A DNA stretch of 64,000 bases, taken from Kosakonia oryziphila (lineage in GTDB: Bacteria; Pseudomonadota; Gammaproteobacteria; Enterobacterales; Enterobacteriaceae). The DNA lies in contig NZ_FMBC01000017.1 in assembly GCF_900094795.1 (NCBI RefSeq), forward strand, positions 1-64,000, in the 5' to 3' direction. Every line of letters begins with the position of its first letter. Position 1 is the stretch's first letter. Made by a program: the position numbers and the translations under genes. This document shows positions 1 through 64,000 of this stretch, one piece after another. The notes beneath the pieces are model-generated. The model searched no databases. It was not told where the DNA came from and saw only the letters and a list, made by a program, of their open reading frames with translations.

Positions 1-252
1 CATCTGCTAGTAAAAATCCCCCCGAAATTATCGATATCACACGTAATAGGTCATTTGAAAGGAAAGACAGCGCTGAGATTGTTCAGCAAATTTCCGTACC
101 TGAGGAAGAGCAAATTGTGGGGAAATCATTTCTGGGCGCGAGGGTATTGCGTGGATACCGTAGGTATCAATGAAGAGATGATAAGAAGGTATGTGAAATA
201 TCAGGAAAAACACGAACAAGAAGAGAGCCAGCTTCAGCTAAAAGAGATGTGA
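1..252 (+). CDS. tnpA: IS200/IS605-family transposase TnpA, C-terminal part (cut by window edge)
   Basis: Single-strand transposase of the Y1 HUH class. The frame is open from base 1 to the TGA at 250-252, giving about 83 residues; the start lies off the left edge. It opens with HLLVKIPPKLS, which fits the end of the metal-binding HUH motif of TnpA, and continues with the family blocks HLKGKTALRLF, FWARGYCVDTVG and RRYVKYQEK. The tyrosine in the last block is at the position expected for the nucleophile. The family is about 150 residues long, so roughly half is seen. A TTG at 55 could be read as a start, but similarity begins before it, so this is a truncated view and not a short gene. Whether the upstream half is intact cannot be told here. 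Confidence 0.85.
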   Translation, partial: HLLVKIPPKLSISHVIGHLKGKTALRLFSKFPYLRKSKLWGNHFWARGYCVDTVGINEEMIRRYVKYQEKHEQEESQLQLKEM

Positions 253-282
253 AGCGAAGGCTCTCAGAGTCAGAGCTAAGTA

Positions 283-331
283 CGCCCCTCTGGGGCGCAA
301 TCAATGCCACCTGCTATGCAGGTGGTTTTTT
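283..331 (+). repeat. Two hairpins after the transposase, IS right end or terminator
   Basis: Two perfect hairpins follow the transposase stop. The first is CGCCCC/GGGGCG with loop TCT (283-297). The second is CCACCTGC/GCAGGTGG with loop TAT (307-325), followed by six T (326-331). The second has the form of a Rho-independent terminator. IS200/IS605 elements also carry subterminal hairpins recognised by TnpA at each end, so one of these may be the right-end structure. The exact IS boundary is not visible because this family makes no target duplication. Confidence 0.55.
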
Positions 332-595
332 ACGCCTGTAATTTGTGCCGGGCGGGTTGTTAGCCTCCCTGTCTGGCTTCATCTGGCGATTCTGCCGGCT
401 GCGACAGCCTGCATCTCTCTTCTGGCATTCTGTTTCTGGACTGCACGCAATGTGCTGAACCGGATAGATGCGAGCAGCAAATTGAAAGCTCTGCGCTTTA
501 CCCACGCACCGATGCAGCTTGCCCGATGGGTAACCAGAAAGGTGAGATGTTTCCGCCTCAAGACCCTTTTTTTAAAGCCATTTATAACCCTCTGA
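314..595. other. Unrecognised remnant between IS end and CRISPR array
   Basis: This stretch has no complete gene that I recognise. On the plus strand one frame stays open to a TGA at 593-595 and includes a hydrophobic run near 371-430 followed by a basic tail, but it has no clear start or ribosome site. On the minus strand overlapping frames at 314-505 and 379-561 have tails that faintly recall Icd/Ash-type proteins of P4-like satellites. That link rests on memory of the family only. The stretch is best read as decayed mobile-element DNA; no function is proposed. Confidence 0.25.
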
Positions 596-693
596 TTAAC
601 AAGTTCTTTTATATTGCGATGAAAAAAAGGGTTAAGACGCTGAAAAGTGATTATCTTTTATTAAAAACAACAGGATGATATTGTTTCCCTTCA
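596..693 (+). promoter_or_regulatory. Probable CRISPR leader
   Basis: AT-rich DNA directly upstream of the first repeat. The array reads left to right because the degenerate repeat, which in such arrays is the leader-distal one, is on the right. Leaders of this kind carry the array promoter and the sites used for spacer insertion. No promoter can be assigned from sequence alone. Confidence 0.45.
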
Positions 694-901
694 GTTCACT
701 GCCGCACAGGCAGCTTAGAAAGCAAGGAACAGGACGAACTTTTAGATGAATGGGTTCACTGCCGCACAGGCAGCTTAGAAAAGTGTAGGATATATTTGGT
801 TCATGGCGCAATGGTTCACTGCCGTACAGGCAGCTTAGAAATTCTCCTGCGTTGCCTTTCACCGCCCGCAGCCGTTCACTGCCGTGCAGGCAGCTTAAAA
901 T
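694..901 (+). CRISPR. Type I-F CRISPR array, 4 repeats and 3 spacers, no cas genes in view
   Basis: Repeats of 28 bp at 694-721, 754-781, 814-841 and 874-901 alternate with three 32-bp spacers (722-753, 782-813, 842-873), a strict 60-bp period. The repeat begins GTTCACTGCC and ends with GGCAGCTTAGAAA. This is the I-F repeat of Escherichia and Pseudomonas, with CTGCC/GGCAG forming the stem cut by Cas6f. Repeats 1 and 2 are identical; repeat 3 differs by one loop base. Repeat 4 differs at several positions, including a changed 3' end, and marks the trailer end. The neighbour is infA, matching the clpA-infA site of E. coli I-F loci. No cas gene occurs between the left edge and infA or elsewhere in the window, so the array is orphan within what can be seen. 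Confidence 0.95.
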
Positions 902-1042
902 CATCGCTACCGCACAGAAAACCGTTTGCTAACGTTTGCAACTGTGTAGATAAGCAGAAAATAACAGGCCGTTAAAATCGGTGGGGAAAAGCTAATTAAG
1001 AGTTAATTTAGCAGCACTATTATTTTTGTTGCGAAGAAACAC
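902..1042. other. Intergenic DNA between CRISPR array and infA terminator
   Basis: About 140 AT-rich bases with no gene, tRNA or repeat that I can support. In K-12 the tRNA gene serW lies close to infA on this side, but no tRNA-Ser sequence is present here. Confidence 0.6.
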
Positions 1043-1065
1043 AAAAGACCGGGGATTACCCGGCC
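1043..1065 (-). terminator. infA terminator
   Basis: Read on the minus strand, a GC-rich stem (GGCCGGG pairing with CCCGGTC, loop around TAATC) is followed by TTTTG. It lies about 40 bases after the infA stop. Confidence 0.8.
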
Positions 1066-1103
1066 TTTAAAAGAGATGCACTTAACTGTGCTGGCGGAAG
1101 ATC

Positions 1104-1325
<222 letters not shown>

Positions 1326-1611
1326 ATCCTCGGGGGTATCACTACCATAATTTTTGAACCGGCAAGATAATGCCGAAGTTCGTGTGTTAAGTAAAGATTT
1401 GTGCTGATAAAACGCAAGTGCAGCAAAACGACTTTTGCCAGTTACCCTCACGCCACAGCCAGGACGCGCTAAATGCGCAACCGTAAAGGGGAGCGATGGA
1501 GTAAACGAAGGGCATCCCTGATACGAACAACTCCCGGATGGGGCGGGGCAACAGGCAAAAGCTGCTTTGAGCGTCCATTATAACACCCTGATAAAAAATG
1601 TGCCGAAAACA

Positions 1612-2316
1612 TTATTCAGGAGATAAAAACAGCGTACGTGGCACCCAAAAATGCGAAGGCAAAGGGACTGCACGCAATTTGGCAAGCTGGAGTAAATAAT
1701 CTCTGCGCGGTATTTCTACCGCGCCCAGCGATGCAGTGTGATTATTTAGTACCTGGCAATCAATCAGTTTGCCGCCCTGACGGAGAAACTCGTCGCAGAA
1801 AACAAGCAGCGCCGTCTTCGAGGCGTTAATGCGGCGGCTAAACATCGACTCGCCGCAAAACAGCAAGCCCTGCGCCACCCCGTACATTCCGCCGACCAGT
1901 TCGTCACCTTCCCACACTTCAATTGAGTGCGCATGACCAAGCTCGTGCAGGCGATGGTAGGCCATCACGATATCGGACGTAATCCAGGTCCCTTCGTCGC
2001 GATCCTGCGCGCAACCGTCAATCACTTTGCCAAAGGCATGATTAAGGGTAACGCGATAAGGGGAGGACTTATGAAAACGTTTCATGCTGCGGCTGATATG
2101 AAACGTCTGCGGCCACAGTACGGCGCGAGGATCGGGTGACCACCAGAGGATCGGGTCGCCAGGAGAAAACCAGGGGAAAATGCCGCGCTGATAGGCCATC
2201 AGTAACCGGGCCGGGCTTAAATCTCCGCCCAGCGCCAGCAGACCATTAGGTTCGCGTAGCGCCGCTTCAGGCGAAGGAAAAGCGATAGAGTGACGAGAAA
2301 GCTGAACCAGGCGCAT
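1612..2316 (-). CDS. aat: Leucyl/phenylalanyl-tRNA-protein transferase
   Basis: Adds Leu or Phe from charged tRNA to proteins with N-terminal Arg or Lys, making substrates for ClpS-ClpAP in the N-end rule pathway. The 234-residue protein begins [14 protein letters not shown] and carries the family blocks [38 protein letters not shown] and GESMFSR. An in-frame ATG six codons upstream exists, but family length and alignment favour 2316. It lies downstream of cydDC on the same strand with a gap of about 105 bases and so may be co-transcribed. The C-terminal 20 residues differ from K-12 while the catalytic core is conserved. Confidence 0.97.
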
Positions 2317-2421
2317 GACAACAACGCTCCACAACGCGACAAGGGACCCCTTTTAATATCGTCATTTTGCCATTTCACTTTAATTGCGCTGCGGCAGAAG
2401 CGGCAAAATGACGAATATCCA

Positions 2422-4143
2422 CTACAGACGCTGCTTAAACTGGTAGTACCGACCCTGTTTCGCCATTAACGCTGCGTGATTACCTTGCTCAATTATTTGT
2501 CCGTTGTCCATCACAATTATGCGATCAAAAAACGCCAGACCGCGAAGACGATGCGTGACCATTAACAGCGTTTTGCCTTTCATCACTTCACGAAGTAATT
2601 CAAGAACCTGGCTCTCTGTTTCAGCGTCCAGCCCTTCAGTTGGTTCATCCAGTAAAACCAGTGGAGCGTCATGCAACAGCGCGCGGGCAATGGCCAGACG
2701 GCGCAATTCACCGCCGGAAAGCTGGCGTCCACCTTCCCCAAGCCACGCGTTCAGACCGCCATCATTGAGCAGCTTTTCCAGCCCGACGCGCGTCAGCATT
2801 GCACTCAACGTTTCATCACTGGCTTGCGGCGCTGCAAGCAACAAGTTATCACGCAGCGTAGCGCTAAACAGATGCACGCGTTGTGGAACCATGCTGATGA
2901 GCGAACGCAGCGTTGCTTCGGCCACATCGCGCAGAGGCCGATCGTTCAGCCGAATTTCGCCTTGTTGTGGATCCCAGGCACGCGTAAGCAGTTGCAGCAA
3001 TGTTGATTTGCCGCAGCCGGTACGGCCGAGAATAGCGACATGTTCACCAGCGGCTATCGACAAGGCGATATTCTCCAGCGCACGCTGTGGTTGCCCTGGA
3101 TAGCTAAAAGCCAGATCCTTAAATTGCACCGCAACATGCTCGGGTACAGGCATACTGGCTTGCGGGAAAGTCACATCTGGCGGGCAGTCGGTGATTTGCG
3201 TAATACGGGTGGCAGAAGCGATCACCTGGCCAAGGTGCTGGAAAGCGCCAGTAACCGGTGCCAGCGCTTCAAACGCCGCCAGTGCGCAAAAGACGAACAG
3301 TGCGATTAATGCGCCTGGCTGAGAATTGCCGCCAACATCGGCGGAAGCAAACCACAGCATAACGATGACTGCTGCACCGCTAATCAGCAACATCAGCGCC
3401 TGCGAGACGGCACTCAGATCAGACTGACGGCGTTGAGCGTCGTGCCAGTTTAATTCTGTGTTCTCCAGTTGTTCACGGTAGCGCTGGCTGGCGCCAAAAA
3501 TGGTCAGCTCCGCCTGGCCCTGCAACCAACTGGTTAATTGCTGACGGTACTGGCCACGCAGGGATGTCAGACTCTCACCGGTTGGTTTCCCCGCCCGGTA
3601 AAAGAGTGGCGGCAACACAAGCAGCGTAGCCAGCATAATACCGCTGAGCATGAGCGCCAGAGAGACATCCAGCATGCTTAAACCGACCATCACCACAATG
3701 ATGACCACCAGTGCGCCTACCAGCGGAGAGATGACACGCAAATAAAGATGGTCGAGTGTATCGACATCGGCCACCACCCGGTTCAGTAACTCCCCCTGGC
3801 GAAAACGCGCCAGCCCGGCAGGGGAGAGGGGCAACAGTTTGCTGAAAGTGGCGACGCGCAAATGTTCCAGTACGCGGAAAGTGGCTTCATGGCTGACCAG
3901 ACGCTCAAAATAACGTCCGGCGGTACGGATAATAGCTGCACCACGAACCCCGGCCGCAGGCAGCATATAGTTAAAACTGTAAAGCCCGGAAACGCCAACG
4001 ACCGCAGAGGCCGACAGGAACCACCCGGAGAGCGTTAACAACCCGATACTGGCCAGCAGGGTGATAATCGCGAGGATCACGCCCAGCAGCAACATCCATT
4101 TGTGACGTTTATACAGCGCGAGATAAGGCAACAAAGCACGCAT
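2422..4143 (-). CDS. cydC: ABC exporter subunit CydC
   Basis: One half of the heterodimeric CydDC exporter of the inner membrane, needed for cytochrome bd assembly. It was first described as a cysteine/glutathione exporter and later linked to haem handling. The 573-residue length equals K-12. An N-terminal six-helix membrane domain is followed by an ATPase domain with Walker A GRTGCGKST (about residues 370-378), signature LSGGELRRLAIARAL and Walker B LVLLDEPTEGLD. The ATG follows the cydD stop with no gap, so the pair is translationally linked. Confidence 0.98.
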   Translation of the reverse strand: MRALLPYLALYKRHKWMLLLGVILAIITLLASIGLLTLSGWFLSASAVVGVSGLYSFNYMLPAAGVRGAAIIRTAGRYFERLVSHEATFRVLEHLRVATFSKLLPLSPAGLARFRQGELLNRVVADVDTLDHLYLRVISPLVGALVVIIVVMVGLSMLDVSLALMLSGIMLATLLVLPPLFYRAGKPTGESLTSLRGQYRQQLTSWLQGQAELTIFGASQRYREQLENTELNWHDAQRRQSDLSAVSQALMLLISGAAVIVMLWFASADVGGNSQPGALIALFVFCALAAFEALAPVTGAFQHLGQVIASATRITQITDCPPDVTFPQASMPVPEHVAVQFKDLAFSYPGQPQRALENIALSIAAGEHVAILGRTGCGKSTLLQLLTRAWDPQQGEIRLNDRPLRDVAEATLRSLISMVPQRVHLFSATLRDNLLLAAPQASDETLSAMLTRVGLEKLLNDGGLNAWLGEGGRQLSGGELRRLAIARALLHDAPLVLLDEPTEGLDAETESQVLELLREVMKGKTLLMVTHRLRGLAFFDRIIVMDNGQIIEQGNHAALMAKQGRYYQFKQRL

Positions 4144-5910
4144 TTAAATCTCCTCCTGGCGGTGGGCGAGAAGGTCGGCAAACGTTCCCTGCGACGTTGA
4201 AAGTTCAGCATAGCTGCCTTGCTCAATGATCTTGCCATCCTGCATCACCCAAATGGCATCCCATTCGTTCAGATTTTCCAGTTGGTGAGTAACCATCAGT
4301 GTGGTTTGCTGGTGGGAGGCCTCAGTCAATGCCTGCATAACCCGTTGCTCGCTATGGGCATCCAGGCTGGCGGAAGGCTCATCCAGCAACAGCAATTTGC
4401 ATGATGAGATCAGGGCGCGGGCTACGGCGACACGTTGCGCCTGACCAACAGAGAGACGCACGGCCTGGTCGCCAGGCTGCGTTTCCAGACCTTCCGGCAA
4501 CAGAGGTAAAAATTCGCTGACCCAGGCTTTATCCAGTGCCGCTTGCAATTCAGCCGCACTGGCATTTGGCCGCGCCAGCAAAACATTTTCCCGTAATGTG
4601 GCAGCCGGAAGCTGTGGATTTTGCCCCACCCAGCTTATCACTTCGTGCCAGCTATCCGGCTCAAGCGCGCTCAGCTCAACGTCATTGACGCGCAGTGAAC
4701 CCTCATAAGGCAAGAAACCGGAGATAACATTAATCAGTGAACTTTTACCGGAACCACTTTTCCCTACCACTACCACTCGTTGTCCGGCAGCAAGGGTGAA
4801 GTTGAGCGGACCGGCGAGTGCTGCGCCTTCTGCTGACTTTATTATCAGATTGTGTGCGGTGAGTGTGACAGGCTCATCGCTTACTAGCCGGGTTTCACCG
4901 CGTTGAGGATGTGCCAGCGGTGCTTCCATAAACGTTTTTAAGCTGTCGGCGGCGCCGATAGCTTGCGCCTTGGCATGATAGAAGGTACCCAGATCGCGTA
5001 GCGGCTGGAAAAACTCCGGCGCCAGTACCAGTGCAAGGAAGCCAGCGAACAACGTAACGCCGGTGCTGTAATGACCAAAATTCAGCTCGCCAAGATAAGA
5101 AAAGCCGAAGTAGACAGCGACCAGCGCAATCGACAACGAAGCAAAAAATTCCAGCACGCCGGAAGATAAGAAAGCCAGACGCAATACTTCCATGGTTCTG
5201 CTGCGGAAATCCTGAGATGCGCGACGGATACTTTCGGTTTCCGCTTCGCCACGACCAAAAATACGCAGCGTTTCCATGCCGCGCAGGCGATCAAGAAAAT
5301 GACCGCTCAAGCGCGCCAGCGCTTTAAAATTACGGCGGTTAGCATCGGCGGCTCCCATTCCAACCATCGCCATAAACAGCGGGATAAGGGGAGCTGTACC
5401 GAGCAAAATAAGCGCGGCGGCCCAATTGACGGGGAGTAAAGTGACAACGATTAACAGTGGCACGCTGCCCGCAAGGGCCATCTGTGGTAAATAGCGGGCA
5501 TAGAAATCGTGCATATCGTCAATTTGTTCAAGGACCAGTGTCGCCCAGCTCCCGGCGGGTTTACCCTGGATCCAGGCAGGCCCCGCCTGGTGAAGGCGAT
5601 CCAGCACTTGTCGGCGGATTTCAAAACGAATATGTGCCCCGGCATAAAATCCTACTCGTTCCCGCAGCCAGACAACCCAACTACGCAGGATGAAGATCAG
5701 CGCCAGTAAGGTGAAGGGTAGCAGCAACGCCTCACGCGGTATATTTCCCATAATCATATGATTGAGGATGCGCGCCAGTATCCAGGCTTGCGCCACAATC
5801 AGTGCACCGCTTACCACACCGAGAAGGCGGGAAAGCATTAACCAGCGGCGGGAAATAATGCTTTGCTGTTTCAACCAGCGAGTGAGTTCTTGTTGACGGG
5901 TTTTATTCAT
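4144..5910 (-). CDS. cydD: ABC exporter subunit CydD
   Basis: Partner of CydC. The 588-residue protein starts MNKTRQQELTRWLKQQS, has six predicted membrane helices, and ends with an ATPase domain: Walker A GKSGSGKSS, signature LSVGQAQRVAVARAL and Walker B LLLLDEPSASLD. The signature has V where most ABC proteins have G, as in K-12 CydD. The frame stays open upstream to about 6393 inside trxB, but similarity starts at the ATG at 5910. First gene of cydDC, following trxB on the same strand after a terminator. Confidence 0.98.
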   Translation of the reverse strand: MNKTRQQELTRWLKQQSIISRRWLMLSRLLGVVSGALIVAQAWILARILNHMIMGNIPREALLLPFTLLALIFILRSWVVWLRERVGFYAGAHIRFEIRRQVLDRLHQAGPAWIQGKPAGSWATLVLEQIDDMHDFYARYLPQMALAGSVPLLIVVTLLPVNWAAALILLGTAPLIPLFMAMVGMGAADANRRNFKALARLSGHFLDRLRGMETLRIFGRGEAETESIRRASQDFRSRTMEVLRLAFLSSGVLEFFASLSIALVAVYFGFSYLGELNFGHYSTGVTLFAGFLALVLAPEFFQPLRDLGTFYHAKAQAIGAADSLKTFMEAPLAHPQRGETRLVSDEPVTLTAHNLIIKSAEGAALAGPLNFTLAAGQRVVVVGKSGSGKSSLINVISGFLPYEGSLRVNDVELSALEPDSWHEVISWVGQNPQLPAATLRENVLLARPNASAAELQAALDKAWVSEFLPLLPEGLETQPGDQAVRLSVGQAQRVAVARALISSCKLLLLDEPSASLDAHSEQRVMQALTEASHQQTTLMVTHQLENLNEWDAIWVMQDGKIIEQGSYAELSTSQGTFADLLAHRQEEI

Positions 5911-5970
5911 TGCGCGCTTAGCAGGTGAAGTTATCGGAATTTTTAACTTGCGCAATGTTACATCGGGGCA

Positions 5971-5997
5971 AAAATAAAGGCGACTTATAGTCGCCTT
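5971..5997 (-). terminator. trxB terminator
   Basis: Perfect 9-bp stem AAGGCGACT/AGTCGCCTT with a 3-base loop, followed on the minus strand by a T-rich run. It separates trxB from cydDC. Confidence 0.8.
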
Positions 5998-6025
5998 CTT
6001 TACCTTTGTTACTGACTTGTAAAGA

Positions 6026-7515
<1,490 letters not shown>

Positions 7516-8010
7516 ATGGTAGATAGCAAGAAGCGCCCAGGCAAAGATCTCGACCGCATTGATCGTAATATCCTGAACGAACTGCAAAAAGATGGGCGTA
7601 TTTCCAACGTCGAGCTTTCTAAACGAGTGGGGCTTTCCCCGACGCCGTGCCTTGAGCGTGTGCGCAGGCTGGAAAGACAAGGATTTATCCAGGGCTATAC
7701 CGCACTGCTAAATCCGCATTATCTGGATGCATCACTTCTGGTATTTGTTGAGATTACTCTGAATCGTGGCGCGCCCGATGTGTTTGAACAATTCAACACC
7801 GCTGTGCAAAAACTTGAAGAAATTCAAGAGTGCCATCTGGTTTCAGGCGACTTCGACTACCTGTTGAAGACGCGTGTGCCGGATATGTCGGCCTACCGCA
7901 AACTGTTAGGGGAAACCCTGCTGCGTCTGCCAGGCGTGAACGACACCCGCACATATGTGGTGATGGAAGAAGTTAAACAGAGCAATCGTCTGGTAATTAA
8001 GACGCGCTAA
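7516..8010 (+). CDS. lrp: Leucine-responsive regulatory protein
   Basis: Global DNA-binding regulator of amino-acid metabolism, pili and transport. The 164-residue protein starts MVDSKKRPGKDLDRIDRN. It has an N-terminal winged helix-turn-helix (RISNVELSKRVGLSPTPCLERVRRL, about residues 29-53, given in two parts here: RISNVELSKRVGLS and PTPCLERVRRL) and a C-terminal RAM domain for effector binding and oligomerisation (LVSGDFDYLLKTRV). As far as I can recall it is identical to K-12 Lrp. The frame is open upstream to 7465 but the family start is the ATG at 7516. Confidence 0.98.
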   Translation: MVDSKKRPGKDLDRIDRNILNELQKDGRISNVELSKRVGLSPTPCLERVRRLERQGFIQGYTALLNPHYLDASLLVFVEITLNRGAPDVFEQFNTAVQKLEEIQECHLVSGDFDYLLKTRVPDMSAYRKLLGETLLRLPGVNDTRTYVVMEEVKQSNRLVIKTR

Positions 8011-8050
8011 TACGGAACAGGTGCACAATCGCTGTTTTTTGATTACACTC

Positions 8051-8066
8051 CTGTTAATCCATACAG
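8051..8066 (+). promoter_or_regulatory. LexA (SOS) box upstream of ftsK
   Basis: CTGTTAATCCATACAG fits the LexA consensus CTG-N10-CAG with the preferred flanking bases. It lies 65 bases before the ftsK start. In E. coli ftsK has a LexA-controlled promoter (dinH), so this is the expected operator. Confidence 0.85.
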
Positions 8067-8130
8067 CAACAGTGCCGGGGAGACCCGGCGCTGTTGTCCG
8101 TTTTAGCATCAAGGACCTGGAGAGCCTGTC

Positions 8131-11100
8131 TTGAGCCAGGAATACACCGAAGACAAAGAAGTCACACTGACCAAGCTTAGCAGCGGGCGCCGACTCCTGG
8201 AGGCGTTGCTGATCCTCGTTTCACTTTCTGCCATCTGGTTGATGGCCGCGCTTGTAAGTTTTAACCCGTCGGACCCTAGCTGGTCGCAAACGGCCTGGCA
8301 TGAACCTATCCATAATCTGGGCGGTGTGCCCGGCGCATGGCTTGCCGATACGCTGTTTTTTATTTTTGGCGTTATGGCTTACACCATTCCGGTGATCATC
8401 ATTGGCGGCTGCTGGTTTGCTTACCGTCACCGCGCCAGTGAAGATTATATCGATTACTTTGCCGTATCGCTGCGTATGATTGGTGCGCTGGCATTGATCC
8501 TGACCTCTTGCGGCCTGGCCGCGATTAATGCTGATGATATTTGGTATTTCGCCTCCGGCGGCGTGATTGGCAGCCTGCTGAGTACTACACTGCAACCTCT
8601 GCTGCGCAGCAGTGGCGGTACGCTCGCGCTGCTCTGCATTTGGGCTGCCGGGCTGACCTTATTTACCGGCTGGTCGTGGGTCACCATCGCCGAGAAAATC
8701 GGCAGCGTCATTCTCAATATTCTGACCTTCGCCAGTAATCGCACCCGTCGCGATGACACCTGGGTTGATGATGACGAGTACGAAGACGACGAAGAGTACG
8801 AAGAGGAAAAACCCCGTGAGTCGCGTCGTGCTCGTATTCTTCGCGGAGCGCTGGAACGCCGTAAGCGTGTTGCTGAAAAATTCGCCAACCCGATGGGGCG
8901 TAAAACCGACGAAGCGCTGTTCTCCGGTAAGCGGATGGACGATGAGGAAGATGAGATCGCATACAGCGCGCGCGCTGTACCAGCGGATGCCGACGACGTC
9001 CTGTTCTCCGGTCATCGTGCTACGGAAGCTGAGCAGGAATACGATCCATTGCTGAACGGCCACAGCGTTACTGAACCTGTAGTGGCCGCTGCCACAGCGA
9101 CAACCGCAGCTGTGCAGGCGCATGCAGCACCTGCTGCTGCGATGCAGCAACAAGATGTCGAATGGCCGTATGCGCAGGCACCAGCAACTCAGGTGCCACC
9201 GCAGGCGTCTTATCAGCCAGAGCAGTATGCCGAAGCTGCTCAGAAGGCCCCGTATCATTCTCCTCAACATCTCCCCGAGTGGCAGCAACCTGTCGCAGAA
9301 GAAGTGTGGACGCCTGATGCGCCGGTAACGCCACTGCCGCCGGAAGAAGAGGTTTATGCTCAGCAGGCGCCGCAGGAACCGTTACCATGGCAAAGCGAAT
9401 CGCAAATCGCACCAGCTCCGGAACCGATAGTCACGCCTGAATCTGAACCAGTTGTTGAAGAGGTAAAACAGACTCGTCCGCCGCTTTACTACTTTGAAGA
9501 GGTGGAAGAGAAGCGCGCGCGTGAGCGTGAACAACTGGCTGCCTGGTATCAGCCAATCCCTGAGCCTGCTGTTGATGAACCCGCGACAAAACCTGCTGTT
9601 TTCTCTGCGCCATCGGCCGCAGCAGTTGATCCATCCGTTGCTCCTGTTGCGGCTGGCGTACAACAAGCTACGGCACATGCCGCCGCCACCGCCGCAGCGC
9701 CAGTCTTTAGCCTGGCCGCTGGTGGTGCGCCGCGTCCGCAGGTTAAAGAGGGGATTGGTCCGCAGTTGCCGCGCCCGAACCGCGTTCGTGTTCCGACGCG
9801 ACGCGAACTGGCGTCTTACGGTATCAAATTACCTTCTCAGCGTATGGCAGAGGAGCGTGCCCGCGAGGAAGAAGTGCGTCAGCATGATGACGACGAAGCC
9901 GATATGCTGCAGCAGAACGAACTGGCTCGCCAGTTTGCCGCTACACAGCAAGATCGCTATGGAAATGAATTCCAGCACGAGGCACCACAGTTCCATCCGC
10001 AGCACCCGGTAATCAGCGACGAAGAAGCGGAAGAAGCTGAACTGGCCAGCCAGTTCGCTGCCTCTCAGCAACAGCGCTATTCGGGAGAACAACCGGCAGG
10101 CGCACAAGCGTTTATGCCTGAAGATTTTGCATTTTCACCAATGAAAACGCTGGTTGATGATGGGCCGCACGAACCGCTGTTCACGCCAGGCTCGATGCCA
10201 GAGCCAGCACAGCCAGTACAGCAGCCGCATCATTATCAACAACCGACGCCGCCGCAATACCAACAGCCAGCACAGTCGCACTATCAGCCGCAGGTTCAAC
10301 AGGCGGTTCAGCAGTCCGCTATGCCGCAGCAACAGCATCAGGCTGCGCCACAGCCGCAAGAGAGCTTGATCCATCCGCTGCTGATGCGTAATGGTGATAG
10401 CCGACCCGTGCAGAAACCGACCACGCCGCTGCCATCCCTCGATCTGTTGACGCAGCCGCCAGCGGAAGTTGAACCTGTTGATACCTTTGCGCTTGAGCAA
10501 ATGGCGCGCCTGGTCGAAGCGCGTCTGGCCGATTTCCGCATCAAAGCCGATGTGGTGAATTATTCGCCGGGGCCGGTGATTACCCGCTTTGAGTTGAATT
10601 TGGCGCCGGGGGTGAAAGCCGCACGTATTTCCAACCTGTCCCGCGATCTGGCACGTTCACTTTCCACCGTTGCCGTGCGCGTAGTGGAAGTGATCCCTGG
10701 CAAGCCATATGTTGGCCTGGAATTACCGAACAAGAAACGTCATACCGTCTATCTGCGTGAAGTGCTGGATTGCGTGAAATTCCGGGAAAGCCCGTCGCCG
10801 TTGACCGTGGTGCTGGGTAAAGATATCGCTGGCGATCCGGTGATTGCCGATCTGGCGAAAATGCCGCACCTGCTGGTTGCCGGTACGACTGGCTCTGGTA
10901 AGTCGGTGGGCGTGAACGCCATGATCCTCAGCATGCTGTATAAAGCGACACCGGAAGAGGTGCGCTTTATTATGATCGACCCGAAAATGCTCGAACTTTC
11001 GGTGTATGAAGGCATCCCGCATCTGCTGACCGAAGTGGTTACCGATATGAAAGATGCGGCCAATGCGTTGCGCTGGAGCGTCAACGAAATGGAACGTCGC

Positions 11101-11907
11101 TACAAATTGATGTCAGCGCTCGGCGTGCGTAATCTGGCGGGTTACAACGAGAAGATCGCAGAAGCAGCGCGTATGGGCCGTCCAATTCCGGATCCGTACT
11201 GGAAGCCGGGCGACAGCATGGATGCGCAACATCCGGTGCTGGAAAAACTGCCATATATCGTGGTGATGGTGGATGAGTTCGCTGACCTGATGATGACTGT
11301 CGGCAAGAAAGTGGAAGAGCTAATTGCGCGTCTGGCGCAGAAAGCGCGCGCCGCAGGTATTCACCTGGTATTGGCGACTCAGCGCCCGTCGGTCGACGTT
11401 ATCACCGGGTTGATTAAAGCGAACATCCCGACGCGTATTGCTTTTACCGTATCGAGTAAGATCGATTCGCGTACCATCCTCGATCAGGGCGGTGCTGAAT
11501 CGCTGCTTGGGATGGGTGATATGCTGTACTCCGGTCCAAACTCTACCTCTGCGCCTGTACGCGTACATGGTGCGTTCGTACGTGACCAGGAAGTCCATGC
11601 CGTAGTGCAGGACTGGAAAGCGCGTGGTCGCCCACAGTATGTCGATGGCATTACGTCAGAAAGCGAAAGCGAAGGTGGCGCCGGCGGAGGCTTTGATGTT
11701 GGTGAAGAGCTGGACCCATTATTTGATCAGGCCGTTAACTTCGTGACCGAAAAACGCAAGGCCTCTATCTCTGGCGTTCAGCGCCAGTTCCGCATCGGCT
11801 ATAACCGTGCGGCGCGTATTATCGAGCAGATGGAAGCCCAGGGTATTGTCAGCGAGCAGGGGCATAACGGTAACCGTGAGGTGCTGGCACCGCCGCCGTT
11901 CGAATGA
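8131..11907 (+). CDS. ftsK: DNA translocase FtsK
   Basis: Septal DNA pump that aligns chromosome dimers at dif and activates XerCD. The start is TTG at 8131, as in K-12. Length is 1258 residues against 1329 in K-12. Four to five N-terminal membrane helices (about 20-210) anchor it at the septum. A long acidic, then Pro/Gln/Ala-rich linker (about 215-780) follows, then the RecA-like motor: Walker A GTTGSGKS (918-925) and Walker [14 protein letters not shown]. The C-terminal gamma winged helix (about 1195-1258) reads KOPS and contains [19 protein letters not shown]. The linker is far from K-12 in sequence and shorter, while the motor is almost unchanged. Two near-copies, [15 protein letters not shown] (597) and [15 protein letters not shown] (637), lie 40 residues apart. 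Confidence 0.97.
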
Positions 11908-12026
11908 TTGCAAAGCCAGGTAAATAAGTAAAAATTCAGTCTTTTCTTCTGTCTCTCTTTGCATACGGTGCTTAGAGTGACAGAAGTATTCTCCCGTGTC
12001 GGGAGTGACGTATCTGAGGAATAACG

Positions 12027-12638
12027 ATGAAAAAAATCGCCGTGGCGTGTGCGTTAATGGGCAGCTTGCTGGCCAGTAACGTGTGGGCAGATGCTTCCAG
12101 CGACCTGAAAAGCCGTCTTGATAAAGTTAGCAGTTTCCACGCCAGCTTCACTCAAAAAGTGACGGATGGCAGCGGAGCTGCTGTACAGGAAGGTCAGGGG
12201 GATTTGTGGGTTAAACGCCCGAATCTGTTCAACTGGCATATGACCCAGCCGGACGAAAGCGTGCTGGTTTCTGACGGGAAAACCCTGTGGTTCTACAACC
12301 CGTTTGTGGAACAGGCCACTGCGACCTGGCTGAAAGATGCCACCGGCAATACACCGTTTATGCTGATTGCCCGTAATCAGGCCAGCGACTGGCAGCAATA
12401 CAATATAGAGCAAAAGGGCGATGACTTTGTTCTTACGCCGAAAGGTAACAACGGTAACCTGAAGCAATTCACTATCAATGTTGGTCGCGATGGCACCATT
12501 CATCAGTTCAGTGCAATTGAACAGGACGATCAGCGCAGCAGCTATCAACTGAAATCACAGCAAAATGGCGCGGTCGATCCCGCTAAATTCACCTTTACCC
12601 CGCCGAAGGGCGTAACGGTTGACGATCAGCGTAAGTAA
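12027..12638 (+). CDS. lolA: Outer-membrane lipoprotein carrier LolA
   Basis: Periplasmic chaperone that takes lipoproteins from LolCDE and hands them to LolB. The 203-residue precursor has a Sec signal peptide, [21 protein letters not shown], cut before DASS; the signal is given here in outline only (about residues 1-21). The mature part matches K-12 closely, for instance [15 protein letters not shown] and [14 protein letters not shown]. It is followed by rarA after nine bases, and both lie behind ftsK in the same direction. Confidence 0.97.
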
Positions 12639-12647
12639 GAGGCGCGG

Positions 12648-13991
12648 ATGAGCAATATGTCGCTCGATTTCTCCGATAATGCGTTTCAACCTCTGGCCGC
12701 CCGTATGCGGCCAGAAAATTTAGCGCAGTACATAGGCCAGCAACACCTTCTGGCGGCAGGCAAACCTTTGCCGCGCGCCATTGAGGCTGGGCATCTGCAC
12801 TCGATGATCCTCTGGGGACCTCCGGGGACGGGGAAAACGACGCTGGCGGAAGTGATTGCCCGTTATGCGAACGCGGATGTTGAACGCATTTCTGCGGTGA
12901 CGTCTGGCGTGAAAGAGATCCGTGAAGCTATCGAGCGCGCGCGGCAGAATCGCAATGCCGGGCGGCGTACCATTCTGTTTGTTGACGAAGTTCACCGTTT
13001 TAACAAAAGCCAGCAGGACGCGTTTCTGCCGCATATTGAAGACGGCACCATCACCTTTATTGGCGCAACAACGGAAAATCCCTCTTTTGAACTCAACTCA
13101 GCGCTGCTCTCCCGTGCGCGTGTTTATCTGTTGAAGTCTCTCACGACTGAAGACATTGAGCAGGTATTGACACAGGCGATGGAAGATAAAGCCCGTGGTT
13201 ATGGCGGTCAGGATATCGTTCTACCGGATGAAACCCGACGGGCTATTGCCGAACTGGTGGGTGGCGATGCGCGACGGGCGCTCAACACGCTGGAAATGAT
13301 GGCCGACATGGCGGAGCTGGATGAGGCCGGCAAACGCGTGTTGAAACCGACCCTGTTGACCGAGATTGCTGGTGAACGCAGCGCGCGCTTTGATAACAAA
13401 GGCGATCGTTTTTACGATTTAATTTCCGCATTGCATAAATCGGTACGCGGTAGCGCACCGGATGCCGCACTTTACTGGTATGCGCGCATTATCACAGCCG
13501 GAGGCGATCCGCTGTATGTGGCGCGTCGCTGTCTGGCAATTGCTTCGGAAGATGTCGGCAATGCCGATCCGCGCGCCATGCAGGTGGCCATTTCCGCCTG
13601 GGATTGTTTTACGCGCGTTGGCCCGGCCGAAGGTGAGCGCGCAATTGCGCAGGCAATTGTTTATCTTGCCTGTGCGCCGAAGAGTAATGCGGTGTATACG
13701 GCGTTTAAAGCGGCACTTGCAGACGCACGCGACCGCCCGGATTTCGATGTGCCTGTACACCTGCGTAACGCTCCAACGAAATTGATGAAAGAGATGGGGT
13801 ACGGCCAGGAGTATCGTTATGCACACGACGAACCCAATGCCTATGCTGCTGGTGAGGAGTATTTCCCACAGGAATTAGCACAAACGCGCTATTATCACCC
13901 CACCAACAGAGGTCTTGAGGGCAAGATTGGCGAAAAGCTCGCCTGGCTGGCCGAACAGGATCATAAAAGCCCTATAAAACGCTATCGCTAG
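12648..13991 (+). CDS. rarA: Replication-associated recombination protein A (AAA+ ATPase)
   Basis: MgsA/RarA works at stalled replication forks, binding SSB and single-strand/duplex junctions. 447 residues, as in K-12. Clamp-loader-like AAA+ module with Walker [11 protein letters not shown] (about 55-64), Walker [13 protein letters not shown], and sensor block [19 protein letters not shown] tetramerisation domain lies in the second half. It starts nine bases after lolA, so the two probably share a transcript. Confidence 0.97.
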
Positions 13992-14008
13992 TGCAGGCGT
14001 TGCGGTAA

Positions 14009-15379
<1,371 letters not shown>

Positions 15380-15400
15380 TCATTTCTTTAATATTTATCA

Positions 15401-15425
15401 AAAAGCGCCTGTTGGCGCTTTTTTT
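15401..15425 (+). terminator. serS terminator
   Basis: Stem AAGCGCC/GGCGCTT with loop TGTT, followed by seven T. Standard Rho-independent form. Confidence 0.9.
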
Positions 15426-15435
15426 ACGCCCTTGC

Positions 15436-15449
15436 TTGATACCAAACAA
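15436..15449 (+). promoter_or_regulatory. FNR box upstream of dmsA
   Basis: TTGATACCAAACAA matches the FNR consensus TTGAT-N4-ATCAA at 8 of 10 positions, and the same element precedes dmsA in K-12. FNR activates dmsABC without oxygen. It lies about 130 bases before the dmsA ATG, which leaves room for a promoter and leader. Confidence 0.75.
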
Positions 15450-15577
15450 TAATCACCTTCCTCCAAAGTAGTAGTACTCAAATAGCATAGTCAGTACAAA
15501 ACTCTGATAAAAAGCAAATTCGCTATATAAATAAATATATATCGGTTTTTCTTTATGAGCAATCAAAGCGAGTCGTT

Positions 15578-18016
15578 ATGAACATGAAAATGTCTGATGA
15601 GTTGCTGGATGCTGAGGTTAGCCGTCGTGGGTTTATGAAAACGACGGCACTCGGTGGTCTGGCGGTTGCAAGTAGCACTTTCGCATTGCCTTTTACCCGC
15701 CTGGCGTCCGCTGCGGATGCGATTACCCCGGTGCAGGAAAACGTGGTATGGAGTGCCTGTACCGTGAACTGTGGTAGCCGGTGTCCGCTGCGCATGCATG
15801 TGGTGGATGGTGAAATCAAATATGTAGAAACCGACAATACCGGTGACGACAACTATGACGGGTTGCACCAGGTACGTGCGTGTCTTCGCGGTCGTTCAAT
15901 GCGCCGCCGCGTCTATAACCCGGATCGCCTTAAGTATCCGATGAAGCGCGTGGGTAAACGGGGTGAGGGTAAATTCGAGCGCATCAGTTGGCAGGAGGCA
16001 TTCGATACCATTACCAACAATATGCAGCGTCTGATTAAAGAGTACGGTAACGAATCTATCTATCTGAACTATGGTACGGGTACGCTGGGGGGGACGCTGA
16101 CGCGTTCATGGCCGCCAGGCAAGACACTCATTGCCCGCTTGATGAACTGTTGCGGGGGATATCTTAATCAATATGGCGACTATTCTAGCGCCCAAATCGC
16201 CGCCGGGCTGAATTATACCTACGGCGGATGGGCAGACGGCAACAGTCCGTCGGATATTGAAAATAGCCAGTTGGTGGTGATGTTCGGTAACAACCCTGGC
16301 GAAACCCGCATGAGTGGTGGAGGCGTAACGTACTACATTGAACAGGCACGGCAAAAATCGAATGCCCGCATGATCATTATCGATCCACGTTACACTGATA
16401 CTGGTGCCGGGCGTGAAGATGAGTGGATCCCAATCCGCCCAGGCACTGATGCTGCGCTGGTGTCAGCACTGGCCTGGGTGATGATCACGGAAAACCTTGT
16501 TGATCAGCCTTTTCTCGATAAATACTGTGTTGGCTACGATGAAAAAACGTTACCCGCAGACGCGCCAGCCAACGGACACTATAAGGCGTACATTCTGGGT
16601 CAGGGCAATGATGGCATTGCCAAGACGCCGGAGTGGGCATCTGTTATTACTGGGATCCCCCAGGCGCGTATTATTACGCTGGCTCGTGAAATTGCCAGCA
16701 CCAAACCGGCATTTATCTCCCAGGGTTGGGGGCCGCAACGCCATGCGAATGGCGAGTTGGTGTCGCGTGCCATTGCCATGCTGGCAATTTTGACCGGCAA
16801 TGTTGGGCTCAACGGTGGTAATAGCGGCGCACGTGAAGGCTCATACGAGCTGCCGTTTGTGCGCATGCCGACGCTGGAAAATCCGGTGCAGACCAGTATC
16901 TCGATGTTTCTGTGGACCGATGCTATTGAGCGTGGCCCGGAGATGACGGCTACGCGTGACGGGGTACGCGGCAAAGATAAGCTGGATGTGCCGATCAAGA
17001 TGATCTGGAACTATGCCGGTAACTGTCTGATTAACCAGCATTCACAGATCAACCGCACCCATGACATCTTGCAGGATGATAAGAAGTGCGAGCTGATCGT
17101 GGTGATCGATTGCCACATGACCTCTTCCGCGAAATATGCCGACATTTTGCTTCCGGATTGTACCGCCTCGGAACAGATGGATTTCGCACTGGATGCCTCC
17201 TGCGGCAACATGTCGTACGTCATTTTTGCCGATCAGGCGATTAAACCACGCTTTGAATGCAAAACTCTCTACGAAATGACCAGTGAACTGGCTAAGCGTA
17301 TGGGTGTGGAACAACAGTTCACCGAGGGCCGCTCACAAGAAGAGTGGATGCGTTATCTCTACGAACAGTCCCGTCAGGCTATCCCTGACATGCCAACTTT
17401 CGATGCATTACGCAAACAGGGCATGTTCAAACAGCGCGATCCGGCCGGTCACCATGTGGCTTACAAGACTTTCCGTGACGATCCGCAAAAAAATCCACTC
17501 ACCACACCATCAGGGAAAATCGAGATCTACTCAGCGCAACTGGCAGCCATTGCGGCAAGTTGGGAGCTGGACAAGGAGGATGTTATCGATCCGCTACCGG
17601 TATACAGCGCTGGTTTTGAAAATTACAACGCTCCGCTCAGCAAAACCTATCCGCTACAACTAACCGGTTTTCATTACAAAGCGCGAACTCACTCTACATA
17701 CGGCAACGTTGATGTGCTGAATGCGGCTTGCCGGCAGGAGATGTGGATTAACCCAATTGATGCGCAATTACGCGGGATCAGCAACGGTGACCGCGTGCGC
17801 ATCTTTAACGACCGGGGTGAAGTTCAAATCGAGGCGAAAGTAACGCCACGCATGATACCAGGTGTGGTCGCGCTGGGTGAGGGTGCCTGGTACAACCCTG
17901 ATGCCCGGCGTGTCGATCAGGCTGGATCTATAAATGTGCTGACTACGCAACGACCATCTCCGCTGGCGAAAGGCAACCCGTCGCATACAAACCTTGTCCA
18001 GGTCGAAAAGGCGTAA
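15578..18016 (+). CDS. dmsA: Anaerobic DMSO reductase, molybdopterin subunit A
   Basis: Catalytic subunit reducing DMSO and amine N-oxides as terminal electron acceptors, exported folded by Tat. 812 residues. The twin-arginine motif SRRGFMK is at 15-21, with cleavage near residue 45. The cluster ligands are Cys61, 65, 69 and 102 (CTVNCGSRC and RACLRG). The Mo-bis-MGD ligand serine lies in GDYSSAQIAAG. In-frame ATGs also occur at 15584 and 15590; 15578 is kept because it gives the usual tail before the Tat motif. First gene of dmsABC. The N-terminal 55 residues diverge from K-12 while the core is very close. Confidence 0.97.
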   Translation: MNMKMSDELLDAEVSRRGFMKTTALGGLAVASSTFALPFTRLASAADAITPVQENVVWSACTVNCGSRCPLRMHVVDGEIKYVETDNTGDDNYDGLHQVRACLRGRSMRRRVYNPDRLKYPMKRVGKRGEGKFERISWQEAFDTITNNMQRLIKEYGNESIYLNYGTGTLGGTLTRSWPPGKTLIARLMNCCGGYLNQYGDYSSAQIAAGLNYTYGGWADGNSPSDIENSQLVVMFGNNPGETRMSGGGVTYYIEQARQKSNARMIIIDPRYTDTGAGREDEWIPIRPGTDAALVSALAWVMITENLVDQPFLDKYCVGYDEKTLPADAPANGHYKAYILGQGNDGIAKTPEWASVITGIPQARIITLAREIASTKPAFISQGWGPQRHANGELVSRAIAMLAILTGNVGLNGGNSGAREGSYELPFVRMPTLENPVQTSISMFLWTDAIERGPEMTATRDGVRGKDKLDVPIKMIWNYAGNCLINQHSQINRTHDILQDDKKCELIVVIDCHMTSSAKYADILLPDCTASEQMDFALDASCGNMSYVIFADQAIKPRFECKTLYEMTSELAKRMGVEQQFTEGRSQEEWMRYLYEQSRQAIPDMPTFDALRKQGMFKQRDPAGHHVAYKTFRDDPQKNPLTTPSGKIEIYSAQLAAIAASWELDKEDVIDPLPVYSAGFENYNAPLSKTYPLQLTGFHYKARTHSTYGNVDVLNAACRQEMWINPIDAQLRGISNGDRVRIFNDRGEVQIEAKVTPRMIPGVVALGEGAWYNPDARRVDQAGSINVLTTQRPSPLAKGNPSHTNLVQVEKA

Positions 18017-18026
18017 GGAGTAAGTG

Positions 18027-18644
18027 ATGACTACGCAGTATGGATTTTTTATTGATTCAAGCCGTTGCACCGGGTGTAAAACCTGTGAACTGGCCTGTAA
18101 AGACTACAAAAACTTAACTCCCGACATTAACTTCCGCCGCATTTATGAATATGCAGGTGGCGACTGGCAACAGGATAACGGCGTCTGGCATCAGAATGTG
18201 TTTGCCTATTATATGTCGATTGCCTGCAACCACTGTGAAGATCCGGCATGTACCAAAGTGTGTCCTAGCGGCGCTATGCACAAGCGAGAGGATGGCTTTG
18301 TGGTGGTGGACGAAGATATATGCATCGGTTGCCGCTACTGCCATATGGCCTGCCCGTATGGCGCACCGCAGTACAATGCACAAAAAGGACATATGACCAA
18401 GTGTGATGGTTGCTATGAACGCGTTGCTGACGGGAAAAAACCAATTTGTGTGGAATCCTGCCCATTACGGGCGCTGGAATTCGGCCCTATAGAAGAACTA
18501 CGGCAGAAACATGGCCAACTGGCGGCTGTCGCGCCGCTACCCGCAGCGCATTTCACGAAACCATGTATCGTAATTAAACCCAATGCTAATAGCCGCCCGA
18601 CAGGGGACACCACCGGTTATCTGGCGAATCCGCAGGAGGTGTGA
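18027..18644 (+). CDS. dmsB: DMSO reductase iron-sulfur subunit B
   Basis: Electron-transfer subunit with four [4Fe-4S] clusters linking DmsC to DmsA. 205 residues. The cysteine groups are CTGCKTCELAC (from residue 14), CNHCEDPACTKVC, CIGCRYCHMACPYG and CDGCYERV with CVESCP. The ATG at 18027 follows TAAGGAG at 18013-18019; a GTG three bases earlier is in frame but less likely. Ends one base before the dmsC ATG. Confidence 0.97.
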   Translation: MTTQYGFFIDSSRCTGCKTCELACKDYKNLTPDINFRRIYEYAGGDWQQDNGVWHQNVFAYYMSIACNHCEDPACTKVCPSGAMHKREDGFVVVDEDICIGCRYCHMACPYGAPQYNAQKGHMTKCDGCYERVADGKKPICVESCPLRALEFGPIEELRQKHGQLAAVAPLPAAHFTKPCIVIKPNANSRPTGDTTGYLANPQEV

Positions 18645-18645
18645 G

Positions 18646-19509
18646 ATGGGAAGTGGATGGCATGAGTGGCCGCTGATGATCTTCACGGTCTTTGGGCAGT
18701 GTGTCGCTGGTGGGTTTATTGTCCTGGCGTTGGCTTTGCTGAAGGGCAATCTGACGGTTGACCAGCAACAGCGCGTAATACGCAGTATGTTCGGCTTATG
18801 GGTGTTGATGGGGGCGGCGTTTATTGCCTCGACCCTGCACCTCGGTTCACCGTTGCGCGCCTTCAATGCCCTTAACCGTGTGGGCGCATCGGCGTTGAGC
18901 AATGAAATCGCTAGCGGTGCCATTTTCTTTATTGTCGGCGGTGTGGGCTGGTTGCTGGCAGTGCTGGGCAAGTTACCTGTAGGGTTACGCAGCCTGTGGT
19001 TGGTAGTGACGATGGTGCTGGGTGTGGTATTTGTGTGGATGATGGCGCGCGTCTATAACAGCATTGATACCGTACCGACCTGGTACAGCATCTGGACCTC
19101 ACTGGGTTTCTTCCTGACCATGCTTATCGGTGGGCCGCTGCTGGGTTACTTGCTATTACGTTGTGCGGGCGTCGATGGCTGGGCGATGCGTCTATTGCCT
19201 GCTATCTCACTATTGGCATTGTCACTCAGTGCCATGGTGGCACTGATACAGGGGACGGAACTGGCGACGATTCATAGCTCGATTCAGCAGGCTTCTGCGC
19301 TAGTTCCGGCATACGGCTCACTGATGGCATGGCGGGTAGCGCTACTACTGATTGCACTGGCGTGCTGGGTTATTCCGCAACTGAAAGGGTACCAGCCTGC
19401 TTTGCCGTTGCTGTCGCTGGCATTTGTCCTGGCGCTGGCGGGCGAACTTATTGGACGCGGCGTGTTCTACGGATTGCATATGACGGTTGGTATGGCTATT
19501 GCCAGCTAA
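18646..19509 (+). CDS. dmsC: DMSO reductase membrane anchor subunit C
   Basis: Integral membrane subunit that oxidises menaquinol and holds DmsAB at the membrane. 287 residues with about eight hydrophobic helices, starting MGSGWHEWPLMIFTVFGQ. The ATG at 18646 is preceded by AGGAGGT inside the end of dmsB. More substitutions against K-12 than DmsB, mostly conservative changes in helices. Terminator 21 bases after the stop. Confidence 0.96.
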   Translation: MGSGWHEWPLMIFTVFGQCVAGGFIVLALALLKGNLTVDQQQRVIRSMFGLWVLMGAAFIASTLHLGSPLRAFNALNRVGASALSNEIASGAIFFIVGGVGWLLAVLGKLPVGLRSLWLVVTMVLGVVFVWMMARVYNSIDTVPTWYSIWTSLGFFLTMLIGGPLLGYLLLRCAGVDGWAMRLLPAISLLALSLSAMVALIQGTELATIHSSIQQASALVPAYGSLMAWRVALLLIALACWVIPQLKGYQPALPLLSLAFVLALAGELIGRGVFYGLHMTVGMAIAS

Positions 19510-19530
19510 TATGTTAATGGGTTATATCCG

Positions 19531-19555
19531 GCCGGGCGAAATGCCCGGCTTTTTT
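19531..19555 (+). terminator. dmsABC terminator
   Basis: Stem GCCGGGC/GCCCGGC with loop GAAAT, then six T. Confidence 0.92.
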
Positions 19556-19782
19556 CATTTTCTATCATGAAATTTTTCTACTGTTCTCTGTGCTGTTTCG
19601 GCGGCTTAGCACAATAAAAACAATCAGATGAATATTATCTGAAGTTCATTGAATCGATGCGGGATAAGTTTTTCAAATCGACAACGCACAATTCATGCCA
19701 GCCCGCTAATTCTGTGGATTGACTTTGCGTTTGCCAGTGGCATGATGCGCACGCAATCTGAACTTCCTCACGGTTTGAATCC

Positions 19783-20931
19783 ATGTCCACCTATACCCGG
19801 CCGGTGCTGCTATTGCTCTGCGGTCTGATGCTGTTGACGCTGGCGATCGCGACGCTGAATACGCTCGTGCCGCTCTGGCTCGCCCATGAAAACTTACCCA
19901 CCTGGCAGGTCGGTATGGTGGGGTCATCTTATTTTACCGGTAATTTACTCGGCACCTTATTGACCGGGCGTCTTATCCGTCGTCTGGGGTTTAATCGTAG
20001 CTATTACATTGCCTCGCTGATTTTCGCTGCCGGCTGCGTTGGGCTGGGGCTAATGGTGGGTTTCTGGAGCTGGATGATTTGGCGCTTCATCGCCGGTGTG
20101 GGCTGCGCAATGATCTGGGTGGTGGTGGAAAGTGCGCTAATGTGCAGCGGCACCTCCCGTAACCGTGGCCGCCTGCTGGCGGCTTATATGATGGTTTATT
20201 ATGTAGGCACTGTGCTGGGACAGGTAATTGTCAGCAAATTGCCGACGGATCTGATGAGTGTGCTGCCTTTGATGACAGGGCTGGTGCTGGCGGCGATCCT
20301 GCCGCTGCTGTTTACCCGTATTGTTAATCAACAGAATGAGGAGCAAGCCGTGACCTCAGTATGGCCGATGCTGCGCCTTCGCCAGGCGCGCCTGGGGGTG
20401 AACGGTTGCATTATCTCAGGGATTATTCTCGGCTCGTTGTATGGTCTGATGCCGCTCTATCTTTCACATCAGGGGATCAGTGATTCCGGTATCGGTTTCT
20501 GGATGGCGCTGTTGGTGAGCTCAGGCATTATCGGGCAGTGGCCTGTTGGCCGTCTGGCTGATCGTTTTGGCCGACTGTTGGTGCTGCGTGTGCAGGTGTT
20601 TGTCGTGATTATCGGTTGTATGGGAATGCTGAGTAATGCGGCGATGGCACCGGCGCTGTTTGTATTGGGAACGGCCGGTTTTACTCTTTACCCGGTGGCA
20701 ATGGCCTGGGCGTGTGAGAAAGTGGAACACCGCCAGTTGGTGGCCATGAATCAGGCTCTGCTGTTGAGCTACACCATTGGTAGCTTGCTTGGCCCGACGC
20801 TTACGGCGATGCTGATGCAAAGCTATTCAGACAGTCTGCTGTTTGTCATGATTGCGGGCGTATCGCTTATCTATCTGGTGATGTTGATGCGTAAAGCCGG
20901 GCATCATCCCACTCCGGTTGCGCACGCCTGA
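19783..20931 (+). CDS. ycaD: Major facilitator superfamily transporter YcaD
   Basis: Inner-membrane transporter of unknown substrate, in the MFS group that includes YcaD/UmaA-type proteins. 382 residues with 12 predicted helices. An MFS loop 2-3 motif is seen as [12 protein letters not shown], and its counterpart between helices 8 and 9 as GRLADRFGR. In K-12 ycaC lies between dmsC and ycaD; here only 273 bases separate them. ycaD is followed directly by the terminator shared with pflA. Confidence 0.93.
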
Positions 20932-20960
20932 GTGACATCGGCAGTGAAGCAGCCCGGCAT

Positions 20961-20992
20961 AAAAAAGCCACAACGGCGTGTTGTGGCTTTTT
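20961..20992. terminator. Bidirectional terminator between ycaD and pflA
   Basis: Thirteen-bp perfect stem (20962-20974 with 20980-20992, core GCCACAAC/GTTGTGGC) and a 5-base loop, with A run on one side and T run on the other. It can end both convergent transcripts. Confidence 0.9.
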
Positions 20993-21006
20993 GCTGTTAC
21001 AGCGGC

Positions 21007-21747
21007 TTAGTACATCACTTTATGACCGTACTGCTCCAGAATGCCTTTGACACGTTCCATGGTCTCTTTTTTCGGTGGATGGATGCCATCAAGCTTGTAC
21101 TCTTCACCCATGGCGACCCATTTGTGTTTACCCAGCTCATGGTAGGGCAACAGTTCTATTTTCTCGACATTGCCCATATCACGGGTAAATTCACCGAGGC
21201 GGTGCGCGGAGTCGTCATCGTCTGACCAGCCCGGAACGACCACGTAGCGGATCCAGACCTGAATATTTTTCTTCGCCAGGTACTGGGCAAACTCCAGCGT
21301 ACGCTGGTTAGAGACACCGGCCAGATTCTGGTGAATCTCATCGTTCATTTGTTTCAAATCGAGCATGACCAGGTCGGTAACTTCCAGAAGCTCATCAATC
21401 ACCGGATCGTAGCGGCGCACAAAGCCGTTAGTGTCGAGGCAGGTATGAATCCCTTCTTTTTTACAGGCGCGAAACCAGTCGCGGACAAACTCCGCTTGCA
21501 GAATAGCCTCACCGCCGGATGCGGTTACGCCGCCGCCGGATGCGTTCATAAAATGGCGATAAGTCACCACGTCGCTCATCAGATCTTCAACCGTGATCTC
21601 TTTACCAGCATGTGTGTCCCAGGTATCACGGTTATGACAATAGAGGCAGCGCATCAGGCAGCCCTGGAAGAAAGTAATGAAGCGGATACCCGGGCCGTCA
21701 ACCGTGCCACAGGATTCGAAGGAGTGGATGCGACCAATAACTGACAT
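21007..21747 (-). CDS. pflA: Pyruvate formate-lyase 1 activating enzyme
   Basis: Radical SAM enzyme that installs the glycyl radical on PflB. 246 residues. The cluster motif CLMRCLYC gives Cys30, 34 and 37, and the SAM-binding GGE block is ASGGEAILQ. The frame extends 16 codons upstream, but family start is the ATG at 21747. It lies downstream of pflB, separated by the pflB terminator and about 190 bases, consistent with its own promoter as in E. coli. Confidence 0.97.
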
Positions 21748-21871
21748 TGCGGTGTTTTCTCCAGATGCGGCCCATCCGGGCCTGTGTCTGCGCAATTTAT
21801 TTCCTTTTGCGCTAAGTCTGTTTTGTCAGATATCCAGCAAGTATAGACCTCTGACAAAGCGGGCTCGGGTA

Positions 21872-21900
21872 TTAAAAAGGCCCCACCTACGTGGAGCCTT
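21872..21900 (-). terminator. pflB terminator
   Basis: On the minus strand a 10-bp stem (AAGGCTCCAC with GTGGGGCCTT, one G-U pair) with a 4-base loop is followed by a T run. Located 40 bases after the pflB stop. Confidence 0.8.
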
Positions 21901-21939
21901 TATTGTACGCTTTTTACTTCGCGATTTCAGTCAATACCA

Positions 21940-24222
21940 TTACATGGTTTGAGTGAAGGTACGAGTAATAACGTCCTGCTGCTGTTCTTTAGTCAGGGAG
22001 TTGAAACGTACTGCATAACCTGAAACACGGATGGTCAACTGCGGATATTTTTCCGGGTTTTCCATCGCGTCGAGCAGCATTTCACGGTTCATCACGTTCA
22101 CGTTCAGATGTTGACCACCTTCGATGGACGCTTCGTGATGGAAGTAACCATCCATCAGACCTGCGAGGTTGGCTTTACGCACTTCATCGTCTTTACCCAG
22201 TGCATTCGGAACGATAGAGAAGGTGTAAGAAATACCATCTTTAGCGTAAGCGAACGGCAGTTTAGCAACGGAGGTCAGAGAGGCAACAGCACCTTTCTGG
22301 TCACGGCCGTGCATCGGGTTGGCACCTGGTCCGAACGGAGCACCAGCGCGACGACCATCTGGGGTGTTACCGGTTTTCTTACCATACACAACGTTAGAGG
22401 TGATGGTCAGAACAGACTGAGTCGGGATAGCGTTGCGGTAAGTAGTCAGTTTCTGAATTTTCTTCATGAAACGTTCTACCAGGTCAACAGCCAGATCGTC
22501 GACGCGAGCGTCGTTGTTACCAAACTGCGGGTATTCGCCTTCGATTTCGAAGTCGATTGCCAGACCGTCTTCGTCACGAATCGGTTTAACTTTCGCATAT
22601 TTGATTGCAGACAGGGAGTCAGCAGCAACGGACAGACCGGCGATACCGCATGCCATGGTGCGAATTACGTCACGGTCGTGCAGCGCCATCAGAGAGGCTT
22701 CGTAGCTGTACTTGTCGTGCATGTAGTGGATAACGTTCAGTGCGGTGACGTACTGTTTAGCCAGCCAGTCCATGAAGTGATCCATACGATCCATGACTTC
22801 GTCGAATTTCAGCAAGTCACCTTTGATCGGCTCAGCTTTCGGACCAACCTGCATTTTCAGTTTTTCATCAACGCCGCCGTTGATTGCGTACAGCATGGTT
22901 TTCGCGAGGTTAGCGCGAGCACCGAAGAACTGCATTTGTTTACCCACAATCATCGGGCTTACACAGCAAGCAATCGCATAGTCGTCGTTGTTGAAGTCAG
23001 GACGCATCAGGTCATCGTTCTCGTATTGCAGAGAAGAGGTATCGATGGAGACTTTCGCAGCGAATTTTTTGAAGTTCAGCGGCAGTTTTTCAGACCACAG
23101 AACGGTGATGTTCGGTTCCGGAGACGGGCCCATGGTGTACAGGGTGTTCAGGAAACGGAAGCTGTTTTTGGTAACCAGAGTACGGCCGTCAACGCCCATA
23201 CCGCCGATAGATTCAGTTGCCCAAATCGGGTCACCGGAGAACAGTTCATCATACTCAGGAGTACGCAGGAAGCGAACCATACGCAGTTTCATGACCAGGT
23301 GGTCAATCATTTCCTGCGCGTCTTTTTCAGAGATTTTGCCTGCTTTCAGGTCGCGTTCGATGTAAGCATCCAGGAAGGTGGATACGCGACCGAAGGACAT
23401 TGCAGCGCCGTTCTGAGATTTAACTGCAGCCAGGTAACCGAAGTAGGTCCACTGGATTGCTTCTTTAGCGTTAGTTGCCGGACCGGAGATATCGCAGCCG
23501 TATTTAGCCGCCATCTCTTTGATCTGACCCAGTGCGCGGTGCTGTTCAGCGATTTCTTCACGCAGACGGATAGTTGCTTCCAGATTTACGCCGTTTTCCA
23601 GATCGGATTGCAGAGACAGGAACTGGGCGTATTTGTCTTTCAGCAGGAAGTCGATACCGTACAGCGCAATGCGACGGTAGTCACCAATGATACGACCACG
23701 GCCGTAAGCATCCGGCAGACCAGTCAGAATACCGGATTTACGGCAGTTCAGAATGTCTTTGGTGTAAACATCGAATACACCCTGGTTATGGGTTTTGCGG
23801 TATTCGGTGAAGATTTTTTTCAGCATCGGGTCCAGTTCGCGATTGTACGCTTTGCAGGAACCTTCAACCATTTTGATGCCGCCAAACGGGATGATAGCGC
23901 GTTTCAGCGGAGCTTCAGTTTGCAGACCAACGATTTTCTCAAGCGCTTTATTGATGTAGCCAGCGTCGTGAGAAGTAATGGTGGAAGCAACAGAGGTGTC
24001 AAAATCAACTGGCGCGTGAGTGCGGTTTTCCAGTTTAACCCCTTCCATGACTTTGTCCCACAGGGCGGTGGTCGCGTCAGTAGCGCCAGCCAGGAAGGAT
24101 TCGTCGCCTTCATATGGGGTGTAGTTTTTCTGGATAAAGTCACGTACGTTGACTTCTTTCTGCCAGTCACCTTTCGCAAAACCTTCCCAGGCTGTGGCTA
24201 ATTTTTCATTAAGCTCGGACAT
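21940..24222 (-). CDS. pflB: Pyruvate formate-lyase 1
   Basis: Anaerobic conversion of pyruvate and CoA to acetyl-CoA and formate. 760 residues, as in K-12. The active-site cysteine pair is in IACCVSP near 418-420. The C-terminal glycyl radical loop RVSGYAVRF has the radical glycine near 735. Second gene of focA-pflB with a gap of 51 bases. An AGGTAGGTG ribosome site precedes the ATG. Codon use is strongly biased to common codons, as expected for a very highly expressed gene. Confidence 0.99.
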
Positions 24223-24273
24223 GTAACACCTACCTTCTTAAGTGGATTTTTTATTTACTGCCTGAAACAACCA

Positions 24274-25131
24274 TTAATGATGATCGTTGCCACGCAGGTA
24301 AATGACCCAGTATGTCAACCCGACTAATAACCCACCACCTATGATATTCCCGATTGTTACCGGAATAAGGTTATCGATGATGAAATTCGTAATAGTCAGA
24401 TGAGAAAAACTTTCCGGGCTGGAACCAACTGCGGTCCAGAACTCCGGGCTAGCAAAGTTACGGATTACGACACCCATCGGTATCATAAACATGTTTGCAA
24501 TACTGTGCTCAAAGCCGCTGGCAACAAACATGGCCACCGGCAGCACCATAATCAGCGCCTTATCGGTCAGACTGCGACCTGAGTAGCTCATCCATACGGC
24601 GAGGCAGACCATCAGGTTCGCCAAAATACCCAGTGCGACAGCTTCAATAAAGGTATGGTGCAGTTTATGGTCAGCAGTTTGCAGAACATTCAAGCCCCAG
24701 CCGCCATTTGCTACCATATATTCCCCGGATAACCACATCAGCAGCACGAACAGCAGTGCGCCAATCAGGTTACCGATATAGACGTTTATCCAGTTACGAG
24801 CCAACTGGCCCCAGGTAATGCGTCCACTGGCTTTTGCCACCACGATCAACACAGTTGATGTGAAAAGATCTGCGCCGCAGATGACGCAAAGAATTAACCC
24901 TAATGAGAAGCATATCCCACCAACCAGTTTAGCCATGCCGAACGGCATTGATGCTGTCCCGGTGGTGGCAGTAATATAAAAAACAAACGCGATGGAGATA
25001 AAGACACCTGCTGTAATCGCCAAAAAGAACGTTGTCAGCGGTTTCTTAGTTGCTTTGTAGACACCTGCTTCTTCGGCAACTTTGGCCATCGCAGCTGGAA
25101 GTATTAGATCAAAAGGGTTGTCAGCTTTCAC
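24274..25131 (-). CDS. focA: Formate channel FocA
   Basis: Pentameric inner-membrane formate/nitrite-family channel for formate export and re-import. 285 residues with six helices. Family blocks include GADLFTSTV and the pore loop around WGQLARNWINVYIGNL, plus the gating-related His in EAVALGILANLMVCLAVW. The start codon is GTG at 25131, as in K-12, preceded by AGAGAG. First gene of the focA-pflB operon. Confidence 0.97.
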   Translation of the reverse strand: MKADNPFDLILPAAMAKVAEEAGVYKATKKPLTTFFLAITAGVFISIAFVFYITATTGTASMPFGMAKLVGGICFSLGLILCVICGADLFTSTVLIVVAKASGRITWGQLARNWINVYIGNLIGALLFVLLMWLSGEYMVANGGWGLNVLQTADHKLHHTFIEAVALGILANLMVCLAVWMSYSGRSLTDKALIMVLPVAMFVASGFEHSIANMFMIPMGVVIRNFASPEFWTAVGSSPESFSHLTITNFIIDNLIPVTIGNIIGGGLLVGLTYWVIYLRGNDHH

Positions 25132-25460
25132 ACTAACTCTCTCTTTATTTAAGTCGGCGACGAGATACTAACAAAGCATTATGCAAGAGAATTTGATATG
25201 GATCATATCTCGCCTGGCTTATAGGACCGCAAAGTGCATGGTTTTTCAGCAGGTGCGGAGTAACTTGTTGATTATCAAAATAAAAATAAATTTTAAAAGT
25301 TATAAAATGAGTTGATTGTTTTTATGAAGCCTCCGAAAAATCGTTAATTAAAATGGGGTAGTTGCCATAAGAAGTAACAATATTAGTCCGCAGGTAATAA
25401 TACCATTTACCCATATTTAACTTAATTATTACAACTGACTGGCATTGCAAAAATATAAAT
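25132..25460 (-). promoter_or_regulatory. focA-pflB promoter region
   Basis: About 330 non-coding bases between the ycaO terminator and focA. In E. coli this region and parts of the upstream DNA hold several promoters controlled by FNR, ArcA, IHF and NarL. The AT-rich middle (25270-25330) is suited to IHF or H-NS binding. The only clear single site I see is the FNR-like box at 25193-25206. Confidence 0.6.
25193..25206 (-). promoter_or_regulatory. FNR-like box upstream of focA
   Basis: TTGATATGGATCAT matches TTGAT-N4-ATCAA at 9 of 10 positions, about 62 bases before the focA start. It fits anaerobic activation of focA-pflB. Confidence 0.7.
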
Positions 25461-25484
25461 AAAAAGGGGCAATAAAATTGCCCC
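25461..25484 (-). terminator. ycaO terminator
   Basis: Perfect stem GGGGCAAT/ATTGCCCC with a 3-base loop. The minus strand then runs TTTTTATTT. Confidence 0.88.
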
Positions 25485-25537
25485 GTAATATAGCGTAGAC
25501 CTGCGATGAAGCCTACATATTGTCGTACTGGTTGTCG

Positions 25538-27298
25538 TTATTTCGCCCAGAATGCCGCTTTGGCGCGTTGTAACTTTTCGTAAGCCGCTAACAGTGATTG
25601 ATGCGCCGGGAATGCCTGCAGGGTACCGTCTGCTGGTTGCAAGCCATAGAACGGCGCTTCACCGCTCAATGCGGCGCTGGCCGCTTCAACTGTCTGCGCG
25701 CCGTACATGCGTACGAATGCATTCAGATATTGCAGCGGTTCGCGATCCTCTTCTTGCGCCAGCAACAGTAGCGTTTGCAGGCAGCGGTAGTAGTTGGCGC
25801 GCTCCGCACTGAAGATGGACGCGTTGAATTCCATGGTCCATTCGGTCCAGGTCAGCGCTTGATCCAGATCGCCACCAGCCAGCGCCAGCATCGCTTTTAA
25901 CTCACCAATACGCAGGGTATACCAGCCATTCTCTTTACCGGTCGCCAGACCCAGCAGTTCACGAACGCGGGTAAAATCATCATGACCTTCGTCGTCCAGT
26001 TGGGCGATAAGATTGAGATACTCCTCTTTATCCCACTCGCTGGCTGGTAGTGACAGGATAGTTTCGCGCAGATGGCTGCCCATGGTGTTATTCGCCAGCC
26101 ATAGATCTTCTGCCGGATAAATATCGGACATGCCCGGCACCAGAATACGGCAGGCGTACACGCCAAGGTGCTCGTAATCGGCGATATAAACCTCTTTATC
26201 CTCCGCATTGAAGATGGCCATCAGCGTGGCGAACTCTTCTTCGGTGGTTCCTGCGAAACTCCAGTCAACGAACGGATAATCCGCATCCTGCTTAAACAGA
26301 TCCCATGAGATCAAACCGCTGGAATCAATGAAGTGAGTTTCCAGGTTAGCGTGTTCAGCCACTTCTTCGTCATCAAAAGTTGGCGGGGTAAAAACATCGA
26401 GATCTTTCAGACCGCGTCCCTGCAACAGCTCGGTGACTGTACGTTCCAGCGCAACGCCAAAATCCGGGTGCGCACCAAAGGAGGCAAAACAGGTGCCATT
26501 CGCCGGATTAAACAGCACGACGCAGATCACGGGATATTTACCGCCCAGCGAGCCATCGTAGGCAAAAATCGGGAAGCCTTCTGCCTCCAGTTTAGCAATG
26601 GCTTCCACCACGCCAGGGTAGCGGGCCAGCACTTCCTGTGGGATCTCCGGCAGGCTGATACTCTCTGCGATAATACGGTTCTTAATATGGCGTTCGAACA
26701 CCTCAGACAGGCCCTGTACGCGGGCTTCGTTGCGGGTGTTACCGGCAGACATGCCGTTGGAAACATACAGGTTGCCGACGATGTTCATCGGAATATAAAC
26801 CGTCTGCTCGTCAGACTGGCGGGTAAACGGCAGGGCGCAGATACCGCGTTCATCATTACCGGATTGCAGATCAACCAGCATCCCGGCGGTCAGCTCGTTC
26901 TGTGGATCGTAGAATGCACGCAGACGAGCATCAAGGATCGCCTCAGGCAGAGAGTCATCTTCCGGCAGTGGGAACCACTTTTCGTTCGGGTAGTGAACGA
27001 ACGGGCCTTGCGCGATGGCATCACCCAGCCAGAAGTCAGCGAAGAAGTAGTTGGTGGAAAGACGTTCGAAGTATTCGCCCAGTGCAGAGGCAAGCGCAGC
27101 CTTTTTCGTTGCGCCCTTACCGTTGGTGAAGCACAACGCGCACTCTTTATCGCGAATATGCACGGACCAGACGTTTGGTACCGGATTCAGCCATGAGGCT
27201 TCTTCAATGTGAAAACCGAGGTCGGTGAGCTTTTGCTGGAAGCGAGCGATGGAGTCTTCCAGTGCGGCGTCTTTGCCGGGAATAAATGTTTGAGTCAT
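25538..27298 (-). CDS. ycaO: YcaO, cyclodehydratase-family protein acting with RimO
   Basis: Founding member of the YcaO superfamily, ATP-dependent enzymes that activate amide backbones. In E. coli it supports RimO in methylthiolation of ribosomal protein S12 (established knowledge). 586 residues. The N-terminal YcaO domain has the ATP-binding stretch GKGATKKAALASALGEYFER and SAGNTRNEARVQGLSEVFER. A C-terminal helical, TPR-like region follows (about 400-586). The frame extends 53 codons upstream, but similarity begins at MTQTFIPGKDAALE, so 27298 is used. No RiPP precursor or partner dehydrogenase is nearby, arguing against peptide-natural-product use. Confidence 0.96.
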   Translation of the reverse strand: MTQTFIPGKDAALEDSIARFQQKLTDLGFHIEEASWLNPVPNVWSVHIRDKECALCFTNGKGATKKAALASALGEYFERLSTNYFFADFWLGDAIAQGPFVHYPNEKWFPLPEDDSLPEAILDARLRAFYDPQNELTAGMLVDLQSGNDERGICALPFTRQSDEQTVYIPMNIVGNLYVSNGMSAGNTRNEARVQGLSEVFERHIKNRIIAESISLPEIPQEVLARYPGVVEAIAKLEAEGFPIFAYDGSLGGKYPVICVVLFNPANGTCFASFGAHPDFGVALERTVTELLQGRGLKDLDVFTPPTFDDEEVAEHANLETHFIDSSGLISWDLFKQDADYPFVDWSFAGTTEEEFATLMAIFNAEDKEVYIADYEHLGVYACRILVPGMSDIYPAEDLWLANNTMGSHLRETILSLPASEWDKEEYLNLIAQLDDEGHDDFTRVRELLGLATGKENGWYTLRIGELKAMLALAGGDLDQALTWTEWTMEFNASIFSAERANYYRCLQTLLLLAQEEDREPLQYLNAFVRMYGAQTVEAASAALSGEAPFYGLQPADGTLQAFPAHQSLLAAYEKLQRAKAAFWAK

Positions 27299-27436
27299 GG
27301 CGGTCACTTTTTTCGTACGTAAAGCGCGCAATGATACGGGTTTTGCGTGACTGGCGCTATCTTCCGCATCTGCCCGGCGAAAATAAAACAGCGGTCTATG
27401 CTTAGGGAGAATAACCGACTGTTCACGGATGGAAAA

Positions 27437-28129
27437 ATGAAAGCATTCGACCTTCATCGCATGGCCCTGGATAAAGTTCCCTTCGAATTTTTGTGGGAAG
27501 TGGCACTACGTAGCCTCTATACCTTCGTTTTAGTCTTTTTATTTCTCAAGATCACTGGCAGGCGTGGCGTACGGCAAATGTCGTTGTTTGAAGTCCTTAT
27601 TATCCTGACGCTGGGCTCAGCAGCGGGAGATGTGGCCTTTTATGACAACGTTCCAATGCTACCCGTGCTGGTGGTTTTTATTACGCTGGCAGTGCTTTAC
27701 CGTCTGGTGATGTGGCTGATGTCGCACAGCGAAAAGCTGGAAGATCTGCTGGAAGGTAAACCGGTTGTTATTGTTGAGAACGGTGAGCTGGCATGGGAGA
27801 AATTGCATGAAGAGAACATGACTGAATTTGAGTTTTTCATGGAATTGCGCGGCCACGGTATAGAGCATCTTGGGCAGATTCGGCTGGCTATCATGGAAAC
27901 CAATGGCCAAATCAGCGTCTACTACTTCCCCAACAAGGAGGTTAAACCTGGGCTTTGTATTCTGCCAGAAGGGTGCAGTGAGCGGTATACCTCAGTGCCT
28001 GAATCGGGCGACTACGTTTGCGTACGTTGCAGTAAAATTGTCACTTTGCAGGCAGGCGAAAAGCGATCCTGCGCGCGCTGTGCAAATCCGGAATGGTCGA
28101 AGGCCAGTCGGGCAATTCGAGTGACATAA
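27437..28129 (+). CDS. ycaP: DUF421 inner-membrane protein YcaP
   Basis: Function unknown. 230 residues: about three N-terminal membrane helices (residues 15-100) followed by a soluble DUF421 domain as in Bacillus YetF. The C-terminus carries CVRC and CARC pairs 18 bases of protein apart, which look like a small zinc ribbon (inference). An upstream in-frame ATG at 27347 is rejected on family length; GGAAAA before 27437 is a weak ribosome site. Divergent from ycaO across about 140 bases. Confidence 0.93.
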   Translation: MKAFDLHRMALDKVPFEFLWEVALRSLYTFVLVFLFLKITGRRGVRQMSLFEVLIILTLGSAAGDVAFYDNVPMLPVLVVFITLAVLYRLVMWLMSHSEKLEDLLEGKPVVIVENGELAWEKLHEENMTEFEFFMELRGHGIEHLGQIRLAIMETNGQISVYYFPNKEVKPGLCILPEGCSERYTSVPESGDYVCVRCSKIVTLQAGEKRSCARCANPEWSKASRAIRVT

Positions 28130-28175
28130 CAGGTTTTTTATCGGGCACGGCTTGGCTGTGCAAAACATTCTGCTA

Positions 28176-28191
28176 TGTGACTGAGTGCACA
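28176..28191 (+). promoter_or_regulatory. CRP-like site upstream of serC
   Basis: TGTGACTGAGTGCACA matches TGTGA-N6-TCACA at 9 of 10 positions, about 100 bases before serC. In E. coli serC is repressed by CRP-cAMP and activated by Lrp, so the site is plausible. Confidence 0.6.
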
Positions 28192-28291
28192 TTTCCCCCT
28201 GCGCGGCTATTACCCATTGCGGCGCGTGACGCGCAATGATAAAACCGATGTCACAGGAATAACTTATTGCTTTTTAGCGTGGTGAGGGGAA

Positions 28292-29380
28292 ATGACTCAG
28301 GTCTTCAATTTTAGTTCTGGCCCGGCAGTATTACCGGCGGATGTGCTCAAACAGGCGCAACAGGAATTGTGCGACTGGCAAGGTCTTGGCACTTCGGTGA
28401 TGGAAATTAGCCATCGTAGTAAAGAGTTTATCCATGTGGCTGAAGAGGCGGAGAAGGACTTTCGTGATCTGCTGAACATCCCCTCCAACTATAAGGTTTT
28501 GTTCTGTCACGGCGGCGGTCGCGGTCAGTTTGCTGGCGTTCCGCTCAATTTGCTGGGTGATAAAACAACCGCTGATTATGTTGATGCCGGTTACTGGGCG
28601 GCGAGTGCGGTTAAAGAAGCGAAAAAATACTGCATTCCGCACGTTATTGACGCGAAAATCACTGTTGATGGCCTGCGTGCTGTTAAGCCGATGAGCGAAT
28701 GGCAACTCAGTAATAACGCGGCTTACCTCCACTACTGCCCGAACGAAACGATTGATGGTATCGCGATCGATGAAACACCTGCGTTCGCCAATGATGTGGT
28801 AGTAACGGCCGATTTCTCCTCAACCATCCTTTCGCGCGAAATTGATGTCAGCCGTTTTGGTGTGATTTATGCGGGCGCGCAGAAAAATATCGGTCCGGCA
28901 GGATTAACGCTGGTGATCGTACGTGAAGATCTGCTGGGCAAAGCTCATGTCGCCTGTCCGTCTATCCTCGATTACAGCGTGCTGAATGAAAACGACTCTA
29001 TGTTCAACACGCCGCCGACTTTTGCCTGGTACCTCTCAGGGTTGGTGTTTAAATGGCTGAAAAAACAGGGTGGCGTCGCCGCAATGGAGAAAGTCAACCA
29101 GCAAAAAAGCGAACTGTTGTATGGCGTAATCGACCACAGCGACTTTTATCGCAACGATGTGGCGAAGTCTAACCGTTCGCGCATGAACATTCCGTTCCAG
29201 TTGGCGGACAGCGAACTGGACAAACTCTTCCTTGAAGAGTCATTCGCTGCGGGTCTGCACGCTCTGAAGGGCCACCGTGTCGTTGGCGGTATGCGCGCCT
29301 CAATTTATAATGCGATGCCACTGGCTGGCGTACAGGCGCTGACCGACTTTATGGTCGATTTCGAACGTCGCCACGGTTAA
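28292..29380 (+). CDS. serC: Phosphoserine/phosphohydroxythreonine aminotransferase
   Basis: PLP enzyme used in both serine and pyridoxine synthesis. 362 residues, starts [15 protein letters not shown]. The PLP lysine is Lys198 in [11 protein letters not shown], and the phosphate-binding block is CHGGGRGQF. It precedes aroA by 68 bases with a hairpin between, the classical serC-aroA mixed-function operon. Confidence 0.98.
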
Positions 29381-29397
29381 TTGCCGTAGTCTGCATT

Positions 29398-29426
29398 CCC
29401 CGCAGTCGCACTGCGGGGTTTTATTT
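29398..29426 (+). terminator. serC-aroA intergenic terminator
   Basis: Stem CCCCGCAG/CTGCGGGG with loop TCGCA, followed by TTTTATTTT. In E. coli a leaky terminator here lowers aroA relative to serC expression; the structure supports the same here. Confidence 0.85.
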
Positions 29427-29448
29427 TGTCTGTTGAGAGTAAAGTTTC

Positions 29449-30732
29449 ATGGAATCCCTGACGTTACAACCCATCGCGCGGGTAGATGGCACCATCAATC
29501 TGCCTGGTTCGAAAAGTGTCTCAAACCGCGCTTTGTTGCTTGCTGCATTTGCCCGTGGTACTACCGTTCTGACCAATTTGCTGGACAGCGACGACGTGCG
29601 CCATATGTTGAATGCGCTCAGCGCGCTGGGAGTTCATTACACCTTGTCTGCCGATCGTACCCGTTGTGAAGTGACGGGCATGGGTGGTCCGTTGCACTCT
29701 GCGGAAAAACTGGAGCTGTTTCTTGGCAATGCCGGAACAGCAATGCGCCCTCTGGCTGCGGCACTTTGTCTTGGGGCAAACGACCTGGTGTTGACCGGTG
29801 AACCGCGCATGAAAGAGCGCCCGATTGGACACCTGGTTGACGCGTTGCGTCAGGGGGGAGCGCAAATTGATTACCTCGAGCAGGAAAATTATCCTCCTTT
29901 GCACCTGCGCGGCGGTTTTACCGGCGGTGACGTGAGCGTGGATGGCAGCGTTTCCAGTCAGTTTCTGACAGCGTTGCTGATGACTGCGCCATTGGCGCCG
30001 CAGGATACCGTTATCACTATCAAAGGCGATTTGGTCTCTAAACCTTATATCGACATCACGTTGCATCTGATGGAAACCTTTGGCGTGGTGGTCGAAAATC
30101 AGCACTACCAGCGTTTCGTGGTGCGCGGCGGTCAGCAATATCAGTCTCCTGGCCAGTATCTGGTGGAGGGCGATGCATCCTCTGCCTCTTATTTTCTGGC
30201 AGCAGGTGCGATCAAAGGCGGCACGGTAAAAGTGACCGGGATCGGGCGTAACAGCGTACAGGGTGATATCCGCTTTGCCGACGTACTGGAAAAAATGGGC
30301 GCGACGGTGGTCTGGGGCGATGACTATATTGCTTGCACACGCGGTGAGCTGAACGCTATTGATATGGACATGAATCATATCCCGGATGCGGCAATGACTA
30401 TCGCGACGGCTGCACTTTTTGCCAAAGGCACCACTACGCTGCGTAATATTTATAACTGGCGAGTGAAGGAAACAGATCGCCTGTTTGCGATGGCGACAGA
30501 GTTGCGCAAAGTGGGCGCAACGGTGGAAGAGGGTGAGGATTATATCCGCATCACACCGCCGGGAAAATTACAGTTTGCGGAAATTGGCACATATAATGAT
30601 CACCGTATGGCGATGTGCTTCTCGCTGGTGGCGCTGTCAGATACGCCAGTCACTATTCTGGATCCGAAATGTACGGCGAAAACCTTCCCCGACTATTTTG
30701 AGCAGTTAGCTCGCATCAGTACGCTCGCGTAA
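29449..30732 (+). CDS. aroA: EPSP synthase (3-phosphoshikimate 1-carboxyvinyltransferase)
   Basis: Sixth step of the shikimate pathway and the glyphosate target. 427 residues. Shikimate-3-phosphate site [16 protein letters not shown] (about 18-33), PEP/glyphosate site [10 protein letters not shown] (about 94-103) with the class I glycine, and [13 protein letters not shown] near 340. It is the glyphosate-sensitive class I type. Followed by cmk after 167 bases; in K-12 ycaL lies in that gap. Confidence 0.98.
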
Positions 30733-30899
30733 CCCTCTGTGCTCCGGGCTGGTGTAAATCAGCCCGACCTGCCGAACATTTATTCTACACTCAGCTTCAG
30801 ACCCCTCTGTTATTCGCACGCAGTAGTAACGATTGTGTGCATTGCCGCGTATAATGCGCGACGTTTACGTAACGATATGCCTTGATTAAGGAGAAAAAG

Positions 30900-31583
30900 A
30901 TGACGGCAATTGCCCCGGTAATCACCATTGATGGACCAAGCGGTGCGGGAAAAGGCACGCTTTGCAAGGCAATGGCGGAAGCATTGCAATGGCATCTGTT
31001 GGATTCAGGCGCAATTTATCGTGTGCTGGCACTCGCTGCACTGCATCACCACGTCGATGTAACCTCGGAAGAGGTGCTGGTTCCTCTGGCAGCGCATCTG
31101 GATGTGCGATTTATCTCAACCGACGGAAATCTGGAAGTGATCCTTGAAGGTGAGGATGTGAGCGCTGAAATTCGCACCCAGGACGTGGCAAATGCAGCAT
31201 CGCAGGTTGCTGCGTTTCCGCGCGTGCGTGAAGCATTATTACGCCGCCAGCGCGCGTTTCGCGAAGCACCGGGTCTTATCGCCGATGGCCGTGATATGGG
31301 GACGGTCGTTTTCCCCGACGCACCAGTGAAAATTTTCCTTGACGCTTCTTCTGAAGAACGTGCGAATCGTCGTATGCTCCAGTTGCAGGAGAAAGGCTTT
31401 AGTGTTAACTTTGAACGCCTTTTGGCCGAGATCAAGGAACGTGACGATCGCGATCGTAATCGTCCTGTAGCGCCGCTGGTTCCCGCTGCTGATGCTTTAG
31501 TTCTGGATTCAACCAGTTTAAGCATTGAGCAAGTGATTGAGAAAGCGCTACAATATGCACGCCAAAAATTGGCTCTCGCGTAA
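30900..31583 (+). CDS. cmk: Cytidylate kinase
   Basis: Phosphorylates CMP and dCMP. 227 residues. P-loop [15 protein letters not shown] (about 11-25), CMP site around [16 protein letters not shown], lid region with [13 protein letters not shown]. The frame opens six codons earlier, but AAGGAG upstream and family start place translation at 30900. It lies 113 bases before rpsA, and co-transcription is usual in enterobacteria. Confidence 0.98.
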
Positions 31584-31696
31584 GCGACCGAATTCGTAGT
31601 ACCTGCTGCAATGGAATGTGAGCAGGCATGTGAAACAACCCCATCCGGCATGAAGCCAGGTGGACGTTAAATTGAAGAATCCTGAAGATTATCAAT

Positions 31697-33370
31697 ATGA
31701 CTGAATCTTTTGCTCAACTCTTTGAAGAGTCCCTGAAAGAAATCGAAACCCGCCCGGGTTCTATCGTTCGTGGTGTTGTTGTTGCTATCGACAAAGATAT
31801 TGTACTGGTTGACGCCGGTCTGAAATCTGAGTCTGCCATTCCGGCTGAGCAGTTCAAAAACGCCCAGGGCGAACTGGAAATCCAGGTTGGTGACGAAGTT
31901 GACGTTGCTCTGGATGCAGTAGAAGACGGCTTCGGTGAAACCCTGCTGTCCCGTGAGAAAGCTAAACGTCATGAAGCCTGGATCACGCTGGAAAAAGCTT
32001 ACGAAGACGCTGAAACTGTTACCGGTGTTATCAACGGCAAAGTCAAGGGCGGCTTCACTGTTGAGCTGAACGGTATTCGTGCGTTCCTGCCAGGTTCTCT
32101 GGTAGACGTTCGTCCGGTCCGTGACACTCTGCACCTGGAAGGCAAAGAGCTTGAATTCAAAGTAATCAAGCTTGACCAGAAGCGTAACAACGTTGTTGTT
32201 TCCCGTCGTGCGGTTATCGAATCCGAAAACAGTGCAGAACGCGATCAGCTGCTGGAAAACCTGCAGGAAGGCATGGAAGTTAAAGGTATCGTTAAGAACC
32301 TTACTGACTACGGTGCATTCGTTGACCTGGGCGGCGTTGACGGCCTGCTGCACATCACCGACATGGCATGGAAACGCGTTAAGCATCCGAGCGAAATCGT
32401 AAACGTTGGCGACGAAATCACTGTTAAAGTGCTGAAATTCGACCGCGAACGTACTCGTGTATCTCTGGGCCTGAAACAGTTGGGCGAAGATCCGTGGGTA
32501 GCTATCGCTAAACGTTACCCGGAAGGTACCAGACTGACTGGCCGCGTGACCAACCTGACCGACTACGGCTGCTTCGTTGAAATCGAAGAAGGCGTTGAAG
32601 GCTTGGTTCACGTTTCCGAAATGGATTGGACCAACAAAAACATCCACCCGTCCAAAGTTGTTAACGTTGGCGATGTAGTGGAAGTTATGGTTCTGGATAT
32701 CGACGAAGAACGTCGTCGTATCTCCCTGGGCCTGAAACAGTGCAAATCCAACCCGTGGCAGCAGTTTGCTGAAACCCACAACAAGGGCGATCGCGTTGAA
32801 GGTAAAATCAAGTCTATCACTGACTTCGGTATCTTCATCGGCCTGGACGGTGGCATCGACGGCCTGGTTCACTTGTCTGACATCTCCTGGAACGTTGCAG
32901 GCGAAGAAGCCGTTCGTGAATACAAAAAAGGCGACGAAATCGCAGCTGTTGTTCTGCAGGTTGACGCAGAGCGTGAGCGTATCTCTCTGGGCGTTAAACA
33001 GCTCGCAGAAGATCCGTTCAATAACTACGTTGCACTGAACAAGAAAGGCGCAATCGTAAACGGTAAAGTCACTGCAGTTGATGCCAAAGGCGCAACCGTA
33101 GAACTGGCTGACGGCGTTGAAGGTTACCTGCGCGCTTCTGAAGCTTCTCGTGATCGTGTAGAAGATGCAACTCTGGTTCTGAATGTTGGTGATGACGTTG
33201 AAGCTAAATTCACCGGCGTTGATCGTAAGAACCGCGTAGTTAGCCTGTCTGTACGTGCGAAAGACGAAGCTGACGAGAAAGATGCTATCGCTTCTGTTAA
33301 TAACAAACAGGAAGAAGGCAACTTCTCTAACGCTATGGCTGAAGCTTTCAAAGCAGCTAAAGGCGAATAA
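31697..33370 (+). CDS. rpsA: 30S ribosomal protein S1
   Basis: RNA-binding ribosomal protein that brings mRNA to the 30S subunit. 557 residues with six S1 repeats; the central ones show the pattern [41 protein letters not shown] and [21 protein letters not shown]. Domains 1-2 bind the ribosome. S1 represses its own translation through its leader (established knowledge). Strong codon bias fits a ribosomal gene. Confidence 0.99.
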
Positions 33371-33483
33371 GATCAAGTATTCGGAGTTATTTGTGCGGTA
33401 ACAGGACGAAAGTCACAGAGTTGCCGTACGAACGACGATGAGTTACTTGACAGATCACAGGATTCGTCCTGTAATCAATGACA

Positions 33484-33509
33484 AAGGGCGGCTACGGCCG
33501 CCCTTGTTA
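33484..33509 (+). terminator. rpsA terminator
   Basis: Nine-bp stem AAGGGCGGC/GCCGCCCTT with loop TACG, followed by a short, interrupted T run. About 115 bases after the rpsA stop and 44 before ihfB. Confidence 0.75.
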
Positions 33510-33552
33510 AAGCTATTAAGCGAATATTGCGTTGAAGGAAACCGGAGGAATC

Positions 33553-33837
33553 ATGACCAAGTCAGAATTGATAGAAAGACTTGCAAGCCAGCAATCGCAT
33601 ATCCCGGCTAAAGCCGTGGAAGATGCTGTAAAAGAAATGCTGGAGCATATGGCCTCTACTCTTGCCCAGGGTGAGCGCATTGAGATCCGCGGTTTCGGCA
33701 GTTTTTCCCTGCACTATCGTGCACCTCGCACCGGGCGTAACCCCAAAACAGGCGATAAAGTGGATCTGGAAGGAAAATACGTTCCGCACTTTAAGCCGGG
33801 TAAAGAATTACGCGACCGCGCCAATATTTATGAGTAA
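33553..33837 (+). CDS. ihfB: Integration host factor beta subunit
   Basis: DNA-bending protein; pairs with IhfA. 94 residues, starts [18 protein letters not shown]. The beta-arm block [23 protein letters not shown] is present (residues about 63-85; written here as [10 protein letters not shown] and [12 protein letters not shown]). The proline that intercalates is in that arm. ACCGGAGGA precedes the ATG, which rules out the earlier in-frame ATG at 33532. C-terminal residue is Glu where K-12 has Gly. Confidence 0.98.
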
Positions 33838-33869
33838 TTCTTAGCGAAAAGAAAAGAATTGTATGCGAG

Positions 33870-33895
33870 AAGGCACCTGAAAGGGTGCCTTTTTC
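33870..33895 (+). terminator. ihfB terminator
   Basis: Stem AGGCACC/GGTGCCT with a 6-base loop, then five to six T. Confidence 0.9.
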
Positions 33896-34051
33896 ATTTT
33901 ATGCTTTTCTTCTCCTGAAGCAGCCTCGCATATTTTTGCTGATGTGATGTAACGCGATAAAAAAACAACAATTCGCGCCGCAAACCTGAAAACCTACGAA
34001 AGAAAAGCAAGCCAGAGCTCCGCATACTTCTGCTCCAACAAGGAGGTATGC

Positions 34052-36313
34052 ATGGCGTTATCTACATTGGCTGCATGCATTATATTGGGCATTTTGCCGC
34101 TGTTGTGGTTGCCAGCATTACCCGATATCCGCAGTATTTGGTGCGTCATCATTAGTGGATGCCTGCTGGCATGCGTACGGCCACGGTTTTTACGCTATGG
34201 GGGTATCACGTTACTCATTTTTGCCTGGGGAGTTTTGAACGCAATGCAGGCACTTTGGCCAACGGTGAACCTTCCTGGATCAAACCGCCAGGTTGAAGTC
34301 ATTATTACCGAAACAGACAATATGACTCGCCATCAGGCGAAGATAGTGAGTCTTAATGGTAAACGCCTGTTCCCGGCCGCTGGTATAACGCTCTATGGGC
34401 AATATTTACCTGTCCCGATCTGCACAGGACAGCGATGGGCGATGACCGTTCGCGTACGTGCAATGCATGGCCAACTCAACGACGGAGGATTTGATTCTCA
34501 GCGCTATGCGTTAGCAAACCATCTTCCTCTTAGCGGGCGCTTTAGCGATGCGCGTTTAATCGTGCCAACTTGTAGCTGGCGTGCTGATTATTTGCAGTCG
34601 CTGACACACACGCTTTCCCCTTATTTCTGGCGTCCGGTGATCCTGGCGCTGGGAATGGGGGAACGTTCAGCACTCGAAAGCCCGGTAAAAGAGATTATGC
34701 GTCAGACAGGAATCGCTCATTTAATGGCTATCTCTGGGCTGCATATCTCTCTTGCCGCGATGCTTGGCGGCGTTATTACCCGTGGTATACAGTTTTACTT
34801 CCCCGCCAATCGGGTTAATTGGGCCTTGCCTATGCTTACTGGCACGTTGTGTGCCATCGGATATGCATGTCTCACCGGCTTACAGCCCCCGGCATTGCGC
34901 ACGGCCATTTCGCTTAGTGTCTGGGCCACGCTACGTCTTTCTGGGCGGTTGTGGTCACCCTGGCAAGTCTGGCTCTGTTGTGTCGCCGCGATACTGTTTA
35001 TCGATCCGCTCTCCATATTGTCATATAGCCTGTGGTTATCGGCTTTCGCCGTGGCTGCATTGCTGTTCTGGTATCAGTGGCTACCAATGCCAGCTCAACA
35101 ACACTGGCTTATGCATAGCAGTATGAGTCTGATCCATTTGCAGATAGGGATGACGTTATTACTGATTCCAATACAATTATCTATGTTCCATGGGATCAGT
35201 CTGAGCTCGCTGGTCGCCAATCTGGTGGCTATCCCTCTGGTAACATTTGTCACCGTACCCCTGATTTTGACGGGAATGCTGTTGCACTTGACTGGCCCCC
35301 CGTTAATTGAGGAAGTCTGCTGGTACCTGGCGAACCAGACACTCGCACTATTATTTGCTTTTCTGCGATGGCTGCCAGCAGGATGGATCAATATTGATGC
35401 ACGTTGGCAGGCCGCAGCCTGGGTGCCATGGTTGATGCTGATCTGTTGGCGCTTGTCTCTATGGTGTCGTATTCCTGCGTTATGTCTGACTTGCCTGACG
35501 ATGCTGCTATTACCGCTATGGCGGGCCGACCGGCCAGGAGAGTGGTCGGTGCATATGCTGGATGTTGGGCAGGGGCTGGCAATGGTGATTGAGCGTAATG
35601 GTAAAGCAATTCTCTACGACACCGGCGTTGTCTGGCCTGGTGGTGACAGTGGGCAGCAACTGATTATTCCGTGGCTGCGCTGGCATGCTTTGCAGCCCGA
35701 GGGCATCATTCTGAGCCATGAACATCTGGATCATCGAGGTGGTCTGGAATCGTTACTGAAAGCCTGGCCAGAATTATGGGTGCGTAGTCCATTAGGTTGG
35801 GCCGGCCATGCGCCCTGTTTTCGTGGAGAAACCTGGCAGTGGCAGGGGTTGACGTTCAGCGCGCACTGGCCGCTACCGAAAGCGCAGATGCAGGGGAACA
35901 ATATCTCATGTGTCGTGAAGGTGGAGGATGGGCAACACAGCATCCTGCTAACCGGGGACATCGAAACGCAGGGCGAGATGGCAATGCTCAGCCACTATTG
36001 GCAGCATCTGCAATCTACACTTGTACAGGTACCTCATCACGGAAGTAATACCTCGTCGTCTCTGCCTTTCTTACAACGGGTTGAAGGTAAGGCGGCTGTG
36101 GCGTCAGCATCGCGGTATAACGCCTGGCGCTTCCCTTCGCTAAAGGTCATAAAACGTTACCGGGAACAGGGATATCAATGGTATGACACTCCACATCAGG
36201 GGCAGATAACCATCTCTTTTTCTCCCCAGGGCTGGGAAATCCATAGCTTACGGGATCAACTTTTACCGCGTTGGTATCATCAGTGGTTTGGCGTCCCAAA
36301 CGATAACGGGTAG
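34052..36313 (+). CDS. ycaI: ComEC/Rec2-family membrane protein YcaI
   Basis: Homologue of the DNA-uptake channel ComEC; in E. coli linked to uptake of DNA, with limited evidence. 753 residues. It has an N-terminal OB-like region, a Competence-domain membrane bundle (about 190-490, with GIAHLMAISGLHISLAAMLG) and a C-terminal metallo-beta-lactamase domain: DVGQGLAMVIE, the metal motif SHEHLDHRGG, LLTGDIE and PHHGSNTSS. All metal-ligand motifs look intact. AGGAGG at 34041-34046 sets the start. 36 bases separate it from msbA. No other competence genes are near. Confidence 0.94.
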   Translation: MALSTLAACIILGILPLLWLPALPDIRSIWCVIISGCLLACVRPRFLRYGGITLLIFAWGVLNAMQALWPTVNLPGSNRQVEVIITETDNMTRHQAKIVSLNGKRLFPAAGITLYGQYLPVPICTGQRWAMTVRVRAMHGQLNDGGFDSQRYALANHLPLSGRFSDARLIVPTCSWRADYLQSLTHTLSPYFWRPVILALGMGERSALESPVKEIMRQTGIAHLMAISGLHISLAAMLGGVITRGIQFYFPANRVNWALPMLTGTLCAIGYACLTGLQPPALRTAISLSVWATLRLSGRLWSPWQVWLCCVAAILFIDPLSILSYSLWLSAFAVAALLFWYQWLPMPAQQHWLMHSSMSLIHLQIGMTLLLIPIQLSMFHGISLSSLVANLVAIPLVTFVTVPLILTGMLLHLTGPPLIEEVCWYLANQTLALLFAFLRWLPAGWINIDARWQAAAWVPWLMLICWRLSLWCRIPALCLTCLTMLLLPLWRADRPGEWSVHMLDVGQGLAMVIERNGKAILYDTGVVWPGGDSGQQLIIPWLRWHALQPEGIILSHEHLDHRGGLESLLKAWPELWVRSPLGWAGHAPCFRGETWQWQGLTFSAHWPLPKAQMQGNNISCVVKVEDGQHSILLTGDIETQGEMAMLSHYWQHLQSTLVQVPHHGSNTSSSLPFLQRVEGKAAVASASRYNAWRFPSLKVIKRYREQGYQWYDTPHQGQITISFSPQGWEIHSLRDQLLPRWYHQWFGVPNDNG

Positions 36314-36349
36314 AATATGCGGCTATTTCAACAAGAGCTGGTTTTCTGA

Positions 36350-38098
36350 ATGCAGAACGATAAAGATCTCTCCACATGGCAGACATTTCGCCGACTATGG
36401 CCAACTATTGCACCCTTCAAAACGGGTCTGATCGTGTCGGGAATTGCATTAATCCTCAACGCAGCCAGCGATGCATTCATGTTATCGCTGCTTAAACCGT
36501 TACTGGATGATGGTTTTGGTAAAGCGGAGCGTTCGGTACTGCTGTGGATGCCGCTAGTGGTTATCGGTCTGATGATCCTTCGCGGTATCACCAGCTATAT
36601 CTCCAGTTACTTAATTTCCTGGGTTTCGGGGAAAGTGGTGATGACCATGCGCCGCCGCCTGTTTAGCCACATGATGGGCATGCCGGTATCATTTTTTGAT
36701 AAGCAATCGACCGGCACTTTGCTGTCGCGTATTACCTACGATTCGGAACAAGTGGCTTCGTCTTCATCCAGCGCATTGATCACCGTGGTGCGTGAAGGTG
36801 CAAAGATCATCGGACTGTTTGTGATGATGTTCTGGTATAGCTGGCAGTTGTCGCTGATCCTGATTGTGCTGGCGCCTATCGTTTCTGTTGCTATTCGCAT
36901 GGTATCTAAGCGTTTTCGTAATATCAGCAAAAACATGCAAAACACGATGGGCCAAGTGACCACCAGCGCGGAACAGATGCTAAAAGGACATAAAGAGGTG
37001 CTGATGTTTGGCGGTCAGGAAGTGGAAACCCACCGCTTTGACAAAGTCAGCAATAAGATGCGTTTGCAGGGGATGAAAATGGTCTCTGCCTCCTCTATTT
37101 CTGATCCTCTGATCCAGTTGATTGCCTCACTGGCGCTGGCATTTGTGCTTTATGCCGCCAGCTTCCCAAGCGTCATGCAGACGCTGTCGGCTGGTACAAT
37201 TACCGTCGTCTTTTCTTCTATGATCGCCCTGATGAGTCCGCTGAAATCGCTGACTAACGTCAATGCCCAGTTCCAGCGCGGTATGGCGGCTTGCCAGACG
37301 TTGTTTGCTATCCTTGACAGCGAGCAGGAAAAAGACGAAGGAACATATGTTATCGAACGTGCTCGCGGCGATATTGTGTTCCACAACGTGACGTTTACTT
37401 ATCCTGGTCGTGATACGCCAGCTCTGCGCAATATCAATCTGACGATTCCGGCGGGCAAGACTGTTGCACTGGTGGGGCGCTCCGGTTCTGGTAAATCGAC
37501 GTTGGCCAGCCTGATCACGCGTTTCTATGATATTGACGAAGGGCAGATCCTGATGGATGGACACGATCTGCGCGAATACAAGCTCACGTCTCTACGCGAC
37601 CAGGTCGCGCTGGTCTCCCAGAACGTGCATCTCTTTAATGATACCGTTGCCAATAACATTGCCTATGCCCGTACTGAGGTGTACAGCCGTGAAGAGATTG
37701 AGAAAGCTGCGAAGATGGCCTATGCCTCTGATTTTATAAATAAAATGGATGGTGGCCTGGATACAATAATTGGTGAGAACGGGGTACTGCTTTCCGGTGG
37801 CCAGCGTCAGCGTATCGCGATTGCCCGAGCGTTGCTGCGTGACAGCCCGATCCTGATCCTTGATGAAGCCACGTCAGCGCTGGATACCGAATCTGAACGT
37901 GCTATCCAGGCTGCGCTCAATGAATTGCAGAAAAACCGTACCTCTTTGGTTATCGCTCACCGCCTGTCTACCATTGAACAGGCCGATGAAATTGTGGTAG
38001 TGGAAGATGGCTGTATCGTTGAGCGCGGCAGTCATGCCGAGCTGCTGGAGCACCGCGGCGTTTACGCTCAGCTTCATAAAATGCAGTTTGGCGCATGA
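36350..38098 (+). CDS. msbA: Lipid A export ABC transporter MsbA
   Basis: Homodimeric flippase of core-lipid A across the inner membrane. 582 residues. Six N-terminal helices, then Walker [10 protein letters not shown] (about 376-384), signature [17 protein letters not shown], Walker [13 protein letters not shown] and the H-loop IAHRLST. The stop overlaps the lpxK start by four bases (ATGA), so the essential pair is translationally coupled. Confidence 0.99.
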
Positions 38099-39072
38099 TT
38101 GCACGTATCTGGTCCGGTGAATCCCCGCTGTGGCTACTGCTATTGCCACTCTCCTGGCTTTATGGCCTGGTGAGTGGCGCAATCCGTCTGGCTTATCGTC
38201 TGGGGCTCAAAAAATCCTGGCGCGCCCCTGTTCCTGTGGTGGTGGTCGGTAACCTGACGGCTGGTGGTAATGGTAAAACGCCAGTGGTTGTCTGGCTGGT
38301 TGAACAGCTTCAGCAGCGTGGTATCCGCGTGGGGGTGGTTTCGCGAGGTTATGGCGGGAAGGCAGAACGTTACCCGCTATTGCTTACGTCTGATACCACC
38401 ACAGAAGAGGCAGGCGACGAACCTGTGCTGATTTACCAGCGCACCGGCGCGCCGGTTGCTGTGTCCCCCGTTCGCCGTGAGGCCGTGGAAGTCATACTGG
38501 CACACCATTCTGTGCAGATAATCGTGACTGATGATGGTTTGCAACACTATCGCCTGGCGCGAGACAAAGAGATTGTGGTTGTTGATGGCGTCAGACGTTT
38601 TGGCAATGGCTGGTGGCTTCCTGCGGGGCCGATGCGTGAACGAGCCTCACGTCTGAAGACGGTTGATGCGGTGATAGCCAATGGCGGAGTGGCAAGAGCG
38701 GGTGAGATCCCGATGCGCCTGATTCCGGGGATGGCAGTTAATTTGCGCACAGGTGAACGCCGCGAAGTACGCGAGTTGGCACCCTGCGTGGCGATGGCTG
38801 GTATTGGCCATCCCCCGCGTTTTTTCGCTACGCTCAGTGAGTGTGGCGTGACGCCGGAACAGACTTTTGCGCTCGCCGATCATCAGGCATTAACCCGGTC
38901 GGATGTTCAGGCGATGGTCAAACCGGGACAGACGCTGGTGATGACAGAAAAAGATGCGGTGAAATGTCGTCCCTTCGCTGAAGATAACTGGTGGTATTTG
39001 CCTGTGGACGCGAAACTGGAAGGCGAACAGGCGAACAAGCTGCTACAGGAATTGCTTACTCTGGCGCACTGA
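38095..39072 (+). CDS. lpxK: Tetraacyldisaccharide 4'-kinase
   Basis: Adds the 4'-phosphate to lipid A precursor at the inner membrane. 325 residues against 328 in K-12. One N-terminal membrane-associated helix (about 13-35) and an unusual P-loop [16 protein letters not shown] (about 47-62), followed by SRGYGGK and VTDDGLQHY. Overlaps msbA by four bases. Confidence 0.98.
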
Positions 39073-39121
39073 CGATTGCTGCATGCATCGGCCGCGCCCT
39101 GTTAACTGAACAGGAATCTCC

Positions 39122-40351
39122 ATGTCTGTGCCGCAACTCTCGTTAACATCTGCCCGTCATTTACATCTCGCCGCGCAAGGTTTACTGCGCAAACCTGCCA
39201 GACGTGCCACATCTTCCGATATTCTCTCTATGATTCAGCGCATGTCGCTACTGCAAATCGACACTATCAATATCGTTGCCCGTAGCCCTTATCTGGTGCT
39301 GTTCAGCCGCCTCGGGCAGTACCCACAGCACTGGCTTGACGACGCGCTACGCCGTGGTGAACTGATGGAGTACTGGGCACATGAGGCCTGTTTCTTGCCG
39401 CGTGATGATTTTGCCCTTATGCGCCACCGCATGCTGACACCTGACAAGATGGGCTGGAAGTACCGTAAAGAGTGGATGCAGGAGCATGCAGAAGAGATTG
39501 AGCAACTTGTTGCCCTTATCGAGCAAAATGGACCGGTTCGCTCAGCCGATTTTGAACATCCGCGTAAAGGTGTCAGCGGCTGGTGGGAGTGGAAACCTCA
39601 CAAGCGTCATCTGGAAGGATTGTTTACGGCCGGAAAAGTGATGGTTATCGAACGCCGTAATTTCCAGCGTGTCTATGATCTCACGCAGCGGGTGATGCCT
39701 CATTGGGATGATGAGCGGGACGTGCTGTCGCAAGAGGCAGCGGAGTACCGGATGCTGGAAAACAGCGCCCGCAGTCTCGGGGTTTTTCGCGCTCAGTGGT
39801 TGGCAGACTATTACCGTCTGCGTCAGCCCGCATTGCCATTGCTGCTGGAGCAGTTGCAGGAGGCCGGACAAATTTTTCCGGTCAATGTTGAAACCCTGGG
39901 GCCCGCCTGGTTGCATGCCTCGCTATTGCCGCTGCTGGCAGAGGCGCAGGAGGACAAACTCACCGCCACGCACAGCGCAGTACTGTCACCGTTTGATCCG
40001 GTGGTCTGGGATCGCAAACGGGCCGAGCAGTTTTTCGATTTTAGCTATCGTCTGGAGTGCTACACCCCGGCGCCTAAGCGGCAGTTTGGCTATTTCGTGT
40101 TGCCGCTGCTCCACCGTGGGCGGCTGGTGGGGCGCATGGATGCCAAAATGCACCGCAAAGAGGGTGTACTGGAAGTGATCGCGCTCTATCTTGAGAACGG
40201 GGTTAAGCCTGGTCGTATGCTGGAAAAGGGGCTGCAAAACGCTATTACGGAATTCGCTCGTTGGCAGGGGGCCCGGAGGATCACGTTTGTGCGTCTGCCG
40301 GATGGGGTGTTTTCTGCCTGCCGCAGCGGGCTGGAAATAGACACGGTGTAA
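39122..40351 (+). CDS. ycaQ: Interstrand-crosslink DNA glycosylase YcaQ
   Basis: HTH_42-superfamily glycosylase that excises alkylated bases and unhooks crosslinks in E. coli (AlkX group). 409 residues with three winged-helix units. The catalytic Q-phi-D motif is visible as LLQIDTI, with Gln45 and Asp47. This separates it from the AlkZ group, which has Q-phi-Q. Conserved blocks [13 protein letters not shown] and [10 protein letters not shown] are present. Set between lpxK and ycaR-kdsB in the same direction. Confidence 0.93.
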
Positions 40352-40404
40352 GAAATGGATGTGATAAGCTTAACTCATTAATTGTCGGTGTATCAGGAGG
40401 AAAA

Positions 40405-40587
40405 ATGGATCACCGTTTGCTTGAAATTATTGCCTGTCCGGTGTGTAACGGCAAACTTTACTACAGCCAGGATAAGCAAGAGCTGATCTGTAAAATTGAC
40501 AGTCTGGCTTACCCGGTACGGGAAGGCATTCCAGTCTTGCTGGAAACTGAAGCACGTTCGTTAACTGCGGAAGAGAGCCAGCCATGA
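40405..40587 (+). CDS. ycaR: Trm112-like small protein YcaR (UPF0434)
   Basis: Sixty-residue protein of unknown role, with the Trm112 fold. CPVCNGKL gives one CxxC pair; the second pair of typical zinc ribbons is reduced to a single ICKID cysteine. AGGAGG upstream sets the ATG at 40405; the longer upstream frame belongs to ycaQ DNA. The stop overlaps the kdsB start by four bases, so the two are coupled. Confidence 0.95.
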
Positions 40588-41330
40588 GTTTCGTTGTTAT
40601 TATTCCTGCGCGTTACGCTTCCACGCGTTTGCCGGGAAAACCTTTGGTGGATATCAACGGCAAACCGATGGTGGTGCACGTGCTGGAACGCGCGCGTGAA
40701 TCTGGTGCCGATCGCATCATTGTGGCAACGGACAACGAAGAGGTGATGCGAGCGGTGCAGGCGGCTGGCGGTGAAGTCTGCATGACTCGCGCAGATCACC
40801 AGTCCGGAACCGAGCGCCTGGCCGAAGTCGTTGAAAAATGCGGTTTCAGCGACGATACGGTAATAGTCAATGTTCAGGGCGATGAGCCGATGATCCCGCC
40901 AGAGATTATTCGTCAGGTGGCCGACAACCTCAGCATTCGCAATGTTGGTATGGCGACGCTCGCCGTACCCATTCACAGCGCGGAAGAGGCATTCAATCCC
41001 AACGCCGTTAAAGTGGTGATGGATGCCGAAGGTTATGCGCTGTACTTTTCCCGCGCTACGATCCCGTGGGATCGGGACCGTTTTGCGCTTTCACGTGAAA
41101 CGATAGGTGACACCTTCCTGCGCCATATCGGCATTTATGGCTATCGGGCTGGTTTTATCCGTCGCTATGTCAGTTGGCAAACCAGTCCGCTGGAGCAGAT
41201 CGAAATGCTGGAACAGCTTCGTGTGCTCTGGTATGGCGAAAAGATCCACGTTGCAGTGGCAAGCGTTGTGCCGGGCACGGGTGTGGATACGCCAGACGAT
41301 CTTGAGCGCGTCCGCCAGGCCTTGCGTTAA
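40584..41330 (+). CDS. kdsB: CMP-Kdo synthetase
   Basis: 3-deoxy-manno-octulosonate cytidylyltransferase; activates Kdo for the lipopolysaccharide inner core. 248 residues. Nucleotide-binding start [18 protein letters not shown] (about 3-20), and [11 protein letters not shown] holds the metal-binding Asp. Starts inside the ycaR stop codon (ATGA). Terminator follows. Confidence 0.98.
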
Positions 41331-41338
41331 GCCTTTCT

Positions 41339-41363
41339 ATCCCCTCTGTCCGGGGGGATTTTC
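41339..41363 (+). terminator. kdsB terminator
   Basis: Stem ATCCCC/GGGGAT with an 8-base loop followed by TTTT; nine bases after the kdsB stop. Confidence 0.75.
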
Positions 41364-41465
41364 CGTTTCCCGTCAAATTCCTGCACTGTTTTGATCTTAC
41401 CAGGGTGACATCCGTCCTGCAGGCGCTCATTATAAAAGCAGTCGTTTTTGTGAGGGCATTCTGCT

Positions 41466-42359
41466 ATGGAGCAATTGCGTGCTGAACTGAGTCATCTGCT
41501 GGGAGAAAAACTCAGCCGCATGGAGTGTGTCAGTGAAAAACCTGATTCTGCACTCTGGTCGCTGTATGACAGCCAGGGTAATCCGCTGCCGCTGCTGGCC
41601 CGGAGTTTCTCTACACCGGGCATTGCTCGCCAACTGGCCTGGAAAATCTCAATGTTGGCAAGGAACGGTGCAGTGCGGATGCCGGTAGTATACGGAGTGA
41701 TGACACATGAAGAACATCCCGGCCCTGATGTGTTGCTGATTGAGCGTCTGCGCGGCGTGCCAGTGGAAGCTCCGACGCGCACGCCAGAGCGCTGGGAACA
41801 GTTAAAGGACCAGATTGTTGAGGCGCTACTTGCCTGGCACCGTCAGGACAGCCACGGCTGCGTCGGTATGGTCGACAACACCCAGGAAAATGTCTGGCCA
41901 TCATGGTATCGCCAGCGCGTGGAGGTGCTGTGGACGACCCTCAATCAATACCAGAATACCGGGCTAACCATGCAGGATAAACGGCTGTTGTTTCGCACCC
42001 GCGAATGCCTGTCCGCGCTGTTTGACGGTTTCAATGATAACTGCGTGCTGGTGCACGGCAGCTTTAATTTGCGCAGTATGCTGAAAGATGCCCGCAGCGA
42101 TCAGCTGCTGGCGATGGTCGGGCCTGGCATTATGTTGTGGGCACCCCGTGAATATGAGTTGTTTCATCTCGTTGATGGGCCGCAGGCGGAAGGGCTGCTT
42201 TGGCGCTATTTACAGCGCGCACCAGTGGCAGAATCTTTCCTCTGGCGGCGCTGGCTCTATCTGCTCTGGGACGAGGTGGCGCAGCTGGTGAACACTGGCA
42301 GATTCAGCCGCGCCAATTTCGATCTCGCCTCGAAATCACTGCTCCCCTGGCTGGTCTGA
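41466..42359 (+). CDS. ycbJ: Kinase-like protein YcbJ
   Basis: Uncharacterised 297-residue protein of the aminoglycoside phosphotransferase/protein-kinase-like fold. The segment MLKDARSDQLLAMVGPG and the surrounding layout resemble the family. The catalytic loop reads LVHGSFNLRSML, with His197-Gly198-Ser199, where active members have HGD; the usual DFG/IDW metal site is also not evident. It may therefore be a pseudokinase (inference). Standing alone between kdsB and elyC. Its last 24 bases overlap the 3' end of elyC tail to tail. Confidence 0.88.
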   Translation: MEQLRAELSHLLGEKLSRMECVSEKPDSALWSLYDSQGNPLPLLARSFSTPGIARQLAWKISMLARNGAVRMPVVYGVMTHEEHPGPDVLLIERLRGVPVEAPTRTPERWEQLKDQIVEALLAWHRQDSHGCVGMVDNTQENVWPSWYRQRVEVLWTTLNQYQNTGLTMQDKRLLFRTRECLSALFDGFNDNCVLVHGSFNLRSMLKDARSDQLLAMVGPGIMLWAPREYELFHLVDGPQAEGLLWRYLQRAPVAESFLWRRWLYLLWDEVAQLVNTGRFSRANFDLASKSLLPWLV

Positions 42360-43115
42360 ACTGCCCTTTAGCCACTGCCAGATACGCCCCAGCGTTTCAT
42401 AGCCTACCCGGTCGCTGTGCATCAGCCAGACCGGGGAAGGAATAATGCGCTCCCACGGATTCAACGGTGACTCAATAGCCATCTGGTTTGCTGGTGCGGG
42501 GAGTGGATGCAGCCCTGCGTGCTGGAAGAAAATAATTGCTCGCGGCAAATGGGATGCGGAGGTCACCAGCAGAAATGGCGCATCGCCGATGGCTCGCTTC
42601 ACCGCCGCCGCTTCTTCTTCCGTATCTTTTGGATCATTCAGCGTGATAATTTCGCTGCGTGGGACGCCAAGGCTTTCCGCCACACGCGCACCGGCTTCTG
42701 CGGTGCTGACCGGGTTGGTTTTCGCTGCCGCGCCGGTAAAGATCAGTTTCGCGCCCGGATTGGCCTGCCAGAGGCGAATCCCTTCATTCAGGCGAGGCAA
42801 ACTGTTATTAATCAGGTTTGAGCTGGGCGCCCAGGCATCATTCCAGGTGTAACCACCACCAAGGACGACGATATACTTTACTGGCTGTGTGCCGCGCCAG
42901 GTGGGATATTTCGCTTCGATAGGTTTTAGCAGACCATCTGCGACTGGTTGTAGGCTTAACAGCAGCAAAACCAGCCAGCCGAAAGTAATACATGTCTTAC
43001 CTGTTTTCTGCCAGCGGCTGAACCAGACAAGCATAACTCCCAGCCCGATTACCAAAAGCAAAAAAGGCAGGGGAAGCATCAGGCCGCCCAGGAATTTTTT
43101 TAGGGTGAAAAGCAC
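42336..43115 (-). CDS. elyC: Envelope biogenesis factor ElyC
   Basis: DUF218 protein (old name YcbC). In E. coli it is needed for peptidoglycan synthesis at low temperature and influences lipid carrier use. 259 residues: two N-terminal membrane helices (about 10-55), then the DUF218 domain with VVLGGGYTWND, NEGIRLWQANPGAKLIFTG and DTEEEAAAVK. The start is GTG at 43115 with AAGGAGACG before it. The longer frame to 43283 overlaps cmoM and lacks a ribosome site. Confidence 0.95.
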   Translation of the reverse strand: MLFTLKKFLGGLMLPLPFLLLVIGLGVMLVWFSRWQKTGKTCITFGWLVLLLLSLQPVADGLLKPIEAKYPTWRGTQPVKYIVVLGGGYTWNDAWAPSSNLINNSLPRLNEGIRLWQANPGAKLIFTGAAAKTNPVSTAEAGARVAESLGVPRSEIITLNDPKDTEEEAAAVKRAIGDAPFLLVTSASHLPRAIIFFQHAGLHPLPAPANQMAIESPLNPWERIIPSPVWLMHSDRVGYETLGRIWQWLKGSSDQPGEQ

Positions 43116-43233
43116 AGGAAACGTCTCCTTTTTGAGCATATAGCAAGCGATTTCAGCCGATCTTACACCTGATGGGTTCATTCTCGTCACGGCTGTGACA
43201 AAATAACGGTTTTGCCAAAAGCGTGGAGCGTGC

Positions 43234-44028
43234 ATGCAGGATCGTAACTTCGACGATATCGCGGAGAAATTCTCGCGCAACATCTACGGCACCACCAAAG
43301 GGCAGTTGCGGCAGGCGATCCTGTGGCAGGATCTTGATGCGCTGCTGGCAACGCGCGGTAATGTTCCGTTGCGGGTTCTGGATGCTGGCGGAGGCGAAGG
43401 GCAGACGGCGATTCGGATGGCGCAGTTGGGTCACCACGTTACCCTTTGCGATGTATCTAAAGAGATGATCGCGCGTGCGCAAACCGCAGCAGAGGCGAAA
43501 GGTGTGAGCGGTAACATGCATTTTGTACAATGCGCCGTTCAGGATGTGGCTGAGCATTTGGAATCGCCCGTTGATCTGATATTGTTCCATGCTGTGCTTG
43601 AATGGGTGGCAGAACCCATATTTGCATTAGAAAAATTGTGGTCGACGCTACGCCCGGGCGGAGCGTTGTCATTGATGTTTTATAATGCCGACGGTCTGCT
43701 AATGCACAATATGGTGGCAGGGAATTTCGACTACGTGAAAGCAGGTATGCCAAAACGGAAAAAACGTACCCTTTCTCCGGACTATCCGCGCAATCCTGCG
43801 GACGTTTACGGCTGGCTCGAACAGATTGGCTGGCGCATTACCGGTAAAACCGGCGTACGGGTTTTTCACGATTACTTGCGTGAAAAACATCAACAGCACG
43901 ACTGTTTTGACGCATTGCTCGAGCTTGAAACACGCTTTTGTCGTCAGGAGCCGTATATCAGCCTTGGCCGCTATATTCACGTGACAGCGCTTAAGCCGCA
44001 AATCGATGGAAGGACAAACGATGAGTGA
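43234..44028 (+). CDS. cmoM: tRNA 5-carboxymethoxyuridine methyltransferase CmoM
   Basis: Formerly SmtA; SAM-dependent enzyme that methylates cmo5U at the tRNA wobble position. 264 residues against 261. SAM motif I is [16 protein letters not shown] (about 48-63), and the late motif is [12 protein letters not shown]. The end overlaps the mukF start by 8 bases, and it is the first gene of the cmoM-mukFEB unit. Confidence 0.96.
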
Positions 44029-45343
44029 ATTTTCCCAGACAGTCCCCGAACTGGTTGCCTGGGCCAGGAAAAATGATTTCGCTATTTCGCTGCCAGTCGA
44101 CAGGCTCTCTTTCTTGCTGGCTATCGCCACGCTCAACGGCGAGCGTCTTGATGGCGAGATGAGTGAAGGCGAACTGGTGGACGCGTTTCGCCACGTCAGC
44201 GAGGCGTTTGAGCAAACCAGCGAAACCATCGTTCAGCGAGCCAATAACGCTATCAATGACATGGTGCGTCAGCGTTTGTTAAATCGCTTTACCAGCGAAC
44301 TAGTGGAAGGCAATGCGATCTATCGCCTGACGCCGCTCGGCATCGGCATCACTGATTACTACATCCGCCAGCGTGAATTTTCCACGCTGCGCCTCTCTAT
44401 GCAGTTGTCGATTGTGGCAAGCGAGCTAAAACGCGCTGCTGACGCGGCGGAAGAGGGCGGCGACGAATTTCACTGGCATCGTAACGTTTTTGCGCCGCTG
44501 AAATATTCGGTGGCGGAGATTTTCGATAGCATCGATTTAACCCAACGTTTGATGGATGAACAGCAGCAGCAGGTGAAAGATGATATCGCCCAGTTGCTGA
44601 ATAAAGACTGGCGGGCGGCTATCTCCAGCTGTGAACTTTTGTTGTCAGAAACTTCCGGCACACTGCGTGAGTTGCAGGATACGTTGGATGCCGCCGGAGA
44701 CAAACTTCAGGCGAATCTGCTGAGCATTCAGGATGCCACCGTAGGCCGCGACGATCTGGAGTTCCTCGATCAACTGGTGTTCAACCTGCAAAGCAAACTG
44801 GATCGCATCGTGAGCTGGGGTCAGCAGTCGATCGATCTGTGGATCGGTTACGACCGCCACGTGCACAAATTTATCCGTACCGCTATCGATATGGATAAAA
44901 ACCGCGTCTTCGCTCAGCGTCTGCGCCAGTCGGTGCAGTCTTATTTTGATGCGCCGTGGGCATTAATCTACGCCAACGCCGACAGGCTGCTGGATATGCG
45001 CGATGAAGAGATGACGCTGCGTGATGAAGAGGTAACCGGCGAACTGCCGCCAGATCTGGAGTTCGAAGAGTTTAACGAAATCCGCGAGCAGCTAGCGGCA
45101 ATGATTGAGCAGCAACTGGCGATTTACAAAACCAAAGGTGTGCCGCTGGATCTTGGGCTGGTCACCCGCGAATATCTGACGCAGTATCCGCGTGTCCGGC
45201 ATTTCGACATCGCGCGTATTGTAGTCGATCAGGCGGTACGTCTTGGCGTAGCGCAAGCAGATTTCACCGGACTGCCACCGAAATGGCAGCCGATTAATGA
45301 TTACGGAGCCAAGGTACAGGCGCATGTCATCGATAAATATTGA
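44021..45343 (+). CDS. mukF: Chromosome partition protein MukF (kleisin)
   Basis: Kleisin subunit of the MukBEF condensin. 440 residues starting [20 protein letters not shown]-terminal winged helix for dimerisation, a helical middle that binds the MukB neck, and a C-terminal winged helix for the MukB head. The upstream in-frame ATG at 44006 is rejected on family start. Overlaps cmoM by 8 bases and mukE by 20. Confidence 0.98.
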
Positions 45344-46028
45344 ACAAGTGATGCCGGTTAAACTGGCACAGGCGCTGGCTAACCCGTTGTTTCCGGCGCT
45401 CGACAGCGCATTGCGCTCAGGACGGCATATCGGCCTTGACGAGCTGGATAATCACGCCTTTTTGATGGACTTTCAGGAGTATCTGGAAGAGTTTTACGCG
45501 CGTTACAACGTTGAGCTGATCCGTGCGCCGGAAGGTTTCTTCTATCTGCGCCCGCGCTCCACCACGCTGATTCCGCGTTCGGTGCTTTCCGAGCTGGATA
45601 TGATGGTTGGTAAAATTCTCTGCTACCTGTATCTGAGCCCGGAGCGTCTGGCGAATGAAGGGATCTTCACGCAACAGGAGTTGTACGACGAACTGCTGTC
45701 GCTGGCCGATGAACCGAAACTATTGAAACTGGTCAACAACCGCTCAACCGGCTCCGATCTTGACCGGCAGAAGTTGCAGGAAAAGGTACGCTCCTCACTC
45801 AACCGTCTGCGTCGCCTTGGCATGATTTGGTTTATGGGCAATGACAGCAGCAAATTTCGCATCACGGAATCGGTGTTCCGCTTTGGCGCAGATGTCCGCT
45901 CCGGCGACGATCCGCGTGAAGCGCAACTGCGTATGATCCGCGACGGTGAAGCCATGCCAGTCGAAAACCACTTGCAGCTCAATGATGAGCCTGAAGAAAA
46001 TCAGCCGGATAGCTCGGAGGAAGAGTAA
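45324..46028 (+). CDS. mukE: Chromosome partition protein MukE (kite subunit)
   Basis: Dimeric winged-helix subunit of MukBEF binding MukF and DNA. 234 residues starting [16 protein letters not shown], with an acidic tail. The ATG at 45324 lies inside mukF. The stop and the mukB start share one base (TAATG). Confidence 0.98.
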
Positions 46029-49000
46029 TGATCGATCGCGGTAAATTTCGTTCGCTAACGCTGATTAACTGGAACGGCTTTTTCGCCCGCACCTTTGACC
46101 TGGATGAGCTGGTTACCACGCTTTCCGGGGGGAACGGTGCCGGAAAATCCACCACCATGGCGGCGTTTGTCACGGCGTTGATCCCCGATCTGACGCTGCT
46201 GCACTTTCGTAACACCACCGAAGCGGGCGCGACCTCCGGCTCCCGTGATAAAGGGCTGCACGGTAAGCTGAAAGCCGGTGTCTGTTATTCGGTGCTGGAC
46301 GTGATCAACTCCCGCCATCAGCGCGTATTGGTAGGGGTGCGCCTGCAACAGGTTGCCGGGCGCGATCGTAAAGTGGATATTAAACCTTTCGCTATTCAGG
46401 GCCTGCCGACCTCCGTACTGCCGACGCAGTTGCTGACCGAAACGCTGAACGAGCGCCAGGCACGCGTGCTGTCCTTACAGGAAGTGAAAGACAAACTGGA
46501 TGCGATGGAAGGTGTGCAGTTTAAGCAGTTCAACTCCATCACCGATTACCACGCGCTGATGTTCGATCTGGGTATCGTCGCGCGCCGTCTGCGTTCCGCA
46601 TCGGATCGCAGCAAATTCTATCGCCTGATTGAAGCCTCGCTGTACGGCGGGATTTCCAGCGCCATCACCCGTTCGCTGCGCGACTATCTGCTGCCGGAAA
46701 ATAGCGGTGTGCGTAAAGCGTTCCAGGATATGGAAGCGGCGCTGCGCGAAAACCGGATGACGCTGGAAGCGATTCGCGTGACCCAGTCGGATCGCGATCT
46801 GTTCAAACATTTGATCAGCGAAGCCACCAATTATGTGGCGGCGGATTATATGCGCCATGCCAATGAACGCCGCGTGCATCTGGATAAAGCGCTGGAGTTT
46901 CGCCGGGATCTGTTTACCTCGCGCCAACAACTGGCGGCCGAGCAGTTTAAGCATGTCGATATGGCACGTGAGCTGGCAGAACATGCTGGGGCGGAAGGCG
47001 ATCTGGAAGCCGATTACCAGGCGGCCAGCGATCACCTTAACCTGGTGCAAACGGCGCTGCGCCAGCAAGAAAAAATCGAACGCTATGAAGCGGATCTCGA
47101 AGAGTTACAGATTCGCCTCGAAGAGCAGCACGAAGTGGTGGCTGAAGCCGCCGAGCGTCAGGAAGAGAACGAAGCCCGCGCCGAGGCCGCTGAGCTGGAA
47201 GTGGATGAGCTGAAGAGCCAGCTCGCCGATTACCAGCAGGCGCTGGATGTGCAGCAAACCCGCGCTATCCAGTACAACCAGGCGTTGCAGGCGCTGGAAC
47301 GGGCAAAAGAGCTGTGCCGACTGCCGGATCTCACATCGGAAACCGCTAACGAATGGCTGGAAACTTTCCAGGCCAAAGAGCAGGAAGCGACCGAAAAACT
47401 ACTGTCGCTGGATCAGAAATTAAGCGTTGCGCAGACCGCACACAGCCAGTTCGAGCAGGCTTACCAGTTGGTGGCTGCCATCAACGGTCCGCTGGCACGT
47501 AATGAAGCCTGGGAAGTGGCGCGCGAGTTGCTGCGTGATGGTGTAAACCAGCGCCATCTGGCCGAACAGGTGCAGCCGCTGCGCATGCGGCTGAACGAGC
47601 TGGAACAGCGTCTGCGTGAGCAGCAGGAGGCCGAGCGTCTGTTTGCCGAGTTCTGCAAACGTCAGGGTAAACAGTATGACGTCGAAGAACTGGATAACCT
47701 GCATCAGGAACTGGAGGCGCAAATCGCCGCGCTCTCCGATAACGTTGCTGCTGCCGGTGAACAGCGTCTTACGCTGCGTCAGGAGCTGGAACAGCTGCAA
47801 TCGCGCATTCAGACGCTGACCAAGCGCGCGCCGGTATGGCTGGCGGCACAGAGCAGTCTGACGCAACTGAGCGAGCAGAGCGGCGAAGAGTTCGAATCAG
47901 GCCAGCAAGTGACGGAATACCTGCAACAATTGCTGGAGCGTGAGCGCGAAGCGATCGTTGAGCGTGATGAAGTTGGCGCGCGTAAACGTGGCGTCGATGA
48001 TGAAATTGAACGTTTAAGTCAGCCTGGCGGTGCGGAAGATGGTCGTCTGAACGCGCTGGCGGAACGCTTTGGCGGCGTGCTGCTGTCGGAAATTTATGAC
48101 GATGTCAGCATCGACGATGCGCCCTATTATTCAGCGCTGTATGGCCCGTCGCGTCATGCCATTGTAGTTCCTGATCTGTCGCAGGTGGCAGAGATGCTGG
48201 AAGGGCTGGAAGATTGCCCGGAAGATCTCTATTTGATCGAAGGGGATCCGCAATCCTTCGACGATAGCGTGTTCGCCGTCGACGAGCTGGAAAAAGCGGT
48301 AGTGGTGAAAATCGCCGATCGCCAGTGGCGTTATTCGCGTTTCCCATCGCTACCGCTGTTTGGCCGTGCGGCGCGTGAAAGCCGCATCGAAAGCCTGCAC
48401 GCCGAGCGTGAAGAGCTGGCCGAGCGTTTTGCGACGCTCTCTTTCGATGTGCAAAAAACGCAGCGTCTGCATCAGGCATTCAGCCGCTTTATCGGTAGCC
48501 ATCTGGCGGTTGCGTTTGAGGACGATCCGGAAGCGGAAATCCGCACGCTCAACAGTCGCCGCGGCGAGCTGGAACGTGCTATCAGCAATCATGAAAACGA
48601 CAACCAGCAAAACCGTGTGCAGTTTGAGCAGGCGAAAGAGGGTGTTGCCCAGCTTAACCGCCTGCTGCCGCGCGTGAATTTGCTGGCTGACGATACGTTG
48701 GCCGATCGCGTTGATGAAATACAGGAACGTCTGGACGAAGCACAGGAAGCCGCGCGCTTTATTCAGCAGTTTGGTAACCAACTGGCAAAACTGGAACCGG
48801 TCGTTTCTGTACTGCAGAGTGACCCGGAACAGTTTGAGCAGTTAAAAGCCGACTATGCCACATCCCAACAGGTGCAACGCGATGCTCGCCAGCAAGCGTT
48901 TGTGTTGGCGGAAGTGGTACAGCGCCGCGCGCACTTCAGCTACTCCGATTCGGCGGAGATGTTCAACGGTAATAACGATCTGAACGAGAAGTTACGTCAA

Positions 49001-50476
49001 CGTCTGGAGCTGGCGGAAACTGAGCGTACCCGGGCGCGTGAAGCGATGCGCAGCCATGCCGCGCAGTTCAGCCAGTACAACCAGGTACTGGCCTCGCTGA
49101 AAAGTTCGTTTGATACCAAAAAAGAGCTGCTTAACGATCTGCAAAAAGAGTTGCAGGAGATTGGTGTCCGCGCCGATGGCGGCGCGGAAGAGCGGGCGCG
49201 TATTCGTCGTGATGAGCTGCATGCGCATCTCTCCACGAACCGCGCGCGTCGCAATCAACTGGAAAAATCGCTCACCTTCTGTGAAGCGGAAATGGATAAC
49301 CTGACCCGCAAACTGCGTCACCTGGAGCGCAATTATCACGAAATGCGCGAGCAGGTGGTAACGGCAAAAGCGGGCTGGTGCGCGGTAATGCGCATGGTGA
49401 AAGACAATGGTGTCGAGCGGCGTTTACATCGTCGCGAGCTGGCCTATCTTTCGGCTGACGAACTGCGATCCATGTCGGATAAAGCGCTGGGTGCGTTGCG
49501 ACTGGCTGTGGCGGATAACGAACACCTGCGCGATGTGCTGCGTATGTCGGAAGATCCGAAGCGCCCGGAACGTAAGATCCAGTTCTTTGTGGCGGTATAT
49601 CAGCATCTGCGCGAACGTATCCGTCAGGATATTATTCGCACTGACGATCCGGTGGAAGCGATCGAACAGATGGAGATCGAGCTGAGCCGTCTGACGGAAG
49701 AGCTGACCTCGCGCGAGCAGAAATTGGCTATCAGTTCCCGCAGCGTAGCGAACATCATCCGCAAAACCATTCAGCGCGAGCAGAATCGTATTCGCATGCT
49801 GAACCAGGGGCTGCAAAGCGTTTCGTTTGGTCAGGTCAATAGTGTGCGGCTGAACGTGAACGTGCGGGAAAGCCACGCGACGCTGCTGACGGTGCTTTCT
49901 GAACAACATGAACAGCATCAGGATCTGTTTAACAGTAATCGCCTGACCTTCTCGGAAGCGTTGGCGAAGCTTTATCAGCGTCTGAACCCGCAAATCGATA
50001 TGGGCCAGCGGACACCGCAAACCATCGGTGAAGAGCTGCTCGACTACCGCAACTATCTGGAGATGGAAGTGGAAGTTAACCGCGGTTCCGATGGTTGGCT
50101 GCGCGCGGAATCGGGTGCATTGTCGACCGGTGAAGCGATAGGTACCGGGATGTCGATTCTGGTGATGGTGGTGCAGAGCTGGGAAGACGAAGCCCGTCGT
50201 CTGCGCGGCAAGGACATTTCGCCGTGTCGCCTGCTGTTCCTCGACGAAGCGGCGCGTCTTGATGCCCGCTCCATCGCTACGCTGTTTGAACTGTGCGAGC
50301 GTCTGCAGATGCAACTGATTATCGCGGCACCGGAAAATATCAGTCCGGAAAAAGGCACCACCTATAAACTGGTGCGTAAAGTCTTCCAGAATCATGAGCA
50401 TGTACACGTCGTAGGGCTGCGCGGTTTTGCTGCTCAACTGCCGGAGACGCTCCCTGGTACGGCGGATGCCTCTTAA
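46028..50476 (+). CDS. mukB: Chromosome partition protein MukB (SMC-like)
   Basis: SMC-like ATPase that loops and compacts the chromosome with MukEF and topoisomerase IV. 1482 residues against 1486 in K-12. Walker [11 protein letters not shown] at 34-43, long coiled coils (about 290-640 and 780-1110) with a hinge between (about 650-780), and the C-terminal head with signature [12 protein letters not shown] and Walker [12 protein letters not shown]. Last gene of the operon; terminator follows. Confidence 0.99.
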
Positions 50477-50492
50477 CGGTAGGGCAGGTTAC

Positions 50493-50520
50493 AAAGGCGG
50501 CACAGGTGTCGCCTTTTTTA
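50493..50520 (+). terminator. mukB terminator
   Basis: Stem AAAGGCG/CGCCTTT extended by further pairs, followed by a T run. Located 17 bases after the mukB stop. Confidence 0.85.
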
Positions 50521-50555
50521 TTTACTGTAAGGGCCGCTGCGGCCTGTGCTTCATC

Positions 50556-50570
50556 TTTAAATTTCTTTAC
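50556..50570 (-). promoter_or_regulatory. CpxR-like box upstream of ldtD
   Basis: Read on the minus strand GTAAA-GAAAT-TTAAA, matching GTAAA-N5-GTAAA with one mismatch, about 90 bases before ldtD. In E. coli ldtD is induced by the Cpx envelope stress response. A -10-like TATACT lies at 50602-50607. Confidence 0.45.
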
Positions 50571-50661
50571 ATTAGGTCAGGCAAATGCTTTTTTGTCTTA
50601 ATATACTGAGAAAAGGTGACGCACATGTCACCAGCAATGTGAGAGAAACAGGGGGCAAGGG

Positions 50662-52464
50662 ATGTTGCTTAAGAAGTTAAATGGTCGTCGGATGTCAGCG
50701 CTGAGTTTGTGTCTGACACTGGCATTTGCTCCACTGTTCAGCGTACAGGCCGATGAGCCTGAAATCGTGCCAGTTGATAGTTCCGCCACGCCGGGCGATC
50801 AACCGACCGTGTTACAAGAGCCGCAGGCGCAATCGCCTGCTACCGCTATGTTAATCGGCGTGAAGCCTTATCCTGCTGGCGTTTCTGTGGCAGATGTTCG
50901 TGCACAGTTGCAGTCGCAATTGCCTGCCAACTGGACGCCCGTCTATATGAATCAACTGGCGGCCCTGTATGCGGCGCGCGGTCAGAAACCCATGTGGGAT
51001 AACCACGATGCAGTGCAGGCGTTTCAACAGCAACTAGCTGAAGTGGCGATTGCCGGTTTCCAGCCGCAATTCACCACCTGGATTGAGCTGTTAACCGACC
51101 CGGGTGTTTCCGGTATGGCGCGTGATGTGGTGCTCTCTGACGCCATGTTGGGTTATCTGCATTTTGTGGCCGATATTCAGACCAAAGGCCAGCGCTGGCT
51201 TTATAGCGATAAACCCTATGTGCTGGCAACGCCAGCGATTTCGGTGATCAATCAGTGGCAACTGGCGCTGGATAACGGTTCGTTGCCGTCATTCATTCAG
51301 AGCCTTGCACCACATCATCCGCAATATGCCGCTATGCATCAGTCATTACTGGCGTTGGTGGGGGATTCTCGCCCGTGGCCGCAAATCGTTAGTAACGTCG
51401 CACTGCGGCCAGGGCAGTGGAGCAACGATGTTCCGGCGTTGCGTGAGATCCTGCAACGTACCGATATGCTGGAGGGCGGGCCGAACATCGTGCTGTCTGG
51501 CGATCGGGGCGCAGTCAGTACCTCTGCGGCGTCGAGCAGAAAAAAAGTACCGACGCGTGCGGCTTACGATCAACAACTGGTTGAGGCAGTAAAACGCTTC
51601 CAGGCCTGGCAGGGGCTGTATGCCGATGGCGTGATTGGCCAGGGCACGCGTGACTGGTTGAATGTCAGCCCGTCGCAGCGCGCTGCATTGTTGGCGCTCA
51701 ATATCCAACGGCTGCGCCTGCTGCCAGCGACACTTTCCACCGGCATTATGGTGAATATTCCGGAGTACTCGCTGGTTTATTATCTCAACGGCAGCCAGGT
51801 GCTGGCATCAAGGGTGATAGTCGGGCGCCCCGATCGCAAAACGCCGATGATGAGCAGCGCACTGAATAATGTGGTGGTCAATCCGCCGTGGAACGTACCG
51901 CCAACGCTGGCGCGCAAGGATATTCTTCCGAAGGTAATGAACGATCCGACGTACCTTGAACGCCATGGTTATACCGTCCTGCGTGGCTGGAATAGCAAAG
52001 AGGCGATCGATCCGTCAATGGTTGATTGGGCGACGATTACACCATCGAATTTACCGTTCCGTTTCCAGCAGGCGCCGGGCGTACAGAACTCCCTTGGTCG
52101 TTACAAATTCAATATGCCGAGCTCTGAATCCATCTATTTGCATGACACGCCGAACCATAACCTGTTTCAGAAAGAGACGCGGGCGCTGAGTTCGGGCTGT
52201 GTACGAGTGAATAAGGCGTCTGAACTGGCAAATATGCTGTTGCAGGATGCCGGATGGAGCGATACGCGCATCTCCGATGCTTTAAAGCAGGGAGATACCC
52301 GCTACGTTAATATCCGTCACAATATCCCCGTCAATCTCTACTATCTGACCGCGTTTGTGGGGGCCGATGGTCGCACGCAGTATCGTACAGATATTTACAA
52401 TTACGATCTTACTGCACGATCGGGCGCACAAATCTTGCCAAAAGCTGAACAATTAATCAGATAA
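50662..52464 (+). CDS. ldtD: L,D-transpeptidase LdtD
   Basis: Periplasmic enzyme (old name YcbB) making 3-3 crosslinks in peptidoglycan, insensitive to most penicillins. 600 residues against 615 in K-12. Signal peptide or anchor at the N-terminus (about 1-30), PG-binding_1 domain with [20 protein letters not shown], and YkuD domain with IYLHDTPNH and SSGCVRVN holding the catalytic Cys513. A lid subdomain lies between. The N-terminal 100 and the linker near 270-290 differ much from K-12; the catalytic part is close. Confidence 0.96.
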
Positions 52465-52502
52465 ATGAAGCAGTTTGGCAAATAGCATTGTCGTAATAAT
52501 TG

Positions 52503-52541
52503 GCAATAATGGGCTTTGTAGGCTACAAAGCCCATTATTGC
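52503..52541. repeat. Perfect 19-bp-arm palindrome between ldtD and mepK
   Basis: Left arm 52503-52521 (GCAATAATGGGCTTTGTAG) and right arm 52523-52541 are exact reverse complements with a single base between. The right arm is followed by TGAGGGG, not by T, so it does not look like a standard terminator. It lies about 40 bases after ldtD and 110 before mepK. Confidence 0.95.
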
Positions 52542-52651
52542 TGAGGGGAAGCTGCCTTGACGCGGTGTTTATAGCCCGGTAAGGTGCCTTTCGTGCGCTA
52601 AAAAAGTGCATAAATTACGTTTAACTTTGCTTATCTATAGAATTTATTATC

Positions 52652-53200
52652 ATGGATAAATTTGACGCTAATCGCCGCAAACTGCTGGCGTTGGGTGGGG
52701 TTGCTCTTGGCGCCGCCATGTTACCAACACGGGCGTTTGCTACCCTTTCCACGCCACGACCGCGTATTCTAACACTGAATAATCTGAATACCGGAGAGTC
52801 TATTAAAGCTGAGTTCTTTGATGGCAGAGGCTATATTCAGGATGAATTAGCAAAACTGAATCATTTTTTCCGTGATTACCGCGCGAATAAAATTAAAACC
52901 ATCGATCCTCAACTGTTTGATCACATCTTTCGCCTGCAGGTGCTGCTGGGAACACGCAAACCTGTGCAACTGATTTCAGGGTATCGTTCAGTCGATACGA
53001 ACAATGAACTTCGCGCGCATAGTCGTGGTGTGGCGAAACAGAGTTATCACACCAAAGGCCAGGCCATGGATTTCCATATTGAAGGGATTTCCCTGAGTAA
53101 TATTCGCAAAGCAGCGTTATCTCTGCGCGCGGGTGGTGTAGGATACTACCCCAGCAGCAACTTTGTGCATATTGATACCGGGCCAGTACGGCACTGGTAA
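52652..53200 (+). CDS. mepK: Murein DD-endopeptidase MepK
   Basis: Periplasmic M15-type peptidase (old name YcbK) that cuts 3-3 and 4-3 crosslinks, allowing wall growth. 182 residues. The N-terminus ANRRKLLALGG is a twin-arginine signal followed by a hydrophobic stretch. Zinc site residues lie in SYHTKGQAMDFHI and NFVHIDTGP. It stands beside ldtD, which makes the 3-3 bonds MepK can cut, a functional pairing. Confidence 0.96.
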   Translation: MDKFDANRRKLLALGGVALGAAMLPTRAFATLSTPRPRILTLNNLNTGESIKAEFFDGRGYIQDELAKLNHFFRDYRANKIKTIDPQLFDHIFRLQVLLGTRKPVQLISGYRSVDTNNELRAHSRGVAKQSYHTKGQAMDFHIEGISLSNIRKAALSLRAGGVGYYPSSNFVHIDTGPVRHW

Positions 53201-53227
53201 ACCTCAGGCCTGAGCTACAGGAGCAGT

Positions 53228-53875
53228 ATGAACTATCGTATTATTCCGGTTACCGCGTTCTCCCAGAATTGTTCGCTTGTCTGGTGTGAACAGACCCAAC
53301 TTGCCGCCGTGGTCGATCCTGGCGGTGATGCAGAGCGTATTATTGCCGAGGTGGATGCTTCCGGCGTGACGCTGACGCAAGTTCTGCTCACGCATGGTCA
53401 TCTTGATCATGTGGGTGCGGCAGCCGAAGTGGCGCAGCATTACGGTGTGCCGATTATCGGCCCGGAAAAAAATGATGAGTTCTGGTTGCAAGGGCTGCCT
53501 GCCCAAAGCCGGATGTTTGGTCTGGATGATTGCCCGCCGCTGACACCCGATCGCTGGTTAAATGAAGGCGATACGGTTACTGTCGGTAAGGTGACATTAC
53601 AGGTATTGCATTGCCCGGGGCATACGCCGGGACATGTGGTGTTTTTTGATGTTCAGTCGCGTTTGCTGGTTTCCGGCGACGTGATCTTTAAAGGCGGCGT
53701 TGGGCGCAGTGATTTTCCGCAGGGGAATCATGCGCAGTTGATTGATTCAATCAAACGTAAATTGCTGCCTCTCGGTGATGACATCACTTTTATTCCTGGC
53801 CATGGGCCGATGTCGACGCTGGGCAATGAACGGCTCCACAACCCGTTCCTGCAGGATGAATTACCGGTGTGGTGA
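53228..53875 (+). CDS. gloC: Hydroxyacylglutathione hydrolase GloC (type II glyoxalase II)
   Basis: Metallo-beta-lactamase-fold enzyme (old name YcbL) hydrolysing S-lactoylglutathione in methylglyoxal removal. 215 residues. Metal motif [11 protein letters not shown] (about 56-66), then GHTPGHVVF and [15 protein letters not shown]. The ribosome site is in the ACAGGAGCAG preceding ATG at 53228. Follows mepK after 27 bases. Confidence 0.96.
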
Positions 53876-53877
53876 AT

Positions 53878-53904
53878 AAAAAAGGGTCGCTTCGGCGACC
53901 CTTT
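53878..53904. terminator. Bidirectional terminator between gloC and aspC
   Basis: Stem AAAGGGTCGC/GCGACCCTTT with a TTCG tetraloop. The minus strand continues TTTTTTA, so it is stronger for aspC than for gloC. Confidence 0.88.
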
Positions 53905-53920
53905 CTGCATGCGTCACATT

Positions 53921-55111
53921 TTACAGCACGGCGACAATCGCTTCGCACAGCGGTGACATATTATCCGGCGTCATACCTGCGACGTTAATACGCCCGGAAG
54001 CGACAGCATAAATTCCAAACTCTTCGCGTAGACGCAGCACCTGCTCTTTGGTCAGGCCGCTGAACGAAAACATACCGTTCTGACGGGTAATAAAGCTGAA
54101 ATCGCGATTAGCGCCTTTCTCCTGCAGCGTATTCACAAACAGCAGTCGCATACGCTGAATGCGCTGGCGCATATCCGTCAGCTCTTGCTCCCAAATTGCA
54201 CGCAGTGCTTCATTGCTGAGAATGGTGGCCACTACAGAGGCACCGTGCGCCGGCGGGTTAGAATAGTTTGCGCGGATCACGGCTTTCATCTGGCTGAAGG
54301 CGCGATCGGCGCTTTCAGCGTCCGCAGTCACCAGCGTACAGGCACCCACGCGTTCGTTGTACAGACCGAAGTTTTTCGAGAACGAGCTGGCGACCAGCAA
54401 TTCTTTATGCAGCGCCGCAAAGGCTCGCAGGCCTTCGGCATCTTCTTCCAGGCCACGGGCAAACCCCTGATAGGCGAAATCGAACAGCGGCAACCAGCCT
54501 TTCTCTACGGAGAGCTTCGCCAGTGATTCCCATTGCTCCAGCGTCGGATCGATACCGGTTGGGTTATGGCAACAACCATGAAACAGTACCACATCGCCAG
54601 CCTGCGCATTGTTCAGGCTCGCCAACATACCGTCGAAGTCCAGCGCGTGGTTCTGTGCATCGTAATAGTTATATTCGCAGACTTCGAGGCCCGCGGAGTT
54701 AAAGACGCCTTTATGGTTCGGCCAGCTTGGATTGCTTACCCAGACGCGCTTAACGGCGGTGTTTTTGGCAAGGAAATCCGCCGCGACGCGCAGACCGCCG
54801 GTACCACCCGGTGTCTGGGCCGTACGTGCACGTTTGTCGTTGATAATCGCGCTGCCTTTGCCGAACAGCAGTTCCTGGGTGCAACGGCCAAACTCAGGAA
54901 TACCATCAATGCTGAGGTAGTTCTTGGTGGCTTCATTTTCCAGCAGGTACTGTTCTGCTTTCTTCACGCTGGTTAATACCGGGGTCTTGCCGGTTTCATC
55001 TTTATAAACACCGATCCCTAAGTTGATTTTATTGGGGCGTTCATCGGCGCGAAACAGATCCGCCAGACCCAGAATGGGGTCGGCAGGGGCAGCGGTTATA
55101 TTCTCAAACAT
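53921..55111 (-). CDS. aspC: Aspartate aminotransferase
   Basis: PLP enzyme interconverting aspartate/2-oxoglutarate and oxaloacetate/glutamate. 396 residues. The PLP lysine is in [15 protein letters not shown], near residue 246; substrate-binding Arg lies in [17 protein letters not shown]... SGRINVAG, given here in two parts. Convergent with gloC. Confidence 0.98.
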
Positions 55112-55241
55112 GACGAGGTTCCATTTTGATGACAGAAGGGAAGTCCGCTATCAGGGTAACGGCTGACGCACGAATTGCCAACCGTTTGCGATAAAAAGCG
55201 CGAGGCTTTTCAAAAGTCGTCGGCATTTGTGTCTCAGACAT

Positions 55242-55267
55242 AAAAAAACAGGGCCGAAGCCCTGTTT
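55242..55267 (-). terminator. ompF terminator
   Basis: On the minus strand stem AAACAGGGC/GCCCTGTTT with a TTCG loop, followed by TTTTT. About 30 bases after the ompF stop. Confidence 0.92.
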
Positions 55268-55298
55268 GATATGCATATAACAGTCGAGGGGTGACTGA

Positions 55299-56402
55299 TT
55301 AGAACTGGTAAACGATACCTACTGCAACAGTGTCGTCGTAACCTACGCCCAGTTTGTTGTCTTTCTTAATCTGGTTGATGATGTAGTCAACATAGGTGGA
55401 CATATTTTTGTTGAAGTAGTAGGTTGCGCCCACTTCAACGTAGTTGATGAAGTCTTCGCTGCCAATGCCTTCAACATCTTTCGCTTTAGATTTGTAGTAA
55501 GCGATGGACGGACGCAGACCAAAATCGAACTGGTACTGTGCAACAACAGAGAAGTCCTGAGTTTTGTTCAGGAAGCCATTCTGTGCAACACCACTTGGCA
55601 GCGTAGTTTTCAGACGAGTTGCATTGTGGGTTTCGCCGTACAAAGCTGCCAGATAGATGTTGTTAGCATCGTATTTCAGGCCAGTAGCCCATTGTTCAGC
55701 TTTGTTGCCATCTGTACCGTAGGCGGTCAGAGCGCGCTGAGCGTTAGTACGGTCAGCCGCGCCGTAAGCACCAACGATGCCGAAGCCATCGACGGTATAG
55801 CTTAAAGAAGTCGCCCAGCCGTCGCCGTTGGAAGTAGTTGCGTCAGAACGCTCGTTTTTGCCCAGGTACTGAACGCCGAAGTTCAGACCGTCCACCAGAC
55901 CGAAGAAGTTATTGTTACGGTAAGTAGCCAGACCACCCTGACGGCCAGAGAAGAAGTTGTCAGCGTTGCTGGTATCACCACCGAACTCTGGCAGCATATC
56001 GGTTACACCGATTGCATCGTAAACCAGACCGTAGTTACGACCGTAGTCGAAAGAACCAGCGTCGCCAGCTTTCAGACCAGCAAATGCCAGACGGGTTTTG
56101 TTACTGTTCTGTGCGTCGGTACCTTCGGAGTTGTTACCCTGGAAGTTATATTCCCACTGGCCGTAACCGGTCAACTGGTCGTTGATTTTGGTTTCGCCTT
56201 TGAAGCCCAGACGAGCATAGGTTTTGTCGCCGTTGGCTGCGTAGCTGTGGGCGCCGTTGTCTTTAGAGAAGTAGTGCAGACCTACAGCTTTACCGTAGAT
56301 ATCAACTTTATTGCCGTCTTTGTTGTAGACTTCTGCAGCGTTAGCTGCACCCGCTACCAGCAGGGCAGGGATAACCACTGCCAGGATATTGCGCTTCATC
56401 AT
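55299..56402 (-). CDS. ompF: Outer membrane porin OmpF
   Basis: Trimeric general porin. 367 residues against 362 in K-12. Signal peptide [18 protein letters not shown]... cleaved after ANA (about residue 22). The constriction loop L3 with [10 protein letters not shown] is conserved, as is the C-terminal strand ending VGIVYQF. External loops differ strongly from K-12, for example the region [13 protein letters not shown] and [12 protein letters not shown]. Start follows GAGGGTAATAAATA, which is the MicF target region in E. coli. Position between aspC and asnS confirms ompF and not ompC. Confidence 0.96.
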
Positions 56403-56518
56403 TATTTATTACCCTCATTGGTTTTTTTGAACACCTGCCACTGCCGCCAATAAATTCCGTCAAAAAAAATTTACGGAACTATTGATGAGAGTTTGGTGTC
56501 TTTCTGTGTCTGAGAGGC

Positions 56519-56620
56519 ATCTTTCCAAACATATAATCGTTTCGCTACCCTGAAAGTGCTACAAATGCCTTAAAGGAGTAACAAAAAGAAATATTGTGTA
56601 AAAAAGTATTAATTTAAGGG
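56519..56620 (-). promoter_or_regulatory. ompF promoter with OmpR-type sites
   Basis: The -10 AAAGAT (minus strand, 56519-56524) places the start of transcription near 56511 and gives a leader of about 109 bases, as in E. coli. GTAGCACTTTC and GGTAGCGAAACG are conserved. An OmpR-like stretch TTCTTTTTGTTACTCC lies near 56575-56590. Expected to respond to EnvZ-OmpR. Confidence 0.7.
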
Positions 56621-56965
56621 AACTTTGTGAACCATCTCAAAGTTCAGCATCAACCGCTGATAAAAACAGCACTCTCGTTACTATTTATATGAATTACTTA
56701 TATTTAATTAAGCTAATGGTTTTTCCTGTTCCGTAATCGTTCTCATCTGGCTTTTTCTTATAACAGGGTTTAGCCATCCGGATAGCTGTATTCTTTTTGA
56801 CCAAATGTGCTAATTAACAGTCAGACATATTCCGCAATAAGCTTGATGGATGTTTTTGTACGCAGTTATTTCAGGCGTAAAAATGCGCAAAGAAAAGTAA
56901 GGGTGGTGGGGGCGTCGACGATGATGTCGAAAAATTGTTAACCAGGGTTGACAGGAAAAGGATAA
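56621..56965. other. Non-coding DNA between ompF promoter and asnS terminator
   Basis: About 345 AT-rich bases with no gene or repeat that I recognise. In E. coli the distal OmpR site F4 and an IHF site lie a few hundred bases upstream of ompF, so part may be regulatory. Confidence 0.5.
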
Positions 56966-56994
56966 GAAAAAGGCCAGCGCTGGAGCTGGCCTTT
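56966..56994 (-). terminator. asnS terminator
   Basis: Ten-bp stem AAAGGCCAGC/GCTGGCCTTT with a 6-base loop, followed on the minus strand by TTTTC. Confidence 0.9.
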
Positions 56995-57002
56995 ATACAT
57001 TA

Positions 57003-58403
57003 TTAGAATGTCGCGCTGCGCGGTGTGCGTGGGAATGGAATCACGTCACGAACGTTCTGGACGCCCGTGACATAGGCGATCAGGCGTTCGAAGCCAAGAC
57101 CGAAGCCAGAGTGCGGAACCGTGCCGTAACGGCGCAGATCGCGATACCACCAGTAGTCTTCTTTATTCAGACCCATCTCGGCCATACGTGCATCCAGCAC
57201 ATCAAGGCGCTCCTCACGCTGCGAACCACCGATGATTTCACCGATGCCCGGCGCCAGCACGTCCATCGCGGCCACGGTCTTACCGTCATCGTTCAGGCGC
57301 ATATAGAATGCTTTGATATCTTTCGGGTAGTTTTTCACCACCACAGGCGCTTTAAAGTGCTTCTCTGCCAGATAGCGTTCGTGTTCAGAGGCCAGGTCAA
57401 CGCCCCAGTAAACCGGGTTCTCGAATTTCTCGCCGCATTTTTCAAGAATAGCGACGGCATCGGTGTAATCCACCTGCGCGAAATCCGCTGCAATGAAACG
57501 CTCAAGACGGCCGATTGCGTCTTTATCGACACGCTCCTCAAAGAATTTCAGATCGTCGAGACGCTCTTCCAGCACCGCTTTAAAGGCATATTTCAGCATT
57601 GCTTCAGCCAGACGGGCGTTATCGTCAAGATCGGCAAAAGCGATTTCCGGTTCCAGCATCCAGAACTCTGCCAGATGGCGGCTGGTGTTGGAGTTTTCAG
57701 CGCGGAAGGTCGGGCCGAAGGTATACACTTTTGACAGCGCGCAGGCATAGGTTTCGGCGTTCAACTGGCCAGAAACGGTCAGGAAAGCTTCTTTGCCGAA
57801 AAAGTCCTTATCAAAATCAACTTTGCCTTCTGCGGTACGCGGCAGGTTTTCCATGTCCAGCGTAGAAACGCGGAACATTTCGCCGGCGCCTTCGGTATCC
57901 GATGCGGTAATCAGCGGTGAGGAGACCCAGAAAAAGCCCTGCTCGTCGAAGAAACGATGCAGAGCCTGCGCCAGCGTATGGCGAACGCGAGCCACTGCGC
58001 CGATCAGGTTGGTGCGCGGACGCAGGTGCGCGACTTCACGCAGATACTCAATGCTATGGCGTTTTGCCGCCATCGGGTAAGTATCTGGATCTTCAACCCA
58101 GCCGGTCACCTCAACGGAAGTAGCCTGAATTTCCAGACTCTGACCTTCACCCGGAGATGCAACCACTTTACCCGTGACGATCACTGAGCAACCGGTGGTC
58201 AGGCGCAAAATGTCCTGATTGTAATTGGGCAGAGAATTATTAATAACGGCCTGTACAGGATTAAAGCAGGAGCCGTCATAAACGGCGAGGAAGGAGATAC
58301 CAGCTTTAGAATCTCGGCGGGTGCGTACCCATCCGCGCACGGTGACTTCACTGTCAACGGCAACGCGGCCATGGAATACGTCGGCTACAGGCACAACGCT
58401 CAT
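57003..58403 (-). CDS. asnS: Asparaginyl-tRNA synthetase
   Basis: Class IIb synthetase. 466 residues. N-terminal OB-fold anticodon domain (about 1-100, [16 protein letters not shown]) and catalytic core with motif 2 [21 protein letters not shown] and motif 3 [15 protein letters not shown] (the motif 2 string is written as [12 protein letters not shown] plus SRHLAEFWM). Stop is followed by its terminator within 10 bases. Confidence 0.98.
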
Positions 58404-58532
58404 AATATTCTCTCTATTAATAGTCGGAAAAAATAAACACTTTGTCCGCCCTAAAAGACGGGGTTTTCTATGTTACCTGGCGTGCGCCATCAGACAAGCA
58501 GAATTAGCAAGGAAGCATTAATAAATTATCGG

Positions 58533-58560
58533 AAAAAAAGAGGGAACCATCGGCTCCCTT
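58533..58560 (-). terminator. pncB terminator
   Basis: On the minus strand stem AGGGAGC/GTTCCCT (one G-U) with a 5-base loop, followed by seven T. Directly after the pncB stop. Confidence 0.82.
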
Positions 58561-58564
58561 GTGA

Positions 58565-59767
58565 TTAGCTGGCCTTTCTGACCTGTGGCAGGTCAAAGGC
58601 TTCGCGCAATGCGCGGACGAAGGCTTTATCGTGGCAGATGGTTTTGCCGGGGCTATCGGATAATTTCGCCACCGGTTTTCCGTTACACTCCACCAGCTTG
58701 ATAACAATGTTCAGCGGTTTCACGCCCGGAATATCACAGGTAAGGCGCGTGCCGATACCAAAGCCCAATTTAATACGATCGGCAAAATGTGCGTAGAGAT
58801 CCAGCGCTTTGTTCAGATCCAGATTGTCAGAAAATATCAGCGTTTTCGACAGCGGATCGATACCGAGTTTTTCATAATGGGCAATGGCTTTTTCGCCCCA
58901 TTCGACAGGATCGCCTGAATCGTGGCGAAGACCCTGGTAACGTGTGGCAAATTCCGCACCGAAGTCGCGTAAAAACGCATCCATCGTAATGCAGTCGGTC
59001 AGCGCAATCCCTAACTGATTGGGATACTCTTCCAGCCATGCAGCTAATGCCGCGCGCTGGCTGGTGGCCAGATCCGGGCTGATTTGCTGGTGCGCCTGGA
59101 ACCATTCATGCGCCTGCGTACCCATCGGCGTCAGCGACAGACGACGCGCCAGATCGTAATTACTGGTGCCAATAAACCACGGTTCCTGTTGCAGGCGTTC
59201 CACAATAGCTTGCTGCACATCGCGCGAGAAGCGGCGGCGGGTGCCGAAATCCATCAGGCGGAAACCGGACATATCCAGTTGCTGTGAACGAACAGCAAAA
59301 TCCGCCAGTTTTTCTTCCAGATGCAGCAGGGCCTGCTGCACGCCAGCCTGTGGCGAGCGGCAGCGATGAACCACTTCACTGATCACCGCCAGCAGCGGAA
59401 CTTCCCACATAATGACTTCACGCCACGGCCCGGAAAGGCGGATATGCAGCTTACCGTTGTCGTTGGTAATCGTCACCTGTTGCGGATCGTAACGGAACTT
59501 CCGCAGCCAATCGAGGTAATCGGTTTTGAAGAAGGGCAAGTCGGAGAGCCACCGGTGCTCGTCATCCTGCAAGCGCAGATGCTGCATCGCATCAACTTGT
59601 TCACGAATAGCATCGGCGTAGATACCCAGCAGGTCGTCACCGCGGCAGCGGAATTCAGCCGTAACGTGCACGTCATAGTAATGATGGAACACCGCTTGCT
59701 GCATGTGCAGCTTATAGGCGTCGGTATCCAGCAGCGTTTGCAGACCAGGGAAAGCGAGTTGAGTCAT
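58565..59767 (-). CDS. pncB: Nicotinate phosphoribosyltransferase
   Basis: Converts nicotinate to nicotinate mononucleotide for NAD salvage. 400 residues, starting [19 protein letters not shown]. Core blocks [39 protein letters not shown] and [10 protein letters not shown]. The regulatory His is in the HDSGD block. The frame extends five codons upstream but family start is 59767. Divergent from pepN. Confidence 0.97.
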
Positions 59768-59795
59768 GGTGCGCAGTAGCATCCTCTTACAGGAG

Positions 59796-59813
59796 CGTTT
59801 AGTACAATAAACA
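59796..59813 (-). promoter_or_regulatory. NadR-type operator upstream of pncB
   Basis: On the minus strand TGTTTATTGTACTAAACG fits the NadR box TGTTTA-N6-TAAACA with one mismatch, 29 bases before the pncB start. NadR represses pncB, nadA and nadB when NAD is high in enterobacteria. Confidence 0.7.
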
Positions 59814-60032
59814 AAGCAGGTCGTTGCTGGAGTATACCTTGTTTACCGGGTTATTGAACCCTGATCACACCATATCGTGCTGTAAGGGTCGATGACATTT
59901 TGTGCCTCTTGTTATAAACATACGGCAAACAGAGCTTTTCCCTCTGAAAAGATGAACATTCTACATGGCGAGATTTAGGCAACCGGAATAGACTGGAGTC
60001 GTAACCAAACAGAAGATGCTAAAGGTTTTTTT

Positions 60033-62645
60033 ATGACACAACAGCCACAAGCCAAATACCGCCACGATTACCGTGCGCCGGATTACCTGATTAGCGATAT
60101 TGACTTGACTTTTGATCTTGATGCCGCAAAAACCATCGTCACTGCATTAAGTACCGTGTCACGCCATAGCGCCTCTGCGACGCCGCTGCGCCTTGATGGC
60201 GGTGAGCTGAAACTGATCTCAATACATGTCAATGACGAACCCTGGACCAACTATAAAGAAGAAGGCTCCCAACTGGTTCTCGATGGCCTGCCGGAACGTT
60301 TTACTCTGCGCATTGTGAATGAGATCAGCCCTGCGGCGAATACTGCACTGGAAGGACTTTACCAGTCCGGTGAAGCGCTGTGCACGCAGTGTGAAGCTGA
60401 AGGTTTCCGCCACATTACCTGGTATCTCGATCGCCCGGACGTACTGGCCCGCTTTACCACTAAACTGATCGCCGATAAATCCCGCTACCCGTTCCTGCTG
60501 TCGAACGGCAACCGCGTGGCGCAGGGCGAGCTGGAGAATGGTCGCCACTGGGTACAGTGGCAGGATCCGTTCCCGAAACCGTGCTATCTGTTTGCGCTGG
60601 TGGCGGGTGATTTCGACGTACTGCGCGATACCTTTACTACCCGTTCCGGGCGTGAAGTTGCGCTGGAGCTGTATGTCGATCGTGGTAATCTCGATCGCGC
60701 GCCGTGGGCAATGACCTCGCTGAAAAACTCGATGAAGTGGGATGAGCAGCGTTTCGGTCTGGAATACGATCTCGACATTTATATGATCGTCGCTGTCGAC
60801 TTCTTTAACATGGGGGCAATGGAGAACAAAGGGCTGAATATCTTCAACTCTAAATACGTTCTTGCTCGCACCGATACCGCTACGGATAAAGACTATCTCG
60901 ATATTGAGCGCGTTATCGGCCACGAATATTTTCACAACTGGACTGGTAACCGTGTGACCTGTCGCGACTGGTTCCAGCTCAGCCTGAAAGAGGGGCTGAC
61001 AGTATTTCGCGACCAGGAGTTCAGCTCCGATCTGGGTTCCCGCGCGGTTAACCGCATTAACAACGTGCGCACCATGCGCGGCCTGCAATTCGCCGAAGAC
61101 GCCAGCCCGATGGCGCACCCAATCCGTCCGGACAAAGTTATCGAAATGAATAACTTCTATACCCTGACGGTATATGAAAAGGGTGCGGAAGTGATCCGCA
61201 TGATGCACACGCTGCTCGGTGAAGCGAATTTCCAGAAAGGGATGCAGCTCTACTTTGAACGCCATGACGGCAGCGCAGCGACCTGTGACGACTTCGTGCA
61301 GGCGATGGAAGATGCTTCGAATGTCGATCTGTCGCATTTCCGCCGTTGGTACAGCCAGGCCGGTACGCCGATTGTAACGGTGTCCGACGATTACAACCCG
61401 AATACCGAGCAGTACACACTGACCATCAGCCAGCGCACGCCGCCAACCGCCGAGCAGCAGGAAAAACAGCCGCTGCACATTCCGTTCGATATCGAGCTGT
61501 ACGATAACGAAGGTAAGGTGATCCCGCTGCAAAAAGATGGTCACCCGGTTCATCATGTGTTGAATGTCACCCAGGCCGAGCAAACCTTTATTTTCGACAA
61601 TGTCTATTTTCAGCCGGTGCCGTCGCTACTGCGTGAGTTTTCCGCGCCAGTGAAACTGGAATATAAATGGAGCGATCAGCAGTTAACTTTCCTGATGCGT
61701 CATGCCAGCAACGATTTCTCTCGCTGGGATGCGGCGCAAAGCCTGCTGGCCACGCATATCAAACTGAACGTTGCACGCCACCAGCAGGGCCAGGCGTTGT
61801 CGCTGCCGCTGCATGTTGCCGATGCGTTCCGCGCCATTTTGCTTGATGAGCTAATCGATCCGGCACTGGCCGCTGAGATCCTCACGCTACCATCGGCGAA
61901 CGAAATTGCCGAACTGTTTGACATCATCGATCCGCTGGCAATTGCCGCCGTTCGCGAAGCGTTAACCCGCACACTGGCGACAGAGCTGGCCGATGAGTTC
62001 CTGGCGATTTATTACGCTAACAAACTCGACAGCTACCAGGTTGAACATGCCGATATCGGCAAGCGTTCCCTGCGTAACACTGCGCTGCGCTACCTGGCGT
62101 TCGGCGATGCGCAACTGGCCGACAAACTGGTCCGTCAGCAGTACCACGATGCGGACAATATGACGGATGCGCTGGCAGCGCTCTCCGCTGCTGTTGCCGC
62201 TCAACTTCCGTGCCGTGATGCGCTGATGCAGGAGTACGATGACAAGTGGCATCAGGACGGTCTGGTGATGGATAAATGGTTTATCTTACAGGCGACAAGC
62301 CCGGCGAATAACGTGCTGGAAATGGTGCGCAGCCTGCTGAAACACCGCTCGTTCTCCCTGAGTAACCCGAACCGCATCCGCTCGCTGATTGGCGCCTTTG
62401 CTGGCAGCAACCCGGCGGCATTCCATGCGCAGGATGGTAGCGGCTATCAGTTCCTGGTGGAGATGTTGACCGAGTTGAACAGTCGCAACCCGCAAGTGGC
62501 ATCGCGTTTGATTGAGCCGCTGATCCGCCTGAAACGCTATGACAGCAAACGTCAGGTGCTAATGCGTGCGGCGCTGGAGCAACTGAAAGCGCTGCCGAAT
62601 CTCTCCGGCGATCTGTTTGAGAAAGTCAGCAAAGCGCTGGCGTAA
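60033..62645 (+). CDS. pepN: Aminopeptidase N
   Basis: Major cytoplasmic M1 zinc aminopeptidase. 870 residues as in K-12. Substrate motif GAMEN (about 261-265) and zinc site HEYFHNW (297-303) with the second Glu in LKEGLTVFRD. A C-terminal helical domain closes the active site. Convergent with ssuB. Confidence 0.98.
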   Translation: MTQQPQAKYRHDYRAPDYLISDIDLTFDLDAAKTIVTALSTVSRHSASATPLRLDGGELKLISIHVNDEPWTNYKEEGSQLVLDGLPERFTLRIVNEISPAANTALEGLYQSGEALCTQCEAEGFRHITWYLDRPDVLARFTTKLIADKSRYPFLLSNGNRVAQGELENGRHWVQWQDPFPKPCYLFALVAGDFDVLRDTFTTRSGREVALELYVDRGNLDRAPWAMTSLKNSMKWDEQRFGLEYDLDIYMIVAVDFFNMGAMENKGLNIFNSKYVLARTDTATDKDYLDIERVIGHEYFHNWTGNRVTCRDWFQLSLKEGLTVFRDQEFSSDLGSRAVNRINNVRTMRGLQFAEDASPMAHPIRPDKVIEMNNFYTLTVYEKGAEVIRMMHTLLGEANFQKGMQLYFERHDGSAATCDDFVQAMEDASNVDLSHFRRWYSQAGTPIVTVSDDYNPNTEQYTLTISQRTPPTAEQQEKQPLHIPFDIELYDNEGKVIPLQKDGHPVHHVLNVTQAEQTFIFDNVYFQPVPSLLREFSAPVKLEYKWSDQQLTFLMRHASNDFSRWDAAQSLLATHIKLNVARHQQGQALSLPLHVADAFRAILLDELIDPALAAEILTLPSANEIAELFDIIDPLAIAAVREALTRTLATELADEFLAIYYANKLDSYQVEHADIGKRSLRNTALRYLAFGDAQLADKLVRQQYHDADNMTDALAALSAAVAAQLPCRDALMQEYDDKWHQDGLVMDKWFILQATSPANNVLEMVRSLLKHRSFSLSNPNRIRSLIGAFAGSNPAAFHAQDGSGYQFLVEMLTELNSRNPQVASRLIEPLIRLKRYDSKRQVLMRAALEQLKALPNLSGDLFEKVSKALA

Positions 62646-62654
62646 TGCTGTATG

Positions 62655-62686
62655 GCCCGGTGGCACAATAGATAGCGCCATCGGGC
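62655..62686. repeat. Inverted repeat between convergent pepN and ssuB
   Basis: Arms GCCCGGTGGC and GCCATCGGGC pair over 10 bases with one mismatch around a 12-base loop. It resembles a short REP-type palindrome or a shared terminator, but there is no clear T run after the stem on either strand. Confidence 0.55.
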
Positions 62687-62696
62687 AAAAAGTGAA

Positions 62697-63476
62697 TTAA
62701 GCGTGGCGAGTTCGGGGCAATGCAGTCAGTTCCGACTCGCCGCGTTTCATCACCCTGTTCAGCACCTCTTCTTCCAGTTCCGCCAGCCTTACCGATCCCA
62801 GTCGGCGCGGGCGCGGTATATCGATGGTCAAATCGAGGCCGATTTTCCCTTCCTCTATTAATAACACGCGATCAGCCATCGCTACCGCTTCACTAACATC
62901 GTGTGTCACCAGCACCACGGTAAAACCATAGATTTGCCACAGTTCGGTGATCAGCCCCTGCATCTCCAGCCGGGTTAAGGCATCCAGCGCACCTAACGGT
63001 TCATCCAGCAATAACAATCCCGGTTGATGCACCAACGCACGAGCCAGCGCAACGCGCTGTTTTTGTCCGCCGGAGAGAGCAGCAGGCCACTCACTGGCCC
63101 GTTGTTCCAACCCCACAGACTGCAACGCCTGCTGTGCTGGCTCTCGCCAGCGGCCTTTCAGTCCCAGCCCGACATTATCAATCACCGATTTCCATGGCAG
63201 CAGACGCGCATCCTGAAACATCATGCGCGTGTCATGCTGAATGTCTGAAAGCGGTGTATTGCCGGCCAGCAACTCTCCGCCATTCGGTGACTCCAGCCCG
63301 GCCAGCAAGCGCAGCAGGGTGCTTTTCCCGCCGCCGCTACGACCCACCACGGCAATAAACTGCCCGGCAGCGATATGCAAATTCAGCGCATCCAGTACCA
63401 GATTGTTACCGTAACGTTTGCTGACGCCATTGAGTAACAACGGGATCCCCTGATTCAGTCGGGCAGTCGTATTCAT
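62697..63476 (-). CDS. ssuB: Aliphatic sulfonate ABC transporter ATP-binding protein
   Basis: ATPase of the SsuABC importer for alkanesulfonates, used in sulfur starvation. 259 residues. Walker [10 protein letters not shown] (about 46-54), signature [16 protein letters not shown], Walker [14 protein letters not shown]-loop VTHDVSEA. Its ATG overlaps the ssuC stop by four bases (ATGA). Last gene of the ssu operon as seen here; regulators such as Cbl and CysB act upstream, off window. Confidence 0.97.
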
Positions 63477-64000
63477 GCGGTGACCTCTTTAGTGTGATAA
63501 GCAGGATGCCAGCGCAGCCACAGGCGCTCCAGCAGTTGTGCGCTGACATCTGCCAGTTTGCCAAGCAGGGCATAGAGAATAATGGCGACCACCACGACAT
63601 CGGTTTGCAGAAACTCGCGGGCGTTCATTGCCAGGTAACCGATCCCGGCGTTGGCTGAAATGGTTTCCGCCACAATTAACGTCAGCCACATCAAACCGAG
63701 CGCAAAACGCACACCCACCATTATCGACGGTAGCGCGCCGGGCAGGATCACATGGATGAAAAGGCTAAAACCCGAAAGGCCGTAGCTACGTGCCATTTCC
63801 AGCAGCCCCTGGTCAATATTGCGGATGCCATGCCAGGTGTTGATATAGATGGGGAACAGCGTACCGAGCACCACGAGGAATATTTTGGCGCTCTCGTCGA
63901 TTCCGAACCATAAAATCACCAGCGGGATCAGCGCCAGATGCGGCACATTACGCAGCATCTGAATAGACGTATCCAGCAGACGCTCTCCCCAGTGCGACAG
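63473..64000 (-). CDS. ssuC: Aliphatic sulfonate ABC transporter permease, partial
   Basis: Membrane subunit of SsuABC. The C-terminal 175 residues are visible; the start lies beyond the right edge, and the frame is open to base 64000 ([14 protein letters not shown] upstream of MLRNVPHL). The permease-ATPase contact block (EAA-like) is [26 protein letters not shown], with the conserved glycine. Overlaps ssuB by four bases. Confidence 0.96.

Follow-up and report, generated by a model that had tools for sequence, protein, structure and literature searches.

The CRISPR array beside infA

The analysed DNA, referred to below as the window, is a stretch of 64,000 nucleotides of Kosakonia oryziphila, and near its left end it carries a short type I-F CRISPR array lying between part of an insertion sequence and infA. 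The features of this region are given below in window coordinates.

1..325, + strand: 3' part of an IS200/IS605-family element (right end at about 325), with the C-terminal part of TnpA at 1-252
326..693, + strand: host flank with leader; the part conserved with a congener is the last ~35 nt (659-693)
694..721, + strand: repeat 1, leader-proximal, GTTCACTGCCGCACAGGCAGCTTAGAAA, located by repeat search, with a 5-bp hairpin fold
722..753, + strand: spacer 1, target in Guernseyvirinae-type phages
754..781, + strand: repeat 2, located by repeat search
782..813, + strand: spacer 2, targeting a phage gene for a CI-type repressor, at its start
814..841, + strand: repeat 3, located by repeat search, with a hairpin fold
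842..873, + strand: spacer 3, targeting a small phage gene of unknown function, at its 3' end
874..901, + strand: repeat 4, degenerate and terminal, ending in TTAAAAT and marking the leader-distal end
1044..1068, - strand: terminator-like hairpin between the array and infA, from a terminator scan
1104..1322, - strand: infA (IF-1), in convergent orientation to the array; the matching places of E. coli carry the annotation infA

The four 28-nt repeats begin at 694, 754, 814 and 874, and their start-to-start distance of exactly 60 nt leaves three spacers of 32 nt, as an earlier note on this DNA had described. A pattern search of the whole genome allowing up to 3 mismatches returned these four copies and no others, and the reversed-pattern control returned none. 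Repeat 2 has the sequence of repeat 1, repeat 3 departs from it in one base of the loop, and repeat 4 is degenerate both in the loop and at its 3' end. Since in I-F arrays the degenerate repeat is the leader-distal one, the leader lies left of the array, which is read in the direction of infA. Repeats of 28 nt of the GTTCACTGCCGTACAGGCAGCTTAGAAA type separated by 32-nt spacers identify a type I-F array, an assignment supported by repeats of the same type that sit near Cas6f in relatives. For all three repeat types a 5-bp hairpin of -8.6 kcal/mol is predicted (equalled by 6, 6 and 12 of 200 shuffles), and as a predicted fold it corresponds to the hairpin cut by Cas6f in I-F repeats.

Base 1 of the window is also the first base of its contig (C127), and the clpA side was therefore sought on another contig. 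The last part of clpA and its terminator were found on contig C89, where the ~319 bases past the terminator are IS200-like, with 94.7% identity, over 318 bases, to a copy on a Salmonella plasmid that is annotated as tnpA, IS200/IS605. The first open reading frame of the window encodes the C-terminal portion of an IS200-type transposase (Pfam Y1_Tnp PF01797, E 3.7e-20), and the last 17 bases of C89, taken as reverse complement, are the first 17 of the window. Homology to the DNA downstream of clpA in another Kosakonia genome, G001 (locus L007), extends on C89 as far as L007 base 1258 and starts again in the window at L007 base 1252, the restart lying at window position 326. Thus the interval from clpA to the array appears to consist of one IS200 and ~370 bases of flank; the order follows from the 17-base overlap and the matching target site of two unjoined contigs, and not from a read. 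Extension toward clpA, which the earlier note had proposed as a check, brought to light this IS200 (at the end of C89 and the start of the window) and, in the interval from clpA to the array, no intact I-F cas operon. The position between clpA and infA that the note had assigned to the array, which is that of the orphan CRISPR4 arrays devoid of cas genes, is upheld, with a join across the IS200 that we infer.

Compared with the same place in G001, the flank at 326-473 (~150 nt) is 81% identical and the leader end together with the first repeat, at 659-721 (63 nt), 95% identical. When the last 60 nt of the leader were compared with 16 others, two were clearly alike, namely those of G001 (z 17.7 against shuffles) and of L108, an I-F array in an Enterobacter MAG (35/60 positions ungapped, z 11.9). 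Most of the others were not: the leaders of G004 and L059 were weakly similar (z 3.6), those of L065 and L095 hardly so (z 2.4), and the other ten stayed below z 2. Two terminator-like sites were observed within 250-1350 against 1.0 expected from shuffles. In G001 additional DNA, absent from the window, lies between its lone repeat and infA (L007 ~1630-1830).

Cas genes and related arrays in Kosakonia and other genera

The Aat protein encoded beside infA has its best relatives in Kosakonia sacchari (98%) and K. arachidis (97%), in a search that may omit records very close to the own genome; the assignment of the 15 genomes compared below to Kosakonia follows from it. None of 5,426 E. coli genomes has a place covering 80% of window positions 1-1400, and in every record the best place stays below 95% identity. 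The host is not E. coli, and a reading of the region as an E. coli locus finds no support.

Models of Cas6f (TIGR02563), Cas1 (PF01867), Csy3 (TIGR02566) and the I-F Cas3 (TIGR02562) gave no match in the own genome, and an E. coli control genome was positive with each of them. The search of the own genome consisted of these four models; within that scope no component of a complete I-F CRISPR-Cas system (cas1, cas2/3, csy1-3, cas6f) was detected. The absence of cas genes in the window and the orphan state of the array, both proposed earlier, are thereby extended to the whole genome as far as the four models reach. The assembly is a draft of 129 contigs with completeness scored at 100% and contamination at 0.04, so that a cas locus could still have escaped assembly.

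Cas6f was matched in none of the 15 Kosakonia genomes and in 51 of the 295 genomes of the wider family. Cas1 matches were present in two Kosakonia genomes, G002 (L130, 36 bits) and G003 (L131, 35 bits), above the curated cut-off of 22.3; both are without Cas6f and may possess another CRISPR type, and the own genome has no Cas1 match. The repeat was matched in four of the 15 genomes, with four copies in the own genome (G000), seven in G004 and one each in G001 and G006, and had no match in the remaining 11. An eighth, degenerate repeat was noticed by eye in G004.

Both G004 and G001 resemble the own genome in having I-F repeats at the same infA-adjacent site and no match of Cas6f or Cas1. G004 differs from it in the number of repeats, seven intact and one degenerate, and in the ~8 kb between clpA and the array, whereas in G001 only one repeat remains. 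This lone repeat combines the loop of window repeat 1 with the tail type of a terminal repeat and one base of its own, a structure that recombination between the first and the last repeat could leave. It lies ~290 bases past the clpA stop, with no IS between. The ~8 kb stretch from clpA to the orphan array of G004 (L139 3662-11713) lies where cas genes are situated in other genera, and by reading it encodes a RES/Xre toxin-antitoxin-like pair, CoA-transferase subunits, a thiolase, a transporter and a LysR regulator. In G006 one decayed repeat (L141, 3920) is found ~660 bases from the end of clpA.

Outside the genus, the surroundings of infA were inspected in the best 80 of 145 loci of other genomes. 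At least two repeats were present in 14 of these 80, and Cas6f in five of the 14, in the short flanks that were covered. The other nine are without Cas6f within such flanks, three of them ending at contig ends (L061, L079, L108), and further cas genes may therefore lie outside. In one further locus (L093) Cas6f is present and the repeat has no match. The five loci with Cas6f, at most 3.4 kb from the infA-side array, belong to Pseudocitrobacter (L059), Escherichia (L070, L072), Enterobacter (L095) and Citrobacter (L101); they share with the Kosakonia array the repeat family, the direction and the infA side, and differ from it by the presence of Cas6f, for which the Kosakonia genome has no match. 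A 38-repeat I-F array adjoining infA was seen in Escherichia sp. E1V33 (L065 7303-9528), with no Cas6f in the next 3 kb and with open reading frames of fimbrial type (by reading) after the array; it is possibly a long orphan array.

Matches of the spacers in viral and host DNA

The PAM of I-F systems is GG beside the leader-proximal end of the protospacer, as stated in a section of PMC3506596, and consequently reads CC on the spacer strand. Each of the three spacers has a viral match of 31/32 with CC at this place, and leader-side CC is found at 9/9 viral loci aligned (5, 2 and 2 for spacers 1, 2 and 3).

Spacer 1 is matched at 31/32 in the IMG/VR viral contig L123, which shares many stretches with Guernseyvirinae phages, a subfamily of virulent phages. 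Further matches are in Enterobacter phage phiEap-2 (29/32), two Salmonella phages (27 and 28/32) and other aligned loci (27-28/32). Altogether 47 phage records gave some match to this spacer; the three of them aligned by hand all have CC, as have all eight spacer 1 loci (phiEap-2 counted twice). Spacer 2 is matched at 31/32 in the IMG/VR contigs L126 and L127, at the start of a CI-type repressor gene (the L126 product belongs to PHROG 4, transcriptional repressor, E 3.8e-46), so that a temperate phage is the likely source. In the 15 Kosakonia genomes its target is absent, the sole match being the spacer itself. Spacer 3 is matched, again at 31/32, in the IMG/VR contigs L128 and L129, where the target lies in a small gene of unknown function, at its 3' end.

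The degenerate patterns employed in the viral search rest on reading frames guessed from the spacers and from distant matches, and would miss matches out of frame; the 31/32 values were measured afterwards without them. Weaker phage matches of 23/32 each and without CC, to ninB of SEN22 (spacer 2) and to an Erwinia phage (spacer 3), were dropped in favor of the 31/32 viral ones. A plasmid origin of the spacers was set aside as well, the matches listed among 72,556 plasmid records being at chance level (best E 3, 9 and 0.7, one spacer at a time). Among E. coli genomes, spacers 1 and 2 as a joined query gave no match and spacer 3 alone gave a single weak one (E 6).

The viral contigs with the spacer 3 target are 74% identical over ~530 bases to contig C76 of the own genome, which is prophage-like (terminase- and portal-like open reading frames by reading) and contains two partial matches of spacer 3. 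At site 1 the match is 27/32, with mismatches at positions 1, 4, 5, 6 and 32 and with AC on the PAM side, the flank having G at the third target-strand position. Site 2 matches at 22/32: positions 1 to 22 are all identical, and its PAM-side flank is CC. According to the portion of PMC3506596 on which we draw, interference can persist when G stands at target-strand position two or three. Site 1 would then be protected by the mismatches near the PAM and not by its flank. In I-F systems the seed is the leader-side end, and with 22 perfect positions from that end site 2 might allow priming.

Relic or functional array

We consider it very probable that the locus is a relic type I-F CRISPR array whose cas operon is gone, which was one of the options named in the earlier note and which agrees with the lack of matches to the cas models and of an operon on the clpA side. 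An ancestor would have had a working I-F system between clpA and infA that took spacers beside CC motifs from phages. The cas operon would then have been lost, an IS200 would have landed in the clpA terminator, and the array would now be eroding, perhaps through repeat-repeat recombination. Because Cas1 was not found, the array should gain no spacers in this cell, and because Csy3, Cas6f and the I-F Cas3 were not found, it should cut no targets there. Most likely it does nothing at present and persists as an inert, legible memory of phage encounters. Were I-F Cas proteins to arrive, its intact repeats would be expected to yield working crRNAs against these phages. Beside the draft state of the assembly and a clpA-IS200-array order read from a short overlap, a point against a relic is the 95% identity to G001 of the leader end and first repeat compared with 81% in the flank; the numbers are small, and the better-conserved leader end could hint at lingering use of the array.

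In E. coli, CRISPR features lie beside infA in the places that match the window, and the I-F locus there has clpA on its other side, as the earlier note states. The original work on interference by such arrays with plasmids carrying I-F cas genes is reportedly that of Almendros in 2016. These arrays bear the name CRISPR4 (CRISPR4.1-2) in an excerpt of PMC4489801. The great majority of their spacers match cas genes in those E. coli that lack I-F cas genes (a passage of PMC5972030), and they can interfere with plasmids bearing I-F cas genes (a passage of PMC8616872). The Kosakonia array is like them in its I-F repeat, its 60-nt period, its few spacers, the absence of cas genes and its place adjoining infA, and the same chromosomal site, the same short cas-less form and a mechanism already described would suit an array whose spacers help to destroy incoming I-F cas DNA by means of the Cas proteins that this DNA encodes. 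The spacers argue otherwise. All three have 31/32 matches in viral contigs, and against 20 loci around I-F cas genes their best scores were 20, 22 and 21 of 32, where 114 shuffled spacers reached a maximum of 22; at least two pairs of these loci seem to be the same contig, and a locus may hold less than a full operon. The set nevertheless yielded a positive control, since the spacer of an orphan array in Escherichia albertii (L073) scored 25/32, with the flank ATCC and within a long open reading frame, which demonstrates that such spacers can be detected by this test. We rejected this reading on these shuffle-level scores and regard it as highly improbable.

The control array itself consists of two repeats (L073 7845-7905), and its spacer matches, with a CC flank, the Cas2/3-like frame of L153, which we take to encode Cas2/3; by the published E. 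coli pattern the spacer is, judged from its sequence, of the anti-cas kind. Eight spacers of L061 and L065 scored 23-24 of 32 against the cas loci, slightly above shuffles, and six of the seven G004 spacers 20-21 of 32, at chance level. The comparison with E. coli CRISPR4 made in the earlier note accordingly stands for position and fails for content: the spacers match phages with the I-F PAM and none of the cas loci tested. A further difference is the IS200 between clpA and the array.

The partial matches in C76 suggest another role, in which the orphan array would be no plain relic and would act as a self-targeting lock, any incoming I-F Cas proteins priming on or attacking the chromosome through the prophage-like contig. 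We hold this to be unlikely; if it were true, lysogeny by the C76 prophage could have favored the loss of cas and could block its return, and cas genes would be excluded without any anti-cas spacer. The array might also be kept on standby for immediate anti-phage use by transient or incoming I-F Cas proteins, for instance plasmid- or phage-borne ones. Three of its repeats are intact and predicted to fold, every spacer has a viral match with the right PAM, and the leader end is conserved with G001. Retention by selection is, however, hard to reconcile with 11 of 15 Kosakonia genomes lacking a repeat match. All 15 lack a Cas6f match, promoter-like sites do not exceed chance within 250-1350 (two against 1.5 expected, neither in the leader), and we find such a standby function quite improbable. 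Regulation independent of Cas, with the array RNA acting on infA or clpA, would agree with the convergent orientation toward infA; the terminator-like hairpin lying between the two speaks against it, and given the many congeners without the repeat such a role could not be general. Its probability appears to us extremely small.

The array that we regard as a relic belongs to a known kind, the orphan I-F arrays at clpA-infA, and its spacers differ from those of the E. coli anti-cas kind. Among the matches listed, the literature on type I-F, clpA and infA concerns mostly E. coli. No description of the array was met with in the titles, abstract openings and partial, mainly non-subscription texts on Kosakonia and CRISPR, and the part of PMC5392936 that mentions one CRISPR array in K. 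oryzae does not state its type. Our results bring a case from Kosakonia into the group of cas-less I-F arrays at clpA-infA, for which the best descriptions come from E. coli. They also show that an orphan I-F array need not bear anti-cas spacers, as all three spacers here match viral sequences almost exactly and with correct PAMs. The self-match in C76 could make regaining an I-F system costly for this host. The Kosakonia series, with 8, 4, 1 and 0 repeats and a Cas6f match in none, offers a way to ask how arrays decay once cas is lost and whether prophages with self-matches are behind the loss.
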